64,000 nucleotides of DNA, taken from assembly GCA_013297885.1 (NCBI GenBank), contig JAAFIR010000009.1:67001-131000 (forward strand), in the 5' to 3' direction. Of this stretch, positions 1 to 64,000 are shown in pieces. The position numbers and the translations under genes were made by a program. Each line of letters starts with the position of its first letter. The first letter of the stretch is position 1. This DNA is from Leptospirales bacterium. GTDB taxonomy: Bacteria > Spirochaetota > Leptospiria > Leptospirales > Leptospiraceae. The notes below the pieces were generated by a model, which saw only the letters and a program-made list of their open reading frames with translations, was not told where the DNA came from and searched no databases.

Positions 1-1065
1 TAAAACCTTTTTGATTTCTGTTTTAATTACTGGTGAAATAATTCCTTTTTCTGTAATTATAGCTTTTATGTATTTTGACAATGTCACATCAAAACCAGGA
101 TTTAAAGCTTTTGCCCCAATCGGACTAAGTGTGCCTTTTGGGATCAAGTTTTCTCCTTTATGGTTTTTTAAAAAAGAATTTTCAGTTAATTCTTCACTGG
201 CACGAAGCTCTATTGGAATATCTTTACCTGATTTTAATTTAAAATCAAAACTTGTTTTGGTACAAGCTACATAAAAAGGAACATTGTATTCTTTTGCGAT
301 AATTGCTAAATTAGATGTTCCAATTTTATTTGCAGTATCTCCATTGGATGAAATTCTATCTGCACCAACAATTACAGCATCAATTTTTTTTGTGGACATT
401 AACCAAGAAGTCATACCTTCTCCAATTAAATAACATTCAATTTTTTCTTCCATCATCTCAAAGGCTGTTAGTCTTGAACCTTGTTGGTAAGGTCTTGTTT
501 CATCAGCAAATACAGTAACTTTATAACCTTTATCTCTGAGACTTCTAATTACTCCAAGTGCAGTTCCATGACCAGCTGTTGCAAGACTACCTGTATTACA
601 ATGAGTGATTATATTTAGTTCTTTTTTCTTTTTTGAAAATAGAGATGTTCCAAATTCAGATAATTTTAAATTACATTCTAAATCATTTTTAAAATAAGTG
701 TCCGCAAAATCCAATGCAGATTTTTGTAAAATTCTGTTTTCATTTTTTTCGTAAAATTCTTTTGTAAAAATTTTTAAAAATTCTTCTAATGCCAATTTTA
801 AATTTACAGCTGTTGGTCTTGATGATTTTAAAAATTCCACACGACTTAAAAATTCTTTGTATGTTTTTTTATTTTCAAGTTCTAAAACTAAACCATAAAG
901 ACCAGCCATTGCAATTAATGGTGCACCACGAAGAGTCATTTTTTTAATTGAATCCACTACTTCATCTAGTGTTTTACAAATTATAAATTCTTTTGATTTT
1001 GGAATTTTAGTTTGGTCCAAAATAATTAATTTATTTTCTTTCCATTCAATGGATTTTAAATTCAT
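1..1065 (-). CDS. mtnA: S-methyl-5-thioribose-1-phosphate isomerase, 3' end cut by window edge
   Basis: The frame is open from the ATG at 1065 to the left edge, 355 codons, close to the usual 350-370 of the family, so only a few C-terminal residues are missing. MtnA converts methylthioribose 1-phosphate to methylthioribulose 1-phosphate in the cytosolic methionine salvage pathway. Visible motifs are RGAP (residues 46-49), HCNTG with the catalytic Cys156, DETRPYQQGSRLT (188-200), VGAD with the catalytic Asp236 and NGDTANKIGT. The Cys/Asp spacing matches the pair known for the Bacillus enzyme. The gene stands alone, divergent from the 1344 operon. No convincing Shine-Dalgarno is visible upstream. 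Confidence 0.96.
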   Translation of the reverse strand, partial: MNLKSIEWKENKLIILDQTKIPKSKEFIICKTLDEVVDSIKKMTLRGAPLIAMAGLYGLVLELENKKTYKEFLSRVEFLKSSRPTAVNLKLALEEFLKIFTKEFYEKNENRILQKSALDFADTYFKNDLECNLKLSEFGTSLFSKKKKELNIITHCNTGSLATAGHGTALGVIRSLRDKGYKVTVFADETRPYQQGSRLTAFEMMEEKIECYLIGEGMTSWLMSTKKIDAVIVGADRISSNGDTANKIGTSNLAIIAKEYNVPFYVACTKTSFDFKLKSGKDIPIELRASEELTENSFLKNHKGENLIPKGTLSPIGAKALNPGFDVTLSKYIKAIITEKGIISPVIKTEIKKVL

Positions 1066-1343
1066 AATAAACTCATTTTTATTTTTGTTTAGTTAGACAA
1101 TTGTTTTTCAATTTGCTAAATTCTTTGTTTTTTTAAAAAGAAAGATTCTATTTTATGACAACATCAAAATTTTTACAATTTAGAAAGAAAGTTTTTAGTT
1201 TGGATAAAAAGTTTCCTATTCATTAAATGTCAAGTATACAAAAAAAAATCTTAATACAAAAAAATTAAATTTTATATTTTATTTTAATTAAAAAAAATAA
1301 TATTTCTTGACTAAATTATTTTATTTGTGAGCATTCCTGTATT

Positions 1344-2021
1344 ATGTTAGAAAAAGGTTCAAAAGAAAGACCCACTGGAAATTTAATTATCTATTGTCAT
1401 GTCATCGGAGAAAATCCTTTTCAATCAGGATCTCAAATAATTGCTTCCAATGTTGTAGTTAGTTTTTTAAAAATAAATGACAATTTTCCTGTGGTAACTT
1501 TTCCACCTATTTCGTTTGAAAATTTGGATGAGTTAAAAAAAATTTTAGTTCAGAACGAAGACCTTTATGATTTAGCAAGACTCCCTGATTTCAGGATGCC
1601 TGAAGAAAAAGAACAAGGAAATCAATACATACAAAATAGAATGGAACAATACAATCATTTTGTAATGAAATATGTTGACCTATGTAAAAATCGAGAAAAT
1701 TCTCCTTTGCCCCTTTTAAATGTTGAAGGACCAAAAGATTATATTGAAGCTTTGAGAAAATTGTCTACTGAATTCAGAAGTTCCACTGGAATTGTAAAAG
1801 ACACAACTCAGTTAAAATTAGAAAATTTCATAACTGAATTTTCTCCTGCATATCCACAATTTGATTTAAGCAACTATCAAAAAGCTTTGTTTTTCCCAGG
1901 TCAAAAAGGTGAAGTTTTAGTAAGGTTATATATTCAAAAATATGAAGCAATTCAAAACGAAAAATATGAAACTGCATCATTATTAAAAAAACAAATTTAT
2001 GAATTAGAACATAATGGATAA
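1344..2021 (+). CDS. UvrB/UvrC-motif protein of unknown function
   Basis: This is a 225-residue soluble protein. The only recognisable element is a C-terminal UvrB/UvrC-type helical hairpin (about residues 190-222, pattern YEAIQNEKYETASLLKKQI). In UvrB and UvrC this motif makes protein-protein contacts, and it also occurs in Clp-associated McsA-like proteins. The remaining 190 residues match nothing I can name; a stretch with FPPISFENLDELK is near residue 55. It is the first gene of a chain of six genes that overlap by 4-11 nt (1344-6370). A TTGACT lies at 1307-1312, but no matching -10 box is clear. A direct DNA-repair role is not supported. Confidence 0.75.
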   Translation: MLEKGSKERPTGNLIIYCHVIGENPFQSGSQIIASNVVVSFLKINDNFPVVTFPPISFENLDELKKILVQNEDLYDLARLPDFRMPEEKEQGNQYIQNRMEQYNHFVMKYVDLCKNRENSPLPLLNVEGPKDYIEALRKLSTEFRSSTGIVKDTTQLKLENFITEFSPAYPQFDLSNYQKALFFPGQKGEVLVRLYIQKYEAIQNEKYETASLLKKQIYELEHNG

Positions 2022-2433
2022 AGAAAGCTTCAATAAGCTTTATCAAAATACAAATTATAAAATTAATTCTCCAGAAATTTTAATTATTTTAGATGAAAGA
2101 AATCCTGAAATTGATAATCTGTTAAAGAAAGTAAATAAAAAATCTTGGGCATTTCTTTCTGCTTATAATCCATATTCGATTTTAGTTCCTGAAGAACAAA
2201 ATTTTTCAAATCAAAAAAAATTAAAAAAAATTTTAGAGGATGAAAATTATTTTTTTTATGAAGGAATTGGTACAAGTAAAGATAACTCTTTCCCAGAAGA
2301 ACAAAATTTTTTGATTTTGGGTATTAGTTTAGAAAGAACAATAGAACTCGGATTAGAATTTGAACAAACTGCATTTATTTACGCTGAATTTGAATTTGAA
2401 GCAAAATTAATTTTTACTTCTGAGGATAAATGA
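2014..2433 (+). CDS. DUF3293 domain protein
   Basis: This 139-residue cytosolic protein covers a whole DUF3293 domain. The family pattern is visible: WAFLSAYNPYS near residues 45-55, a pair PEEQNF (about 59 and 94) and FLILGISLERTIELGLEFEQTAFIY toward the C terminus. Function is unknown for the family. Its start overlaps the preceding stop by 8 nt and its stop overlaps the next ATG, so it is probably translated by coupling within the 1344-6370 operon. The start fits the normal family N terminus. Confidence 0.82.
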   Translation: MDKESFNKLYQNTNYKINSPEILIILDERNPEIDNLLKKVNKKSWAFLSAYNPYSILVPEEQNFSNQKKLKKILEDENYFFYEGIGTSKDNSFPEEQNFLILGISLERTIELGLEFEQTAFIYAEFEFEAKLIFTSEDK

Positions 2434-3422
2434 AGTTAATTGATAATTCTGGATTTCCCAAATTCGGAAGATTCGATTTTGAATTTAATGAAATTAATTA
2501 TAAGGATTATAAATACTTAAACCCATATGGTAAAGAAATTTTCGGACTAAGAAAAAAATTAGCATATAAATCTTTTCAATATCTTGGTGGAATATCTGAA
2601 AAATTAATTTTAGGTGTTGCAATCGCAGATTTAAAATTTATTAATTCTGCTTTTGTGTATATTTATGATACAATAAATAAAAAAATCATTTATGAGAATT
2701 TTAAAAATTTATTTTCTTTTGGAATTGATTCAACCAATTTACCTGGAACTGGTTCAATGAAATTTAAGAAAAGAAATATTAAAATCGAAATGAATAAAAC
2801 TTTAGATTCAAAACTTTTAAAGTTAAATTCGAAAAATATAAAATTAGATTTGGAATTTATTGAAAAAAAAATTGAACCACTAAGAATTTGTACTAAAAGT
2901 GGAGTAAATTCTTGGGTATATGTTCGTAAAACAGCCGGTTGTAAAATGGTAGGAAAAATTGAATCTGAACTTGGAAATTTTAATGCAGAAGATTTGAGTA
3001 TGTTTGGTCATAATGATTTTAGTCTTGGTTATATGAGAAAAGAAACATTTTGGAATTGGAGTTTTTTTAATTCTAAAATAGAAGAAAATATAATTGGAGT
3101 AAATTTATCATCTTCAGTAAATGAAACTGAATTTTCTGAAAATTCAATTTGGATAAATGGTAAATTGTTTCAACTTCCTCAGGTTAGTTTTATTTATGAT
3201 AAGTTAAATTTAATGAATGAATGGAAAATAGTTTCTTCAGACAAATCCATCGATCTAAAATTTATTCCAGAGGGAAATTATAAGGAAAGTATTAATGCTT
3301 TCATACTGGGTTCTAATTTTAATCAGTTATATGGAAAGTATTCGGGAAAAATAAAACTAGATATTGAATATAAGTTTACAAATATTTATGGATATGCCGA
3401 AGACCATTATGCAAAATGGTGA
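2430..3422 (+). CDS. DUF2804 family protein
   Basis: The protein has 330 residues and full DUF2804 length. Supporting pattern: FGLRKKLAYKSFQYLGGISEKLILGVAIADLKFINSAFVYIYD (residues 39-83), which matches the N-terminal 'K-W-Y-G-E-LGVAIADLGY' block of the family, and a central block with SWVYVRKTAGCKMVGKIE and NWSFFNSK. Family members are beta-rich, resemble lipid- or hydroxylated-substrate-binding proteins, and have no proven function. No signal peptide is visible. ATG overlaps the DUF3293 stop (ATGA-type), and the next gene starts inside its last codons. Confidence 0.8.
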   Translation: MKLIDNSGFPKFGRFDFEFNEINYKDYKYLNPYGKEIFGLRKKLAYKSFQYLGGISEKLILGVAIADLKFINSAFVYIYDTINKKIIYENFKNLFSFGIDSTNLPGTGSMKFKKRNIKIEMNKTLDSKLLKLNSKNIKLDLEFIEKKIEPLRICTKSGVNSWVYVRKTAGCKMVGKIESELGNFNAEDLSMFGHNDFSLGYMRKETFWNWSFFNSKIEENIIGVNLSSSVNETEFSENSIWINGKLFQLPQVSFIYDKLNLMNEWKIVSSDKSIDLKFIPEGNYKESINAFILGSNFNQLYGKYSGKIKLDIEYKFTNIYGYAEDHYAKW

Positions 3423-4459
3423 GTCAATTGAAACTTTTGATTAGTTTATTAATTTTGTTACAACTAAATTGTTTTTCATATTTATTTCATGTGAGCAAAG
3501 AACAAATTAAAATTATTTTGAATAGAAAAAAAATTTCTGAATTAAAAGAGAATTCAAAAATAAGTCAAGATACAAAAGATAAATTAATCTTGGTTGAAAA
3601 AGTAAGAGAATTTAGTATTAATGAAATTTATTTAAACCAAAAAGGAGGTTATATTTATTTTACAGAACTAGATAGAAAACAAGTTGGCTGGAATGTCTCT
3701 GCATCTTATCCATTAAAATTTGAATCTTTCACTTGGTGGTTCCCATTTGCCGGAAGAGTACCATATAAAGGTTTTTTTGATATAGAAAAAGCAAAAGAGG
3801 AAGAAAAAAAATTAATAGAACTTGGTCTAGATACAAAAATTAGAATTATTGGTGGCTACTCAACACTTGGTTGGTTTTCAGACCCAATTCTTTCTCCTCA
3901 ACTTAGTATTACAGAAGATGAATTAGTTTCACTTGTAATTCATGAATTATCTCATGCAACAGTATATTTTCCAGGAGATTCGAACTTTAATGAATCTTAT
4001 GCAAATTTTGTAGAAACAATTGGAACTGAAATATTTTATGAGAAATTTGATTTTGAAAAATTAAATTCAATCAAAGTCAAAAGAGAACAAAGAAAAAAAG
4101 AATCTAATTTAGTAATATCAGAAGTAAAAAAAACAGCTGGAAAATTAAAAGAAGCTTACCAAAATAAGAATTTATCTGACAAAGAAAAATTACTTGAGAA
4201 AGAAAAAATCATAGAAGATTATAAAAACACTATCATTAAAAATAAAAAAATTTTTAAAGTATTTGATGAAGAAAATTTTAAAAAACAAAAACTAAACAAT
4301 GAAAACTTTATTGGAATTTTGAGATATAATTCAGGAACTAGTTTTTTTTCAAAAAAATTTGAAGAATCAAAAAAAAATTTCAAAATTTTCCATGAAAAAA
4401 TAAGAGAATTGCAAAAATTGACAAACGAAGAAAGAGAAAAATTCTTAAATGAAGGATAG
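3416..4459 (+). CDS. Predicted lipoprotein aminopeptidase (COG4324-type metallopeptidase)
   Basis: A 347-residue exported protein. The first 19 residues form a lipoprotein signal ending LQLNC (Cys19). A zinc-peptidase motif HELSH is at 176-180, followed by FNESYANFVE (191-200), which should supply the third ligand. This is the hallmark of the 'predicted aminopeptidase' family PF10023; the GWFSDPI stretch before the motif also belongs to it. The C-terminal third is lysine-rich and helical. Substrate is unknown; the location would be the periplasmic face of a membrane. It overlaps its neighbours at both ends (ATG at 3416 inside the previous stop region). Confidence 0.85.
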   Translation: MVSQLKLLISLLILLQLNCFSYLFHVSKEQIKIILNRKKISELKENSKISQDTKDKLILVEKVREFSINEIYLNQKGGYIYFTELDRKQVGWNVSASYPLKFESFTWWFPFAGRVPYKGFFDIEKAKEEEKKLIELGLDTKIRIIGGYSTLGWFSDPILSPQLSITEDELVSLVIHELSHATVYFPGDSNFNESYANFVETIGTEIFYEKFDFEKLNSIKVKREQRKKESNLVISEVKKTAGKLKEAYQNKNLSDKEKLLEKEKIIEDYKNTIIKNKKIFKVFDEENFKKQKLNNENFIGILRYNSGTSFFSKKFEESKKNFKIFHEKIRELQKLTNEEREKFLNEG

Positions 4460-5180
4460 ATTTTTAATTCTTTTTGTTTTAGTAAGAAGAGATTATGCAA
4501 TTCAATTTGCAGGTTCAGCTTTAGGAATTTTTTGGGCTTTTATCCAATCTATTTTTTATATTATGATTTATTTATTTATTTCATATTTTTTTGAACATAA
4601 TTTAGATAAGAATAAAATTTCAAATTTGTTTTCAGGTCTATTATTTTGGCTTCCAATTTCTGAAATGTTAATTCGCTCAACTTCTATTTTATCAGAGAAT
4701 CGCAACCTAATCAAAAAGTCTAATTTAGGAATGGATTTGTTTTTACAAATTCCAATCTTTCAAATGATGATTCATTTTTTTGTTTTGTCTATTCCGGTTT
4801 TTTTTATTTTTTATCTTAATCAAACTTTAAATTATTATTTTGTATTTTCTTATATTTGGATTTTTTTTGTTGGAATTAATATATATTTTATAAGTCATTT
4901 TTTAGCTAAAGCAAATGTTTTATTAAAAGACATTACTCCAATTATTCGATTAGTTGCCCAAATTCTTTTTTGGACTTTACCTATTTTAATTCAATTTAAA
5001 AATCCAATTTTTACAATTCATCCATTTTTTTATTTTTTAAAAATATTTAGATTTTTTGTTTTAAATACAGAGATATTTCAATTTCAATATTTCTATTTTT
5101 TTATACCTCATGTTTTATTTTACTTCATGTATTACTTATCCAAAAGAAAATTATCTAAACTAATTTTGGATCATTTATGA
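4449..5180 (+). CDS. ABC-2 type polysaccharide export permease (Wzm/KpsM-like)
   Basis: A 243-residue integral membrane protein with about six hydrophobic helices. The N-terminal region RRDYAIQFAGSALGIFWAFIQ (about 13-34) is the typical cytoplasmic helix and first-TM signature of ABC-2 exporters for O-antigen, teichoic acid or capsule (Wzm, TagG, KpsM). The following gene encodes the matching Wzt-like ATPase, with a 4-nt overlap, so the pair should form the exporter. No glycosyltransferases are adjacent, so the glycan carried cannot be told from context. The ATG lies inside the end of the aminopeptidase gene. Confidence 0.88.
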   Translation: MKDRFLILFVLVRRDYAIQFAGSALGIFWAFIQSIFYIMIYLFISYFFEHNLDKNKISNLFSGLLFWLPISEMLIRSTSILSENRNLIKKSNLGMDLFLQIPIFQMMIHFFVLSIPVFFIFYLNQTLNYYFVFSYIWIFFVGINIYFISHFLAKANVLLKDITPIIRLVAQILFWTLPILIQFKNPIFTIHPFFYFLKIFRFFVLNTEIFQFQYFYFFIPHVLFYFMYYLSKRKLSKLILDHL

Positions 5181-6370
5181 TAGAAATAAAAAATTTATAT
5201 AAAAAATATAGAACTTTTTCTTCAATTAAAGACAGAATTTTAGCTGTATTAAGTTTTGGTTTTTATTCAGGAAAAAATGAATTTTTAATTCTAAAAGATT
5301 TGAATTTCAAAGTAAATGATTCTGAAATTTTGGGGATAATTGGAAAAAACGGTGCAGGCAAAAGCACTTTGCTCAAAACAATTATGGGTGTTAGTGAGTT
5401 TGAAACCGGTGAAATAATTTCGAGTGGAAAAATTCGTTCAATACTCGAATTAGGAGTAGGATTTAATCCAGAATTATCAGGAAAAGAAAATTTATATTAT
5501 AATGGACTTGTTCTTGGTTACACACCAAAAGAAATGAAAGAATTGAAAGATCAAATTTTTTCTTTTGCAGATCTTGAAGAGTTCAAAGATCATTCATTAA
5601 AAACTTATTCTACCGGAATGGTTATGAGACTTGCTTTTTCACTTGCTGTAGCAAAAAGACCAGAGATACTTTTAGTTGATGAAGCTTTGTCTGTGGGTGA
5701 TGCAAGTTTTCAATCTAAATGTATAGAAAAATTTAAGGAATTTAAAAAACTTGGCACAACAATCTTGCTCGTTAGTCATGATTTGAATTTACTTCAATTG
5801 ATTTCTGATAAAATTTTAGTTTTAAATCATGGAAAAAATTTTTATTTGGGAAATCCAAAAACTGCAATTAGTAAATACATTCAACTACTTGGTGAAAATG
5901 AAACAGAGTTGATAAAATTAAAAAATGAAATAATTCAAAATCTATCAGTTCAATTAAAAGCAAAAAATGTTTCAAAAAAAATATTTTCTACTACTGAGAT
6001 AGTTAATTTAAAAATTGAATTTGAATTAAACCAACATTTAGAAGAATTAACAATTGGATTTCATATTGATGATGAAAAAGGGCTAAGGGTTTTTGGAACA
6101 AATTCATTTCATCATAAAAAATACTTTAAAAATTTAAAAGTTAATAAAAAATATATTATAGAATTTTCTTTTCCAATAAATATAAATTCAGGAAAATATT
6201 CAATTGGTCTTGCATTTCATAAAGGTGAAAATCATACAATCAAATCTTATCTTTGGAGAGATGGAATTATAGACTTTGAAGTTGAAAAATCAGGTCTTCC
6301 CAAATTTGATGGTAAAATTTATCTTCCTACAAAAATCAAAGTGGATAATCAAAATGAATCACATCATTAA
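5177..6370 (+). CDS. ABC transporter ATPase with C-terminal glycan-binding domain (Wzt-like)
   Basis: 397 residues in two parts. Residues 1-245 are an ABC ATPase: Walker A GKNGAGKST (56-64), a family-specific signature YSTGM in place of LSGGQ, Walker B EILLVDEAL and the H-loop LVSHD. Residues about 255-397 form a beta-rich domain like the Wzt C-terminal domain, which in O-antigen exporters recognises the modified end of the polysaccharide. It energises the permease encoded just upstream (ATG overlaps its TGA). The gene's last 35 nt overlap the convergent acetyltransferase gene. The export role is well supported; the specificity is not known. Confidence 0.92.
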   Translation: MIEIKNLYKKYRTFSSIKDRILAVLSFGFYSGKNEFLILKDLNFKVNDSEILGIIGKNGAGKSTLLKTIMGVSEFETGEIISSGKIRSILELGVGFNPELSGKENLYYNGLVLGYTPKEMKELKDQIFSFADLEEFKDHSLKTYSTGMVMRLAFSLAVAKRPEILLVDEALSVGDASFQSKCIEKFKEFKKLGTTILLVSHDLNLLQLISDKILVLNHGKNFYLGNPKTAISKYIQLLGENETELIKLKNEIIQNLSVQLKAKNVSKKIFSTTEIVNLKIEFELNQHLEELTIGFHIDDEKGLRVFGTNSFHHKKYFKNLKVNKKYIIEFSFPININSGKYSIGLAFHKGENHTIKSYLWRDGIIDFEVEKSGLPKFDGKIYLPTKIKVDNQNESHH

Positions 6371-6773
6371 GAATTCCATTTGTTTTTTTATAAAATTCAA
6401 TTGCATGATCGTCAACCCTATCTGCTTGAACAAAAACTTCTTCATAACCTAAGTTTTTACAAAAAGAATTAAACTCTTGAATCAAACTCTGACCAATTCC
6501 TTGTCGTTGAAATCTAGTGAGCACAGCTAAATCAAAAATATATGCTAGTCGTTTTTCAGAATAGTATTGTTCCAAAGTATATGCTGTTAAACCCCCCACA
6601 ACTTTTCCTTGATCAATTGCAACAAAAATAAAAAAAGTTTTATCTTCTAAAAGTTTTTGCAAATGAGAATCAATTGGAATTGAAAAATTTATCATTTTAA
6701 ATACTTCTTCAAAAAGAAAAATTAATTCTTTAAATAACCCAAGTTAAGTCTCTTCAACTCGTTTAATATGCAT
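6336..6773 (-). pseudogene. AAC(3)-I-like GNAT acetyltransferase interrupted by an in-frame stop near its N terminus
   Basis: The intact-looking part (ATG at 6695, 119 residues) is a GNAT acetyltransferase resembling the AAC(3)-I aminoglycoside acetyltransferase family: VVGGLTAYTLEQ, YIFDLAV, the acetyl-CoA loop QRQGIGQSLI, EVFVQADRVDD and VIHFDYPL. Family members are about 145-155 residues. Reading upstream in the same frame recovers the missing part: residues LGLFKELIFLFEEVFK follow directly after a TAA (6744-6746). Nine codons before that is ATG 6773 (MHIKRVEET), with a TTAAGG Shine-Dalgarno seven bases upstream. A complete gene of 145 sense codons is thus broken by one nonsense codon. Internal initiation at 6695 could still make a shortened protein lacking the first helix. 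Resistance activity cannot be claimed from sequence. Confidence 0.8.
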
Positions 6774-6859
6774 AATATGACCTTAATCATAATTAGCTAA
6801 AAAATAAGTTACAAATTTTTTTATTTGAACTAATTCATAAATTTAAAATTCTAAATAGT

Positions 6860-6864
6860 AGGAG
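6860..6864 (+). promoter_or_regulatory. Ribosome binding site AGGAG deciding the cytochrome start
   Basis: AGGAG directly abuts the first ATG (6865) but stands six bases before the second ATG (6871). The second spacing is functional and the first is not, so translation should begin at 6871 (MKKLFFLN). Confidence 0.75.
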
Positions 6865-6870
6865 ATGTTC

Positions 6871-7257
6871 ATGAAAAAATTATTTTTTCTAAATCTAATA
6901 TTAATTCTTTCACTAAATTTTTGTGGAAAAAAAGAAGAAGAAAAAACTGAGGAAGTAACACCAGTTGCAACACTAGATGCTGAAACCCAAAAAGGCAAAG
7001 AGCTCTATGATATGAATTGTGCAACATGTCATGGTTCGGTTGGTGCTGGAGATGGTATAGCAGCTGCAAGCTTAAATCCAAAACCAAGAAACTATAAAGC
7101 ACCAGCTTCTGAATGGAAAAATGGAAACACAGAAGTAGCAATTATCAAAACTTTAAATGAAGGAATCAAGGGTTCTCCAATGGTTGCTTACAAACATTTA
7201 GGTGATGATGGAATTAAAAAAATTGCTAAATATGTTGTTCATTTAACAAAGAATTAA
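6871..7257 (+). CDS. Mono-heme cytochrome c lipoprotein
   Basis: From ATG 6871 the product has 128 residues. A lipoprotein signal ends at Cys18 (LSLNFC), followed by a charged Lys/Glu linker. A single heme c site, CATCH (Cys50, Cys53, His54), is followed by GSVGAGDGIAAASLNPKPRNY, and SPMVAYKH near residue 108 offers the distal Met. The architecture is that of small class I cytochromes such as caa3/cbb3-associated CccA or c551-type electron carriers, anchored in the periplasm. It is preceded by a good AGGAG and followed by a structured repeat, so it is likely monocistronic. It stands just ahead of the heme-synthesis operon, a plausible functional link. Confidence 0.92.
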   Translation: MKKLFFLNLILILSLNFCGKKEEEKTEEVTPVATLDAETQKGKELYDMNCATCHGSVGAGDGIAAASLNPKPRNYKAPASEWKNGNTEVAIIKTLNEGIKGSPMVAYKHLGDDGIKKIAKYVVHLTKN

Positions 7258-7262
7258 TTTTT

Positions 7263-7391
7263 GGGCGTTTCTTTCATTTGCTTACTTCTGTCTCACGATA
7301 GTATCATCACAAAGGAGCAAATGAAAGTCGGGCTTTACGCTACTTCTCACCCTGAAAAAAAAGGGTGAGAAACGCTTCAATCCCTAACGCT
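7263..7391 (+). repeat. Structured dispersed repeat, copy 1
   Basis: This copy begins GGGCGTTT and ends CCCTAACGCT. It has two inverted repeats: CTTTCATTTGCT (7271-7282) with AGCAAATGAAAG (7316-7327), and TTCTCACCCT (7344-7353) with AGGGTGAGAA (7362-7371). The second hairpin is flanked by the family modules CGGGCTTTACGCTACTTCT and AGAAACGCTTCAATC. It fills the gap between the cytochrome gene and the sensor kinase gene and could also terminate transcription. No coding potential is seen. Confidence 0.8.
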
Positions 7392-7434
7392 TGTCTTTTT
7401 ATATTGAAAAAAATCTTAGATTTAAAAATAATAA

Positions 7435-8322
7435 ATGAATTTCTTTAAAAATAAAATTATACTTGGTTTAGTTTGGATTACACTTTCTATTTCGCTTGGA
7501 TTTTGGTGGATGGTTCTTGGTTTAAACCAGTCAAAACAAATTTATGAATTAAAAATAGAATTAAAACAAGAAAATGAAGCAAAAGAATTTCTTTTCAGAC
7601 AAAGCAGGATGATTAAACTTGAAGGATCTTTTTTTATTTTACTATTAATTATAGGTGGAAGTACTTTACTAATTTTAACCCATAGAGAAAATTCAAGAAT
7701 CCTTGTCCTTAAAAACTTTTTTGCCACCTTAACTCATGAAATGAAAACTCCACTTGCTTCTTTAAGACTTCAAGCTGAGACATTGGAAGAAGAAATCAAA
7801 TCAAAAAAAACAAGGAAAACAATTTTAAGATTAATTGATGATACAAAAAGATTAGAACTACAAATGGACAAAGCTCTTTATTTAGCTTCATTAAATAGAA
7901 AAGAATCTTTATTTATCGAAAAAATTGATTTAAATGATTTTTTTCATTATATAAAACAAAACTATGAAATTTTAAATTTGAACACAAAAGAAAAAATTTT
8001 TATTAAAGCAGATAAAAAAGCACTTGAAAGTATTTTTAAAAATTTAATCGAAAATTCAATACATCATGGGAGTTCTACAAAAATAGAAATTAGTTATACT
8101 TTAAAAGAAAAATTTGTAGAGATTAGTTTTAAAGATAATGGAAATAGTTTTCAAGGGGAAGCTTCAAAACTAGGTAAATTATATTATAAACATGGAACAA
8201 AAAGTGGTTCTGGAATTGGGATTTATTTAATTATTAATTTAATTTCTAAAATGAATGGTTTAGTAAGTTTTTTTCCAGAAAATAATGGATTTAAAACTAT
8301 AATTTTAATTCCAGGTGAATAG
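7435..8322 (+). CDS. hemK: Sensor histidine kinase, HemK-like (HemKR system)
   Basis: A 295-residue membrane kinase with TM helices at about 8-30 and 62-82 bracketing a short periplasmic or linker region. It has an H-box LTHEMKTPLASLRL (His101), an N-box NLIENSIHHG and a G-box GSGIGIYLI. There is no HAMP or PAS domain. It is followed three bases later by an OmpR-type regulator and then by hemE and hemN. That order matches the Leptospira HemKR two-component system, known to control heme synthesis and degradation, so the symbol is given on context plus family, not on a computed match. The input signal cannot be read from the short sensor part. Confidence 0.82.
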   Translation: MNFFKNKIILGLVWITLSISLGFWWMVLGLNQSKQIYELKIELKQENEAKEFLFRQSRMIKLEGSFFILLLIIGGSTLLILTHRENSRILVLKNFFATLTHEMKTPLASLRLQAETLEEEIKSKKTRKTILRLIDDTKRLELQMDKALYLASLNRKESLFIEKIDLNDFFHYIKQNYEILNLNTKEKIFIKADKKALESIFKNLIENSIHHGSSTKIEISYTLKEKFVEISFKDNGNSFQGEASKLGKLYYKHGTKSGSGIGIYLIINLISKMNGLVSFFPENNGFKTIILIPGE

Positions 8323-8325
8323 ATT

Positions 8326-9009
8326 TTGAAAATTCCCAAATTACTTTTAGTTGAAGATGATAAAACACTCGGACTTAGCTTAAAGGAAAGACTATCTAAA
8401 GAAGGATATAAAATTATCTTAGCAGATACAATTTTTAAAGCAAAAATTGAATTAGAAAAATTTAAACCTGATTTAATTATTTTAGATGTTGGACTTCCAG
8501 ATGGAAATGGGTTTGAATTTGCAAAAAGTTTAAAAAATCCCCCACCTTTTTTATTTTTAACAGCAATGTCTACAGCAGAAGATAGATTAAAAGGTTTTGA
8601 AATAGGAGCTGAAGAATATATACCAAAACCTTTTCACTTAAAAGAGCTTTTGCTTAGGCTCAGTCATGTATTAAATGCACATAAACATGTTTCCGAATCA
8701 CTTGAGTCTATTTATACTTTTAAAAATTTTAATATTAATTTTGAAAAATTTGAGATTCAAGATAACAGGGGTGCAATCATTTCACTCACGGCACGCGATA
8801 GTAATCTATTAAAACTACTAATTGAAGAAAAAGATAAAGTTGTTAGTAGAGACTTAATATTAGACAAATTATGGGGTGAAGAAAATTTTCCAACAAACAG
8901 AACAATTGATAATGCAATAGTTAGACTTAGACAAGCATTTGGAAAAGATGGTTCTAAGTTTATTAAATCAATTAGATCAGTTGGATATAGATGGGTAGGT
9001 GAAGATTGA
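8326..9009 (+). CDS. hemR: OmpR-family response regulator, HemR-like
   Basis: 227 residues from a TTG start four bases after the kinase stop. The receiver domain has the acidic pair DD (11-12), phospho-acceptor Asp54 (LIILDVGLPDGNG), a Thr near 79 (LTAMS) and Lys in PKPF. The C-terminal winged helix (about 130-227) ends with NRTIDNAIVRLRQAFGKDGSKFIKSIRSVGYRW, the standard OmpR/PhoB recognition and wing segment. HemR in Leptospira binds spaced direct repeats of TGACA; I saw no such pair in the 7392-7434 upstream gap. The stop overlaps the TTG start of hemE. Confidence 0.88.
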   Translation: MKIPKLLLVEDDKTLGLSLKERLSKEGYKIILADTIFKAKIELEKFKPDLIILDVGLPDGNGFEFAKSLKNPPPFLFLTAMSTAEDRLKGFEIGAEEYIPKPFHLKELLLRLSHVLNAHKHVSESLESIYTFKNFNINFEKFEIQDNRGAIISLTARDSNLLKLLIEEKDKVVSRDLILDKLWGEENFPTNRTIDNAIVRLRQAFGKDGSKFIKSIRSVGYRWVGED

Positions 9010-10028
9010 ACCAAAGATTTCAAAATGCTTTAAACAGAATTGAACAACCCGTTCCTCCAATTTGGATGATGCGTCAAGCAGGTCGTTACCATAAACACTA
9101 CCAAAATCTTAGAGCCAAATATTCCTTTTCAGAATTATGTAAAATTCCTGAAATAGCTGCAGAAGTTGCTTTTGGTCCAGTAAAAGATTTTGATTTTGAT
9201 TTAGCCATTTTATTTTCAGATTTACTTTTTCCTTTAGAAGGACTTGGAATGGGATTAGAATATACTGAAAAAGGTCCTGTTTTAGGATTCCAATTAACTC
9301 TAGAAAATTTTCCAAAATTAAAAAGTTCTGAAGAAGCAATTGAATTTATGAAATTTCAAAAAGACGCTGTAAAATTTACAAGAGAATTAATTCCCCAAGA
9401 TAAGTCGCTAATTGGTTTTGTTGGTGGTTCTTGGACTTTATTTACTTATGCAACTCAAAATAAACATGATGGAAGTTTGACTTTTTCTAAAACTGCAATT
9501 GAACTTAGAGAAAAATTTTTACCAATTATTGAAGAAGTTTTAACAAAAAATATAAAATTTCAGTTAGATGCTGGAGCAGAAGTAGTAATGATTTTGGATA
9601 CCGCGGCAGGCGAATTGAGCCCAATTATGTTTAATGAAATCATTTTACCTTTTTTAAATAAGATATCCAAAATATATCCAAATAAAATTGGTTATTATAC
9701 GAAAAATTCTACTGAGGAGCAAATTTTATCTGTTTTAGAAAAAACAAATGTTTCAGGAGTAGGTTTTGATCATAGAATGAATTTAAAAACGATTTTAGAA
9801 AAAAATAAAAAAGGATTTACTCAAGGAAATTTTGATCAATCACTTTTGTTTTTAGAAGAAGATGAATTTAAAAAAGAATTAAAAAAATTTATTATTCCTC
9901 TAAAAGAACTTGAACTTCAAAATCGACTGGGTTGGATTTCTGGCCTTGGTCATGGAATTTTACCTAAAACTCCTGAATCAAATGTAAAATTATTTGTTGA
10001 TACAATAAGAGAGGAATTTTCAAAATGA
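9006..10028 (+). CDS. hemE: Uroporphyrinogen decarboxylase
   Basis: 340 residues, normal family length. HemE removes four acetate carboxyls from uroporphyrinogen III to give coproporphyrinogen III in cytosolic heme synthesis. The N terminus carries PPIWMMRQAGR with the substrate-binding RQAGR at 23-27, and the catalytic aspartate in LFSDLLFP (Asp72) is present, as are VGGSWTLFTY and the C-terminal LGHGILPKTP. It starts at TTG (9006), overlapping the regulator stop as TTGA; no better in-frame ATG lies near. Its stop overlaps the ATG of hemN, implying translational coupling. Confidence 0.97.
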   Translation: MNQRFQNALNRIEQPVPPIWMMRQAGRYHKHYQNLRAKYSFSELCKIPEIAAEVAFGPVKDFDFDLAILFSDLLFPLEGLGMGLEYTEKGPVLGFQLTLENFPKLKSSEEAIEFMKFQKDAVKFTRELIPQDKSLIGFVGGSWTLFTYATQNKHDGSLTFSKTAIELREKFLPIIEEVLTKNIKFQLDAGAEVVMILDTAAGELSPIMFNEIILPFLNKISKIYPNKIGYYTKNSTEEQILSVLEKTNVSGVGFDHRMNLKTILEKNKKGFTQGNFDQSLLFLEEDEFKKELKKFIIPLKELELQNRLGWISGLGHGILPKTPESNVKLFVDTIREEFSK

Positions 10029-11362
10029 GTTTAATTTCAAAATATGATGTTCCTGCGCCTAGATATACCAGCTACCCTACTGTTCCATATTGGTCAGAAA
10101 ATCCTAGTACTGATACATGGATAAAACATGTTAATCAAAGTCTTGAAAAAGAAGATTCTAAATTTGCGATCTACTTACATATTCCTTTTTGTGAAACTTT
10201 ATGCAGTTTCTGTGGTTGTAATACTTCTATCACAAAAAATCATTTAGTAGAAGAACCTTATATAGAAAATATTCTCAAAGAATTTGAGATGTATTTAAAA
10301 AGAGTTCCAAATTTAAAAAATAGACAACTTCTTGAACTTCATTTAGGCGGTGGAACTCCGACTTATTTATCGGAAAAAAATTTAGAATCCCTTTTAACAC
10401 CAATCCTCTCAAAATTAAATATTGCAGATGAAAAACATTTTTCTTTAGAAGTTGATCCCCGCAGAACAAGAAAAGATCAATTAGAAATTCTTTTTCAGTT
10501 GGGTTTTAGGAGAATAAGTTTAGGTGTTCAAGATTTTGATTCGGAAGTACAAAGATTAATCAATAGAGAACAACCTTATGAACAGACAAAATATATTACA
10601 GAAATAGCTCGAGAAATTGGTTATACTTCTGTAAATTTTGATTTAATTTATGGTTTACCAAAACAAACTGAAGAGTCAATTTTTGAAACAGTAAAACAAA
10701 CTTTAAAATTAAAACCAGATAGAATTGCTTTTTATTCTTATGCACATGTTCCTTGGCTAAAAGCCTCTCAAAGATTGTTCACTGAAGATGATTTACCAAA
10801 AGGACATGATAAAAGAAATTTATATGAAAATTCAAGAAGACAATTTGAAGAATTTGGGTATGTTGAAATTGGTATGGATCATTTTGCTTTATCAACAGAT
10901 TCATTATACAAAGCTGTAAAAGATAAAACGATTCATAGAAACTTTATGGGATATACAGACAGAAGAACCGATTTACTTTTGGGACTTGGAGTTTCAGCTA
11001 TTTCTGATTCATGGACATGTTTTCATCAAAATGAAAAAATTTTAAAAAAATACCAAAAACAAATTTCTGAAAATCAAATTCCAACTTTACGTGGACATAT
11101 TTTATCTGAAGAAGATTTACTCATTAGAAAATCAATTTTAGAATTAACAACAAGATGGAAAGTAAAAGTAAAAGAAGTTTTTGTAGATGAAATAAAAAAT
11201 TATTTATTTCAAATGGAATTAGATAATTTAATTATTTGGAATGAAAACGAATTAGAAATTCTTGAAAAAGGGAAACCTTTTCTTAGAAATGTATGTATGG
11301 GACTTGATTTAAAACTCAGAAAAAATTCACCTGAAGTTAAAGTTTTCTCACAATCAATTTGA
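10025..11362 (+). CDS. hemN: Oxygen-independent coproporphyrinogen III dehydrogenase
   Basis: 445 residues, a radical-SAM enzyme that oxidatively decarboxylates coproporphyrinogen III to protoporphyrinogen IX without oxygen. The [4Fe-4S] cluster motif is C56-x3-C60-x2-C63, followed by GCN, and the N terminus has PRYTSYPTVPYW, diagnostic of true HemN rather than HemW. LHLGGGTPTYL and SLGVQDFDSEVQ follow as SAM and substrate motifs. ATG overlaps the hemE stop. It overlaps the convergent 11354 gene by 9 nt. Having HemN next to hemE suggests heme synthesis under low oxygen. Confidence 0.97.
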   Translation: MSLISKYDVPAPRYTSYPTVPYWSENPSTDTWIKHVNQSLEKEDSKFAIYLHIPFCETLCSFCGCNTSITKNHLVEEPYIENILKEFEMYLKRVPNLKNRQLLELHLGGGTPTYLSEKNLESLLTPILSKLNIADEKHFSLEVDPRRTRKDQLEILFQLGFRRISLGVQDFDSEVQRLINREQPYEQTKYITEIAREIGYTSVNFDLIYGLPKQTEESIFETVKQTLKLKPDRIAFYSYAHVPWLKASQRLFTEDDLPKGHDKRNLYENSRRQFEEFGYVEIGMDHFALSTDSLYKAVKDKTIHRNFMGYTDRRTDLLLGLGVSAISDSWTCFHQNEKILKKYQKQISENQIPTLRGHILSEEDLLIRKSILELTTRWKVKVKEVFVDEIKNYLFQMELDNLIIWNENELEILEKGKPFLRNVCMGLDLKLRKNSPEVKVFSQSI

Positions 11363-11911
11363 AACAGATTCATTTAAAAATTGAATTAATTCAATTCCTG
11401 ACTCTTTTCTAAAAAAAAGTGATTTGTTCTTTTTATAAAAAATTTTTTCTTCAATACTAGCTTTATTATTTAAATAAGCGAAAAAAACTGGATCTGATTT
11501 TATTCTCCAATTTTCATCCTCTTTTACTAATTTTAAAATTGCTCCAATTGATTTTTTTGAATTCATCGAAAATAAAATTTCTTCATTTAAAGAAAAATAT
11601 TTGCTTAACTCTAAATCATCTGCTATTGATAGAAATTTTTCTAGTTTAATAATTTCAGATTCATTCCATGAAAATTTTTTTCTAAGAATTGAACCTCGTA
11701 TGATCATATCTGCCCCTGTAAAATAATCTTTAGAAGATTTAATTGGTAATCTATCAATATATTTTTTTCGAGGTTCAAAATAATCCCATTCAGAATCAGT
11801 CATATTTTTTTTAAATTCTAAAAATTTATTCTTATTCGAAATAAATTTTTCAATTTGGTTTTTGGGAAAAATAGATAAAACAAAGAATAAAAATATAATA
11901 TTAATTTTCAT
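11354..11911 (-). CDS. Secreted hypothetical protein
   Basis: 185 residues with an N-terminal hydrophobic signal (residues 2-15, INIIFLFFVLSIFP) and no lipobox cysteine. The rest is charged and mainly helical, without cysteines. There are no recognisable domain motifs. It lies alone on the minus strand, convergent with hemN by a 9-nt overlap. It is probably a periplasmic protein specific to this lineage. The coding call rests on the clean signal peptide and the uninterrupted frame. Confidence 0.6.
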   Translation of the reverse strand: MKINIIFLFFVLSIFPKNQIEKFISNKNKFLEFKKNMTDSEWDYFEPRKKYIDRLPIKSSKDYFTGADMIIRGSILRKKFSWNESEIIKLEKFLSIADDLELSKYFSLNEEILFSMNSKKSIGAILKLVKEDENWRIKSDPVFFAYLNNKASIEEKIFYKKNKSLFFRKESGIELIQFLNESVSN

Positions 11912-12009
11912 TTAATAAAAATTGTAACATTAGAAGTTTATTTTTTTTCAAGTAAAATATTTTTTTGTTTCAAAAATCTTGTTTTCTAAAATTCATATTC
12001 TAAGAACAA

Positions 12010-12468
12010 ATGAACCAGATTGATTTACAAAAAACAGAAATTTATTTTTTTATCGCGTTACTTTTTGCTGGATTTATATTATTTTTATTTTATATTAAAT
12101 CAAAAATGAAACCAAATGAAGCAGTTTTAAATTTAACAAATGAAAAGAATTTAAAACCAAAAATTGCAACTGATGTTTTAGAAGTTTTTGATTATCTAGG
12201 AACAAAAATTATGCATGAAAATGGAACTTATACTGTTAATTTTGAAGGTAAAGTTGCATTTTTTAAATCATGGGATATACTTCCTGTCAAATTTCAAAAA
12301 ATGGTTTTGGAACTTGAGGATAGATCTAAAAAAGCACAAGAAAAAGGAGATTATTTTTTAGAAATTTTAAACGGAGTTTATAAACTTACATTACCCAATG
12401 GAAAAACAAAAAAATATAAAAGACTAGAAGACATCCCTGCAGATATAAGAAAAATTATTGGGAAATAG
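12010..12468 (+). CDS. Small membrane-anchored hypothetical protein
   Basis: 152 residues: a short N-terminal segment, one TM helix (about 11-30, IYFFIALLFAGFILFLFYI) and a soluble domain of about 110 residues. That domain contains two similar halves around 'TYTVNFEGKVAFFKSWDILPVKFQKM' and 'VYKLTLPNGKTKKYKRLEDIPADIRKI'. Both read as a beta-hairpin followed by a 'DIP.(D/K)' turn, suggesting an internal duplication. No family was recognised. The end overlaps the convergent 12455 gene by 14 nt. Confidence 0.6.
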   Translation: MNQIDLQKTEIYFFIALLFAGFILFLFYIKSKMKPNEAVLNLTNEKNLKPKIATDVLEVFDYLGTKIMHENGTYTVNFEGKVAFFKSWDILPVKFQKMVLELEDRSKKAQEKGDYFLEILNGVYKLTLPNGKTKKYKRLEDIPADIRKIIGK

Positions 12469-14227
12469 TTTTAGGTAAAAAAAATAATAAATCAACCCTA
12501 TCATTTCTTTCTTGTAAGTAATCATTATCTGCTGTAAAAAATGGTTCAACTTCTCCAAAACCTCGATAGGTATACCTTCCAAAGTCTTTTTCTATTCCAA
12601 AAATTTCTTTATAAATAAATTTTGCTCTGTTTTCTGTTTTTTTCATATTTTGTAAATTATCACCAGATTGTTTTGAATGAGATTGAATTTCCACTTTATA
12701 ACCAGGAAATTTTTTAATTATACTTTTAAATTCAGAAATATAATTTGATTGATCTTTACTAAAAATTGATTCTGGAATTGAAACCCTTAATTTATTTTGG
12801 TGAAAATTTACCATAACTCCAGTTTTAAATTCTTTTACTTTATAAAATTTTAGTTGATCTAATTCATTTCTAAAAGAAAAAATTATTTCTAAATCAGCAT
12901 TTGAATGTATTAAAATACCTTTATCTGAAAAACCTTCCCAGAAAATTTTATTTGGTTGTCCAATTCCTCTAAATTTTTTAAAAATTATTTTTTTTGAAAC
13001 CCCACCAACTTTATAATTTTGTAAAATACTAATTTTCCAAGTTTTGATTTTTAAGTTTTCTACTTTTGGAAAAATTTCTAAAATATCGTTATCAAAATTT
13101 GAATCAGGTGTAAATTCTTTTGGAGAGATTAAGAACTCAATTTGTTTATTAACAGTATTAATTTCAATTTTTTTTAAAGAAGATTCAACTTCATTTTTAC
13201 CTAAATTAAATTTAGCATTATAAAAATATATTCCATCTGATAATAATTTTCCCTTATCGTTTTTTCCATCCCAAAGTAATATGTGTGGAGTTGAATTTCC
13301 AAAAAAACTCTTTATAATTTCTTTTTTTTCTTTATCTAATATATAAATTTCTAATTTCCAATTTTGAATATTTTTTTCACCATTTAAAATTTTAAATTCT
13401 ACAGTGTCTTTTAACTTATCATTATCAGGAGAAAAACTTGAAATATTTGTTTGAACATCAAAATTATTATTTGACCTTGATAAATAAATATTCTCTAAAC
13501 TTATAGAAAAAGAATTTTCTGAAAAATCCTCCCCTTTAAGGGTATAAGTATAAACTCCTTCTTTTTGGAGAATTCCTCTATCATCTTTTCCATCCCAAGA
13601 TAAAATTTTAGGAATAGTTCTTGTGTCCCAGGTATAAGTCTTTACAATTAGACCAGAGTCATTTACTATTGAACCAAACCATCTATCAGAATTTTCAGAA
13701 ATCAAATCTTGTTTAATATTTACAGAGTCCCAAACTTTATCATTGTTTGGAGTGAAATATTTATTTTCTGAAAAAAGTTTTGCATAAGGTGAAATTGTGT
13801 CTACATAAATAGTTACAACTTCACTTGAAAACTCTTTTTTATTTAAATCTATAATTTTTAATTGGTAATTATATCTTCCATCAGGAATTGGTTTTCCTAA
13901 ATTATCAGTTCCATACCAAATGAGCTCTTTAGGTAAATAAATTTCTAACCCAACAAATTCATTTTCTTTTACTAACCAAGAAGTCAAAAAACTTTTTTTG
14001 TTTTGCCTTCTTTTGTCTGCTTGAATTAATTTTACAATTCTATTTGATTCGTCAGTTATACTTAAACTAAAATCAGAAATTTTATCTAAATTGGAATCAA
14101 TTTTAAAAAGTATAAAATCGTTTATTCCGTCATGATTTGGACTTAAAAAAACTTTATCTGTAGAGATTTTTGTTTCAGAATAAATCCCAAAACAAATTAA
14201 AAATAATACTAATTTCAAAACTTGCAC
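12455..14227 (-). CDS. Large exported protein with FlgD/CHU_C-like Ig repeats and an OmpA-like C-terminal domain
   Basis: 590 residues with a signal peptide (1-18, VLKLVLFLICFGIYS). Blocks of the form 'LSPNHDGINDFILFKID', 'FTPNNDKVWDSVNIKQD', 'FSPDNDKLKDTVEF' and 'FTPDSNFDNDILEI' recur about every 115 residues. Each is followed by 'W.G.D..G....DG.Y.Y', as in FlgD-like Ig folds of exported spirochaete proteins. The last 120 residues resemble an OmpA peptidoglycan-binding domain (GYKVEIQSHSKQSGDN, RAKFIYKEIFG, GFGEVEPFFTADNDYLQERNDRVDLLF). It is likely an envelope scaffold. It follows the 14228 TPR-like gene in the same orientation with no gap. Confidence 0.78.
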   Translation of the reverse strand: MQVLKLVLFLICFGIYSETKISTDKVFLSPNHDGINDFILFKIDSNLDKISDFSLSITDESNRIVKLIQADKRRQNKKSFLTSWLVKENEFVGLEIYLPKELIWYGTDNLGKPIPDGRYNYQLKIIDLNKKEFSSEVVTIYVDTISPYAKLFSENKYFTPNNDKVWDSVNIKQDLISENSDRWFGSIVNDSGLIVKTYTWDTRTIPKILSWDGKDDRGILQKEGVYTYTLKGEDFSENSFSISLENIYLSRSNNNFDVQTNISSFSPDNDKLKDTVEFKILNGEKNIQNWKLEIYILDKEKKEIIKSFFGNSTPHILLWDGKNDKGKLLSDGIYFYNAKFNLGKNEVESSLKKIEINTVNKQIEFLISPKEFTPDSNFDNDILEIFPKVENLKIKTWKISILQNYKVGGVSKKIIFKKFRGIGQPNKIFWEGFSDKGILIHSNADLEIIFSFRNELDQLKFYKVKEFKTGVMVNFHQNKLRVSIPESIFSKDQSNYISEFKSIIKKFPGYKVEIQSHSKQSGDNLQNMKKTENRAKFIYKEIFGIEKDFGRYTYRGFGEVEPFFTADNDYLQERNDRVDLLFFLPKTISQ

Positions 14228-15154
14228 CTAATAATTTATATTTATCTTTTTATCTAAAATTTCTGGATTGATTTCGTTAATTTTTAATTTTATTTTTTTT
14301 TGTAATTCAGGATTAACTCTAATAAAAAAACTATCTAACAGTATTAAAGAAATAGTTAAAATTCTAGTTTTGATTTTAAAAATAATTTCTTCCTTTTCAG
14401 TATCCAGTCCAATACTTAACCTATCAATTTCTTTTAAATAAAAATTTACTTCTTCTTTTGTAAATTCAATTTCATCAGAAAGATAATTTTTTAAAATTAA
14501 AGATACAGGTAGATAATACTTTATTTTTATTTCATCAGTATAAATTTCTTTAAGTTCTAAAATTGTATCTTTAATTGGTTTTGCTTGAAGAATTTCTAAG
14601 TTTAAAACATCAATATCATTTAAAGCAGCTGTTTTAAAATATATTCTACTTTTAGATTCTTCACCAAGGTGGTATAAACATTCACTTAGATAAAATAAAT
14701 TTTCTACAGTTAGCTCGTAGTATTTTTTTTGGTAATTTAATATTTCTAAAGCATTTTTATAATCACCAATTGTAGTTAAACACATTGTCAAATTTGTTAA
14801 AACTTCTCTAGAAAGACCAGCAATTCCTTCTTTTTGGTATGCTAGTCTGAATTGTGTGGAGCTTTCTGTTAAAATACAATTTGTAAGTGAAAAATATGAT
14901 TCTGTTTTTGGATAATTTCTTTTTTTTAATTCTAGAACGAACTCGTTAAATAATTTAACTAAAAGATTTCCTCTGAGTTTTCCTTCTTTGGTATTTAAAA
15001 TGGTATCAATTCTGTTGTCCCAATAACTGGATATAAAATATCCAGTTATAAAATTGATGTTATTTGGGTCTTCGTCTAAAAGTTCAGAAAAAATAGATTT
15101 TGCGTTTTCGAATTCTCCTTCTTTTAATTTTTTATTACTTTCATCGAACTTTAT
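14228..15154 (-). CDS. TPR-like protein with an apparent ATA start codon
   Basis: The reading frame is open well upstream of its first conventional start (TTG at 14791), back to 15166. The extra 121 codons look coding: FDESNKKLKEGEFENAKSIF and SELLDEDPNNINFITGYF are a textbook TPR-like helix pair, so the gene starts near 15154. A strong AGGAGG (15159-15164) lies right after the upstream hpf stop. Four bases later in this frame comes ATA-AAG-TTC; no ATG, GTG or TTG is at that place. From ATA the product has 308 residues of alpha-helical repeats, with further TPR-like units (YKNALEILNYQKKYYEL, LYHLGEESKSRIYFKTAAL). It probably acts with the large envelope protein downstream. Confidence 0.7.
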   Translation of the reverse strand: MKFDESNKKLKEGEFENAKSIFSELLDEDPNNINFITGYFISSYWDNRIDTILNTKEGKLRGNLLVKLFNEFVLELKKRNYPKTESYFSLTNCILTESSTQFRLAYQKEGIAGLSREVLTNLTMCLTTIGDYKNALEILNYQKKYYELTVENLFYLSECLYHLGEESKSRIYFKTAALNDIDVLNLEILQAKPIKDTILELKEIYTDEIKIKYYLPVSLILKNYLSDEIEFTKEEVNFYLKEIDRLSIGLDTEKEEIIFKIKTRILTISLILLDSFFIRVNPELQKKIKLKINEINPEILDKKININY

Positions 15155-15158
15155 GACC

Positions 15159-15164
15159 CCTCCT
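15159..15164 (-). promoter_or_regulatory. Strong Shine-Dalgarno AGGAGG preceding a non-standard start
   Basis: AGGAGGGG begins just after the hpf stop codon (TAG, 15167-15169). The base after a four-base spacer begins ATA in the frame of the TPR-like gene. The only nearby ATG (15142-15144) is in another frame and reaches a stop after six codons, so it cannot be the start. Confidence 0.7.
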
Positions 15165-15166
15165 AA

Positions 15167-15457
15167 CTAGGAATGTGCGGCTTTTTTATCATGAAAACGG
15201 TTGAGCTGCCTTTCAATCTTCGTCTCCAGACCATCTATACAGGCATAGATATCCTTAGAAACATTATGGGCATTAAAACTATTATGATCGCCATGCACAT
15301 TCATATTGATATGAATTTCGTTGTGAACTTTTTGAAAAGAAACTTCACATGAAATAATCTTATGTAAAAACTTGCTTATTCTTTCAAGCTTTTTTGTTGC
15401 ATATTCTTCAGCGGTTTGAGAGTGGTCTAAGTGTTTCCAAGTATATTTAATTTTCAT
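15167..15457 (-). CDS. hpf: Ribosome hibernation promoting factor (short HPF/YfiA type)
   Basis: 96 residues, the size of short HPF. The sequence opens MKIKYTWKHLDHSQTAEEYATKKLERISKF and continues with the alternating strand pattern EVSFQKVHNEIHINMNVHG, then DIYACIDGLETKIERQLNRFHDKK, the conserved second helix with its basic C-terminal end. Family members bind the 30S decoding centre and inactivate ribosomes in stationary phase. An AGGAG seven bases upstream supports the ATG at 15457. A weak minus-strand promoter, TTGACT (15510-15515) with GAGAAT (15488-15493), may drive it. It heads a run with the TPR-like and envelope genes. Confidence 0.93.
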   Translation of the reverse strand: MKIKYTWKHLDHSQTAEEYATKKLERISKFLHKIISCEVSFQKVHNEIHINMNVHGDHNSFNAHNVSKDIYACIDGLETKIERQLNRFHDKKAAHS

Positions 15458-15720
15458 CGTACATCTCCTGTAAATGTAATGACAAGGATTCTCATTTATT
15501 AAAAAACAAAGTCAAGCAGAAACAATTTTTTTTTAATAAATTTTTTTATTTTTTTTTATTTTATTTAAACCTTTTTTTTAAAGTCCAATCTTTACAAAAA
15601 CTAACCTTAAAAATTGTGGATTTATAAAGTGAATTATCAAATATTTAAGCTTATAGATTATGGCGAATTTTTCCATCATTTTTTTTTTGTATCTTGATTT
15701 TATATTCTACAAATGGAAAA

Positions 15721-15797
15721 ACCACGCTTTACGCTACTTCTTAAATCTTTTGACTAAAGTCAAAAGATTTAAGAAACGCTACAATCGTTTTCGCTAG
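15721..15797 (+). repeat. Structured dispersed repeat, copy 2 (minimal form)
   Basis: This is a compact copy that lacks the GGGCG outer end. A perfect inverted repeat has 18-base arms at 15738-15755 and 15758-15775 separated by two bases. It is flanked by ACCACGCTTTACGCTAC on the left and ACGCTACAATCGTTTTCGCT on the right. The right-hand module is the family's ACGCTTCAATC with one change. No coding frame is seen. Confidence 0.8.
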
Positions 15798-15868
15798 TAT
15801 TGAAAAATTCTTTAGGTAATCAAAACCGATAATTAGTTTTTATTCACAAAAATTTTTTTGTATTCAAA

Positions 15869-16025
15869 AGCGAGAGGGATTGAAGCGAAAATCCTTTTGC
15901 ATAAAGTTTTCAATTTATTTTAAACCAAATAGAATTTGCAAAAGATTGAAGCAAAAAGCCCGATTTTTTTATGTCAAAACAAATAAGTTTTTTTTAAATA
16001 AAAATTTACATAAAAAAACTCGCCC
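15869..16025 (-). repeat. Structured dispersed repeat, copy 3
   Basis: In the orientation opposite to copy 2, this copy runs from AGCGAGAGGGATTGAAGCG to ACTCGCCC. Two GATTGAAGC modules (15879-15887 and 15944-15952) flank CCTTTTGC (15893-15900) and GCAAAAG (15938-15944), which can pair. AAAGCCCG follows the second module, as in the other copies. Confidence 0.75.
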
Positions 16026-16190
16026 ATATCAATAACTAAATTCTTTGTTGGACATCATAGACTTGGAAAAAAAAAATTAAAAACAATCAAGAATAGAATT
16101 TGAGAAATTTTAATTTGATATAGCTAATAAAACATTTTTACTTAAAGAAAAATTCTTGAAGTTTTAGTTCAAAATTAATTAATTTGAATC

Positions 16191-17330
16191 ATGGCTGATA
16201 TAACTGAAGAACTGATTTATGAATATTGGGATTGTGATAAATGTGGTAAAAAAGAAATTAGAGGTGATCTTAGAGCTTGCATTTCATGTGGTAGTCCTCG
16301 CAATGAATCTATTAAATTTTATCTCCTTACTAGCAAAGAAGAAAAAGTTGAAGATATAAAACAATCTAATGAGTTCAAAGCAGGACCTGATTGGCTTTGT
16401 TCGTTTTGTAATACTTTAAATTCTGCAACAAAAGATTCTTGTTTATCTTGTGGTTCTTCTAAACTTGATTCTGAAAAAAATTACTTTGATATTCAAAAAT
16501 CTAAAGAAGAAAAATTAAATAAAAAAAATTTTGTTGAACCCCAAAAACAAACATCTTCTTTAAAAAAAATAATCACTTGGACAATAGCTGGGATTTCTAC
16601 TTTTATAGGCGGAATTTGTTTCCTAACAAAAACTCATGATGTTAAATTTCAGATGAAGTCTGTTAAATGGGAAATTACTGTTCCGGTTTCGAGATATATT
16701 AGAACAGAAAAAATAGATTGGGAAAATTCTTTAACTGGTGATAATATACAAAAAATTTCTTCCACAAAAGAAATTTTTTCTTATGAAGATAGACAAGTCG
16801 GAACAAAAACTGAAAGATACACTGATTCTGAAAGCTACCAATCAGGTTCAAAAAAAGAATGTAATACTAGTTATGAATCAACAGGTTCTGGTGCTTCAAA
16901 AAAAGTGACTAAATGTGAAAATGTTCCAACTTATTCCACTAGAAATGTTACTAAAACCAGAACAGTTCCTATGTATCAAAAATTTCCTATCTATGCAAAT
17001 AAAATTAAATACTTTTCAAGCTCATATGCTTTTTTGAGAAATTTTACTTTATCAGGTGTGGACAATTTACCTAAACGTCCAGATATTGAACTTAGTGTTG
17101 GTGCTGAAAACAAACCAGATAGAAAAGAAAATGAAATAAATAAATTTGAAGTTATATTTTCAAAACTAAATAAAGAAGATAAAGCTTTAGATAACCAAGC
17201 TTTTTTAGTAAGTGAAGATTTGTTTAAAACAAAATATTTACTTAACTCTGAGCATTTAAAAAAAGTAGATATATTTGATCGAATAACACCTGAAGAAGGG
17301 GAAGCACGACTAGAAGAAGACAAAAAATAA
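16191..17330 (+). CDS. Zinc-ribbon membrane protein of unknown function
   Basis: 379 residues. The N terminus has two four-cysteine zinc modules: CxxC-x11-CxxC at Cys15/18/30/33 (WDCDKCGK...RACISCGSP) and a second at about 70-88 (WLCSFCNTLNSATKDSCLSCGSS), both like RanBP2-type or double zinc-ribbon folds. A TM helix (about 125-146, IITWTIAGISTFIGGICFL) is followed by about 230 residues of beta-rich, tyrosine-containing sequence; a serine-, threonine- and lysine-rich insert lies at about 215-250. The zinc part would be cytosolic. No catalytic motif is seen. The gene is followed two bases later by an ABC ATPase start, so they are co-transcribed. Confidence 0.75.
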   Translation: MADITEELIYEYWDCDKCGKKEIRGDLRACISCGSPRNESIKFYLLTSKEEKVEDIKQSNEFKAGPDWLCSFCNTLNSATKDSCLSCGSSKLDSEKNYFDIQKSKEEKLNKKNFVEPQKQTSSLKKIITWTIAGISTFIGGICFLTKTHDVKFQMKSVKWEITVPVSRYIRTEKIDWENSLTGDNIQKISSTKEIFSYEDRQVGTKTERYTDSESYQSGSKKECNTSYESTGSGASKKVTKCENVPTYSTRNVTKTRTVPMYQKFPIYANKIKYFSSSYAFLRNFTLSGVDNLPKRPDIELSVGAENKPDRKENEINKFEVIFSKLNKEDKALDNQAFLVSEDLFKTKYLLNSEHLKKVDIFDRITPEEGEARLEEDKK

Positions 17331-17332
17331 TT

Positions 17333-18073
17333 TTGAAAAGTATTAAAATTAAAAATCTAAATTATGAAATTTCTGGAATTAAAATTTTAGAAGATATAAA
17401 TTTTAATATTTATAAAGAAAAAATTTCTGGTCTAATTGGAACTTCTGGTTCTGGTAAAACTACTTTATTACATATATTGCTCGGATTGATAAAACAAAGT
17501 TCTGGGGAAATAATTTATGAGGGTTTAGAAAAAAAATATTTTCCTAAAAATAAATTACAAGCAATTTTTCAAGATCCAATTTCTTATTTTAATCCCAATT
17601 TTACTTTAAAAGAAATTTTATTAGAACCTTTAGAAATTTATTTTAAAAATGAATTTGATAAAAAATGGAATTTAGCATTAGAATATTTAGATTATTTTTC
17701 TATTTCAAAATCTAGTTTAAATCAAAATATCAAAAATTTTTCTGGTGGTGAAATTCAAAGAATTTCATTTATTCGAATTTTATTAATTGAACCAGAATGG
17801 ATTTTAATGGATGAACCAATTTCCGGACTTGATCCAATCAGACGAAAAGATTCAATTTCCTTAATCAAAAAAATTCACCAAGAAAAAAAAATAAGTTTTT
17901 TTATTATTTCACATGACTTGGATTTTATTTCAGAAATTTCAGATTTTGTTTTTGTTATGCAAAAAGGAAAAATCATTGAAGAGGGTGACAAAAATTTATT
18001 TCAAAATCCAAAAACTAATTTTGTAAAAGAACTTAAAAATTCTAGAAACTTAGAGAATTTAAAAAAGGTCTAA
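17333..18073 (+). CDS. ABC transporter ATP-binding protein (DppF/OppF-like)
   Basis: 246 residues from a TTG start right after the previous stop. It is a single ATPase domain: Walker [10 protein letters not shown] (about 36-44), Q-loop [12 protein letters not shown], signature FSGGEIQR, Walker [14 protein letters not shown] and H-loop IISHD. The 'QDP..yfNP' Q-loop is typical of peptide or nickel importers (OppD/F, NikD/E). No permease is adjacent, so its partner must be elsewhere. Five bases separate it from clpB. Confidence 0.85.
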
Positions 18074-18078
18074 TAATT

Positions 18079-20664
18079 ATGAACTTGGATAAAATCACTA
18101 GAAAATTGGGAGAAAACTTAAACCAAGCAATTCAGCTTACAAATAAAGAAAGAAATCCTGAGCAAACGGAAGAGCATTTATTGAGAGAAATTTTTTTTGA
18201 TAAAGCAGGTATGATTCCAATTCTTTTAAACAAACTTGAATTAAATATTATTTTATTTCAAGCTAAATTAGATTTATTTATTTCCAAACTTCCAAAAATA
18301 AATCGAAATCAAGGTGAAATGGTATTACCTTCTCCAGGGTTATTAAATTTATTAAAAAATTCTGAAATTGAAATGAAAGAGCTAAAAGATGAATTTTTAT
18401 CAACTGAACATATACTACTTGCGTTTTTAAAAAGTTCAAATTCTATTTTAAATCGAGAATTCAATTCTATTGGTCTAAATTATAAATTATTATTCAATAC
18501 ATTATTATCACTTAGAAAAGGAAAAACAATTATGGATGATTCTCCAGAATCAAAAATGGATAGCCTAAAAAAATTTGCTAAAGACTTAAATGCACTTGCT
18601 AAAAAAGGAAAGTTAGATCCAGTTATTGGTCGTGATGAAGAAATAAGAAGAATTGTTCAAATACTTTCTAGAAGAACAAAAAATAATCCAGTGATTATTG
18701 GTGAGCCAGGAGTTGGAAAAACTGCAATTGTAGAGGGACTTGCTTTAAAAATTGTTTCTGGTGATGTTCCAGATACAATCAAAAAAAAATCTATTTTTAC
18801 ACTTGATCTAGGAGCAATGATTGCAGGAGCAAAGTATAGAGGGGAATTTGAAGATAGATTAAAAGCACTTCTTGAAGAAGTAAAAAATTCTGATGGAAAT
18901 ATAATTTTATTTATAGATGAAATTCATACTCTTGTTGGTGCTGGGTCAACAGAAGGTTCACTTGATGCTTCAAATATGTTAAAACCGGCACTAGCACGTG
19001 GTGAGCTTAGATGTATTGGCGCAACCACTTTAAAAGAATACCAAAAGTATATTGAAAAAGACCAAGCCCTTGAAAGAAGATTTCAACCAATTTACGCTAC
19101 AGAACCAAGTATCGAAGAAACAATTATGATTCTTCGCGGGCTCAAAAATAATTACGAATTGCATCATGGAATTAGAATTAAAGATTCAGCATTAATTGCT
19201 GCAGCAAATTTATCCAATCGGTATATCACAGATAGATTTTTACCAGATAAAGCAGTTGATTTAATTGATGAAGCTTCAAGCAAAATGAGAATCGAACTAG
19301 ACTCCATGCCTGAAGGGATGGATAGAATGCAAAAAAAAATCCAAAGTTTAAAAATAGAAAGAGAGGCTTTAAAAAAAGAAAAAGATAAAGTTTCAGAAAC
19401 TAGATTAAATGAATTAGAAAATGAATTAAAAAATTCAGAAGAAGAATTTTCAATTTTATTATTAAAATGGAATTCTGAAAAAGATAAAATAAAAAAAATT
19501 AAATCTTTAAAAGAAGAATTTGAAAAGTACAAAAATTTAGAAAAAGAATTAGAACGGAATGGAGACTTTAACCAAGTTGCAGAAATTCGGTATGGAAAAT
19601 TAATTCAAATTGATAATGAAATTAAAGAACTCACTGAAAAATTAAACAAAGAGGAATCTGAAAATAAAATGCTACGTGAAGAAGTGACTGAAGAAGACAT
19701 TGCTTCAATTGTTTCTCGTTGGACTGGAATACCTGTTTCAAAAATGCTTCAAGGTGAAAAAACTAAACTTCTTGAAATTGAATCTAAACTCAAAGAAAGA
19801 ATTATTGGTCAAGATCATGCAATTTCTGTTTTATCAGAATCAATTCTTAGGTCACGTGCAGGGTTAAACGATCCAAAAAAACCAACTGGTTCGTTCTTAT
19901 TTCTTGGTCCAACTGGTGTTGGTAAAACTGAAACAGCTAAAGCACTTGCACTATTTTTATTTGATGATGAGCAAGCAATTATTAGACTAGATATGAGTGA
20001 GTTTATGGAATCACATTCAGTTGCGAAACTAATTGGTGCTCCTCCCGGATATATTGGTCACGATGAAGGTGGTCAACTCACAGAAAAAATTAGAAGACGA
20101 CCCTACTCTATTGTATTAGTTGATGAAATTGAAAAAGCTCATAGAGAAGTATTAAATATTTTTTTACAATTAATGGATGAAGGTCGTTTGACAGATAGTA
20201 AAGGAAGACTTGTAGATTTTAAAAATACAATAATCATTTTGACTTCAAATGTTGGATCTCAAATTATCCAAGATCCTGATCAGAATATAGAACAAAAAGA
20301 AAGAAATATGGATTTAGAATTAAAAAAGTTTTTTAAACCAGAATTTTTAAATCGTCTAGATGAAGTAATTTTATTTAATCCAATTACAGAATCTATGCTT
20401 TCCAAAATTGTAGAAATTCAATTAAGAGAATTAAAAGAAAAAGCAATAGAACAAGGAATTAATCTTAGTTTTTCAGATGAATTAAAAAAATATTTTTCTA
20501 CTGCCGGGTTTGATTCTGAATATGGAGCAAGACCACTAAAGAGATTGATTCGAAAAGAACTAGGAAACTCTTTAAGTAATTTTATTTTAAAAGGTGATTA
20601 TATTCCTGTTACAAAAGTTTTTGCAGATTATCTTTTTGGAAAAATTAATTTAAAGAAATTTTAG
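18079..20664 (+). CDS. clpB: ATP-dependent disaggregase ClpB
   Basis: 861 residues, full ClpB length. The N-terminal repeat domain covers 1-150. The first AAA+ module has Walker A GEPGVGKT (208-215) and Walker [13 protein letters not shown] long coiled-coil middle domain (about 410-540, many Lys/Glu heptads) distinguishes it from ClpA and ClpC. The second AAA+ module has GPTGVGKTE and [12 protein letters not shown], and a C-terminal D2-small domain contains [10 protein letters not shown]. It works with DnaK to resolubilise aggregates in the cytosol. The N-domain is less conserved than usual. The last 20 nt overlap the convergent hldC-like gene. No heat-shock operator (CIRCE) was seen upstream, where it is fused to an ABC gene. 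Confidence 0.96.
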
Positions 20665-21136
20665 AATTTATTTTTTCGATTAATTTTGTTGTTGATTTAC
20701 CTTCTACAAAAGGGAGAATTATCACTTCTCCTCCAAAAGATTTTACAAGCTGATACTCTGGGAGTTTTTCTTTGTTATAATCTCCACCTTTTACATGGAT
20801 ATTTGGTTTGATTTTTGAAATTAAATTTAATGGAGTCTCTTCAGAAAATATACTCACATAATCTACAAAAAAAAGTGATGCAAGCATTATGGCTCTATCT
20901 GTTTCAAAATTGATTGGACGATTTTCCCCTTTTAATTTTTTTACAGATTGGTCTGAATTTAGTCCAATCCATAATATATCTCCAAGTTGTTTAGCTTCAT
21001 AGAGATAAGTCAAATGTCCTAAATGCAAAATATCAAAACATCCATTAGTAAAAATTATTTTTTTTTGGTGAAAAGTTTTTCTTGTAAGTTCAATTTCTGG
21101 TGTTAAAATTATTTTTTTTTGGATTTCAATAATCAT
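20645..21136 (-). CDS. hldC: D-glycero-beta-D-manno-heptose 1-phosphate adenylyltransferase
   Basis: 163 residues with the cytidylyltransferase/nucleotidyltransferase core: [21 protein letters not shown] (HxGH), [20 protein letters not shown] and [13 protein letters not shown]. It activates heptose 1-phosphate to ADP-heptose, a precursor for lipopolysaccharide core, in the cytosol. Its ATG overlaps the end of the kinase gene upstream, so this species keeps the two activities as separate proteins (HldA plus HldC) rather than as bifunctional HldE. It is also named RfaE2. Confidence 0.93.
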
Positions 21137-22131
21137 AATAATTTCCTGCGAATTAAATTTTCTTCTAATTCAGAAATAGTTACTGTTGAAGCACCAAGTT
21201 TTTCAACAACAATTCCAGCAGCTACATTAGAAAGAAGACTTGCTTCCAATTCATTTAACCCGCTTGAACGAAATGCAGTATAAATTGAAATTACAGTATC
21301 TCCTGCTCCAGTGACATCAAATACTTCTTTTGCTTCTGTTGGAATATGATAAATTTGATTTTGAAAAAGTAGAGACATCCCTTTTTCACCTCTTGTAATC
21401 ATCATTGATTTTGTTTCTAATCTTTTTGAAATTTCTTTTAGTGCAATTTCAATTTCTGAATCAGTTATTAATTTTTTTTGTAAAGCGGCACCAGCTTCAT
21501 GATGATTTGGAGTCATCAAATCAATTTTTTTGTATTTAAAAAAATGTCTTACTTGCGGATCAACAGTGATAATTTTTTTTTCTTTAATAGAATTTAAAAT
21601 CATCTCTTCAATTAGAAAATCTGAAAAAAAACCTTTATCATAATCTGATAAAATAATTCCTTGAGCTGATTTTAAACTTTTCAGAAATGTAGAAAATATT
21701 TTTTTTTCATCAGAATTTTTAAGTGGAATAATTTTTTCTTTATCAATTCTACAAATTTGTTGGTTAGATGCAATAATTCTAGTTTTTACAATTGTTGGAA
21801 TTTCTTTTTCAGAAACAAAATGAATTTCAGAATTTTTTAAATTTTCTTCCAAAAGTAAAGACTTCATTTTATCAGCATGAACATCTTTTCCCACTTTTGC
21901 AAAAAATTCTGTTTTTACACCAATTGCAGACAAATTTTTTATTACATTTCCAGCACCACCAAGAGTTTGTTTTTCATTTTTAATCAATACAACTGGAACT
22001 GGTGCTTCTGGAGAAATTCTTGTAACTTCTCCAAAATGGTATTCATCTAAAATTGCGTCACCTACTACCAAAACTTTTATAGTCTTTAAATTTTTTAAAG
22101 ATTCTTTAAATTTAATTTTATCTAATTTCAT
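21133..22131 (-). CDS. hldA: D-glycero-beta-D-manno-heptose 7-phosphate kinase
   Basis: About 332 residues of a PfkB/ribokinase-family enzyme: LVVGDAILDEYHFGEVTRISPEAPVPVV (substrate binding), GGAGNVIKNL, SDYDKGFF, TPNHHEAG and the anion-hole/catalytic DVTGAGDT. The VTRISPEAPVPV stretch is diagnostic for HldA. It makes heptose 1,7-bisphosphate. I start at ATG 22131; a TTG at 22137 would add two residues and overlaps the upstream gene slightly more. It forms an operon with hldC (4-nt overlap) and the 22118 gene. Confidence 0.93.
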   Translation of the reverse strand: MKLDKIKFKESLKNLKTIKVLVVGDAILDEYHFGEVTRISPEAPVPVVLIKNEKQTLGGAGNVIKNLSAIGVKTEFFAKVGKDVHADKMKSLLLEENLKNSEIHFVSEKEIPTIVKTRIIASNQQICRIDKEKIIPLKNSDEKKIFSTFLKSLKSAQGIILSDYDKGFFSDFLIEEMILNSIKEKKIITVDPQVRHFFKYKKIDLMTPNHHEAGAALQKKLITDSEIEIALKEISKRLETKSMMITRGEKGMSLLFQNQIYHIPTEAKEVFDVTGAGDTVISIYTAFRSSGLNELEASLLSNVAAGIVVEKLGASTVTISELEENLIRRKLL

Positions 22132-22741
22132 TCTCAAGTTTTAAAATGTAAAATAAGAAATTTTTGGAAATTGGATTTTTTTCTTGAATAAAAAAATTTT
22201 TGAGTTTTGATTCCCCAATTGGATACAAAAAAGAATGAGTTTCAGTTCTAATAAAAAATTTTCCTTTTCTATTTTTTAAATCTAATTCTTTGTATTTTTC
22301 AGAAATTAAATTTTGAACTTCTAGTTTTTTATTTAAAATTCCACCTGAAACTATGATTTCTTCTTTATCATTTTTTTCAGATAAATAAAAACTAAATTTT
22401 TCATCAAAAAAAATTTCTTTTAAAGAATCATGATCTAGTTTCAAACTTAAAACTGAATCTAATTCAAAAAATAACTTTAAATCCTCAATCTTTGATTTTT
22501 TGACTAAATCAATAAATAATTTTTGTTTTAATTTTAAAATTAATTTTTTATCGTATTTTTTATAATACAAAATTCCTTTTAAAAATAAAAAACCAAGTGA
22601 AATAAGGTTCATTTCATGTATCTCTAAAAAATTAGGCTTCATTTCCAACTCAAACAAAAATAAATTATCAAGAGCATAAATATCATTCTTTTTTAAGTTT
22701 GCAAACTGATTTTCAGAAAAATTTATATTTATCGAATTCAC
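22118..22741 (-). CDS. Hypothetical protein upstream of hldA
   Basis: 207 residues, lysine- and leucine-rich, without signal peptide, TM helix or cysteines. Two blocks recur: helical N-terminal part (LFELEMKPNFLEIHEMNLISLGFLFLKG) and a beta-rich C-terminal part with ISEKYKELDLKNRKGKFFIRTETHSFLYPIGES. No family was recognised. It overlaps the hldA start by 14 nt, so it is probably cotranslated with the heptose genes; a role in that pathway would be inference only. Confidence 0.6.
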   Translation of the reverse strand: MNSININFSENQFANLKKNDIYALDNLFLFELEMKPNFLEIHEMNLISLGFLFLKGILYYKKYDKKLILKLKQKLFIDLVKKSKIEDLKLFFELDSVLSLKLDHDSLKEIFFDEKFSFYLSEKNDKEEIIVSGGILNKKLEVQNLISEKYKELDLKNRKGKFFIRTETHSFLYPIGESKLKNFFIQEKNPISKNFLFYILKLENEIR

Positions 22742-22835
22742 TAATAATAATATCGGTTACAAAATCCGATTTTTACCTTGAAAGTTTTTATTTTCTGCTT
22801 TATCTTAATTTTCCGATAATTATTTTGGTTTAAAA

Positions 22836-24407
22836 ATGTCTGATTTAGCAAAGAGAGTAGTTGAACGTTCCGAAACAGGGGAATATAAATTCACTTCATA
22901 CGGTGAGTTTTTATCTTATTACCACGCCCATTTACAAATATTTAATAAGTTTATTACTGAAAAACCAATTCCACAAAAAGACAGAGATGAATTATACACA
23001 CGAATCAAAAATTTTATGGTTACAAACGTTAAAAAGACAGACCATTTTTTTGAAAAAATTACAGACTTTGCAACTTTCCTTCAAATCTCACCTGATAATT
23101 TAAAAACTTATATGAATCAAAATTTTGTAGAAGTTTTGAATCGTGTACAAGATAAATTAAAAGAACAAGAAATGGAGAAGCTCAGCTCCAAAAAAGATTT
23201 TGCTCATATCACAGATGAAATAGTTTTCAAACATGGAGATATTTTTCCTGTTGGACATAAGTTTGTGTTAAATGATAGTTTATTAGTGATTCAAAATCTA
23301 CAAACTGGTGAAGTCCTTAAACCACAAGGAATGCTAGGAGCAATTAAAGAAGACCAAATTAAAGAACAAGAAAAAATTGCTTCTCGTGTCACTCACCACA
23401 AACCTAAAGAAGCTGAATACCATGAAGAAACTTCCATTTTGGTTGAAATTTTTGATCTATATGCTGACACACTAACTGGAGAAAAATTAGAGTTAATCGA
23501 AGAATTTACTCAAAACTCTGAAGTGGATGAAAAAGATTCTGAACCTGAAAAAGAACCAAGTGATTTAGATGAAATTCAAGATTTACAATATGAAACAGAA
23601 CCAAAACAACAAGCAGTTGGATTACTTGATGATATTGAAGCATATGATAGAGAAATAACAAGCATCAATATTCCTTCCCTTAATTCTGGAAACACCCAAA
23701 TAAATATTCCAGCATTTAATTCCGGAAATACTCAAATCAATATGCCTTCAATTTCTGAGCCAGGACTTTTAGATGATATTGAAGAACAATACAAAACTAA
23801 AACGAATGTTCCAGTTTATGAAACAAATCCTCATTCAGATATTTTAGACTTACTAAACACAACCCCAACTGTTCAAGCAATCCCTGAAGAGCCAGATGAA
23901 GCAGATAAATTTATATACAAGAATTTTTCTGAAATCACCAAAACAATTCAAAATTATAAATTAGCAAATAATGTAGCTGGATACAATTCATGGATGGCTA
24001 CAGCTACTGATTTAGAAAAAACTTTTATTTCAATTAGAACAAATCTCAGTAAAGAAGCTCAAGGTCAAAGTTTTGATTGGAATAAATTTTATGAATCAAT
24101 TGAAGCTAGAACTAAATTTAAGAAAAAAACTGTTGAGAAATTAAAAATTAGAATTAAACATTTAGAACTCACTAAAACATACCTAGATATTGTTGCTAAA
24201 AATTTAAAAAACCAAACTGTAGAAATTTTAAATCTAGTTAAATCTGCTTGGCCACATATTGTTTTGTGTTTTGCTGATGCTCCAGATTATACATTAGTTG
24301 AAAGTAAATTAATCTCACTACTTGCAAAAATTAAAAACGAATCCCAACGACAACCAATTCAAAAAATTTTACTTCAAGCTATTTCAAAATTAAAAGAACA
24401 AGTTTAG
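22836..24407 (+). CDS. Conserved-looking hypothetical protein with acidic linker repeats
   Basis: 523 residues, soluble, with no signal peptide. Residues 1-205 form an ordered N-terminal domain (FTSYGEFLSYYHAHLQIFNKFITEK, helical; then DEIVFKHGDIFPVGHKFVLND, beta). Residues about 205-350 are an acidic low-complexity linker with repeated 'GLLDDIE' (three times) and three tandem 'INIPSLNSGNTQ'-like units of 10-11 residues. Residues 360-523 form a helical C-terminal domain (YKNFSEITKTIQNYKLANNVAGYNSW...). It resembles proteins annotated as hypothetical in Leptospira, judged from memory. It stands alone before a repeat element. Confidence 0.65.
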   Translation: MSDLAKRVVERSETGEYKFTSYGEFLSYYHAHLQIFNKFITEKPIPQKDRDELYTRIKNFMVTNVKKTDHFFEKITDFATFLQISPDNLKTYMNQNFVEVLNRVQDKLKEQEMEKLSSKKDFAHITDEIVFKHGDIFPVGHKFVLNDSLLVIQNLQTGEVLKPQGMLGAIKEDQIKEQEKIASRVTHHKPKEAEYHEETSILVEIFDLYADTLTGEKLELIEEFTQNSEVDEKDSEPEKEPSDLDEIQDLQYETEPKQQAVGLLDDIEAYDREITSINIPSLNSGNTQINIPAFNSGNTQINMPSISEPGLLDDIEEQYKTKTNVPVYETNPHSDILDLLNTTPTVQAIPEEPDEADKFIYKNFSEITKTIQNYKLANNVAGYNSWMATATDLEKTFISIRTNLSKEAQGQSFDWNKFYESIEARTKFKKKTVEKLKIRIKHLELTKTYLDIVAKNLKNQTVEILNLVKSAWPHIVLCFADAPDYTLVESKLISLLAKIKNESQRQPIQKILLQAISKLKEQV

Positions 24408-24417
24408 TTTTTTTTGG

Positions 24418-24537
24418 GGGCGATACTCGCTTCGCTGCTTCGCTGCTTCGCTGCTGTGCAGCTTTGCGAGTCCGTGCTTTTCGCTGCAATCTTTTTTTAA
24501 ACAATAAAAAAGGATTTCCGCTTCAATCACTATCGCT
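24418..24537 (+). repeat. Structured dispersed repeat, copy 4 with tandem octamer
   Basis: From GGGCGATACTCGC to CACTATCGCT. Three exact tandem copies of TTCGCTGC (24431-24454) sit between ACTCGC and GCGAGT, which can pair. The family modules CGTGCTTTTCGCTGCAATC and TTTCCGCTTCAATCACT follow. This copy is richer in G+C than anything around it. Confidence 0.8.
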
Positions 24538-24633
24538 TTTATACAATCTTCAAAAGAAATTTAAAATTAAGACTTGGTAATATTAAAAAATAATTTTTGT
24601 ACACAAATATTCAATTTAAATTCAAAAAACGTA

Positions 24634-24660
24634 TTGACTACACTGAATTTTTGATACAAT
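24634..24660 (+). promoter_or_regulatory. Probable sigma-70 promoter of the hybrid kinase
   Basis: TTGACT (24634-24639), a 15-bp spacer and TACAAT (24655-24660). The start codon is at 24674, giving a leader of only about 7 bases; the spacer is one to two bases shorter than ideal. Confidence 0.5.
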
Positions 24661-24673
24661 TTGAATTATTCTA

Positions 24674-27136
24674 ATGTTTTTCAAAATTTTATTTCTGTTT
24701 CTTTTAATTCTAAATTGTAACGGAATGAATAATAATTTTATTGCAAAAAATGGTTTTTTAGATTTAAGTAACTTAGATCTCAAAATTGATAAAGCAGTAA
24801 AACTTGATGGTGAATGGGAATTATATTTTAACAAAGAATATTTTTATTCCGATTTTTTGGAAAATAAAGTAAATCAAAAACAAATTGTAAATCTTCCCTC
24901 ATCTTGGAATAGAAATAAATTAAATGGAATTAAAGTTGAAAAATTTGGTTTTGCAACTTACCGCTTAAAAATAAAACTAAATAATTCTAAAAATGAGATT
25001 TCTTTAAAATTATTAGACTCAAAAGCAAATTTTAAACTTTATATTAATGACGAATTAATTTCTGATAAAGGAATGATAAAAAATAAAAATGGTATTTTTT
25101 ATTCAAGCATTTATAATACAATTAGTTTTATTCCACCATCTTCTGAATTTGATGTTATAATCCATTTAAAAAATGATAATAATTTTTTAAATGGAATTTG
25201 GACATCCATCTATTTTGGTAACCTTGAATCAATTCATCAAATTAAAAATCAAATTTATTTTGAAGAATTATTTATTTTATTTACTTTAGCCACACTTTCT
25301 TTATACAACTTAATTGTTTTTTTTATAAGAAAAGATAAAATTTTTCTCTTATATGTAAGTTTGATTAGTATATTTTTTTTGTTAAGGATTACATACTTAG
25401 GTGAAATTATTTATTTATTTAATGGAGCATTTTTTGATGAAATAATTTTAGGCAAATTTGGATATTTTGTGTTAATAGCTTCTATATTTGTTGGAAACGA
25501 ATTAATTTATAATTTCTATAAAGAATATTTAACTAGAAAATTAATTAATATTTTTCAAATTGTATTTTTAATCTATTTAGTTTCAATACTTATTTTTCCA
25601 ATTAAAATTTTCATTTTATATGGTGAAATTTTTTTAGGATCACTTATTATTCCTTCCATATACTATATAAAAATCATTTTACAAAATTTTAAAAAAATTC
25701 AGTTTTTTAAAGCTTTTTTTCTATCAATTATTTGTATATTTAATTTAGCGATTGGAATTAACGATGAACTTTTTTTTATAGGGTTAATTAATACTGGATA
25801 TTATCTTAAATACTCTTATTTGGTATTAAGTATATTACTTTCCATTTTTACAATAATTCAATTTTCAATTGATTTAAATAATTCTAAATCATTTTCAAAT
25901 CTTTTAGAAATAAAAAATTTTGAATTAAAAGAATTAAAATACAATTTAGAATTTACAGTAAAAGAAAGAACTGTTGAGCTTGAAAATACAAAAAACTTAG
26001 CAATTAAAGTTAGCAAAGCAAAATCTGATTTTTTAGCAATGATGAGTCATGAAATTAGAACACCATTAAATGGGGTTATTGGATTTTTGGATCTTTTATC
26101 TAAAACACAACTTGATATTGAGCAAAATTTCTTTGTCCAAAAAATTGAAAATTGTTCTAATACTCTAATGCATTTATTAAATGATATATTAGATATTTCT
26201 AAAATAGAAGCGGAGAAATTAGAATTATTTTACGAAACTTGTAATTTAAAAAAACTTATCGAAGAGAGTTTAGACACAATTCGTTATACTCTAGACAAAA
26301 AGAAAATTGCTTTAAGATTTGATTTTTCAAATGAAATAGATGATCGTTACTATTTAGATATTATTAGATTAAAACAAATACTAATTAATTTATTGAGTAA
26401 TGCTGCCAAATTTACAAATAAAGGCACAATAACTTTAAAAGTGGAATTATCATTACAAGAAAATGAAATGTTCCATTTTATTTTTTCTGTTCAGGATACT
26501 GGAAAAGGGATTTCATCTGAAAATCAAATCCATATTTTTGATGCTTTTAAGCAAGAAGATAACTCCACTACACGAAATTTTGGTGGCACAGGTCTTGGAC
26601 TAAGTATATCAAACAAATTATTATTTTTAATGAATTCAAAATTAAATTTAGTTAGTCAAGAAGGAGTTGGTTCCAAATTTTATTTTGAATTAAAATTACA
26701 AAAATCATCTTTAGAAGATAAAACGATAACTCCAGTTGATAGTTTGTCTAAGAGAGAAAATAATTTTTCTTTTTTAATTGTTGATGATAACGAAATTAAT
26801 TTGATAGTATTAAAAAAAATTATTAAAAATCTTTATGAAAATTCAATTGTTGAAGTTGCTTCCACTGGTGATAAAGGAATAGAAATTCTAAAATCCAAAA
26901 AATTTGATTTGATTTATATGGATTTACAAATGCCTGATAAAGACGGCTTTGAAACTGTAATGGAGATAAGAAAGTTTGAAAAGGAAACTCCAATTTTAGC
27001 TATTTCTGCTGATGTATTAAAATCTGAAATTGAAAGATGTTATCAAGTTGGCATGAATGATTTTATTAGTAAACCAATTAAAATTATTAATATTGAACTT
27101 AGCTTAAATAAATGGCTTGGTCAAAAAATTTTATAG
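24674..27136 (+). CDS. Hybrid histidine kinase with 7TMR-DISM sensor, lipoprotein-like N terminus
   Basis: 820 residues. The signal ends with lipobox LLILNC (Cys15). A 7TMR-DISM extracellular jelly-roll domain (about 40-190; the motif LDGEWELYF...NLPSSWN and FGFATYRLKIKL) is followed by seven TM helices (about 200-410), a coiled-coil linker, HisKA (MSHEIRTPLNGVIGF, His459), HATPase (NLLSNAAKFTNKG, GGTGLGLSIS) and a receiver domain (FLIVDDNEINL; Asp750 in YMDLQMPDKDG; SKPI). The phosphorelay output is not encoded next to it. 7TMR-DISM sensors are thought to sense carbohydrates. It has a close architectural relative at 45562. Confidence 0.93.
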   Translation: MFFKILFLFLLILNCNGMNNNFIAKNGFLDLSNLDLKIDKAVKLDGEWELYFNKEYFYSDFLENKVNQKQIVNLPSSWNRNKLNGIKVEKFGFATYRLKIKLNNSKNEISLKLLDSKANFKLYINDELISDKGMIKNKNGIFYSSIYNTISFIPPSSEFDVIIHLKNDNNFLNGIWTSIYFGNLESIHQIKNQIYFEELFILFTLATLSLYNLIVFFIRKDKIFLLYVSLISIFFLLRITYLGEIIYLFNGAFFDEIILGKFGYFVLIASIFVGNELIYNFYKEYLTRKLINIFQIVFLIYLVSILIFPIKIFILYGEIFLGSLIIPSIYYIKIILQNFKKIQFFKAFFLSIICIFNLAIGINDELFFIGLINTGYYLKYSYLVLSILLSIFTIIQFSIDLNNSKSFSNLLEIKNFELKELKYNLEFTVKERTVELENTKNLAIKVSKAKSDFLAMMSHEIRTPLNGVIGFLDLLSKTQLDIEQNFFVQKIENCSNTLMHLLNDILDISKIEAEKLELFYETCNLKKLIEESLDTIRYTLDKKKIALRFDFSNEIDDRYYLDIIRLKQILINLLSNAAKFTNKGTITLKVELSLQENEMFHFIFSVQDTGKGISSENQIHIFDAFKQEDNSTTRNFGGTGLGLSISNKLLFLMNSKLNLVSQEGVGSKFYFELKLQKSSLEDKTITPVDSLSKRENNFSFLIVDDNEINLIVLKKIIKNLYENSIVEVASTGDKGIEILKSKKFDLIYMDLQMPDKDGFETVMEIRKFEKETPILAISADVLKSEIERCYQVGMNDFISKPIKIINIELSLNKWLGQKIL

Positions 27137-27172
27137 TATTTACAAAAATTTATTAGTTAATAAATTTACATT

Positions 27173-27769
27173 ATGGAAAAATTTTTTAAATACACAATAA
27201 TAGTGCTCCTCCTATCCAACTTAAAATCTCCAATTTGTGAGTTAACTGGAAATTCAGGTAAACAAAGAAGTATTGAAGAGGTCATTGCTGAATCTACATC
27301 AAGTTGGGGTGGTAGTCCTGACTTGATTCAAAAAGGTAGAAGTCCCGCCGAAGCAGAAAAAAAAGAATTTTATTATCATCGTTCCAATGCTAAAGCTTCA
27401 GAATCATCTATTTCTTCTGGCTCAGAAGTAAAAAAACAAACTTCTTGTTCTGATGCAGCAGCCCTAAAAGGAAAGTTTGAAATTCTAGAAATTTTTATGG
27501 ATGAGTTATTAAAAGATACAAAATCAGATGAGGATGAAGGAACTGCAACCGTTTACTTTGATGAAGGAAATTTTTTAACTTGTAAATTTTTTGAAAGTCC
27601 TGATAAAAAAAGAAAATCAAAAAAATGTTCGGGTGAAATTCAAAGTTTTGGAACAGCTGAATGTTGGTCTGTTAAAAACAAATATGAAGAATGTGCTTGT
27701 TTAGTTTATTTTAAATACAGAGGTGGGAAAAATTCTGCATTTAAAAATCTAAAAATTAAAGAAAATTAA
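27173..27769 (+). CDS. Secreted hypothetical protein, cysteine-containing
   Basis: 198 residues with a signal peptide (3-23, KYTIIVLLLSNLKSPIC). The central part is Ser-, Glu- and Lys-rich; the C-terminal half (about 95-198) has six cysteines in the pattern SCSDAAALKGKFEILEIFMDELL ... LTCKFFESP ... KCSGEIQSFGTAECWSV ... ECACLVYFKYRGG. Paired cysteines suggest a disulfide-bonded periplasmic domain. No family was recognised. It lies 36 nt after the hybrid kinase and overlaps the stop of the convergent 27766 gene. Confidence 0.6.
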   Translation: MEKFFKYTIIVLLLSNLKSPICELTGNSGKQRSIEEVIAESTSSWGGSPDLIQKGRSPAEAEKKEFYYHRSNAKASESSISSGSEVKKQTSCSDAAALKGKFEILEIFMDELLKDTKSDEDEGTATVYFDEGNFLTCKFFESPDKKRKSKKCSGEIQSFGTAECWSVKNKYEECACLVYFKYRGGKNSAFKNLKIKEN

Positions 27770-28506
27770 TTTTTAATAGAACTAAATTTTTCTTTTAAAT
27801 TTGAATCAGAAATAGCAACTAGATTTAAGGTTTTTTGAAACAATGAATCAGTTGCATCTTTGTAAATTTCTTTATAATATTTAAAATACTCATCACCCAG
27901 ACCAACTAAAGCAGATTTTAAAGTTAAATTATCATCAAATTTTGTTTCAAAAAGATTTAGTAATCTAGGTTTATTTTTGCAATAATAAGAAATTAAAATT
28001 AAATCTTCAGATTTGTTTAAACTTTTTGCTATTTTTTCAACTGAATCAAGAGGTGTAAAATCGATTAAACTTCCTATTAAAGAATAATTTTTTCTAGTAA
28101 GAAGTTCATTTACTGCTTTACGCATTAAATCATGACTGGATTTTTTTATCATTTCTTCAATTTTTTCTGGAACAAGATTTTCTAAAACATCAGCAAAAAA
28201 TTTTGTAGAGAAATGGTTTGCAATTCCAATTGCATCATCTGGTGGAAGATGATAGGAAAGGTTAGCAGCAATTTTTGCTCCTAAAATTTCTTCAGTTGCT
28301 TTAGCATTTAAAAAATTTGGTAAAAATTTACTTACTTTTGCAAATGGTGAAAAAATATCTGACATATTAGAATTTGCCGCTTCCACAATTTGAGTTTTTA
28401 ATTTAATAATTTCAGATGGTTCTAGTTTTTCCAAAAAAGAAAATTCAGCTTTATCAGCTTTAATTAATTTCAAAATAGATTCTAGTTCAATTTCTTTCTC
28501 AGACAT
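27766..28506 (-). CDS. Helical-repeat cytosolic protein (MgtE-N/FliG-like), paralogue of the 47978 product
   Basis: 246 residues, helical, with no signal peptide. Features resemble the superhelical MgtE N-terminal or FliG-type domains (units such as PPDDAIGIANHFSTKFFADVLENLVPEKIEEMI), though membership is not certain. It shares KVSKFLPNF.NAK..E.ILGA...ANL.YHL with the 47978 protein, making them clear paralogues. Neighbours give no functional clue. It is convergent with the 27173 gene (4-nt overlap). An HTH or enzyme motif is absent. Confidence 0.65.
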   Translation of the reverse strand: MSEKEIELESILKLIKADKAEFSFLEKLEPSEIIKLKTQIVEAANSNMSDIFSPFAKVSKFLPNFLNAKATEEILGAKIAANLSYHLPPDDAIGIANHFSTKFFADVLENLVPEKIEEMIKKSSHDLMRKAVNELLTRKNYSLIGSLIDFTPLDSVEKIAKSLNKSEDLILISYYCKNKPRLLNLFETKFDDNLTLKSALVGLGDEYFKYYKEIYKDATDSLFQKTLNLVAISDSNLKEKFSSIKN

Positions 28507-28563
28507 TTTTACCTTCTTAAAACTAAATATGATTTTTAATTGCTTATATTTGGATAGTTCTTT

Positions 28564-29138
28564 TTAAAATTTAATTGATAATTGAAAATAAGTATTTCTA
28601 ATGTAATCATTCAAACTAACTCTAAAATAAATTCGATAATTTTGTTTTAGATCATAAAATGGATCTAATGAAGTTGTGTCTCTTTTGGGATTAAATATTC
28701 TAGAACTAGTAACAGTTGCCCCAAATCTAAGTTCAATATTCTCATTTATTCTAATATTTCCAAACAGTTCAACTTGAAAACCCTTAGTTTGAATATTCAT
28801 TTTTTCTTAATGTTGATTTATTCCCAAAATATTTCGATTAGTTTGAAAAGCAAATTCTTCTCTTGATTTACCAAATAAATAAATATAATCTAAATTAAAC
28901 CCAAACGATACTCTCAAAAATTCTGGTGTTTTAAATCTAAAGCTAATATTTGGTCCAATAGAATTTTTAGAAATATAAACTTGAATGGATTTATTCTAGA
29001 ATAATTTTTTCTAATTCTAAATTCAAATGTTTTTTTTACCGATTCTTTTTTTTCAGTTTCGGATTCTTTTGGTATTCTAGTAAAATCATCTTCAGAAAAT
29101 AAATTGGTTATTATAAAAAATATCAGTAATAGTTTCAT
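28564..29138 (-). pseudogene. Outer-membrane beta-barrel-like protein, broken by a frameshift and a stop
   Basis: The start (29138) gives a signal peptide (MKLLLIFFIITNLFSEDDF) and runs to RKNYSRINPF, then the frame shifts. The continuation in another frame, from about 28988, reads VYISKNSIGPNISFRFKTPEFLRVSFGFNLDYIYLFGKS and ends at TAA 28807-28809. After that same-frame stop come NIQTKGFQVELFGNIRINENIELRFGATVT and SRIFNPKRDT, ending YFQLSIKF, a typical barrel C terminus with terminal Phe. One missing base near 28988 plus the stop would account for the damage. The barrel-like alternation is visible; the family is not recognised. It could be an assembly artefact in poly-A/T sequence for the first lesion. 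Confidence 0.7.
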
Positions 29139-29260
29139 TGTTATCTCTTTTTTTCTAGAAAGTTTTTATTTATTATTCAATCAAATAAATTTTAATTCGT
29201 TTTACATTTAACTTTGAAGTTTACAAAATTATGATAAATTAGAAAGATGAGAAAATATTC

Positions 29261-30034
29261 ATGTTGCAGTTTTTATTTTTCATTCTAATTTTTACTTTAA
29301 TAGGTTTTGTATTCACTCTTGCATCTAAAACTTTTACTGATTATGAATTTGTTCTTTTATTAAAAGAAAATTGTATTACTGCAAATTCAGTTGGAATTTT
29401 TACTTTTCTATTTGCTCATCTTTATAACCAAAAAATAAAAGAGGAAAATCTAAAAACAAAATTATTAAAGGTTGTTAGTTTTAGTTTGCTAGGTGGACTT
29501 TTTGGTAGAGTAGTAAGTTTAATATTACACCACATAATTCTTGAAAGAATAATTTCATTTAATCAATTGCTATTTGCTACAACTTTATCAACTACACTTG
29601 TTTCATTTTTAATATCATCAAGCTCTGTTACTATTTGGCATTTTTTAGATATAGAAATAAATTCAAAAAAAGATAAAGTTAGTGTTAAATTAGTTCCAGA
29701 GATAAAAACAATAGAAGTAAAAATTAAAAATAAAATTTCATTTTTAAATATTGAAAATTTAGTTTATTTAACTTCTAATGGAAAAAAAACAATTTTACAC
29801 ACTAAAACAAAAGATTTTGAGTTAAATGAAATTTTAAAAAATGTATTAGCAAAACTTCCAAAAGAAAAATTTATTAGAGTCCATAAAAAACATGCTATTA
29901 ACCTAGACTATTTTGAATCAATGGAACATTTATCTTCTGGAGATTACCAAGCTTATTTGTTCCATGATAATTTTATAGTTCCAATTAGTGCAAAAAATAA
30001 AAATTTATTAAAAGAAAAAATCAGTTCAAGATAA
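29261..30034 (+). CDS. Membrane-anchored LytTR-domain transcription regulator
   Basis: 257 residues: N-terminal region with four TM helices (about 3-22, 31-47, 66-88, 95-128), then a LytTR DNA-binding domain (about 150-257). Its motifs are IENLVYLTSNGKKTILHTKTK, LPKEKFIRVHKKHAINLDYFESM and FIVPISAKNKNLLKEKI, typical of LytR/AgrA-type beta folds. There is no receiver domain, so it is probably an unusual one-component membrane regulator. The SRPBCC gene 85 nt downstream has its own strong promoter and may be a target. Start ATG 29261 was chosen because an earlier ATG (29248) is in another frame. Confidence 0.8.
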   Translation: MLQFLFFILIFTLIGFVFTLASKTFTDYEFVLLLKENCITANSVGIFTFLFAHLYNQKIKEENLKTKLLKVVSFSLLGGLFGRVVSLILHHIILERIISFNQLLFATTLSTTLVSFLISSSSVTIWHFLDIEINSKKDKVSVKLVPEIKTIEVKIKNKISFLNIENLVYLTSNGKKTILHTKTKDFELNEILKNVLAKLPKEKFIRVHKKHAINLDYFESMEHLSSGDYQAYLFHDNFIVPISAKNKNLLKEKISSR

Positions 30035-30066
30035 TTCTGAAATTTTCGTGTTCATTCTATTGGCTA

Positions 30067-30094
30067 TTGACAAAAAAAAATTATATTATATAAT
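30067..30094 (+). promoter_or_regulatory. Consensus sigma-70 promoter
   Basis: TTGACA (30067-30072) and TATAAT (30089-30094) are both exact, with a 16-bp spacer that is nearly all A/T. Predicted start about 30101, 18 bases before the ATG of the SRPBCC gene, with a TAAGGAG Shine-Dalgarno (30106-30112) six bases from that ATG. Confidence 0.75.
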
Positions 30095-30118
30095 ACTAAC
30101 ATACTTAAGGAGTTTAAG

Positions 30119-30652
30119 ATGTTAAAAAAAATTTTATTAGGGATTGGAGCTTTAATTTTACTTCCATTTATCATTGCAATTTTTTTAAAAAAGGATTATG
30201 CAGTTGAAAGATCAATTTTAATTTTAAAACCAAAAGCAGAAGTTTTTGAATTTTTGAAGTTTTTAAAAAATCAAGATGAATATACTGTTTGGAGTAAAAT
30301 CGATCCTAAAATGGAAAAAAAATTTACTGGAACAGATGGATCTGTTGGAGCTATTTCTTATTGGAAAAGTTCAAATCCAGATGTTGGAGAGGGTGAACAA
30401 GAAATTAAATCTATTCAAGATGGTTATCGGGTAGATGTTGAATTAAGGTTTATTGAACCATTTAAAAGTAAAGATAAAGCTTATTATTTTGTTGATTCAA
30501 TTTCTGATAAAGAGACAAAAGTTACTTGGGGTTTTAATGGGGTGATGGATTATCCAATGAATTTAATGCTACCAATAATGAATATGGAAAAAATGCTTTC
30601 TGATACATTTGATGAGAACTTAAAAAATCTAAAAAAGGTTTTAGAAAAATGA
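30119..30652 (+). CDS. SRPBCC-family (START/polyketide cyclase-like) membrane-anchored protein
   Basis: 177 residues: one N-terminal TM helix (about 5-23) and a soluble SRPBCC fold of about 150 residues. Visible family pattern is ERSILILKPKAEVFEFLKFLKNQDEYTVWSKID, followed by FTGTDGSVGAISYWKS and the hydrophobic cavity strands to NLKKVLEK. Such proteins bind small hydrophobic ligands; ligand here unknown. It has an exact consensus promoter and strong ribosome binding site, so it is probably highly expressed unless repressed. The upstream LytTR gene is a likely regulator by position only. Confidence 0.85.
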   Translation: MLKKILLGIGALILLPFIIAIFLKKDYAVERSILILKPKAEVFEFLKFLKNQDEYTVWSKIDPKMEKKFTGTDGSVGAISYWKSSNPDVGEGEQEIKSIQDGYRVDVELRFIEPFKSKDKAYYFVDSISDKETKVTWGFNGVMDYPMNLMLPIMNMEKMLSDTFDENLKNLKKVLEK

Positions 30653-30682
30653 AAAAAATAAATCTTTAGTAATCTAAGATAG

Positions 30683-30728
30683 AGGGGAAAGCTTTCCCCT
30701 CGCTACAAAGCTTTCTAGAGAAAGCTTT
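30683..30728. repeat. Two adjacent exact palindromes
   Basis: An 18-bp exact palindrome (30683-30700, AGGGGAAAG then its complement) is followed by CGCTAC and then AAAGCTTTCT (30707-30716), two bases, and AGAAAGCTTT (30719-30728). Another CGCTAC follows at 30731-30736. The CGCTAC words are the core of the dispersed repeat module, so this may be a degenerate or alternative copy. Confidence 0.75.
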
Positions 30729-30920
30729 TTCGCTACCCCATCTCCGAGAAATTTAATAGCTTTGAAAAAAATTCTTTAATCCCTCGGACTCAATTTTTTC
30801 TATGAATCAATACATGACAGTTTGGAATTAAATCTTCTATTGGATTAATTATATAATTTTCTTTTATTTTCGAAATTGGTTTTAGATGTTGAACATGAAT
30901 AAAATTTTACTTTTCACTAA

Positions 30921-31067
30921 GCGTTAGAGATTGAAACGGGGTCAAAAAATTTTTTATAAAATTTTTTGACCAGAGTTGAAAGCTCGACCTTTAATTCATG
31001 AAGAATTTAAACTAGTTATAATTCGTCATTTTTAAATTTTTATTCTTCTTGAATTAAGGGGAACGCC
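30921..31067 (-). repeat. Structured dispersed repeat, copy 5
   Basis: In the minus orientation it runs from GCGTTAGAGATTGAAACG to AACGCC. A perfect stem has 14-base arms GGTCAAAAAATTTT (30940-30953) and its complement (30958-30971), loop 4. The module AGAGTTGAAAGCTCGACC follows. An outer pair AATTCATGAAGAAT with ATTCTTCTTGAATT pairs at 13 of 14 positions. Confidence 0.75.
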
Positions 31068-31127
31068 AAAAAAAACATTTAGACAAATTAACAAAAACTA
31101 AAACTTTGTATCTAGATTCAAAAAGGT

Positions 31128-32018
31128 ATGTTTACAAACAAAATGAGCCAAATTAAACTTTATATTTTTATACTACTATTTTTTCAATTTAGCATTCAAT
31201 GCAAAGAAGATGAAAAAAATAAAATTGTTTCAGAAAAAAGAATTTCTGAAAAAGAAGTTTTTGAAACCAAATCCAAATTTTCTCATATCAAAGTAGTTGA
31301 CTACGGTAGCATCAGAAGTATGCATTTTGTGAGAGATAATGGAGATGAAGCTTTAGAATCTTCGCTTGACACTTATTATCCTGGGAATTTATTTTTGCTT
31401 TATACACAAACGATGTTCACTGGATTTTTATACAAAGAAGAAATTGAAGATGTTTTGCTAGTTGGGCTTGGTGGTGGCTCAATGGTGCATTTTAAAAATC
31501 ATTATTTTTCAAAAATCAATTTAGATGTAGTTGAAATTGATGAGGTCATTTTAAAAATTTGTAAAGATCATTTTTTTTATAAAGAAAATCCAAAAGTAAA
31601 AATTATTATCGCAGATGCGTTTCAATACATGAAAACAGCACAAAAAAAATATGACATCATTATGATGGATGCATTTTTAAAACCAAGTGAAGAAACTGAC
31701 TCCAGTGGAATTGCAAAAAAATTTAAAGAAGTTGAGTTTCATAAAAATTTAAAATCCAAATTAAAAAAAGATGGAGTGATTGTATTTAATATCAACACTC
31801 ATGAAGAATTGGAAGAAGATTTAAAAAAATTAAAATCCAATTTTAAACAATTTTACAAATTTCAAAAATACACTTCTGGTAATTTGATTGTAGTTGTTAC
31901 TGATTCAGAAAAAGTTTTTAGTGAAGATGAAATTAAAAATAAAGCAAAATTAATGGATGAAAAAAAATTAGCAAATTTTTCTTATAAAGAAATTTATTCA
32001 TACAAACTAAATGAATAA
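31128..32018 (+). CDS. Lipoprotein-type spermidine synthase-like protein
   Basis: 296 residues. The first 25 residues form a lipoprotein signal (YIFILLFFQFSIQC, Cys25). The remainder is a Rossmann SAM-type fold of the spermidine synthase family: LLVGLGGGSMVHFKNHY, DVVEIDEVILKICKDHF, IIIADAFQYMKTAQKKYDIIMMDAF. The usual catalytic motif D(S)SDP is replaced by MMDAF, so authentic aminopropyl transfer is uncertain. Normal spermidine synthases are cytosolic, whereas this one would be periplasmic; exported family versions of unknown activity are common in bacteria. ATG 31143 is an alternative start. It overlaps the following gene by 8 nt. Confidence 0.8.
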   Translation: MFTNKMSQIKLYIFILLFFQFSIQCKEDEKNKIVSEKRISEKEVFETKSKFSHIKVVDYGSIRSMHFVRDNGDEALESSLDTYYPGNLFLLYTQTMFTGFLYKEEIEDVLLVGLGGGSMVHFKNHYFSKINLDVVEIDEVILKICKDHFFYKENPKVKIIIADAFQYMKTAQKKYDIIMMDAFLKPSEETDSSGIAKKFKEVEFHKNLKSKLKKDGVIVFNINTHEELEEDLKKLKSNFKQFYKFQKYTSGNLIVVVTDSEKVFSEDEIKNKAKLMDEKKLANFSYKEIYSYKLNE

Positions 32019-32883
32019 AAAAATTTTATTTGCTGATCTTGTTTTACTTCTGCTAAATATTCTTTGGGGATATTGTTTTTTAGTGATTAAAGATTTGCTC
32101 GTGGAATTAAAACCTTTTCAAATTATCACACTTCGCTTTTTAATTCCATCTTTATTTTTAGTTCCAATTTATTTTGGATCTTTTTTAAAATTAAATCAAT
32201 CTGATTTAAAAAATTTTTTATTAACAAGTATTGCTCTTGGGCTTGGATTTAGTTTTCAAACTCTTGGAATGCAATTTAGTTCACCTTCAAAAGCTGGTGT
32301 GTTTACAGGAATGCTAGTTGTGTTTGTACCATTTGTTTATTATTTTGTATCCAAAAAAAAAATTTCCAATCGAATTCTAATTGGAACAATCTTTTCATTT
32401 CTTGGACTTGGACTATTTTCATTAAACGATATAAAATCATATTTTTTTCAATTGGGAGATTTTTTACTAATTTCATGTGCAATCATTTATGCAGTTCATA
32501 TTGTGCTAAATGATTTTAGTTTTCAAAAAAATCCAAATATAAATGAAAATTCATTTGCAAGTTTTCAAATTTTAACTTCTGGATTTATTGGTCTAGTTTT
32601 TACTTTGAGTTTTGAAAAAATTCCTAGTTCGATTTCTTTAAAATCAATTTATCTAATTTTGTTTTTAGCTTTTTTTGGAAGTTTTATTGCTTACTTCATT
32701 CAAACTTGGGCTCAAAAAATTTCTCCACCATCACATGTTGGAATTTTACTTTGCACTGAATCTATTTTTGTTTGTATATTTTCTTATTTTTTGCTAGATG
32801 AAGTTTTTGGTTTAGAAAAAATTTTAGGGACTCTTATTTTAACATTTGGTATTTTGCTTATTAGTATTCCTGTTAAAAATTAA
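32011..32883 (+). CDS. EamA/DMT-family transporter
   Basis: 290 residues with ten predicted TM helices in two homologous halves, typical of EamA drug/metabolite exporters. Recognisable family positions: LLNILWGYCFLVIKDLLVELKPFQIITLRF at the N terminus and FLAFFGSFIAYFIQTWAQKISPPSHVGILLCTESIFVCIFSY in the second repeat. Substrate unknown. ATG overlaps the spermidine-synthase-like gene by 8 nt, so the pair forms an operon. It is followed by repeat copy 6. Confidence 0.88.
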   Translation: MNKKILFADLVLLLLNILWGYCFLVIKDLLVELKPFQIITLRFLIPSLFLVPIYFGSFLKLNQSDLKNFLLTSIALGLGFSFQTLGMQFSSPSKAGVFTGMLVVFVPFVYYFVSKKKISNRILIGTIFSFLGLGLFSLNDIKSYFFQLGDFLLISCAIIYAVHIVLNDFSFQKNPNINENSFASFQILTSGFIGLVFTLSFEKIPSSISLKSIYLILFLAFFGSFIAYFIQTWAQKISPPSHVGILLCTESIFVCIFSYFLLDEVFGLEKILGTLILTFGILLISIPVKN

Positions 32884-32915
32884 TTTCTAGTTTTATACTT
32901 TTTTTTATTTTATGT

Positions 32916-33032
32916 GGGCGAATTTTTGCTAACGCCCCCTGGGCTGCAAAAACCGTGCTTTTCGCTACTTCTTCAAGTAAAGTGAGACTTAAGTCTCACG
33001 TTACTTGAAGAAACGCTTCAATCACTTTCGCT
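32916..33032 (+). repeat. Structured dispersed repeat, copy 6
   Basis: From GGGCGAATTTTTGCTAACGCC to CACTTTCGCT. The module TTTTCGCTACTTCT overlaps the left arm of a near-perfect 44-bp hairpin (32969-32990 and 32991-33012; 21 of 22 positions pair), followed by the module ACGCTTCAATCACT. It lies between two convergent genes, so it may double as a transcription terminator. Confidence 0.85.
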
Positions 33033-33077
33033 TTGTGTAGGAGAAATCAAATCACAAAATTAAAAATTCAATTCATC

Positions 33078-34661
33078 TTAAGTATTTGACTTAATAAGTA
33101 GTTTCATCAAATCAAAACCATCCATTAACATGATTGCTGTGTTTAAACCTCCAACCATTGCACCTGCTACACCTGGCGAGCTAACATCAGCACCAGTGAG
33201 ATATAAATTTTCGATTGGAGTTTTTATATCAAACCAAGGACATTTTTCTCTATCAAATCTTTCTGGAACACAAGGAAGTCCATAAATGGTTCCACTTGGA
33301 TGACCAGTAAAATGTTCATTTGTGATTGGTGTTGAAATTTCTGCAAATTCAACTATTTCTTTAAAACCAGAAAAATGTTTATCTATATATTGAATTAATT
33401 TGTTCTTAATTGATTCTTTAAACTCAGTGTATTCCTCGCCTCTTTTTTTCCAAGGCTCGTCTTTCCATTTCGCAAAATTTTCATAATCAGTAAATGCGAT
33501 AATTTCAGCAGTATGAGATTTTGCTTCTGGATTTTTTAAACTTGGAAAAGATAAATAAGCTCCTGTGACTTCACCATTTAACCAATCATTTCGATTTTCA
33601 AAATTTTTATCGTGGTCATAATCTGAATATATCCAATAATTTTCACCTCTAAATCCCATTTCTTTAGGGTCTTTTGATAAAGCTAAATAAATAGAAATAT
33701 GACTTATTTTTGGATGAGAGTTGTAAAATTTTATCAAATCATTTTTAAATGGAATTGGGTTTGAATCTGGAATTAATTTTGTATAAGTAGTGATAGCACC
33801 AGCACCAGAAATAATTATTGGTGCATAAAAATTTGAATATGGATTTTCTTCTCTACCTCTTAGATTTTTTACTTTTACACCAATTGCTTTTCCGTTTTCA
33901 ATTAAAATTTCTTCCACTTGATGTGAAGTGAGAACCCTGCCAGATTTTTCTTCAAGAATTGGTTCAATTGATTCAAAAATTTTACTAGAGCCACCTACAG
34001 GAAAATATCCACCATTAAAATAATGAGAAACTACTAGTGCATGAATTGCAAATGAACTAATGGAAGGTGGCAAACCATAATCACCCCACTGGGAACATAA
34101 AATGGATTTTAATTTTTCATTTTTAAAATGATAATCCATGTATTCTTTTGTTGTTCTAATTTTTTCTTTGGAATCAAATAAATTGGAAAGAGCTTCAATA
34201 GATGGAGGAAATAATTTAAACATCATATGTTTTCCAAAAAACATACTAGCTTTTCGAATATCTTTAAAGTATTTTTTAATTGCCTCTTCTTCCTCTGGAA
34301 ATTTTTCGATTAAATCATTTTTGTATTTTTCCACTTCACCATAAACTTTAAATGTATCTTCAGGATACACAAAAACTTCAAATGGTTCATTCATTCGATT
34401 CCACTTCACTTGTTTTTTTGTAATGGTATCAAATACTTTTCTAGATAATGTTCCTTCGTGTAAATCTCCAATATAATGAACTCCCACATCCCAAGAATAT
34501 TTGTTTTGTTTTCGTTTAAATTCATGAGTAAATCCACCTGCTTGGAAATGTCTTTCTAACATCAAAATTTTTTTATCTTTAAATTGAGCTAGTAAACTAG
34601 CTACAGTTTGGCTTCCAATCCCAGATCCAATTATAATTACATCATATTGATTATTTTCCAT
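33078..34661 (-). CDS. FAD-dependent carotenoid/retinol saturase-like oxidoreductase
   Basis: 527 residues. An N-terminal dinucleotide-binding fold (VIIIGSGIGSQTVASLLAQF, residues 9-28, then MLERHFQAGGFTHEF) and SYLSFPSLKNPEAKSHTAEIIAF place it in the phytoene desaturase/CrtISO/retinol saturase superfamily. The C-terminal FAD signature is NLYLTGADVSSPGVAGAMVGG. The substrate may be a carotenoid or polyisoprenoid; none of the usual crtB/crtE genes is nearby. Ribosome binding site AAAGAGG stands six bases before ATG. The promoter lies in the operator region shared with the divergent TetR gene, so regulation is by that repressor, inferred. Confidence 0.87.
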   Translation of the reverse strand: MENNQYDVIIIGSGIGSQTVASLLAQFKDKKILMLERHFQAGGFTHEFKRKQNKYSWDVGVHYIGDLHEGTLSRKVFDTITKKQVKWNRMNEPFEVFVYPEDTFKVYGEVEKYKNDLIEKFPEEEEAIKKYFKDIRKASMFFGKHMMFKLFPPSIEALSNLFDSKEKIRTTKEYMDYHFKNEKLKSILCSQWGDYGLPPSISSFAIHALVVSHYFNGGYFPVGGSSKIFESIEPILEEKSGRVLTSHQVEEILIENGKAIGVKVKNLRGREENPYSNFYAPIIISGAGAITTYTKLIPDSNPIPFKNDLIKFYNSHPKISHISIYLALSKDPKEMGFRGENYWIYSDYDHDKNFENRNDWLNGEVTGAYLSFPSLKNPEAKSHTAEIIAFTDYENFAKWKDEPWKKRGEEYTEFKESIKNKLIQYIDKHFSGFKEIVEFAEISTPITNEHFTGHPSGTIYGLPCVPERFDREKCPWFDIKTPIENLYLTGADVSSPGVAGAMVGGLNTAIMLMDGFDLMKLLIKSNT

Positions 34662-34679
34662 ATCTAACCTCTTTTAAAT

Positions 34680-34702
34680 AAATGTAAACACTGTTTACAT
34701 TT
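34680..34702. promoter_or_regulatory. Perfect TetR-type operator, 23 bp
   Basis: The left arm AAATGTAAACA (34680-34690) and its exact reverse complement (34692-34702) surround a central C. It lies 19 bp upstream of the oxidoreductase ATG (34661), overlapping its leader or promoter, as expected for an autoregulated repressor. Confidence 0.7.
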
Positions 34703-34706
34703 ATAC

Positions 34707-34735
34707 TTGACTAGAATGTAAACATGTTTTACATT
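34707..34735 (+). promoter_or_regulatory. tetR-like gene promoter overlapped by a second operator
   Basis: A -35-like TTGACT (34707-34712) and a weak -10 TACATT (34730-34735) are 17 bp apart. AATGTAAACA (34715-34724) and GTTTTACATT (34726-34735) form a second palindrome matching 8 of 10 positions. It covers the spacer and -10, and its centre is 34 bp from that of the first operator. Confidence 0.6.
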
Positions 34736-34749
34736 GTAAAGTACTATTT

Positions 34750-35364
34750 ATGAAATTAAGAAAAAAAAATTACCACCATGGAAATTTAAAAGAAGAATTA
34801 GTTACTAAAGGTCTTCAAATCTTAAAAAATGATGGAATTGAAAGTTTATCATTGAGGAAATTAGCTCTGGAACTTAAAGTTACAGTTGGTGCTCCTTATA
34901 AACATTTTAAAGATAATGAAGAATTATTATCTGAAATTGCTGTAAAAGGTTTTGAATTATTAAAAGAAAAACTTGAAGAGACAATTCAAAAATTTCCTGC
35001 TAAGTATTTAAAACAGTTTCAAGAAGCTGGAATTGCTTATGTAGAATTTGCTTTTGAAAATGAAGAAATTTTTAGACTGATGTATGGAAGTAAAATTAAA
35101 AACCATTCCAAATATGAAAATTTAAAAAAGATTGGTGATGAGAGTTTTCAAGTTTTGTATTTAATTGTAAAAAATTGTCAAGATAATGGAATTTTAAAAA
35201 AAACAAATACTGATTCTATTGTTTTAGCTGCTTGGTCATTGGTTCATGGTCTTTCCATTTTAATTATTGATAAACAATTAAACTTTTCTATATTTAATAA
35301 ATCTGAAATAAGAAAACAAGTTTTAAATCTTCAAAAACAATTTTTTGTTGGAACTAAATCTTGA
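34750..35364 (+). CDS. TetR-family regulator (WHG-domain type)
   Basis: 204 residues: N-terminal helix-turn-helix (about 10-55; YHHGNLKEELVTKGLQILKNDGIESLSLRKLALELKVTVGAPYKHFKDNEELL) and a C-terminal ligand-binding domain ending with AAWSLVHGLSILIID, the WHG hallmark of TetR_C_33. The 'YHHGNL' N terminus is typical of repressors of fatty-acid or oxidoreductase operons. It is divergent from the FAD oxidoreductase, and two palindromic operators fill the 88-bp gap. Its own promoter overlaps the second palindrome, implying autorepression. Confidence 0.9.
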   Translation: MKLRKKNYHHGNLKEELVTKGLQILKNDGIESLSLRKLALELKVTVGAPYKHFKDNEELLSEIAVKGFELLKEKLEETIQKFPAKYLKQFQEAGIAYVEFAFENEEIFRLMYGSKIKNHSKYENLKKIGDESFQVLYLIVKNCQDNGILKKTNTDSIVLAAWSLVHGLSILIIDKQLNFSIFNKSEIRKQVLNLQKQFFVGTKS

Positions 35365-35697
35365 TGAAACCCAAATAATTTTTTTTATAATTATATAATA
35401 TCAATTACACTTATTTATTAATATTCAATTTTATCATATCAGTGGAGATTTTCCAATTCAGTGAAGAAAGCGTTAGTGATTGAAGCGTTTCTGAATATTT
35501 GGACTTTAGTCCAAGCGGAGGCAAAATCTTGCCGAGCTTGCCAGTTGCCGCAGGAAGCGAATAGCAAACTGGCAACTGCGATGCAGTTAAATTCAGAAGT
35601 AGCGTAAAGCACGACTTTCATTTACTATCGCTTGACGATAGTAAATGAAAGAAACGCCCAAACATTATCAGAAAAGTAAATTATTCTTTTTAAACTT
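35365..35697. other. Intergenic region between convergent genes
   Basis: 333 bases, mostly occupied by repeat copy 7 (35468-35659). A 60-codon frame on the minus strand (35439-35621) lies wholly inside the repeat and reads as an accident of the hairpins. The rest is AT-rich and shows no support for a gene. Confidence 0.6.
35468..35659 (-). repeat. Structured dispersed repeat, copy 7 (longest, compound)
   Basis: In minus orientation it runs from AAGCGTTAGTGATTGAAGCG to AACGCCC. It contains a nested set of stems: TTCTGAAT with ATTCAGAA (outer), GGACT-TT-AGTCC, TTGCCAGTTGCC with GGCAACTG-type partners, and CTTTCATTTACTATCG with CGATAGTAAATGAAAG (16-base arms, perfect, loop 5). The module GTAGCGTAAAGCACGA is the reverse complement of the usual CGTGCTTTACGCTAC. 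Confidence 0.85.
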
Positions 35698-37803
35698 CTA
35701 ATAACCGTTTCTTTCGAATTTAAAAATTTTTACATTGGAAATTGTTCCTGCAACGATGTCGGCACAAACTTGATCGTTTGGAGTGAGAGCTGCAGCACTT
35801 CCTCTAATTAAATTTCCATGACCTTGGTAAGCTCCGATATTTGGAGTCCAATAACAATCTTCATTTGATTCACAAATTCCATTATCATTTCCAACTCCGT
35901 CATAAAAAATTTCACTGGCATTTCTGAGATAAGTGATAGTGGAAGAATCAGACCAAATATGTGTATCAACAACAGTTCCAGATGGGCAAGGATTTGTGGC
36001 TCTTGCAACCAGGTCAGTTGATCTAAGAGACCAATCCCAAATTCTACATGGCGAAGCATTAGGACAAATTCCTCTGTTTGTTGCATCTGGAAAATTATTT
36101 CCTTCTAATCCCCAGTTTCTAAATCTATTATCAAAATTAAATGGATCAACACTTCCTGTTCCAAGTCCATTTGTATCAGCTGTATTTCTTATATCATCAG
36201 TTATAACTTTTCCAACAAATGTATTTGCCATTGAAAAGCCTGTTACTGTAGCCGGACTTAATTCTGATGGTGTCGTTCTTGTACAAGTTGTATTAAAACC
36301 AATATTGTTTGCAGTTCCACAAGAATTGCTTAATGAAATTTTTAGATTTCCATTCACACGTAAGTTAATTGGGGAGGCTGCAAATAAATGAGTTGAAACA
36401 AAATGTCCAATTGCTGTATTTACAAATCTTGAATCAGTAGTTGAGGCATTATTGATTCCAACATTTCCTCCATTGACTAAATTCAAATTATTAAAACTTG
36501 TAAAATTACTTGTAATTGATAAAGAAGTTCCCACTGAATTTGTCAAAGTTGAATTAAATAGTAAATTATTTGGTGAAGTAAACTCCATATTATTCAAATT
36601 AGTTGCTGAACTAACAAGATTGTTCGCTATCATATTACTTTGACTTAAACTAATTCCGATATTACCTCCTTGGGCATTTAATCCATTTATGATTAAACTA
36701 TTGCTATTCAAATTTGCAATCGTACTAGTATTTGTAAAATTACTTAGTCTTATATTATGCAAATAAATTCTTGAATTCGCTCCAAAGGATAAAGACAAAA
36801 TTGAATTTGCACCTGTTGTTCTATAAGCAACAATATTTCTGAATTGAGTGAATTGACCTTGTCCGCTAAAATTTGTAATCACAAAGTCATCTGTTGTCGA
36901 TCTAAAATTTCCTTCTACCCAACCAAATGGTGTATTAGTTGTATTGTTTACTGTATTAACTGATGTACTAGTTACTAATTGTCCTGGTCTCACAACTAAA
37001 GCAACTTTTGCTGAACCCAAAATATATCCAGCTGTTCCAGAAGGAGAATTGACAATATAAATTGTCCCTGTTGTGCTAAGTGTTGCTCCTGTGTTTTGAA
37101 CTACAATTGGATTTGTCCACCATTTACTTGGAGTAGATGTTGCAATTGTAGCAGAATCTTTTGTGACTGTTACTGAATTATTTAAAAAAGTAGCATTTAG
37201 AAAATCAATCAAGTCTGAAAGATTTTTTTCATTTTTTAATCCAGTAGAATACACGAACACTTTTCCGGTTTGAATTACACAAACCCAATTAAAAACCCCA
37301 AGTGAATCTGTTGCAACTACATTATTACAATCTGTAATGTTTGTCATTTCAAATCTTCGGATCTCTCCAGTGTGGATACATGAGTTGTACCAACCTATTT
37401 CAGTTCCATCACACTGAGTGATTGTTGTTTGTGCAATAGAACTTGGATTTGCCATATTCCTTCTGATATAATCCATCCAATTACTTGCTGTATTATATGC
37501 AGGCGAGGCTGTCACAGAAATTGATTCTATTCCTGTCACTGTTCCAGTTCCAACACCTGTTCCAGTTGAAGTTCCAGTGGCTGATCCAACACCAGTTCCA
37601 GCTCCAACTCCTGTACCAAATTGGCTTTGATTTGTATTAAACGAAAGTGAACAATAAGAGGATCGATCATTTGTAGCAAGTTTAAAAAAAATTGTATTTC
37701 TAAATCCTTTTGATTTCACATCACAAATCTTATCTAATTTTAAACTTGGAAAACAGTTTAGCAAAAATAAAATTAAAAATAGTAATTTAATTTTTTTCAT
37801 CAT
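35698..37803 (-). CDS. Large surface lipoprotein, probable beta-helix
   Basis: 701 residues. Lipoprotein signal KIKLLFLILFLLNC (Cys17), then a Gly-Thr-rich low-complexity linker (about 65-95, repeating GTGVGTGT) that acts as a spacer. The body has many Asn/Ser/Thr-rich strands with regular hydrophobic spacing (e.g. LNSNSLIINGLNAQGGNIGISLSQSN), as in right-handed beta-helix adhesins or glycan-binding proteins. The C terminus (ASEIFYDGVGNDNGICESNEDCYWTPNIGAYQGH ... NVKIFKFERNGY) is conserved in a degraded neighbour copy at 37960. Surface exposure is inferred. It starts at ATG-ATG with a weak TAGGTGT site. The function is unknown. Confidence 0.75.
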   Translation of the reverse strand: MMKKIKLLFLILFLLNCFPSLKLDKICDVKSKGFRNTIFFKLATNDRSSYCSLSFNTNQSQFGTGVGAGTGVGSATGTSTGTGVGTGTVTGIESISVTASPAYNTASNWMDYIRRNMANPSSIAQTTITQCDGTEIGWYNSCIHTGEIRRFEMTNITDCNNVVATDSLGVFNWVCVIQTGKVFVYSTGLKNEKNLSDLIDFLNATFLNNSVTVTKDSATIATSTPSKWWTNPIVVQNTGATLSTTGTIYIVNSPSGTAGYILGSAKVALVVRPGQLVTSTSVNTVNNTTNTPFGWVEGNFRSTTDDFVITNFSGQGQFTQFRNIVAYRTTGANSILSLSFGANSRIYLHNIRLSNFTNTSTIANLNSNSLIINGLNAQGGNIGISLSQSNMIANNLVSSATNLNNMEFTSPNNLLFNSTLTNSVGTSLSITSNFTSFNNLNLVNGGNVGINNASTTDSRFVNTAIGHFVSTHLFAASPINLRVNGNLKISLSNSCGTANNIGFNTTCTRTTPSELSPATVTGFSMANTFVGKVITDDIRNTADTNGLGTGSVDPFNFDNRFRNWGLEGNNFPDATNRGICPNASPCRIWDWSLRSTDLVARATNPCPSGTVVDTHIWSDSSTITYLRNASEIFYDGVGNDNGICESNEDCYWTPNIGAYQGHGNLIRGSAAALTPNDQVCADIVAGTISNVKIFKFERNGY

Positions 37804-37856
37804 ACACCTATAATTTTTTAGTGTATTATAAACTAATTTAGAAACTTGTCAATTCG

Positions 37857-37912
37857 CACTATTAAGTATAAAACTACCTACTAGTTAGTACATAGTATCG
37901 TTTGATGATAGT
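37857..37912. repeat. Short repeat between the surface-lipoprotein copies
   Basis: ATTAAGTATAAAACTACC, then TACTAGTTAGTA and ATAGTATCGTTT, with partial palindromes around TACTAGTTAGTA and GTATCGTTTGATGATA. The same word order recurs at 44858-44914 and partially at 39450-39475. It stands just upstream of the intact surface gene's start. Possible regulatory motif; role unknown. Confidence 0.45.
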
Positions 37913-37959
37913 ATATAAAACAAACACCTCAGATATTATTTAGAAAAGCCTGATGAAAA

Positions 37960-39325
37960 TTAATATCCGTTTGTATCAAATTTAAAAATTTTTACATTGG
38001 AAACTGTTCCTGCCCCGAAGTCTGCACAAGCATTTGTTGTGCTTGTGGGAAAAGAACCCTTCACTAAGCCACCATTCTCTAAAGTAGAATGGCCTTGGTA
38101 TGAACCGAGATTTGGAGTGTACAAACAATTTTCATTTGATTCACATAAAAAATTATCGTTACCAATTCCATCTTCAAAAATTTCAATTGCATTTAGTAAA
38201 ATTATTTACAGCAAACAATGAATTTCTTACAGCACTGTATGAACCTCGTATAATTGAATTAGATGAACCAGCTGTTGCTTGATTTCTTAGCCTCATTTCT
38301 ACCCAAGTAAAATTTGAACCATCTGCCACATCAAAATTTGGACTAGATGTTCCAGTATAAATATAATAATTTGTTAATGAAGAAAAAAGACTTATGTTCG
38401 ATCCATTGATACCCAAATTACTTGAACAAGATAAATTAGAATTAATCACATTAACTCTTCCTGAAGTAGCTAAAGCAGTGCATGCTGATACTACAAATAT
38501 TGGATTTGACCACCAAGTTGTGGGAGTTGTCGCAGAATACAAAACACCTTTTACAAAAAAGTGCATTTGTTTTAATTCCTGCTTGATCATAATCAATTGC
38601 AGTTATATCATCACAATTTGTTTTTCCATAAATTCTAAATTGTTTATAAACTCCTCCATGTATACAAGCTTTGTATGCTGTATCTGTTGCTGGATTACAA
38701 GCAGTATCACTAGCTTTAAACGAATTAGGTTGACCATTAATTAAAGTACTGCTATCATTTTTTACATGCCTAGTCCAGTTTGCTCCATTTGTTTGATAAA
38801 TAGGACTTACTAAATTTGGAACACAAGTAATAACAACATTTGTGATGTCTGCATTTATAGTTCCAGATAAACTTGCTTAAGAATTTATACTACAACCAAT
38901 TGAGTCTGGTTGGTTTCCAAATTCTAAAAGATAATTTCCTGCTACAACATTTGGAATAGAAAATGTGCTAGAAGGAGAATTTATAGTAGTAGCAAGAGTA
39001 TTATTCAAATTTAATTGTACCGAACCAGAAGTTAAACCTGTAATTGTTCCACTGATGATTAGTGACATTGGAGAAGGTGTTCCTGTCCCTGTTCCAACAC
39101 CTGTTCCAGTACCAGTTTGTGAATTTGCTATTTCAGGATTTCTTAATCTTATATTGCAATTAGAATCATACAAATTCAAAGCACGAACTATCATAATTTG
39201 ATTTAAGAATTCTTTTGATTTTAGATTACAAGCACCACTTGGTAAATTTGGCTTACAGTTTTGTAAGAAAAATAAAATTAATAAAAATTGAAATTGAATA
39301 GAATGTTTTTAAAATTAAATTCCAT
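37960..39325 (-). pseudogene. Decayed paralogue of the surface lipoprotein
   Basis: The order of frames gives a recognisable protein: ATG 39325 (with AGAGGA before it), a frameshift near 39296, lipobox FFLQNC, a GTGTGVGT linker, a same-frame TAA (38877-38879) after GCSINS, a frameshift in a T-run near 38556-38561, then TTWWSNPIFVV. It ends with a frame change near 38200 and LLNAIEIFEDGIGNDNFLCESNENC ... NVKIFKFDTNGY, which is clearly homologous to the end of the intact 35698 protein. Compared with the intact copy, roughly 200 residues of the middle are missing. At least four lesions are seen, so this is a genuine pseudogene rather than a single read error. No intact start-to-end frame survives. 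Confidence 0.85.
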
Positions 39326-39449
39326 TTATTTCCTCTAGTATTTAGACTCATATTGAGATACTGCTATAAAACGAAAATATGATTCTTTAAGAATTTTTAA
39401 TACTATTATTTTTCAAGTCCTTAATAAAAAACCACCAAGAAACAAGTAG

Positions 39450-39475
39450 AAAACTACCTGCTATTAAGTAGTTTT
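39450..39475. terminator. Hairpin upstream of the giant kinase gene
   Basis: AAAACTAC (39450-39457) pairs with GTAGTTTT (39468-39475) across a ten-base loop; TT and GGTTTT follow. It could be a weak intrinsic terminator, but the sequence also resembles the repeat at 37857-37912, so a terminator role is uncertain. Confidence 0.35.
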
Positions 39476-39538
39476 TTGGTTTTAAAAATAAAATTGAAAT
39501 AATATTTGCTTTTTATTGATAGAGTTATATCTGATGTC

Positions 39539-42500
39539 ATGCAATTTTTAACAACAGATAATTTTATTATTAATGAAAAAATTTATGAAAGTAAAAACTC
39601 AATTCTCTATAAAGCTAAACGAAAAAGTAATAACGAATCATTTATTGCTAAAACTTTATCTAGTGAATATCCAAGTTCTGAATCATTAGCTCATTTTAAA
39701 TTCGAATATGAATTGCTTAACAAACTGAACATTGATGGTATTATAAAAGTTTTTGAAATGGAAAAACTTAATGATAAACCAATTTTTTTTATGGAAGAAT
39801 TTTCAGGAATATCTTTAAAAGAATATATCAAAAAAGAAAAAATATATTTAGAAGAATTTTTAGATATTTCCATTAAAGTTTTAAAAATATTAAAACAAAT
39901 TCATTCAAAAAATATTATTCATAAAGATATAAATCCTTCCAATTTACTTTTTAATCCTGAAACTAGACAAATCAAAATTATAGATTTTGGAATTTCTACA
40001 GAACTATTAAAAGAAAATCCAATCCCTTTAACTTCAGATTCTTTGGAAGGAACAGTTTATTATATTTCCCCAGAACAAAGTGGAAGAATGAATCGTTTAA
40101 TTGATTATAGAACTGATTTTTATTCACTTGGAGTTACCTTTTATCAAATTTTAATAGGAGTTCTTCCATTTGATAGTAAGGATGTTTTGGAAATTATTCA
40201 TTTTCATATTGCAAAAAATCCAAAGTTACCTCATGAGATTCAAGATGGAATTCCTGAAGTTCTTTCTTCCATCATTTTAAAATTGATGGAAAAAGACGCT
40301 GAAAGTAGATACCAAACTTGTGATGGAATTTTATTTGATTTGGAAGAATGTTGGAAACGTTTAAAAAATTTTGGTGAGATAAAATTATTTCCAATAGCAC
40401 AAAAAGATTTTTCTAATAAATTATTAATCCCTGAAAAACTTTATGGTAGAGCAAAAGAAGTAACTCAAATCATGAAAACTTTTCATAGTGCCACAAAAGG
40501 TAGTGCTAAAGTTCTTTTGGTGTCGGGTCGTTCTGGTATCGGCAAATCAGCGTTAGTCGGTGAAATTCATAAACCAGTTTTAGAATACAGAGGATATTTT
40601 ATTGCAGGAAAGTATGACCAATACAAAAGAAACACACCTTATAGAGCGATCATTCAAGCCTTTCAAAATATTCTAAACCAAATACTCACTGAAAATTCAG
40701 AATCTTTAAGCAGATGGAAATCTAGATTAGAACTTGCTCTTGGTAATAATGGAAAAGTCATTATTGATATTATTCCTGAACTAGAGCTTTTAATTGGTAA
40801 ACAGCCAAATATTTCTGAATTAAGTCCGGGTGATTCACAAAATAGATTTGAATTGGTGTTTCAAAATTTTATTCAAGCTTTTTGTGATGCATCTCATCCA
40901 ATTGCAATTTTTTTAGACGATATGCAATGGGCTGATTTACCAAGTATAAATTTAATTAAATCCATAATTTTAAATCCAGATTCAAAATACATTTTGATTA
41001 TTTTATCTTATCGTGATAACGAAGTAACAAATACACATCCATTTTCAATTGCATTAGAAGAGATAAAAAAAAATAATTTTGAAATAAAAAATATTCTTTT
41101 AAATCCACTTACTTTATTTGATGTGAATCATTTAATCTCAGATACACTTTCTGTAAAAAAAGAAGACACTTCTCTATTAGCTGACGTAATTCATCTAAAA
41201 ACTGGTGGTAATCCTTTTTTTGTAAATGAAGTATTTAAAAATTTATACGAGAAAAATTTAATTCTCCCTCCAAATCAAAAAGAAGAAAATTCAAAATGGA
41301 CTTGGGAAATTGAAAAAATTAAAGAAGTTAAAATTGCAGAAAATGTAATTCAGTTGATGGTTGAAAAAATTGAACAAATGCCAGAATCCAGAATTAAAAT
41401 TTTAAAATTAGCAGCATGTATTGGAAATTTTTTTAGAATGGAAGTGTTTGCTAATGTACTTGGAATTCCTGAAAAAGATTCAAATTTAGAACTAGCATTT
41501 CTATGTAATGAGGGATTTTTTTTGATTGGGGAAAATCAGGTTAAATTTGTACATGATAAAATTAGAGAGGCAACTTATACATTAATAACAGATGAAGAAA
41601 AAAGTTTAAATCATTATAAAATTGGAAATACTTTTTTAAAATTAGCAGGTGATGAAAAATTTGAAGACTTTTTGTTTACAATTGTAAATCAATTGAACCA
41701 AGGAAGAGCCTTACTTAAAGAAGAAGAAAAAGAAAAATTTATTCATTTGAATGTTTTAGCTGGAAATAAATCCCTTTTATCTGGTGCTTATGAAGCAGCA
41801 GAAAGATTTTTTCAAATTGTTGAAGAAACATTACCAAAAGATCATTGGGAAAAAAATTATTCTCAGTCATTGGATATTTTTTCAAAAAAAGCTCTAGCAG
41901 AATATTTAGCTACTAATTTTGAATCTGCTGAATTTACTTTTGCGGTAATATTACGTTACGCAAAAACAACTTTGGATAAAATTTCAATTTTAGAAATTAA
42001 AATTATGCTTTATACTTCACAAAGCAAAATGAGAGAAGCACTAGATCTTGCAACTGAAGCTTTATCTGTTTTAAAAGTTTCACTTCCAAAAAATCCAACT
42101 GAACTTTCACCTTTACCAGAAATTTTCAAAATAAAATTAAAATTGAGAAATAAAAAAATTCAAAGTTTAATCAACTTGCCAATATCAAAAAATGAAGAGC
42201 AAATTTATATCATGCGATTATTAAATGCTTCAGGAACACCAGCTTATATTTCTAAACCAGCATTATTTCCAGTGATTGCTCTCAAGATGGTATTTTCTAC
42301 TTTAAAATATGGAATTACTCCAATTTCTCCATTTGCATTTGCTACTTTTGGAATTATACAAGGTTCTGGTTTAGGAAATTTTCAATTGGGATTTGAACTT
42401 GGTAAACTTGCAATTGATTTGGTTGATAAATATAAATTTGATTCAGTTAAATGTAGAGTTTATTTTTTCTTTGCTTTTACAATTAATCATTTTCAATTTC

Positions 42501-44836
42501 ATGCAAAAACAAATCAAAAACTTTTATCAATTGCAATTCAAAGTGGAATGGATAATGGTGACTTACTTTATGCTTCATATTCAACGAATCATATTGTATT
42601 TCAATCTTTTTCAATGAGAGAAAATTTAAAATTTGTTTCAGAAAAGTTTGAAGAATATCGTCAAATTCATCTAAAGCTTAAACAAGAAGATGCTTATGAT
42701 ATGTTCACCTTAGTTGAACAAGCAACATTCAATTTAAGAGGACTAAGTGCAGATAAATTGATTCTAACCGGAAAAAATTTTGATGAAAGTATTACAATTC
42801 CAAAATGGACCCAATCAAAAAATTCCACAACATTAAATGCATATTATATAATGAAAATAATTTTAGAATATCTTTTGGGAGATAAAGAAAAATCTCTAGA
42901 ATATGTGGTATTAGCAAAAGTTCATGAAAATGGAAATTTTGGAACTCTATTCATACCAGATCAAGTCTTTTTTGAATCTTTATCATTATGTTTTGTATTG
43001 GAAAATTCAACAGATAAAAAGAAAAATAAAATCGATTTCAAACGAATTCAAAAAAATCAAACTAGAATGAAAAAATGGGCAGATGCTTGTTCTGAAAATT
43101 TTGGTCATAAATATCATATTATCGAAGCAGAAATTTATTCTATTACAAATGAAAATACTAAAGCACTTCAAGAATTTGAAAAAGCAATTTTACTAGCAAA
43201 AGAAAATGAATATTTATTGGAAGAAGCAATTGCAAATGAACTTTGTGCAAAATTTTGGACAAAAAATAAAAAAGAAAAATACGCAAATATTCATATCACA
43301 GAATCTTATTATGCTTATAAAAAATGGGGATGTTCACCAAAAATTCAAAAATTAGAAGACGAATTTCCTTATTTACTAAAAAAAATGAATCTGATAGAAA
43401 ACAATTTTTCTTCATCTGGTCAAACAACTTCTACTTCAACAACAGGAAGTTCATTGGATGTAAAAACTGTTCAAAAAGCTTCTCAAGCAATTTCAGGAGA
43501 AATTGTTTTAGAAAAACTTCTTTCAAAAATAATGAAATTTGTAATTGAAAATGCTGGAGCTGAAAAAAGTTATTTGCTTTTACCAGATCAATACAAATTA
43601 AAAATTGAAGCTTATGGAGAAATCAATTCTGGAATTAAAGTATTAGAATCAATTGAACTTGCCTCAGATAAATATTTACCCGAAGCAATTGTAAATTATG
43701 TTTATAGAACAAAAGAATCTCTTGTGATTGCAGATGCTTGTAAAAATCCATTGTTTTCAACAAATGAATATATTATTAAAAATTTGGTTAAATCCATTTT
43801 ATGTTTACCAATTTTGAATCAAGGAAAACTTATTGGAATTTTATATTTAGAAAATAATTTAACTACTGGTGCATTTACACCGGATAGAGTTGAGATTCTA
43901 AATATATTAGCTTCTCAAGCAGCAATTTCAATGGAAAATTCAAAACTATACCAGAACATGTTAAAGTTAAATTTGTCTTATGAACGTTTTGTTCCAAGTC
44001 AATTTTTAAAACTTTTGGGAAAAGAGAATGTAATAGATGTTAAACTTGGAGATCAAATTCAAAAAGGAATGTCAATTTTATTTTCTGATATTCGTTCGTT
44101 CACAGATCTTTCTGAAACAATGAGTCCTGAAGAAAATTTTAATTTTTTAAATTCCTATCTCAAAACAATGACTCCTTGTGTTTTGAATCATAATGGTTTT
44201 ATAGATAAATACATAGGAGATGCGATTATGGCATTATTTCCAACAAATCCTAATGATGCACTAAAGGCTGCAATCGAAATGCAAAAAAATATTCGCTTAT
44301 TTAATAATAAACGAATGAAAAAAAATCTAGACCCAATCAGTATCGGAATTGGAATTCATACTGGAAGTTTGATGCTTGGAACAATTGGAAGTGAAGACAG
44401 GATGGAAGGAACTGTTATTTCGGATGCTGTGAATTTAGCATCTAGAATTGAGGGTTTAACAAAACAATATGGTGCCTCTATTCTAATTAGCCAAGATACC
44501 CTTTTTAAAATCCCTGATATAGAAGAATACAATTTTAGAATTTTAGATAGAGTTCGAGTAAAAGGAAAAAAAGATACAGTATCTGTAATTGAAATTATTG
44601 ATGGACAATCAGATTTTATTATTGAATTATTTCTTCAAACAAAACCAGATTTTGAACATGGAGTTCATTCTTATTTGATGCAAAAATTGATTAAAGCAAA
44701 AGATCATTTTATAAAAGTTCTTTCAATAAATCCAAATGACAAAGCAGCTAGTATTTATTTGACAAGAACAGAATATCTTTTAAAGAATGGAATTCCTCCT
44801 GAATGGGAAGGAATAATTGAGTATGATACTAAATAA
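39539..44836 (+). CDS. Ser/Thr kinase - AAA ATPase - GAF - adenylate/guanylate cyclase fusion
   Basis: 1765 residues from ATG 39539; the longer frame beginning at TTG 39506 adds eleven residues with no better ribosome site. In order: protein kinase domain (1-270; HKDINPSN with Asp130; IDFGIS, the DFG loop; TVYYISPEQSGRM); an AAA/ORC-like ATPase (P-loop GRSGIGKS at 330-337, Walker B AIFLDDMQWAD); a helical TPR-like region (about 600-1290); a GAF domain (about 1310-1460); and a class III cyclase domain. The cyclase has both metal aspartates, Asp1517 in LFSDIRSFT and Asp1561 in YIGDAIMALF, 44 residues apart as in active cyclases, plus NLASRIEG. A short helical region follows. It is likely a cytosolic stimulus integrator that makes cAMP or cGMP. 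Confidence 0.93.
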   Translation: MQFLTTDNFIINEKIYESKNSILYKAKRKSNNESFIAKTLSSEYPSSESLAHFKFEYELLNKLNIDGIIKVFEMEKLNDKPIFFMEEFSGISLKEYIKKEKIYLEEFLDISIKVLKILKQIHSKNIIHKDINPSNLLFNPETRQIKIIDFGISTELLKENPIPLTSDSLEGTVYYISPEQSGRMNRLIDYRTDFYSLGVTFYQILIGVLPFDSKDVLEIIHFHIAKNPKLPHEIQDGIPEVLSSIILKLMEKDAESRYQTCDGILFDLEECWKRLKNFGEIKLFPIAQKDFSNKLLIPEKLYGRAKEVTQIMKTFHSATKGSAKVLLVSGRSGIGKSALVGEIHKPVLEYRGYFIAGKYDQYKRNTPYRAIIQAFQNILNQILTENSESLSRWKSRLELALGNNGKVIIDIIPELELLIGKQPNISELSPGDSQNRFELVFQNFIQAFCDASHPIAIFLDDMQWADLPSINLIKSIILNPDSKYILIILSYRDNEVTNTHPFSIALEEIKKNNFEIKNILLNPLTLFDVNHLISDTLSVKKEDTSLLADVIHLKTGGNPFFVNEVFKNLYEKNLILPPNQKEENSKWTWEIEKIKEVKIAENVIQLMVEKIEQMPESRIKILKLAACIGNFFRMEVFANVLGIPEKDSNLELAFLCNEGFFLIGENQVKFVHDKIREATYTLITDEEKSLNHYKIGNTFLKLAGDEKFEDFLFTIVNQLNQGRALLKEEEKEKFIHLNVLAGNKSLLSGAYEAAERFFQIVEETLPKDHWEKNYSQSLDIFSKKALAEYLATNFESAEFTFAVILRYAKTTLDKISILEIKIMLYTSQSKMREALDLATEALSVLKVSLPKNPTELSPLPEIFKIKLKLRNKKIQSLINLPISKNEEQIYIMRLLNASGTPAYISKPALFPVIALKMVFSTLKYGITPISPFAFATFGIIQGSGLGNFQLGFELGKLAIDLVDKYKFDSVKCRVYFFFAFTINHFQFHAKTNQKLLSIAIQSGMDNGDLLYASYSTNHIVFQSFSMRENLKFVSEKFEEYRQIHLKLKQEDAYDMFTLVEQATFNLRGLSADKLILTGKNFDESITIPKWTQSKNSTTLNAYYIMKIILEYLLGDKEKSLEYVVLAKVHENGNFGTLFIPDQVFFESLSLCFVLENSTDKKKNKIDFKRIQKNQTRMKKWADACSENFGHKYHIIEAEIYSITNENTKALQEFEKAILLAKENEYLLEEAIANELCAKFWTKNKKEKYANIHITESYYAYKKWGCSPKIQKLEDEFPYLLKKMNLIENNFSSSGQTTSTSTTGSSLDVKTVQKASQAISGEIVLEKLLSKIMKFVIENAGAEKSYLLLPDQYKLKIEAYGEINSGIKVLESIELASDKYLPEAIVNYVYRTKESLVIADACKNPLFSTNEYIIKNLVKSILCLPILNQGKLIGILYLENNLTTGAFTPDRVEILNILASQAAISMENSKLYQNMLKLNLSYERFVPSQFLKLLGKENVIDVKLGDQIQKGMSILFSDIRSFTDLSETMSPEENFNFLNSYLKTMTPCVLNHNGFIDKYIGDAIMALFPTNPNDALKAAIEMQKNIRLFNNKRMKKNLDPISIGIGIHTGSLMLGTIGSEDRMEGTVISDAVNLASRIEGLTKQYGASILISQDTLFKIPDIEEYNFRILDRVRVKGKKDTVSVIEIIDGQSDFIIELFLQTKPDFEHGVHSYLMQKLIKAKDHFIKVLSINPNDKAASIYLTRTEYLLKNGIPPEWEGIIEYDTK

Positions 44837-44857
44837 ATTTATTTTTTTAATACTATC

Positions 44858-44914
44858 TAATAAGTAAAAAAAATACCAACTAGTTTGTATATACTATCGT
44901 TTTACAATACTACA
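44858..44914. repeat. Short repeat between kinase and regulator genes
   Basis: It resembles 37857-37912 over about 57 bases: AATAAGTAAAAAAAATACC, then AACTAGTTTGTA and ATACTATCGTTTTA. It is upstream of the NarL-type regulator start (44968). A TTGACA at 44932-44937 follows; its -10 partner is weak. Confidence 0.45.
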
Positions 44915-44967
44915 TTAGGAATAAATTTAACTTGACAAAAAAAAATCTCTCAATCAAATTTAGTTAA

Positions 44968-45579
44968 ATGTTTAAAGAAAAAATTTTTATAGTAGACGAT
45001 CATAGAATTGTATTACTTGCTTTAAAAATAATTTTAGAAGAAAATTTTTCAAATTTTTCAATTGTTGAGTTTAGTAATTCTATCAATCTTATTGTTGAGG
45101 TAAAAAAACAAAAACCCAAAATGATCGTTTTTGATTTTGATATGCCCGGTTTAAATGGAATAGAATGTGCTGAAATGATTAAATCCATAGATTCAAAAAT
45201 AAAAATCCTAATTTTTTCGATAACTGAAAACCAAAATATGATTCAAAAATTTCTTACACTAGGACTAGATGGTTTTTTAAATAAATCTGCTACTGAAAAA
45301 CAAATTCAAAATACAATCCAATTAATTTTAGATGGATACAAAATTTTTCCTAGAATAGATGAAAATAATAAATTACTAAATGTAAATGAAATAAGAACTA
45401 TTTTAACTAAAAAAGAGTTTGAAGTATTCAAATTGATTTGTAAAGGAAAAACTAATCGTGAAATAGGAATCAAATTAGAAATTTCTAAATTAACAGCAGA
45501 AAAACATAGAGCCAATTTAATAAAAAAATTAAACATCAAAAATAGCAAAGAATTATTAATGCTAAATTTTGATTTTTAA
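44968..45579 (+). CDS. NarL/FixJ-family response regulator
   Basis: 203 residues. The receiver has DDH (10-12), phospho-acceptor Asp56 (VFDFDMPGLNG), a Ser in FSITEN and Lys in NKSAT. The C-terminal LuxR-type helix-turn-helix is LTKKEFEVFKLICKGKTNREIGIKLEISKLTAEKHRANLIKKL, where TNREIG.LEISKLTAEKHRANL is the recognition segment. It is convergent with the 45562 histidine kinase and overlaps its stop by 18 nt, so they are plausible partners. The upstream giant cyclase and the repeat at 44858 make this a signalling island. Confidence 0.9.
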   Translation: MFKEKIFIVDDHRIVLLALKIILEENFSNFSIVEFSNSINLIVEVKKQKPKMIVFDFDMPGLNGIECAEMIKSIDSKIKILIFSITENQNMIQKFLTLGLDGFLNKSATEKQIQNTIQLILDGYKIFPRIDENNKLLNVNEIRTILTKKEFEVFKLICKGKTNREIGIKLEISKLTAEKHRANLIKKLNIKNSKELLMLNFDF

Positions 45580-47499
45580 AATAAATGAAACTCCTTTTTT
45601 TTGTGAACTATCAAAAGTTAAATTTCCACCTTGCTTTATTGCAAATTCTTTACACAACATTAGACCCACACCAAAACCCCCGATATGTTTCTCTTGGCTA
45701 AGATCTGGTTTAATTAATTCTTTAAATAATTTATCTATGATTTCTTTATTTAAACCAATTCCAAAATCCTTTACTTCAATTAAAATTTCATTTTCTTTTT
45801 TCTGAGATCTAATCAAAATTAAATTTTTATCTATGGAATTTTTAATTGAGTTAGTAATTAAATTTCTCAAAATAATTCTGGTTAAATTTTTATCTAAATA
45901 AACTTTTAAGTTTTTTTGAATTTTTAGTTGGATTTTAAATTGATTTAATTTTAAAACATTTTCCATTTCAAAAACAATTTCTTTTATAAACTTTAATAAA
46001 TTAACTTCTGAAATTTCAATTTCATCATTTTTAATTTGGCTAGCTGACCAATTTAATAATTCTTCTAACATTTTATCTATTTCTAAAACAGAAGTTTCTA
46101 TTTCTCTATTTAATTTTTCAATGGTAAATTTGTTCTGATTTTTTTTATTTAAGTTTAATAATAATTTTAGATTTTTGATTGGGCTTCTTAAATCGTGAGA
46201 AATTATAGTAAATATATTGTTTTTAAAAATAGATTCTGTTTGAAGTGTCTGTTTTTGTATTTCCAATTCATTCGATTTAGCAATTTCTTCTACATAATTC
46301 TTTAAAATTATTTTTTCATTTCTAAACCGACTAAAAGTAAATAAAGAAATACAAAAAACATATAAAATAGTATCTTCAGTTTGAAGAAGTGCGTAAGCAG
46401 TTCCATAACCTGATAGATAAAAAAACATCCTCAGCAATGTAGGTATTATAAAAATAGAAGCTAAAATTAATCCATAGATTGAGTTTTTTCTATTATTTAA
46501 TACTGCTTTAAATAAAATATAAAATGTATAAAGATAAAAACTGATAATAATAATTAAATATTTTTTTGCAAATCCTGAAAATATATCGATAGGAAAAATT
46601 AATATACAAAAAGCATTTAGAGTTGCAATTAATATTTGAGAATAATAAATTTTATTATTAACTTCTTCTTTAAATAAAGATAAAATTCCAATTGATGCTG
46701 AAGCTGCTGCATAAGTTCCTAAGATGTATATAAATTTAATTTTTGTTACCCAATCATAATGAAAATAGTAAATTAATTTACTTTCTGAAAGTCCAGCAGC
46801 AGCAAAAGCCCATAAACAAAAAATTGTGATAGACCAAATTGTAATATCGTTTCTCGAGAGTATTGCTAAAAACAAATGAAGCACACCAAGTGAAAGAATT
46901 GCACCTGCAAAAAAAATATCTTTAGCAATTCTAAAGTTTTGGTATTTAGTAACATTTTTTTCAGACCCAATGATTATTTTGCCACCAATTCCGCTCATGT
47001 ATTCATTTTGATAAGATGAAACATAAATTTTTAGTTCTTGGATTTGATTTGTATTTGTAATTAAAACTGATAATAGTTTAGTTTCAGAAATTGAATTTTT
47101 AATAGAAGTTCCAGTTTTTCCCATTGATTCAACTAAGTTTCCATTTAAGTAAATTTCACATGAATTTCCTACTTCATTAAAAATAATTTTTAATGGAAAT
47201 TGGTTCTTGTTTGCTAAAATTTTTAAAGAATAAGTAGCATAACCAAATGGATGAATTGTTTTGTTATTCCAAACTTGTGAACTCCAAAATAATGGAGTTT
47301 GAAAATAAGTATTTGTAGATTCTGAAAGTTGCAGAAATTTTCCGTACACAAATCCGAAATTTCCTTTTATTTGGTAAATATCGTTTTCTAGATTGACATT
47401 CTTTAAATTCAGAACACCTTCTGGAACTGGTAATACTAATTCTTTTTGAAAACAATTTAAAAAAAAGGAGATTAAAAATAAGTATGTGATTCTTTTCAT
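45562..47499 (-). CDS. Histidine kinase with 7TMR-DISM sensor
   Basis: 645 residues. Lipobox SFFLNC (Cys16), a 7TMR-DISM extracellular domain (about 30-180, including HPFGYATYSLKI), seven TM helices (about 195-400), a short coiled coil, HisKA (FTIISHDLRSPIKNLKLLL; His in SHDLRSP) and HATPase (LRNLITNSIKNS, KDFGIGLNKE, GGFGVGLMLCKEF). It has no receiver domain, unlike the 24674 relative, so it should signal to a separate regulator; the convergent NarL-type protein is the obvious candidate. Confidence 0.92.
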   Translation of the reverse strand: MKRITYLFLISFFLNCFQKELVLPVPEGVLNLKNVNLENDIYQIKGNFGFVYGKFLQLSESTNTYFQTPLFWSSQVWNNKTIHPFGYATYSLKILANKNQFPLKIIFNEVGNSCEIYLNGNLVESMGKTGTSIKNSISETKLLSVLITNTNQIQELKIYVSSYQNEYMSGIGGKIIIGSEKNVTKYQNFRIAKDIFFAGAILSLGVLHLFLAILSRNDITIWSITIFCLWAFAAAGLSESKLIYYFHYDWVTKIKFIYILGTYAAASASIGILSLFKEEVNNKIYYSQILIATLNAFCILIFPIDIFSGFAKKYLIIIISFYLYTFYILFKAVLNNRKNSIYGLILASIFIIPTLLRMFFYLSGYGTAYALLQTEDTILYVFCISLFTFSRFRNEKIILKNYVEEIAKSNELEIQKQTLQTESIFKNNIFTIISHDLRSPIKNLKLLLNLNKKNQNKFTIEKLNREIETSVLEIDKMLEELLNWSASQIKNDEIEISEVNLLKFIKEIVFEMENVLKLNQFKIQLKIQKNLKVYLDKNLTRIILRNLITNSIKNSIDKNLILIRSQKKENEILIEVKDFGIGLNKEIIDKLFKELIKPDLSQEKHIGGFGVGLMLCKEFAIKQGGNLTFDSSQKKGVSFILKIKI

Positions 47500-47726
47500 A
47501 GTTATGGAAATTATTAAATTTTAAAAAACGAACTTCAATTTCAGTCATTTTAATTTTATTCAGTATTGTTGTATAACTAAATTTTAATTTTTAAATAATT
47601 TAGTTTCAAATTTTAAACATTAAAATTCAAATTAACGAGTTATATAGTAAAAAAATTATAATTCCAGAGCTTAAATGAATTCAAGTGTAATTTTGGGGTT
47701 TTATTTGAAATGAAAAACGAAAAAAA

Positions 47727-47808
<82 letters not shown>

Positions 47809-47977
47809 GGTATAATTCCATTTTTTCATAAAATTAATTTTTGTAAAGTAATACAAGACTAATTAACTTAAAGAAGAGTTGTTTTTTTATTTTTAATAAT
47901 TAATACTTTTTTTTGATTCAGAATTTCAGAATTTATTTCTAATTTACAAATTTATTTAGTTTGAAATTGATTACAAA

Positions 47978-48703
47978 GTGAACTTAAAGCCTGAATTAGA
48001 AAAAATTGCTTATTTATTAGAAACGAGTTCTGATGAGCTACAATTTTTACAAAGCTTAAGTTCAATTGAGCTTGATTCTTTAAAACAAAAAATAGAAAGT
48101 TCTATTTATAAAGAGAAATCAGAAGTTTGGGAGAAACTAGCAAAAGTATCAAAATTTTTACCAAATTTTATAAATGCAAAAATTGCAGAAGATATTCTTG
48201 GTGCAAATCTCACCGCAAATTTAACTTATCATTTACAGATAAATGATGCTTTGTCTATATCAACATTTTTTTCAATATCCTTTTTATCTGAAGTTGCAGA
48301 AGTATTAATACCATCAAAAGTTAAAGAGCTAATTGCAAAATTTCCAAACTCAAAAATTATTTTAATAATAAATCTTTTAGAAAAAAAAGAAAAATATTAT
48401 ACCATGGCAAATTTTGTAGAGTATTTACCATTAGATAAGTTAAAAACTTTAGCTACTGAAATTAACTCAGAATTAACACTAATAAAAATTTCTACATTTG
48501 TATCAAAAAAAGAAAGATTAGCTTTATTAATTGAAGCATTTACTTTAGAAAGATTAAAAAAACTTCTAGTTATAGCTAAAGAATTAAATTTAAGAGATTT
48601 AGTTTTAGAAATATTAAATTACGCATTTGAAAAAGATAAAAAAATTGTTAATTCAATTTTTCAAGATGATAAAGTATTAAAAAAATTTTTTCTGGAAACG
48701 TAG
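47978..48703 (+). CDS. Helical protein, paralogue of the 27766 product
   Basis: 241 residues from a GTG start, no signal peptide. It shares the KVSKFLPNF.NAK..E.ILGA..TANL.YHL block (residues 56-87) and overall length with the 27766 protein, and has the same MgtE-N/FliG-like helical appearance, although the second half has diverged. The next gene, an outer-membrane protein, starts five bases after its stop, so the two are co-transcribed. No catalytic motif is visible. Confidence 0.65.
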   Translation: MNLKPELEKIAYLLETSSDELQFLQSLSSIELDSLKQKIESSIYKEKSEVWEKLAKVSKFLPNFINAKIAEDILGANLTANLTYHLQINDALSISTFFSISFLSEVAEVLIPSKVKELIAKFPNSKIILIINLLEKKEKYYTMANFVEYLPLDKLKTLATEINSELTLIKISTFVSKKERLALLIEAFTLERLKKLLVIAKELNLRDLVLEILNYAFEKDKKIVNSIFQDDKVLKKFFLET

Positions 48704-48707
48704 ATAT

Positions 48708-49835
48708 TTGAAAACTGGTTTGATATTTTTTTTAATTTTATCTTCAATAAAAGTATTGGCAGATAAACTTCAAGAAAGACCCATTGAAAATAGAAATTTA
48801 TATGCACCTAATTTATTTTTTTTAGAACCTTATCCCACAACTCCAATTACAATTGGTGAAAAAAAATATTCTTTTCAAACTGGATTATCCATTTCCAACA
48901 TGATTGATAATAATAGAGCTTACGGAGATAGTTTAGGTTATAAAAATTTTAGGCCTTTATTTTGGGATTTTATATCAAACGAATTTTATAATGGTGAAAA
49001 AAACTTATCTTCATTATATAATTCAGATTTTTATTTTTATGGAAAATTAGCCGAACAAAGAAATGTTGCTATTGATTTAGAAGTTTATCGAGCTAATGCA
49101 AAAATTTCTTATGGCTTAGCAAAAAATTTAGAATTAGGTTTTGAAATCACAGCTTTAAGTTTTAACAGAGGTTTTTTAGATAAACCAATTGATTTTTACC
49201 ATAGAATTACTGCTGTTCCCTACCCTGTTAGAGATATTTATGAAGATAATAAATTTGATTATCAAATTTCAGATAGCTCAAAAATAATCACTAAATCAAA
49301 ACCAAGAACTGGACTTGGAGATTCAATTCTAGATTTAAAGTATTTAGTCCTATCTGAAAAAACTTTTATTCCAAGTTTAGCTTTTGTAACAACTGCAAAA
49401 ATCCCAACTGGAAATTTTTCATACCAAATGACTAATGGAAAAATGGATTATTCAATTGGAGTTTCCTCAATGAAGAAAGTGAATGATTTTTTCTTGATAG
49501 TAAATTTGTTTGCAGTTACTAATTCTAGATTTTTTAAATCTGAAAATATAAAAATTGTTAATTCTTACCAAGCAGCTTTTACAATCGGTTATCATCTCAC
49601 AAAAAAATGGGCACCAATTGTTCAATTGGAATATAAAACCTCACCATACAAAACAGAAATTAGTCCACTATTTCAACCAGCAATACTAATTTCTTTTGGA
49701 TTTAATTATAAAATAAAAGATTCTTGTAGTCTTCGAGCAAATGTAATTGAAGATCCAGCACAAGAAAGTAGGACAGTTCCAGATGTTGGATTTCAATTTA
49801 ATTTGTTTTGTATTCCTGAAACTGATAAAGACTAA
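48708..49835 (+). CDS. DUF3187 outer-membrane protein
   Basis: 375 residues from a TTG start five bases after the preceding stop. Signal peptide (1-18, TGLIFFLILSSIKVLA). The mature part is rich in alternating beta strands. Family-like features are RNLYAPNLFFLEPYPTTP near the N terminus, KPRTGLGDSILDLKY, PSLAFVTTAKIPTG and the C-terminal IEDPAQESRTVPDVGFQFNL. DUF3187 proteins are predicted porin-like beta barrels of unknown function. Confidence 0.8.
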   Translation: MKTGLIFFLILSSIKVLADKLQERPIENRNLYAPNLFFLEPYPTTPITIGEKKYSFQTGLSISNMIDNNRAYGDSLGYKNFRPLFWDFISNEFYNGEKNLSSLYNSDFYFYGKLAEQRNVAIDLEVYRANAKISYGLAKNLELGFEITALSFNRGFLDKPIDFYHRITAVPYPVRDIYEDNKFDYQISDSSKIITKSKPRTGLGDSILDLKYLVLSEKTFIPSLAFVTTAKIPTGNFSYQMTNGKMDYSIGVSSMKKVNDFFLIVNLFAVTNSRFFKSENIKIVNSYQAAFTIGYHLTKKWAPIVQLEYKTSPYKTEISPLFQPAILISFGFNYKIKDSCSLRANVIEDPAQESRTVPDVGFQFNLFCIPETDKD

Positions 49836-50085
49836 AAAAATAAAAATTGGAATTTATTGAGCTTGGGAGTATTAGTTGTTATATTAGAGGACATTTACAA
49901 AATTGTAGTTTTGATTTTTTTATAACGGTGGTGAAAAATTACAAAAAAAGATTTTAGAAAATGGATTAAATTTCGGACAAAGTTCATGAATTTGGACGAC
50001 TAATTTCTTTTTCTATGATAGTATGAATTATAAATAAGAGCGAGTGACCAACCAAGCGAAAATATTAACTTTCTCCCAAAGCATA

Positions 50086-50120
50086 AAACCAAAATTCTAA
50101 AATTCTTAGAGTTTTGGTTT
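50086..50120 (+). terminator. Strong intrinsic terminator
   Basis: Left arm AAACCAAAATTCTAA (50086-50100) pairs with TTAGAGTTTTGGTTT (50106-50120) over 15 bases with one wobble, loop AATTC, followed by TTGTTTTTATG. It lies 250 bases after the DUF3187 stop and seems to end that transcript. Confidence 0.65.
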
Positions 50121-50152
50121 TTGTTTTTATGATAAATTTTTCAATTCTATGT

Positions 50153-50319
50153 GAAAAGGGATTGACTCGGCGTTAAAAAATTTTATATAAAATTTTTTTA
50201 CGAAAGAGGAAAGCCAGTTTTTTTTACCTAACCCAATTTTATTTGTTTTGAATAAAGTTTCTCTTTAGCCCCTTCCTTCACAGTGAAGGGGAAGTGGGTT
50301 AGGTAAAGAAAATTCGCCC
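50153..50319 (-). repeat. Structured dispersed repeat, copy 8
   Basis: Runs from GAAAAGGGATTGACTCGGCGTTAAAAAATTTT to ATTCGCCC. The GTTAAAAAATTTT / AAAATTTTTTTAC stem matches that of copy 5. A second perfect stem pairs TTTACCTAACCCA (50223-50235) with TGGGTTAGGTAAA (50295-50307); inside it CCTTCAC (50275-50281) pairs with GTGAAGG (50283-50289). Confidence 0.75.
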
Positions 50320-50375
50320 AACATTTAAACAAAAAAAATGATTTGCACACACTCAACTTATAAGAACTTAACTTT

Positions 50376-51518
50376 ATGGCAATAAACAAACCATTTATGG
50401 ATGAGAACAAACCTTCTATTGATGAAAAACCTCAAAATTTATTTTTGAGCTTCATTATTAAAATTTTAAAAGAAACTTCTTCCTTATTTTCCCTTTTTTT
50501 TATAATCATAGTTGTATTTTCTTTTAAATCTTCTATTTTAGATGCTAATAATATTCCAACTGGGTCCATGATTCCCACTTTAAAAATTGGAGATTTTTTA
50601 TTTGTAAATAAAATGCGTTATGGTTTAAGAGTTCCTTTTTCTGAAGAAGAAATTTATAGAATAGATGAACCAAAACGTGGAGATATTGTAACTTTTAATG
50701 CACCAGACGGAGACAACTCAGATTTTTTTCTAAATGAACATGATATAAAAAATTTAAGAGGATTAAAAAAATATATTTATTTATTTCTAACTTTTTTTGA
50801 AGAAGAGTTAAACTGGAAAGTAAAAAATATGTTTAAGAAAAAGTATGTTAAACGTATTGTTGCAATGCCCGGGGATAGTTTTAGAATTTCCCAAAAAGAA
50901 TATATTTCTAAAATTGGAAAAAAAATCACTTATACATTTATTGAATACAAAGAAAAAAATGCTGATAAATTTCTGACTTATAACCCAAAAATGATTTCTC
51001 CAGGAAAAGAACTTTTAAATTTAGATAATATAAAAGGAATTGGAAAAACTTTATTTATAGAAACTAAAAATGGTTTTGAACATTTTGTAATTGAAGGTAT
51101 TGAAACAAATATTTACTCTTATATAGAAAATTCCTGCTCTAGAATTAATAATATTTGTAAAATTCCAGATGATTCTTATTTAGTTATGGGTGATAATAGA
51201 GACGATTCTTATGATTCTAGATATTGGGGACTTGTAAAACGTGATGATGTACTTGGAAAAGTTTTATTAATTTATTTTTCTATAGATTGGAAAGATAATA
51301 CTTGTATGATTCGAGATGTTAATGAAGTAGAAAATGAATCTTTTAATATTGAGCAAAGAAGATTAACTGAAGCTGAAATTGAATCAAGATGTTCTCCAAG
51401 TGAAAGATATGGTTCAGGTTTTGAAGAATCAATTCCAGAATGGTTTTATAGGACTGTGAGATACCGAATTCCTAGAATGAATATTAGATGGGAAAGACTA
51501 GGTAGAATTTTGAAATAA
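50376..51518 (+). CDS. lepB: Signal peptidase I
   Basis: 380 residues, longer than the E. coli enzyme because of an insert and C-terminal extension. One TM helix (about 36-52) anchors it. The catalytic Ser64 is in IPTGSMIPTL and the catalytic Lys159 in KRIVAMPGDSF; MGDNRDDSYDSRYWG is the conserved box E. It removes signal peptides from proteins exported by Sec, acting on the periplasmic face. A weak TTGACT (51522-51527) near its 3' end belongs to the next gene. It leads a run with sixA, hpt and an acyl-CoA dehydrogenase. Confidence 0.94.
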   Translation: MAINKPFMDENKPSIDEKPQNLFLSFIIKILKETSSLFSLFFIIIVVFSFKSSILDANNIPTGSMIPTLKIGDFLFVNKMRYGLRVPFSEEEIYRIDEPKRGDIVTFNAPDGDNSDFFLNEHDIKNLRGLKKYIYLFLTFFEEELNWKVKNMFKKKYVKRIVAMPGDSFRISQKEYISKIGKKITYTFIEYKEKNADKFLTYNPKMISPGKELLNLDNIKGIGKTLFIETKNGFEHFVIEGIETNIYSYIENSCSRINNICKIPDDSYLVMGDNRDDSYDSRYWGLVKRDDVLGKVLLIYFSIDWKDNTCMIRDVNEVENESFNIEQRRLTEAEIESRCSPSERYGSGFEESIPEWFYRTVRYRIPRMNIRWERLGRILK

Positions 51519-51556
51519 TTCTTGACTTAGTTTATTTTTTTTTTCAAATCTCATTC

Positions 51557-52072
51557 ATGGAAGAAACTAAATTAATTTATTTAATAAGACATTCTAAGTC
51601 AGATTGGGAAGCGCCATTTCAAATTGATTTAGAAAGACCCATTTCAGATCGTGGAAAAAAAAATGCAAAAGAATTAAGAAAATTTTTGAGTGATAAAAAA
51701 ATCCAATTTGATATTTCTTATATTTCTCATTCTAAAAGAACATTAGAAACTTATTCTATTTTAAAAAAAGAAAATTTATTTAAAGAAGTTAAAATCACTA
51801 AAGAAGTTTATGAAGCTAGTCCTGAAAGATTATTTGAATTGGTAAAAAATACTCCTGATGAATTAAATTCCATTTTATTCCTAGGCCATAATCCTGAACT
51901 GGAAGAATTTGCAAACGAACTCATACTTAGAAAAAACTCACCAACAGAATTTTCTTTGTTTCAAAAATTTACAACTTCTTCAATAATTTGTTTAAATTTA
52001 AAAATTACTTCTTGGAAACATATACATACAGAATCAGCTAAAATTCAGTTTTTTTGGACACCTTCAAGATGA
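51557..52072 (+). CDS. sixA: Phosphohistidine phosphatase SixA-like
   Basis: 171 residues, histidine phosphatase fold. The RHxx catalytic motif is LIYLIRHSKSDWE (His12 as phospho-acceptor), followed by SDRGKKNAKELRKFL and LFLGHNPELEEFANELI with the second His. SixA dephosphorylates phosphohistidine in proteins such as NPr or HPt domains. Its stop overlaps the ATG of hpt (ATGA). TTGACT at 51522-51527 could be a -35. Confidence 0.88.
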   Translation: MEETKLIYLIRHSKSDWEAPFQIDLERPISDRGKKNAKELRKFLSDKKIQFDISYISHSKRTLETYSILKKENLFKEVKITKEVYEASPERLFELVKNTPDELNSILFLGHNPELEEFANELILRKNSPTEFSLFQKFTTSSIICLNLKITSWKHIHTESAKIQFFWTPSR

Positions 52073-52578
52073 TAAAAAAATTTATTTCTAAACAAAAATT
52101 ATCTATGAGAGTTAAATATCTTGGAAAAGAAATTTCTGAACATTATAAAAATGAATCTGAAATCATTATTTTGTCGATTTTAAAAGGAAGTTTTATTTTT
52201 GTAGCTGATTTAGTTCGAGAAATTAAAACACCTTGTAAATTGGATTTTTTAATAGCTAGTTCTTACCAAGGAAAATCTTCTACTGGGAAAATAAAACTTA
52301 AAAGTGAATTAAATATGGATTTAAAAAATAAAAATATTTTAATTTTAGAAGATATCATTGATACAGGACTTAGTTTAAACTTTATTGTTAATGCATTAAA
52401 AAAGAAAAAACCAAAATCTATAAAAATCTGTACATTACTTTTAAAAAAAGAAAAACATAAATTTAAACATCCAATAGATTTTGTTGGTTTTGAAATTGAA
52501 GATGAATTTGTAATTGGATATGGACTGGATTATAACGAAGAATATAGAAATTTAGATTATATAGGAATTTTAAAATGA
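52069..52578 (+). CDS. hpt: Hypoxanthine phosphoribosyltransferase
   Basis: 169 residues from ATG 52069 (an earlier TTG 52054 would lie inside sixA). The conserved features are ILSILKGSFIFVADLVREI, LIASSYQGKSSTGKIKL and the PRPP-binding ILILEDIIDTGLSL, then PIDFVGFEIEDEFVIGYGLDYNEEYRNL. It salvages hypoxanthine or guanine to IMP or GMP in the cytosol. Overlaps the sixA stop and its own stop overlaps the acyl-CoA dehydrogenase start. Confidence 0.93.
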   Translation: MIKKFISKQKLSMRVKYLGKEISEHYKNESEIIILSILKGSFIFVADLVREIKTPCKLDFLIASSYQGKSSTGKIKLKSELNMDLKNKNILILEDIIDTGLSLNFIVNALKKKKPKSIKICTLLLKKEKHKFKHPIDFVGFEIEDEFVIGYGLDYNEEYRNLDYIGILK

Positions 52579-53732
52579 ACTTATTTGAACCCACAGAAAC
52601 TCATGCTGAACTAAGAGAAACAGTTTATAAATTTGCAAAAAAAGAAATCGACGAACAAGCAAAAATCCATGATGAAGAAGAAAAATTTAATAAACCTCTA
52701 TTTCAAAAACTTGCGTCTGAACTTGGAATTTTTGGAGTTACTGTTCCAGAGGCTGATGGTGGACTTGGGCTAGATGCAACTGCTTCGGTAATAATACACG
52801 AAGAAATGTCAAAATTTGATCCTGCATTTACTTTGTCTTATTTAGCACATGAAGTTTTATTTGTAAATAATTTTTATTATTCTGGAAATGAAGAACAAAA
52901 ATCTCGCTATTTAGAAAAAGTAATTTCGGCAGAATACATTGCTGGAATGGGAATGACAGAACCGGGGGCAGGAACAGATGTTCTTGGCATGTCAACAGTT
53001 GCAAAAAAATCTGGTGGCAAATACATATTAAACGGAAGCAAACAATACATCACTAACGGCTCTGAGGGCTCTGTTTTTTTAGTATATGCAAAAATGGATT
53101 CCAAAGACCAAAAAAAAACCACAGCGTTTTTAATTGAATCAAACTTCAAAGGGTTTGAAGTTGGAAAAAAAGAAGAAAAGATGGGAATGCGTTCTTCACC
53201 TACTACAGCGTTAAATTTTATTGATATGGAAGTTCCAATAGAAAATTTAATCGGTGAAGAAAACGGTGCAATTAAACATATGATGCGAAATTTAGAAATT
53301 GAAAGACTAACACTTGCAGCCCAGAGTCTTGGAATTGCAAAAAGATGTATCGATGTAATGAGTGAACATGCAATTTTATATCGGGAAGCATTTGGAAAAA
53401 AACTTTCTGAGTTTGGTCAAATCCAAAGACTAATTGCAGACTCATATGCAGAATACCAAGCTGCACGTGCTTTAGTTTACGAGGTTGCTTCAAATATGGT
53501 ACCTGAATCTAGAAATTCACTTGGTGCAGCTTCTGCAAAATTATTTGCAACAAATATGGGTGAAAGAGTTTCTCGTGCAGCTATTCAAGTTTTAGGTGGA
53601 TATGGTTATTGCAGAGAGTATCCTTTGGAAAGACTTCATCGTGATTCTATTTTACTTTCAATTGGTGGTGGCACTAATGAAGCAATGCAAAAAAATATTA
53701 TTTCTGATTTAAAAAAATTGTATTCGGTTTGA
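52575..53732 (+). CDS. Acyl-CoA dehydrogenase, isovaleryl/long-chain-like active site
   Basis: 385 residues of an FAD enzyme of fatty-acid or branched-chain oxidation. Visible elements: EEMSKFDPAF, GMGMTEPGAGTDVLGM (substrate/FAD), NLEIERLTLAAQSLGIAKRC, ALVYEVASNM and GGYGYCREYPLERLHRDSILLSIGGGTNEAMQ. The canonical Glu of IYEGT is Gly here (IGGGT); the alternate base, the Glu in LEIERLTL, is present, as in isovaleryl-CoA and long-chain acyl-CoA dehydrogenases. Start ATG overlaps the hpt stop. No electron-transfer partner is adjacent. Confidence 0.93.
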   Translation: MNLFEPTETHAELRETVYKFAKKEIDEQAKIHDEEEKFNKPLFQKLASELGIFGVTVPEADGGLGLDATASVIIHEEMSKFDPAFTLSYLAHEVLFVNNFYYSGNEEQKSRYLEKVISAEYIAGMGMTEPGAGTDVLGMSTVAKKSGGKYILNGSKQYITNGSEGSVFLVYAKMDSKDQKKTTAFLIESNFKGFEVGKKEEKMGMRSSPTTALNFIDMEVPIENLIGEENGAIKHMMRNLEIERLTLAAQSLGIAKRCIDVMSEHAILYREAFGKKLSEFGQIQRLIADSYAEYQAARALVYEVASNMVPESRNSLGAASAKLFATNMGERVSRAAIQVLGGYGYCREYPLERLHRDSILLSIGGGTNEAMQKNIISDLKKLYSV

Positions 53733-54119
53733 TTTTTTTAATTATATATTGTTAAATAAATTTGAAAAATTTATTTTTTTTAAAAAATTTATTTTGCGAA
53801 TCTAAAATATTTTTTATTACAATTTAAACTAGAAGTACTTGCAAAAGGGATTGAAGCGGAAATCCTTTTGTCTTAATATTTTATTCTTTAAAAATAATAT
53901 TTTTACAAAAGATTGAAGCGTAAAGCCCAGTTTTTTATTTCTAGAACTGAGTAGCATCCAAGCGAGGTTCGAAAAATAAAAAATTTGCCAAAATAATCAA
54001 AAAAAAATTCAATATTAAACAATTTATTTTCATAAAAAAAAAGTTTAAATTTATGAACTCTTCAATCCTAATTAGAATAATTTACTTGAAAATTAAGCTT
54101 ATTTGAAAAACCTAAAAAA
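53733..54119. other. Intergenic region with repeat copy 9
   Basis: 387 bases between same-strand operons. Repeat copy 9 fills 53841-53990. The remainder is poly-A/T. No promoter for yajC could be assigned with confidence. Confidence 0.6.
53841..53990 (-). repeat. Structured dispersed repeat, copy 9
   Basis: The word pair GGGATTGAAGCGGAAATCC (53848-53866) and AAAGATTGAAGCGTAAAGCCC brackets CAAAAG/CTTTTG-type pairing bases, as in copies 3 and 10. The downstream end (GAGCATCC, AGCGAGG) departs from the usual GGGCG, so the boundary is uncertain. Confidence 0.65.
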
Positions 54120-54440
54120 ATGAATTTAGTTTTATTAAATCTAGCTTTTTTAGCACAAGACAGTGACCCAAAATCTGCATTAGGGACTTTTATACTTTTA
54201 CCAATTTTATTTATTGTTATGTATTTTTTAGTTATTCGCCCTCAAAAAAAAGACGAACAAAATAGAAAAAAAATGATAACTGAACTCCAAAAAGGTGATC
54301 AAGTTTTGATGAACTCAGGAATTTATGGAAAAATTGTAGAATTTAAAGATAATAATGAAGTTGTTGTTTTAAATGTTGGTAAAGAAACAACTATTAATTT
54401 TACAGCAAGTTCAATTACAAAAAAAATTGTAAAACCATGA
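54120..54440 (+). CDS. yajC: Preprotein translocase subunit YajC
   Basis: 106 residues, one TM helix (about 21-41, FILLPILFIVMYFLVIRPQKK), with the signature PQKK and KGDQVLMNSGIYGKIVEF, INFTASSITKKI. YajC associates with SecDF in the inner membrane. It overlaps the next gene by 4 nt in a yajC-orf-secD-secF operon, conserved order apart from the extra gene. Confidence 0.93.
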   Translation: MNLVLLNLAFLAQDSDPKSALGTFILLPILFIVMYFLVIRPQKKDEQNRKKMITELQKGDQVLMNSGIYGKIVEFKDNNEVVVLNVGKETTINFTASSITKKIVKP

Positions 54441-54928
54441 AATTCTTTTTATTTTTGATAGTGATTTCTATTTTTGCTCAGGAAGATTTAGAAAAAGCTT
54501 ATTTAGAATCTGGAAATAAAGCAAAAAAAAATTCTTCAACAAAAGAAAAGTTAAAATCAAAATTAACAAAAAAAATTGAAATAAAATCTGATAAAAAAAA
54601 TTCAGAATTAAAAGTTTATAAATCAAATTGGATAAATCCAGATTTTATAAAAAATACAAACTACATTCCCGGACTTGAAAAAGAAATTGTAAAAGTTTCG
54701 AATTCTGTTTCTAAAGATGTAATTGAAAAAACAATAGAAGTTGTAAAAAATCCTGAAACAAAATCTGATCCAAAAAAACAAAACCCATTTTATTCTTTTC
54801 TTAGTGATAATGTAAAAATTATTTTAATCATTTCATCCATTATTCTATTTGGAATATGGAGATTCTTTAAACCTTCTAGTCCTGAAAGATCTAGTAGAGT
54901 CTATTCAAAATTTAGAAATAAAAATTAG
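54437..54928 (+). CDS. Unknown membrane protein inserted between yajC and secD
   Basis: 163 residues: an N-terminal signal (1-15, KFFLFLIVISIFAQE), a very Lys/Ser-rich charged middle, and one C-terminal TM helix (about 126-142, VKIILIISSIILFGIWRFF) followed by a basic tail (RSSRVYSKFRNKN). The topology is periplasmic domain plus anchor. Position between two Sec genes, with ATG overlapping the yajC stop and a Shine-Dalgarno for secD in its last codons, implies a role in protein export; the sequence gives no motif. Confidence 0.7.
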   Translation: MKFFLFLIVISIFAQEDLEKAYLESGNKAKKNSSTKEKLKSKLTKKIEIKSDKKNSELKVYKSNWINPDFIKNTNYIPGLEKEIVKVSNSVSKDVIEKTIEVVKNPETKSDPKKQNPFYSFLSDNVKIILIISSIILFGIWRFFKPSSPERSSRVYSKFRNKN

Positions 54929-54937
54929 GAGTACAAA

Positions 54938-56875
54938 TTGAAAAAAACTTTTGCAACTGCAATGACATTAATGATTTTAGTTTTATCAGTTCTTGTTCTG
55001 GTTCATAACTTTGTTGAACGTGAATTAGAGCTATTTATTAACCCATCTGTCAAAACATTAGATGAGACAAAAAAAATAGAACTTTTATCACGGTTCAAAA
55101 AAAAATGGGATGAAGAATACAATAAAAATTCTTCACTAAATATAAGCCCAGAAATATCTACTAAGTTACCAGATGTAGATTTTTTCTTAGTAAAAGGAAG
55201 ATTTATTACTTCAGCAAAAATAAATCAAATTTCTCAAGAAAACATTGATTTGTTTGTAGAATCAAAAAATAAATTAAGACCAACTCTTGTTGAAAATTTT
55301 ATCAGAAATGGTAAATCTCTTGCCATTAAACTTGGACTTGATTTGCAAGGTGGAATGAGAGTTGTGATGAAAGGTGACTTTGAAACTTATTCTGCAAAAC
55401 TTAAAGATATTTATGCAAAAGATATTTTAGAGAGTAGAAAAATCTTAGAAGATCCCACAAAATCCAAAGATGAAAAAAAGAAAGCTCAAAATCGTTTAGA
55501 TGAAATTGAATCAACTTTACAATTAACTGAACAAAGAAAATTAGTTGAATTAGAAAAAGCAAAGTTAATTATTGACAATCGACTAACAAATCAAAATTTA
55601 ACAGAACCTCAAGTTAGAATTCAAAAAGACCAAGATTCAATAGAAGTCGCTTTACCGGGTGTTGCAAACTCAACTCAAATTTTAGAAATTCTTCAGAACA
55701 CTGAAACTGTTGAGTATAGATTAGAAGAACCTTCTTCACAATCTGGTGAAAGTTTTGCAAATAAAATTTTTATTGATGAAAGAAAACAAATTGAAATTGG
55801 AAAAAGAGATGAAACTGATATTGTTCAATTTCAAAAATTAATCAAAGAAAGATTAGGAAAAAAAGCTAAAGAAGATTTTTTAACCAAACTTGAAGAAAAA
55901 TATAAAATTCCAACTGATAAATATAAAATTTTTGCTTATTATGAAAGAGGAAAAGGACAGAACCAAGCTTTTATTCCTAGAAGATTTGTAGTATTAGAAA
56001 AATCTATTGCACTAAGTGGAAATGATTTAACTAACGCTCGTGGAAATTACGATTCAAATAAATTTGGTTGGACAGTTTCTATGGAACTTACACCTGCTGG
56101 AACAGATAAATTTTTTGAAGTTACAAAAAATAATAAAGGTAGAAATTTAGCAATTATATGGGGAGATAAAGTTATCTCCTCTCCAACAATTAACGAACCA
56201 ATTGCTGGTGGTAGAGCTGAAATTAGTGGAAACTTTACCCAAGAAGATTCTGTTCAACTTTCAAATATTATTTCTGAAGGTGCTTTACCAATTCCATTAA
56301 CTGTTCTTGAAATGAGATTCATTGGACCAACGCTTGGGATAGAATCTATCCAAGTTGGTTTAAAATCTGTTGTAATTGGTTTTATTTTAGTTATGATTTA
56401 TATGATTTTTTATTATAAACTTGCTGGCATTGTTGCAGATATTGCATTAGTTTGTAATTTAATTATTTTACTCGGGCTATTATCTTTAATGGATTTTACA
56501 CTCACATTACCAGGCTTTGCTGGTATCATTTTAACAGTTGGTATGGCAGTAGATGCAAACGTTATTATATACGAAAGAATCAAAGAAGAGTTAATTAAAG
56601 GTAAATCACTTCCAACTGCTGTTGCTCAAGGTTTTGATAACGCATTCTGGACAATTTTTGACTCAAACATCACAACCCTAATTTCAGGAATTTTGATGAT
56701 TAAATTAGGAAATGGTCCAATCAAAGGTTTTGCAATTACGTTATGTTGGGGTATTATTACTTCAATGTTCACATCTTTACTACTTAGTCGTTTAATTTTA
56801 AATCTACTAGTTGATAAAGTTGGAATAAAAAATTTAAGACTTGGTTTCAAAAATTACGAGGTGAAAAATGTTTAA
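54938..56875 (+). CDS. secD: Protein translocase subunit SecD
   Basis: 645 residues from a TTG start, preceded by TTAGGAG (54925-54931). SecD uses the proton-motive force to complete export. It has an N-terminal TM helix, a long periplasmic part (LGLDLQGGMRVVMKGD; VALPGVANSTQILEIL; then FGWTVSMELTPAGTDKFFEVTKNNKGRNLAIIWG and ISGNFTQEDSVQLSNIISEGALPIPL) and six TM helices with GFAGIILTVGMAVDANVIIYERIKEEL. A charged coiled-coil insert (about 145-210) is longer than in E. coli. It overlaps secF by 8 nt. Confidence 0.96.
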   Translation: MKKTFATAMTLMILVLSVLVLVHNFVERELELFINPSVKTLDETKKIELLSRFKKKWDEEYNKNSSLNISPEISTKLPDVDFFLVKGRFITSAKINQISQENIDLFVESKNKLRPTLVENFIRNGKSLAIKLGLDLQGGMRVVMKGDFETYSAKLKDIYAKDILESRKILEDPTKSKDEKKKAQNRLDEIESTLQLTEQRKLVELEKAKLIIDNRLTNQNLTEPQVRIQKDQDSIEVALPGVANSTQILEILQNTETVEYRLEEPSSQSGESFANKIFIDERKQIEIGKRDETDIVQFQKLIKERLGKKAKEDFLTKLEEKYKIPTDKYKIFAYYERGKGQNQAFIPRRFVVLEKSIALSGNDLTNARGNYDSNKFGWTVSMELTPAGTDKFFEVTKNNKGRNLAIIWGDKVISSPTINEPIAGGRAEISGNFTQEDSVQLSNIISEGALPIPLTVLEMRFIGPTLGIESIQVGLKSVVIGFILVMIYMIFYYKLAGIVADIALVCNLIILLGLLSLMDFTLTLPGFAGIILTVGMAVDANVIIYERIKEELIKGKSLPTAVAQGFDNAFWTIFDSNITTLISGILMIKLGNGPIKGFAITLCWGIITSMFTSLLLSRLILNLLVDKVGIKNLRLGFKNYEVKNV

Positions 56876-57824
56876 TATAAATTTTTCAAAATATAAATTA
56901 GTTTCATTAAGTTTATCATTCTTACTAATTTTAATTGGATTTGGAATCACTTTTGGAAAACATAAAGGTTTTGCACATTCATTAGATTTTAACGGTGGAT
57001 TAAGAGCTGTTGTTCAATTTGATGAAAGTATTTCTAGAGAAAAAATAGAAAACTTTTTTAAAGAAAAACAAATTGAAGCAGTTATTATTTTATTAGATAA
57101 AGAAAAACTTCATTACCAATTAGATATTGGTCTTGGTGCTGAATCAAAAATCAAAGAATTTTTTGATAAAAATAAAACTTCTGCTGATGAAACTGGACGT
57201 CCAAAAGTTTTAATAGACCAATTTATTTTTTTAATTAAAAAAAGTTTTAATTTAGAGCAAGATAAAATTTTGAGTGCAGATCAAGTTGGTTCAATTGTTG
57301 GTGGTGAGCTAACTTCTACTGGAATCACTTTGTTAATTTCAACTTTAATTATAATGGCAATATATTTAAGTTTTAGATTTCAATTTAAATTTGCAATTGC
57401 TGCTTCAGTTGCATTAATTCATGATTTACTTTTGGCTTTAGCGTTTATAGGTGCTTTCCAAATAAAACCTTCTATTCCAATTATTGCTGCCCTACTCACT
57501 TTATTTGGTTATTCTATAAATGATACAATTGTAATTTTTGACAGAATCAGAGAAAATGCTGATCCAAAAATGAGCGATACAACTTCAAGTCTAATTAATA
57601 ATTCAATAAACCAAACACTTGGAAGAACGATCAACACTTCTCTTTCAACTCTAATTTCTATTTTAGCTTTAATAATTGGTGGAGCAATTGAACTTTATGA
57701 TTTTGCTATTGTATTAACCTTTGGAATTATAATTGGAACATACTCTTCTATTTTTATAGCAGCTCCAATTTTAGAAATTTACGACAGGTTTATTTCAAAA
57801 AAAGAGATAGTTAAAACTACATAA
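56868..57824 (+). CDS. secF: Protein translocase subunit SecF
   Basis: 318 residues, six TM helices. Features: HSLDFNGGLRAVVQFD, the periplasmic domain, and in the membrane VALIHDLLLALAFIGAF, LLTLFGYSINDTIVIFDRIREN and NTSLSTLISILALIIGG. It forms a complex with SecD. The start ATG lies inside the last codons of secD. A hairpin follows 11 bases after the stop and ends the operon. Confidence 0.96.
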   Translation: MFNINFSKYKLVSLSLSFLLILIGFGITFGKHKGFAHSLDFNGGLRAVVQFDESISREKIENFFKEKQIEAVIILLDKEKLHYQLDIGLGAESKIKEFFDKNKTSADETGRPKVLIDQFIFLIKKSFNLEQDKILSADQVGSIVGGELTSTGITLLISTLIIMAIYLSFRFQFKFAIAASVALIHDLLLALAFIGAFQIKPSIPIIAALLTLFGYSINDTIVIFDRIRENADPKMSDTTSSLINNSINQTLGRTINTSLSTLISILALIIGGAIELYDFAIVLTFGIIIGTYSSIFIAAPILEIYDRFISKKEIVKTT

Positions 57825-57834
57825 AAGAATTTTA

Positions 57835-57860
57835 TTTTGAGCAGAAATTACTGCTCAAAA
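57835..57860 (+). terminator. Terminator of the sec operon
   Basis: TTTTGAGCAG (57835-57844) pairs perfectly with CTGCTCAAAA (57851-57860) around AAATTA; AAATTTTAATTTATTT follows. The stem lies 10 bases after the secF stop. Confidence 0.65.
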
Positions 57861-57885
57861 AAATTTTAATTTATTTCTAAAATTT

Positions 57886-58003
57886 GGGCGAGTTTTTGCA
57901 AATGCAAAAAACGGGCTTTTTGCTACAATCTTTTGCAATTCTTCCTTATTTATTAAATAACCAAAAAATATACAAAAGTATTTCCGCTTCAATCCCTCTC
58001 GCT
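57886..58003 (+). repeat. Structured dispersed repeat, copy 10
   Basis: The most complete short copy: GGGCGAG, TTTTTGCA-AA-TGCAAAAA hairpin (57893-57910), module ACGGGCTTTTTGCTACAATC, a bracket CTTTTGCA with ACAAAAG, module TTTCCGCTTCAATCCCT, end CTCGCT. It follows the sec terminator directly. Confidence 0.8.
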
Positions 58004-58049
58004 AGTGTTGTAAAATTTATTTTTAAAGAATAATATGTTTTTATACTAG

Positions 58050-58148
58050 AGTTAGAGATTAAAAAAGTCCGCAGGAGAGTTACTCTGAACAAAATGTGAA
58101 GTGTAACTCCAAGCTTTTTTAAGCTCGACCCGAAGGGTAACTCCCCTA
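58050..58148 (-). repeat. Structured dispersed repeat, copy 11 (divergent)
   Basis: AGTTAGAGATT, a hairpin with GGAGAGTTAC pairing to GTAACTCC, AGCTTTTTTAAGCT, then GCTCGACC and GGGTAACTCCCC. The GTTAGAGATT and AGCTCGACC words link it to copy 5, while other modules have decayed. Confidence 0.55.
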
Positions 58149-58185
58149 ATAGCTGATAAAACCAAATTAAATTTTAAGGTAAATT

Positions 58186-58212
58186 TTGATTTGACTTAAT
58201 TTCTGTTATATT
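58186..58212 (+). promoter_or_regulatory. Probable extended -10 promoter of the XRE-cupin gene
   Basis: TTGATT (58186-58191) and TATATT (58207-58212) with TG one base upstream of the -10. The start codon at 58226 would give a short leader. A TTG frame start at 58211 would lie within the -10, so ATG 58226 is preferred. Confidence 0.45.
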
Positions 58213-58225
58213 GGAAATAAAATCT

Positions 58226-58837
58226 ATGCCTAAAACTAAATCCAACAAATTGGAAAAAAAAACAGATTCTCCAGAACAAATTATTGATACAGTGAAAGAG
58301 AATCTAAAAAAAATCCGTCATAATCGAAATTTTTCTTTGGACAAACTTGCAACTAAATGTGGCGTAAGTCGTGCAATGCTCTCTCAAATTGAACAAGGGA
58401 AATCTGCCCCAACAATTTCAGTTTTGTGGAAAATTGCTTCGGGGCTTGGAGTTCCATTTTCAGAATTAATAAAAGATAAAATGAAAGAGGGAATGCAAGT
58501 TTTAAAATATGAAAATACAAAAGCACTTTTTTCAAGTTCGAAAGTTTTTTCCACAAGAGCTTTATTTCCATATACTGGAAATAAAAAAACAGAATTTTAT
58601 GAATTAGTTTTAAAACCAGGTGGAATCGAAATAGCAGAACCACACCAAACTGGAACAACAGAAAATATTGTAGTGATTTCAGGAAAACTCAGACTCAGAG
58701 TTGGTGATGAGGTTGTGGAACTTCTTCCAAAAGATGCAGTTTATTTTAATGCAGATGTTCCACATGAATATTCAAATCCAACAGATGAAGATTCTTTGAT
58801 GTATTTAGTAATGACTTATTCAGAAGAAAAAGATTGA
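58226..58837 (+). CDS. XRE-family regulator with C-terminal cupin
   Basis: 203 residues. N-terminal helix-turn-helix (about 22-80: [50 protein letters not shown]) and a C-terminal cupin (about 130-197: [54 protein letters not shown]). Such regulators (PuuR/SutR-type) typically control amine, amino-acid or sulfur metabolism; the ligand here is unknown. The operon continues with a CoaB-type gene, with stop overlapping the next start (TGATG). Confidence 0.88.
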
Positions 58838-59505
58838 TGAATTTTCAAAAAATTATTATCACTTCAGGTGCAACAAAAGAATGGATAGACCCAGTGAGAT
58901 TTATTTCAAATGCTTCTTCTGGTAAAATGGGTTTTCATTTAGCTGAAGAATTTAAAAATTTTTCAGGAAATTTAATTTATATTCATGGTTCAGTTTTAGA
59001 AAAATATTCATCCCCAAAAAATTCAAAAATTATCTCTGTTGAAACCACTGAAGAAATGTTAAATGCAATTATCAATGAAATAACAGAAAATACATTACTA
59101 ATTATGGCAGCAGCACCTGCTGATTTTAAACCAAAAAAACAATCAGAACAAAAAATAAAAAAAGAAAAAGAAAATAATTTTTTTATTGAATTGGAAAAAA
59201 ATCCTGATATACTTTTAAATGTGAAAAGTTTTGTCGATGAAAATAAATTAGAAAATGTTATTAGAGTTGGTTTCGCTGCTGAAACGGAAAATTTAGAATT
59301 TAATGCAAATTCTAAATTAAAAAAAAAAGGTTTAAAATATATTATAGGAAATTATGTTAATAAATCTTCACTAGGTTTTGGGGAAGTTGAATCAAGTGTA
59401 AAAATTTTTTCCTCTACTAAATTAGAAAAAGAGATTATAGATTCTAGCAAAGAAAAAATTGCAAAGGAAATTTACCATTTTTTAAGCCATGAATTTAAAA
59501 ATTAA
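58837..59505 (+). CDS. Phosphopantothenoylcysteine synthetase-type protein (CoaB domain only)
   Basis: 222 residues. The N-terminal block IIITSGATKEWIDPVRFISNASSGKMGFHLAEEF is the CoaB signature (GxTxExIDxVRxIxNxSSGKMG), and LLIMAAAPADFKPKKQSEQKIKK is the substrate-binding block. CoaB couples cysteine to 4'-phosphopantothenate in coenzyme A synthesis. A fused CoaC (decarboxylase) domain is missing, so either the activities are split or this is a specialised paralogue. It overlaps the following channel gene by 17 nt. Symbol withheld because the full pair was not seen. Confidence 0.82.
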   Translation: MNFQKIIITSGATKEWIDPVRFISNASSGKMGFHLAEEFKNFSGNLIYIHGSVLEKYSSPKNSKIISVETTEEMLNAIINEITENTLLIMAAAPADFKPKKQSEQKIKKEKENNFFIELEKNPDILLNVKSFVDENKLENVIRVGFAAETENLEFNANSKLKKKGLKYIIGNYVNKSSLGFGEVESSVKIFSSTKLEKEIIDSSKEKIAKEIYHFLSHEFKN

Positions 59506-60811
59506 ACTAACTATACTATTTCAAAATTTAAAAAAATATTGGGAATTATTTTTATTTTTATTAGCTACCTATTGTTCTATTGAAGTTCCACTTTGGATAT
59601 TATTTCGTTTTCCTTTAACAGGGATTTTGTTTTATTTAGAAATTTCTATTTCAATTATTTTTTTTATAAGTTTAATTTTAAGTTTTAAAACCTCTTATTA
59701 CAAAAATGGGAATTTAATTACAGACAAAAAAACAATTTTTATCAATTATTTACGTTCTTGGTTTGTGTTAGATACTTTGTCAATTTTTCCATTTGAAATT
59801 TTATTCGAGATGAATTTAATTCCTGAAGAATTAACTTTTCTATCTATTTTTCGTTTTTTAAGAATTATTAAATTAATTGATATTGATAATTTTAAATTAA
59901 GCTGGGGAATGCATGAATTTTCAAACACAAGCTTTTTAAGATTATTTTTTCTAATATATTGGATTGCACTTTTTGCACATTGGACTGCTTGTGGTTGGAT
60001 CAGAATTGGAGGTGGAGAACAAAATGTAGAAGCTACTAGAAAGTATATTCGTGCAATTTATTGGTCTATTACTACTTTAGGAACAATTGGATATGGAGAT
60101 ATCACTCCAGTAACAAATGAACAAACTTTATATGCAGTTTCAGTTATGATTATAGGTGCTGGTGTGTATGGATATTTAGTGGGTAATATAGCCTCAATCT
60201 TATCAAATAGAGATTTAGTAAAAACTCAATTTATTGAAAAAATGCAAAAAATTACAACTTTTATGACTTATAAAAATTTGCCAAAAGATCTACAAACAAA
60301 TATTTTTGCTTATTATGACTATGTTTGGAAAAACCGAAAAGGATTTGATGAAAATTTAATTTTAGCAGAACTTCCTCCGTCAGTTAGAGAAAGAGTTGGA
60401 TTATATTTAAATAAACCTCTTGTAAAAAAAGTTCCTTTTTTAGCAGATGCTTCTGAAGATTTGATTTCAAAAATTGTTTTAAACCTTAGACCAATAGTTT
60501 ATATGGAAGGTGATTATATATTTCGAAAAGGTGATGAAGGTGATAATTTATATTTTATAAGTAAAGGGATTGTTGAAATTGTTTCAGAAGATGGAATTAC
60601 AATATATGGAACTTTAACTGATGGTAGTTTTTTTGGAGAAATTGCTTTAATAAAAGATTCTCCCAGAACTGCAAGTATTAGAGCAAAAGTATTTTGTGAT
60701 TTATACTATATTGATAAAACGACTTTTAAAATATTAGTAAAAGGTTATCCTAAATTTGAAGCCCATATAAATGAACTTGTTGAAGAAAGAATGAAAAGAC
60801 TTAAGCATTAA
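59489..60811 (+). CDS. Cyclic-nucleotide-gated potassium channel (SthK/LliK type)
   Basis: 440 residues: six TM helices with voltage-sensor-like S4 (LSIFRFLRIIKLIDI), a pore with selectivity filter TIGYGD (199-204), a C-linker (about 250-315) and a cyclic-nucleotide-binding domain (about 325-435). The phosphate-binding cassette is FFGEIALIKDSPRTASIRA with Arg393, expected to bind the phosphate. The same order is known for the spirochaete channels SthK and LliK, opened by cAMP. It lies in an operon with the XRE regulator and the CoaB-type gene. A cyclase is encoded elsewhere in the window (39539). cAMP dependence is inferred, not shown. Confidence 0.92.
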   Translation: MNLKIKLTILFQNLKKYWELFLFLLATYCSIEVPLWILFRFPLTGILFYLEISISIIFFISLILSFKTSYYKNGNLITDKKTIFINYLRSWFVLDTLSIFPFEILFEMNLIPEELTFLSIFRFLRIIKLIDIDNFKLSWGMHEFSNTSFLRLFFLIYWIALFAHWTACGWIRIGGGEQNVEATRKYIRAIYWSITTLGTIGYGDITPVTNEQTLYAVSVMIIGAGVYGYLVGNIASILSNRDLVKTQFIEKMQKITTFMTYKNLPKDLQTNIFAYYDYVWKNRKGFDENLILAELPPSVRERVGLYLNKPLVKKVPFLADASEDLISKIVLNLRPIVYMEGDYIFRKGDEGDNLYFISKGIVEIVSEDGITIYGTLTDGSFFGEIALIKDSPRTASIRAKVFCDLYYIDKTTFKILVKGYPKFEAHINELVEERMKRLKH

Positions 60812-62264
60812 CAAATTTTCTTCTTAAATATAATACAAATAAGATTAGCAAAACAACAAAAACCAATACAATTAATTTATCAAAACCCGAATCGGATCCT
60901 TGAATATAAGCAGTTAAATTTGGATTTAAATTTGGAACTGGATAAACTTTTTCAGATATTTTGTTTTCATACCAGTTTTTATATAATATTCCCTTTGAAT
61001 TAATAAACTTGTTAAAGTCAGGATATCCACTGAATCTTTCATTAGTGATGTCTTTTCCTTCGTATTGCCAACTCCAAATTTCTGGAACAATAATAGCAAA
61101 TGGTAGTTGGTTTGAATCAATATATAAATCGGTGTTTAAATGATCAAAATAAATATTTGGTAAATGTATTTCTTTTGGAAATTCATTCGAATTCCCATCA
61201 AAATTATTAGAAACTTTTATATATAAATCATATGGTGGAAATCCAATTTGATTTCTAGGAATGGGTTTTGAAAAAAGTATTTTTAAAAAAGTTTTATTTC
61301 CAATAGCAAAATTAGTTCCATTAACGGTATTTTTTCCTGAAATTGTTTTTTTACTATCAGGAAAAATTATTATTCCATTTGTCAAATCTGATTTATCAAT
61401 TTTTCTAAAAGTTTTTTCTAACTGTTTATTTTTATCATTAAAACTTGTTAATTCTATAACAGGGTCAAAATCTAAAATTTTATGAAAATCTTTAGAAATA
61501 AATTTCATATTAAAATTATGATTATAATTTGATCCTTTTGCAACATGATAAAATTTTGCATCAATTGATTTAACTTTTTCTAAAAGAATTTGTTCTTCAA
61601 AATAAAACTGAGAAACGTAATCATTAAAATCTGAATCAACATGAACTGGATAAGTATCTTCAAAAGCAACAGTAGCTAAGCTTTTTTTTGGGAAACGATT
61701 CAAAACTAAATCTGAACTTTTTTCAAAACTTGAATTTTCTTTTGAAGTATCAAGAACTACTTCAGAAATATTTTTTATCAAATAATAATCTTCAAAAATT
61801 TTATAACTTAAAGGTAAATTGATTTTAATAGAATCTTGATTTGAAGTAAGAATTTTAAATTGAATAAAATCATGAATCTCTTCAATTTGAAAACTAAATT
61901 TTGCTTTACCTAATTCATCAGTATAAGAGAAAAAAGAAGAATCTTTAGTTGAAAAAATTATTTTTGTGTTTTTAATTGGGTTCAGATTTTTATTAAGAAT
62001 TATTAAACTAAAATCAAAATCTTTTTTTTGTTCAAATCTATTATATTTTTTAAGCTCAAGAATAAGCTTTGGAGAATCCATTTCTTTTGGATAAGATTCA
62101 AAAAAGTTAGGAACAAAAGTAATTTTTTTTTCAGAATTAAATTCATTAAGCTTAAATTCTAAATTTGAACCGTTTAATTGTATAAATTTTTTTTCTTCTT
62201 GTACATTGCATAAAATAAATGAAAGTGAAACAATGCTAAATGTGACTAAAATAAATTTCAACAT
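60801..62264 (-). CDS. Hypothetical lipoprotein with C-terminal membrane anchor
   Basis: 487 residues. Signal with lipobox IVSLSFILC (Cys19), a long beta-rich exoplasmic region of about 420 residues (patterns of aromatic-alternating strands, e.g. SPKLILELKKYNRFEQKKDFDFSLIILNKNLNPIKNTKIIFSTKD), and a C-terminal TM helix (about 465-485, LIVLVFVVLLILFVLYLRRK). No family was recognised; an Ig-like early domain is plausible. It is convergent with the channel gene (11-nt overlap). Confidence 0.6.
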   Translation of the reverse strand: MLKFILVTFSIVSLSFILCNVQEEKKFIQLNGSNLEFKLNEFNSEKKITFVPNFFESYPKEMDSPKLILELKKYNRFEQKKDFDFSLIILNKNLNPIKNTKIIFSTKDSSFFSYTDELGKAKFSFQIEEIHDFIQFKILTSNQDSIKINLPLSYKIFEDYYLIKNISEVVLDTSKENSSFEKSSDLVLNRFPKKSLATVAFEDTYPVHVDSDFNDYVSQFYFEEQILLEKVKSIDAKFYHVAKGSNYNHNFNMKFISKDFHKILDFDPVIELTSFNDKNKQLEKTFRKIDKSDLTNGIIIFPDSKKTISGKNTVNGTNFAIGNKTFLKILFSKPIPRNQIGFPPYDLYIKVSNNFDGNSNEFPKEIHLPNIYFDHLNTDLYIDSNQLPFAIIVPEIWSWQYEGKDITNERFSGYPDFNKFINSKGILYKNWYENKISEKVYPVPNLNPNLTAYIQGSDSGFDKLIVLVFVVLLILFVLYLRRKFVNA

Positions 62265-62342
62265 AAAAACAGTGTAATAAATATATAGTCTTAGTAAAGA
62301 AGTTAAGTTTTAATTTTTACTATTAACATTGCTTTATGCAAA

Positions 62343-62615
62343 TCAATCTTTATTTTTAATCTTATAAAATAAAATAATCAAAGTAAAAATAATTGTAATT
62401 GAATTAGCAAATATTATAGGAAGTTCTTTTTTTTGAATTCCATAAATTAACCAACATATAATTCCTAGATTCAGGAGAATATAGGAATTTCTGGAAATAC
62501 TTTTAGTGTCTTTAGTCATAATAATTCTTATTGCTTGTGGAATAAAAGATAAGCTAGTACAAATAGCCGCCACATGACCAAGCATATTTATAAAAAATTC
62601 ATCATTCAAATTCAT
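62343..62615 (-). CDS. SemiSWEET sugar transporter
   Basis: 90 residues with three TM helices (about 8-26, 39-58, 64-84), the size of a half-SWEET that works as a homodimer. Diagnostic PQ motif at Pro26-Gln27 (TSLSFIPQAIRIIMTKDTKSISRNSY). This resembles the structurally known SemiSWEET of Leptospira biflexa. It transports sugars across the inner membrane; the particular sugar is not decided. It overlaps the next gene upstream by 14 nt. Confidence 0.9.
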   Translation of the reverse strand: MNLNDEFFINMLGHVAAICTSLSFIPQAIRIIMTKDTKSISRNSYILLNLGIICWLIYGIQKKELPIIFANSITIIFTLIILFYKIKNKD

Positions 62616-64000
62616 GAATTATTCCTTCAAATTCTAATTTTTGTTTTATTGGAAATTTAAAATCTTCTAATAGATTTGAATTTTCAGAAATATAATTATA
62701 CATATTAATACTTTTTGTTAAGCTGAGATTATTTGTATCAAACATTTTAATTTCAGAAACATAAAATTCTTCGTTGATCTGTTGAACAAAATATATATAT
62801 TCATAATTCAAGAGGTCTTGAATATAATTTGGTATTTTATTATTAAAATTTGATAAATAAATTTTTCTTTTTGGTAATTTAAAAAAATCAATCAATGAAG
62901 AATAGTAAAATGAAGGTTTTAAACTTTTTAATTCAATAAAAGATTCATTATCACCTGTAATGATAAAATAAATTTTTGTCTTATCAAATAATTGAAACGG
63001 AATTAGGTGGGTTTTAGGATTTTGAGAGTTTAAAATTTTTTCTTTAGCTTCAATAAAGTTTCTTGGGGTAAACCATGATTTACTCAATATGTGAATTTTT
63101 CTATTACTAAATTTTTTCTGTATATATTCGTATCTTTCTAACCAAATTTCGTTTGAAATTGAATCATTCATTAAAAAAATAATTTCATCAAATCGTATTT
63201 TTTTAAAAGTCTTTTTTTCAAATTCTTCATCAAAAATTTCCAATATCCAATTTGATATGAATTTACCATTTGAAAAATAATTCCCTTCCATAAAGTCTTT
63301 TTCTAAATGATAAAATTTAGAATCTAGTTTTATACCATTAAAATTTATTAGTTTAATTTGGTGAGCAATACTGTTATTAGAATTTAATAATTCCAATCCT
63401 AAAAATTTATTTTCAGTATTTCTCTGAAAATAAATAAATTCAAACTCAAACATATCTTTAAAATCGATTACATATGTAAAGGAATTTAACTTTCTTATGT
63501 TTTTATATTTTTTTGGTATGACAGATTCTTTATTAAGTGTAAAAAAAAGTTTTTCAAATTTAGATTTAGGTTTATAAAACTTTAATTTGACTTCAAAAAA
63601 ATTTTTTTTATAAAAAACTTCGGTTGAGATTTTTTCGATTTGAATTTGCTCATTTTCATTTTTTAACTCCGGAAAATAAAAATTCTTAATTAATTTTAAA
63701 TCAATTGGATAGTTCCAACTTTCATTTCTTAAAATTTTTGTTAGAATAAAATTTTTTTTACTTTTTTGGTTTAAAAACTCATACAGTGTAAAATTTTTTT
63801 CTAGTTTTAGACTGAGACTTAACCATTCTGGAATCTTATTCATTTCATAATTTTGCTCAATTCTCAAAATTTTAAAAGTTTGGAAAACATTATAAATCCT
63901 TTTCCATTCATAATAGAAATTAAAGTAACTGTATGAAATAATAAAAATCCCTAAAATTAAAATATATCTTGAAATTGTATATTTTAAATAATCTAATTTA
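62602..64000 (-). CDS. Hypothetical membrane protein, 5' end beyond the window
   Basis: The frame with stop at 62602 is open to the right edge: beyond the TTG at 63867 the same frame continues upstream with no stop, reading LKYTISRYILILGIFIISYSYFNFYYEWKR, a TM helix. The true start is therefore outside the window. The visible 466 residues are mostly soluble, with Phe/Lys/Asn-rich beta and helical segments (e.g. KIHILSKSWFTPRNF, YFIITGDNESFIELKSLKPSFYYSSL). No family was recognised; it may form an operon with SemiSWEET (14-nt overlap). Confidence 0.65.
   Translation of the reverse strand, partial: KLDYLKYTISRYILILGIFIISYSYFNFYYEWKRIYNVFQTFKILRIEQNYEMNKIPEWLSLSLKLEKNFTLYEFLNQKSKKNFILTKILRNESWNYPIDLKLIKNFYFPELKNENEQIQIEKISTEVFYKKNFFEVKLKFYKPKSKFEKLFFTLNKESVIPKKYKNIRKLNSFTYVIDFKDMFEFEFIYFQRNTENKFLGLELLNSNNSIAHQIKLINFNGIKLDSKFYHLEKDFMEGNYFSNGKFISNWILEIFDEEFEKKTFKKIRFDEIIFLMNDSISNEIWLERYEYIQKKFSNRKIHILSKSWFTPRNFIEAKEKILNSQNPKTHLIPFQLFDKTKIYFIITGDNESFIELKSLKPSFYYSSLIDFFKLPKRKIYLSNFNNKIPNYIQDLLNYEYIYFVQQINEEFYVSEIKMFDTNNLSLTKSINMYNYISENSNLLEDFKFPIKQKLEFEGIIHEFE

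Follow-up and report, generated by a model that had tools for sequence, protein, structure and literature searches.

The window, by which we mean the whole 64,000-nucleotide stretch of DNA analysed here, carries a perfect 18-bp hairpin with a two-nucleotide loop, its arms (15738–15755 and 15758–15775) being 100% complementary. This hairpin is the arm H1 of a complete element (Table 1), the minus strand of which is predicted to form a three-way junction composed of a closing stem (P0), H1 with conserved G·A mismatches, and a second hairpin (H2). A sequence-only reading of the region had assigned the hairpin to a repeat family, which our results bear out; the three longest perfect stems of the window all lie in family members. 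It had also taken this copy for a minimal one, reduced to the stem and lacking the GGGCG outer end. That end is present as TGGCG about 70 bases from the hairpin, since the plus strand holds TGGCGAATTTTTCCAT at 15661–15676 and ATGGAAAAA at 15713–15721, and it is joined on through a stem of 9 bp whose loop spans 36 nt. The stem alone, proposed as the core of the family, is not what is conserved: conservation lies in the modules flanking H1, in the mismatches and in P0 as closing stem, and the sequences of H1 and H2 vary widely and stay paired. We agree with the earlier view that so long a perfect stem points to constraint or a recent origin. Among stems with loops of 2–6 nt, the window holds perfect ones of 18 bp (15738), 16 bp (35615) and 14 bp (30940), the last two likewise inside elements of the hairpin's family; 60 first-order Markov simulations of the window, with the same loop sizes, gave 31 stems of 12 bp or more and a maximum of 15.

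Table 1. Parts of the hairpin's element and other elements of the family in the 64-kb window.
Feature	Position	Strand	Description	Basis
Complete element, predicted three-way junction (copy 2 of the sequence-only reading)	15663..15794	-		P0 arms by script; DNA minimum-energy fold
H1 apical stem	15738..15775	-	18 perfect pairs, 2-nt loop	arm complementarity
P0 closing stem, 5′ arm	15790..15794	-	GCGAA	DNA fold, covariation
P0 closing stem, 3′ arm	15663..15667	-	TTCGC	DNA fold, covariation
P1, 5′ arm	15786..15788	-	ACG	three P1 positions paired in 34/34 distinct rows
P1, 3′ arm	15724..15726	-	CGT	three P1 positions paired in 34/34 distinct rows
H2 hairpin	15668..15721	-	9-bp stem, 36-nt loop; missed by the sequence-only reading	sequence
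Conserved 5′ flank motif	15795..15809	-	AATTTTTCAATACTA; recurs between DUF1564 genes and their elements	motif search
Neighbouring element, head-to-head with 15663–15794	15870..16023	+	P0 GCGAG/CTCGC; Flavo-1 54.6 bits	
Element	7265..7390	-	P0 GCGTT/AACGC	
Element	24420..24536	-	P0 GCGAT/ATCGC; Flavo-1 58.4 bits	
Element	30921..31066	+	P0 GCGTT/AACGC	
Element	32918..33031	-	P0 GCGAA/TTCGC	
Element	35470..35657	+	P0 GCGTT/AACGC; H2 a 16-bp perfect stem (35615–35651)	
Element	50151..50317	+	P0 GTGAA/TTCGC, one T·G wobble	R1 match with filters off
Element	53841..53988	+	P0 GCAAA/TTTGC; Flavo-1 49.4 bits	
Element	57888..58002	-	P0 GCGAG/CTCGC; Flavo-1 45.6 bits	

When the minus strand of 15656–15800 is folded as DNA, the three-way junction is the minimum-energy structure (−27.8 kcal/mol, z −6.2); it accounts for 0.7% of the ensemble, whose centroid retains P0, P1 and P2. 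Folded as RNA, the same copy reaches z −5.3 and prefers other lower stems, i.e., the covarying P0–P3 fold is optimal for it under DNA and not under RNA energy rules. Our model R1, built on 37 copies all from the window's genome, gives the window copy 88.4 bits at 15720–15795 (the copy is itself among the 37), and Rfam Flavo-1 (RF01705) gives it 38.4 bits at 15716–15799, under the gathering score of 42, which four other window elements exceed (45.6–58.4 bits). P0 is exact, in five kinds, in nine of the ten window elements, these nine being 114–188 nt long, and has a single wobble in the tenth. In the element at 35470–35657, H1 holds an extra inserted stretch with hairpins of its own; insertions in the arms of the elements seem to be tolerated.

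The fold is shared across the family. The modules GATTGnAGCG and GnAGCGnAAAGC stand on either side of H1, the form GATTGnAG / GnAGCGnAAAGC, with the conserved H1 structure, being present in the window copy and in alignment A1, which comprises 37 cores (34 distinct) from 40 parsed copies, three with a different H1 (L038, L042 and L044) having been excluded. Two P1 columns are paired in all 34 distinct type-A copies through three and four Watson–Crick types, and one A·G, two G·A and one T·T mismatch are invariant across them. Paired cells amount to 96.9%, against 86.8% in column shuffles and 34–45% in slid controls, the structure having been drawn from the same sequences and thus having an advantage over the slid controls. 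P0 covaries as a closing stem: H2 was located without using the P0 word, the words before H1 and after H2 were compared afterwards, and all five pairs form in 48 of 66 sampled elements (four of five in 11 more), compared with 15.9 on average and at most 27 over 10,000 permutations. The words differ from copy to copy, e.g., GCGAA/TTCGC, GCGTT/AACGC, GCGAT/ATCGC, GCGAG/CTCGC, GCAAA/TTTGC and GAGTT/AACTC.

Copies and their placement in the genome

Copy number was estimated from a 464-kb sample made of the window and twenty 20-kb stretches whose choice followed contig size and position, regardless of content. After 6 of 72 matches were dropped as antisense echoes, R1 contributed 66 elements, and the search with filters off supplied one more, a window element (50150), for a total of 67; extrapolated, this is about 650 elements per genome. 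The whole-genome R1 list has at least 142 matches among 150 candidates scored, and a search of the genome with 15700–15815 returned at least 41 matches among the best 40 of 222 candidates, one of them an antisense echo of the hairpin.

The elements are intergenic and unoriented. None of the 65 classable cores lies inside a predicted ORF, in DNA that is 89% coding; one core shares 36 nt with an ORF end, and a few predicted ORF starts may be reached by H2. Flanking genes occur as ++ (19), −− (21), −+ (14) and +− (11), with no preference for sense or antisense, and because the contexts are so mixed the elements are not general 5′ or 3′ regulatory elements of genes. Close copies are mostly inverted: among pairs less than 2.5 kb apart in the sample, 14 of 16 are inverted (10 head-to-head, 4 tail-to-tail) and 2 direct, and among the matches listed genome-wide, which overlap the sample, 14 of 15 (10 head-to-head, 4 tail-to-tail, 1 direct). 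A 1.5-kb cut would give 8 of 8 head-to-head, leaving 2 head-to-head, 4 tail-to-tail and 2 direct pairs at 1.5–2.5 kb; that cut is our own choice and flattering, and the 2.5-kb figure is used instead.

Six copies (L010, L011 and L016–L019) lie at contig ends or within 1.1 kb of them, and some of these are probably assembly duplicates, since two end pairs share exact 127-bp stretches. Contigs C10, C19, C26, C49, C58 and C69 end in or near an element, i.e., the assembly breaks at the element family. Elsewhere in the same genome, L207:18426–18523 matches Rfam n00280, a Clostridioides difficile sRNA family (70.5 vs. 65.2 bits).

Signs of movement were sought in several ways. The window's right-hand gene was found in three same-genus genomes (56, 56 and 54% identical), in none of them beside the window's left-hand neighbours; R1 has no match there on the side corresponding to the element's position, and a weak match of 20.7 bits falls roughly 1 kb beyond the other end of the gene (L141). 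Two further flanking genes, of three tried in all, gave no conserved gene pair in relatives. Among the 54 of 67 elements with defined ends there is no target-site duplication, the longest shared flank word being 6.80 against 6.77 when permuted, and no replication-strand bias follows from GC skew (14:12 and 7:6). A search of the genome for Y1 transposases and integron-type integrases placed no mobility enzyme beside an element; the P0 arms pair, but no parent transposase was found among these families. The genome's only Y1/REP-associated-transposase-like gene (140 aa; L049, G000:C42:66004–66300) is followed by CAGTGGGT..ACCCACTG palindromes, which form a separate REP-like family and also occur inside the H2 loops of some elements (e.g., L043). 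A RAYT was rejected as the mobiliser, this one Y1_Tnp gene being flanked by the different palindrome and, by eye, by no element.

DUF1564 genes and occurrence elsewhere

Some element copies adjoin a repeated segment that carries a gene of DUF1564 (PF07600), a Leptospira family with 22 matches in the window's genome and up to 49 in a relative. Together with DUF1564, a full-length Lsa66-like match that stays below its cut-off (393 of 700 bits) suggests that the genome is that of a Leptospirales spirochaete. We refetched 20 of the 22 loci, leaving out two under the cut-off (L172 and L173). Of these 20, 10 have a same-strand R1 element at most 450 nt downstream, compared with 28 of 382 other genes (p 1.6e-6), and a strict fold descriptor finds one downstream in sense in 12 of 20, compared with 31 of 382 controls (p 3.3e-8), the 20 genes being paralogues and not independent. 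At each of the three other positions, the descriptor gives 0 of 20 for DUF1564 and 33, 29 and 25 of 382 for the controls. By one method or the other, 14 of the 20 genes have a downstream same-strand element, and L243 has one by eye only; the five remaining loci include one with only 162 nt downstream (L239) and one broken gene (L241). In most pairs of DUF1564 loci the DNA similarity ends before the element and the element types differ, L224/L229 being an exception. The elements after DUF1564 genes at L232, L233, L235, L236 and L243 belong, by eye, to a divergent subtype, in which P0 and P1 are kept and H1 is replaced by a longer and apparently branched arm.

Ahead of solo elements, at a spacing that varies, stands the motif AATTTTTCAATAC; it exceeds the 99th percentile of shuffles in 28 of 67. 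In the spacers between DUF1564 genes and their elements it occurs, at 10 bits or more, 21 times in 3.3 kb in sense and never in antisense, against 0.14 per kb in control intergenic DNA. Our reading of DUF1564 as a putative double ribbon–helix–helix DNA-binding protein draws on sub-threshold matches to an Arc-like repressor family, with E 0.18 in one of three DUF1564 proteins and E 0.075 in one of two plasmid proteins (see below); neither set has a ribbon–helix–helix Pfam match. One report relays for a PF07600 protein the annotation “mobile element protein” and a predicted signalling role (PMC12457778). The open-licence literature, in the portions available, gives no DUF1564 function backed by tests (PMC12457778, PMC5722270).

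The link between elements and DUF1564 holds in the window's genome and in some same-genus relatives. In relatives the descriptor finds a downstream-sense element at 6 of 28 DUF1564 loci, two of which were chosen for having an element, and 4 elements at other positions; the top same-genus loci have one in 4 of 6 cases. Strict downstream elements occur at 0 of 20 DUF1564 loci of other genera, and DUF1564 occurs in 2 of 20 element stretches of relatives (0.8–1.5 kb each), and the partnership is therefore not general. Neither the plasmids described below (two proteins) nor the viral contigs gave a DUF1564 match.

The element itself reaches further. Three same-genus genomes have 5, 4 and 10 R1 matches and two other relatives 2 and 1, and 25 of 30 relatives have none, in each case among the best 150 candidates and with a model derived from the window's genome. 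Flavo-1 matches occur in 8 of 120 genomes of the phylum, the window's genome counted. Full folds read in other genomes of the phylum close with CGGAC/GTCCG, GCGTT/AACGC, GGGTT/AACCC or GCGCC/GGCGC, assigned by script or by eye; L470 lacks the full fold and the first copy at L471 has an imperfect P0. Outside the phylum, five Paraclostridium bifermentans plasmids (19–32 kb) carry the fold, with Flavo-1 scores of 56–64 bits for the main element, P0 GAGTT/AACTC and, in one of them (L294), a P1 mismatch. Together they have eight Flavo-1 matches, three plasmids having head-to-head pairs 2.2–2.9 kb apart with an amidase gene between them and two a single element. In four annotated cases a gene weakly resembling DNA-binding ones comes after the element, and AT-rich repeats, seen by eye, lie in between; this gene was not found in viral contigs. 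Among the latter, three pattern scans gave 2, 116 and 36 stretches, amounting to 150 distinct loci, of which 2 have the strict full fold; Rfam Flavo-1 matches 2 of 2 and 1 of 13 of the viral stretches scanned. A phage collection gave no match to the Flavo-1 consensus.

Three loci of other genomes place elements among further genes. Locus L469 of G058 has three copies or fragments, all oriented alike and spaced by about 2 kb, with RHS-like and small downstream ORFs between them in the manner of a cassette array; one copy passes the strict fold test, one was accepted by eye and one lacks the 3′ part, and “RHS-like” is our own reading of ORFs that gave no Pfam match. G115 has a protein with RHS repeat and Amidase_2 domains between two elements. 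At L474 (G132:C1:1877800–1881200), two elements of the same orientation have a gene with an FGE-sulfatase domain ahead of them and a Phd/YefM antitoxin gene behind; diversity-generating retroelements can act on FGE-sulfatase proteins as targets.

What the element may be

The elements look like dispersed remains or ends of a mobile element. We hypothesize that they are MITE-like, non-autonomous mobile repeats recognized by structure, a reading in which mobility is inferred and to which we give about an even chance. The folded single strand, rather than its sequence, would be recognized by a mobility or DNA-processing enzyme. DUF1564 would bind the AATTTTTCAATAC repeats beside the fold and belong to a parent unit, from which the solo copies would have dispersed in the window's lineage. 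The stem may have stayed long and perfect either because the fold is required for copying or because hairpin-templated correction repaired it. A broader proposal, which we regard as possible and clearly speculative, is that Flavo-1 makes up one half of a folded terminus belonging to a class of mobile DNA not described before. Such a class would have as its end a strand-specific three-way junction recognized by shape, work in inverted pairs, move accessory cargo and, in spirochaetes, include DUF1564 as an accessory DNA-binding protein, its solo ends having been amplified to hundreds in the window's species.

It is also conceivable, if unlikely, that the elements are a family of non-coding RNA genes that are transcribed and whose three-way junction is a functional RNA, as the filing of Flavo-1 under sRNA in Rfam implies. 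A strand-specific structure with conserved G·A mismatches would suit such a family, as would the z-score of the RNA fold and the low copy number, one to four, among the other seven matching genomes of the phylum. GNRA-like H2 loops of some relatives suit RNA equally well: H2 is TGGC-GAAA-GCCA, with a C(GAAA)G loop, in four of the five Paraclostridium elements, with GATA in the fifth, and the loop is C(GTAA)G in G136. Against it stand some 650 copies, oriented either way relative to genes, and the optimality of the covarying fold of the window copy under DNA rules only. Wobble pairs cut both ways and are only suggestive of RNA or DNA. In the model-fitted alignment G·U exceeds A·C by 7 to 2 in P1–P3 and by 14 to 5 in H1; these wobbles are, however, scarce (n = 462 and 842 cells), and a cruder stem count reverses the balance to 6 G·T against 18 A·C, of which 15 A·C cells in H1 may be ascribed to a putative fixed mismatch of one subtype. 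In Flavobacterium psychrophilum, Flavo-1 matches are reported to map to transcribed regions in either sense or antisense orientation, and many map to no such region (PMC9723704), a pattern that argues against a consistent transcript.

We consider it quite doubtful that the elements are recombination sites of gene cassettes, akin to the attC sites of integrons, of which one strand would be read by structure and which would bound or follow cargo genes. The persistence of structure while sequence drifts recalls attC, and the position downstream of DUF1564 genes with matching orientation, the three same-orientation copies of G058 and the head-to-head pairs around the plasmid amidase gene could all be seen in this light. 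Against this, the core boxes are absent (GTTRRRY in 0 and RYYYAAC in 3 of 67 elements at the 5′ end), the copies are mostly solo and not arrayed, and close pairs are inverted rather than direct. The integron integrase model TIGR02249 gave six weak matches, none over the curated cut-off, and all 14 control genomes likewise had weak ones.

A site of plasmid or phage replication or partition, either a hairpin for single-strand initiation or a centromere-like site later dispersed in chromosomes, appears improbable. It would fit the presence on five P. bifermentans plasmids, the DNA-binding-like gene after the element in the four annotated cases, a Rep3 initiator gene about 2.2 kb from the element in one plasmid and the strict fold in two viral loci. 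The other four plasmid records have no annotated replication gene, although their tables may be incomplete, the phage collection speaks against it, and hundreds of copies per chromosome would be left unexplained. Finally, a chance hairpin or an assembly artefact has a negligible probability, the copies at contig ends notwithstanding, since no simulated window had a stem longer than 15 bp, P0 covaries and the window copy sits deep inside its contig.

Comparison with known systems

The element shares traits with REPs, MITEs and attC sites and departs from each of them in one or more of the defining features tested. Like REP/BIME sequences with their RAYTs, it is intergenic, palindromic and present in hundreds of copies, with near copies often inverted. 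REPs, at 20–40 bp, differ from it in length (PMC3733652, PMC2817692). Unlike them, the element has no universal tag (GTAG at 32 and CGTC at 6 of 67 cores), and the RAYT-like gene of the genome is accompanied by another palindrome. The likeness to MITEs lies in short, non-coding, intergenic sequences in many copies, with a possible parent unit; the differences are the absence of a target-site duplication, ends that pair by covariation instead of a fixed terminal repeat and the transposase, which was not found among the families searched. With attC sites of integrons, in which structure is kept as sequence drifts, the element has in common a folded single strand of conserved structure and variable sequence, sometimes placed after a gene and oriented like it; it differs in having no core boxes and no IntI over the cut-off, and in being mostly solo.

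The closest known relative is Flavo-1, which has the same conserved modules and internal mismatches. The Rfam entry covers H1 alone, under the type sRNA, and is listed for Bacteroidetes. In PMC9029176, Flavo-1 stands under “most abundant small RNAs”, with its function left blank, and the open-licence literature, in the portions available, gives no account of P0/H2, a three-way junction or DUF1564 together with Flavo-1 (PMC2864571 without supplements, PMC9723704, PMC9029176). As an arm of a larger covarying fold with the habits of a mobile element, Flavo-1 passes from an orphan annotation to a testable hypothesis, and its partner gene family in one genus gives DUF1564 a lead. Taken together, the element is an extended form of Flavo-1, to which P0 and H2 add a three-way junction, with about 650 copies in the window's genome and occurrences in this phylum, on plasmids of Clostridia and in viral contigs.
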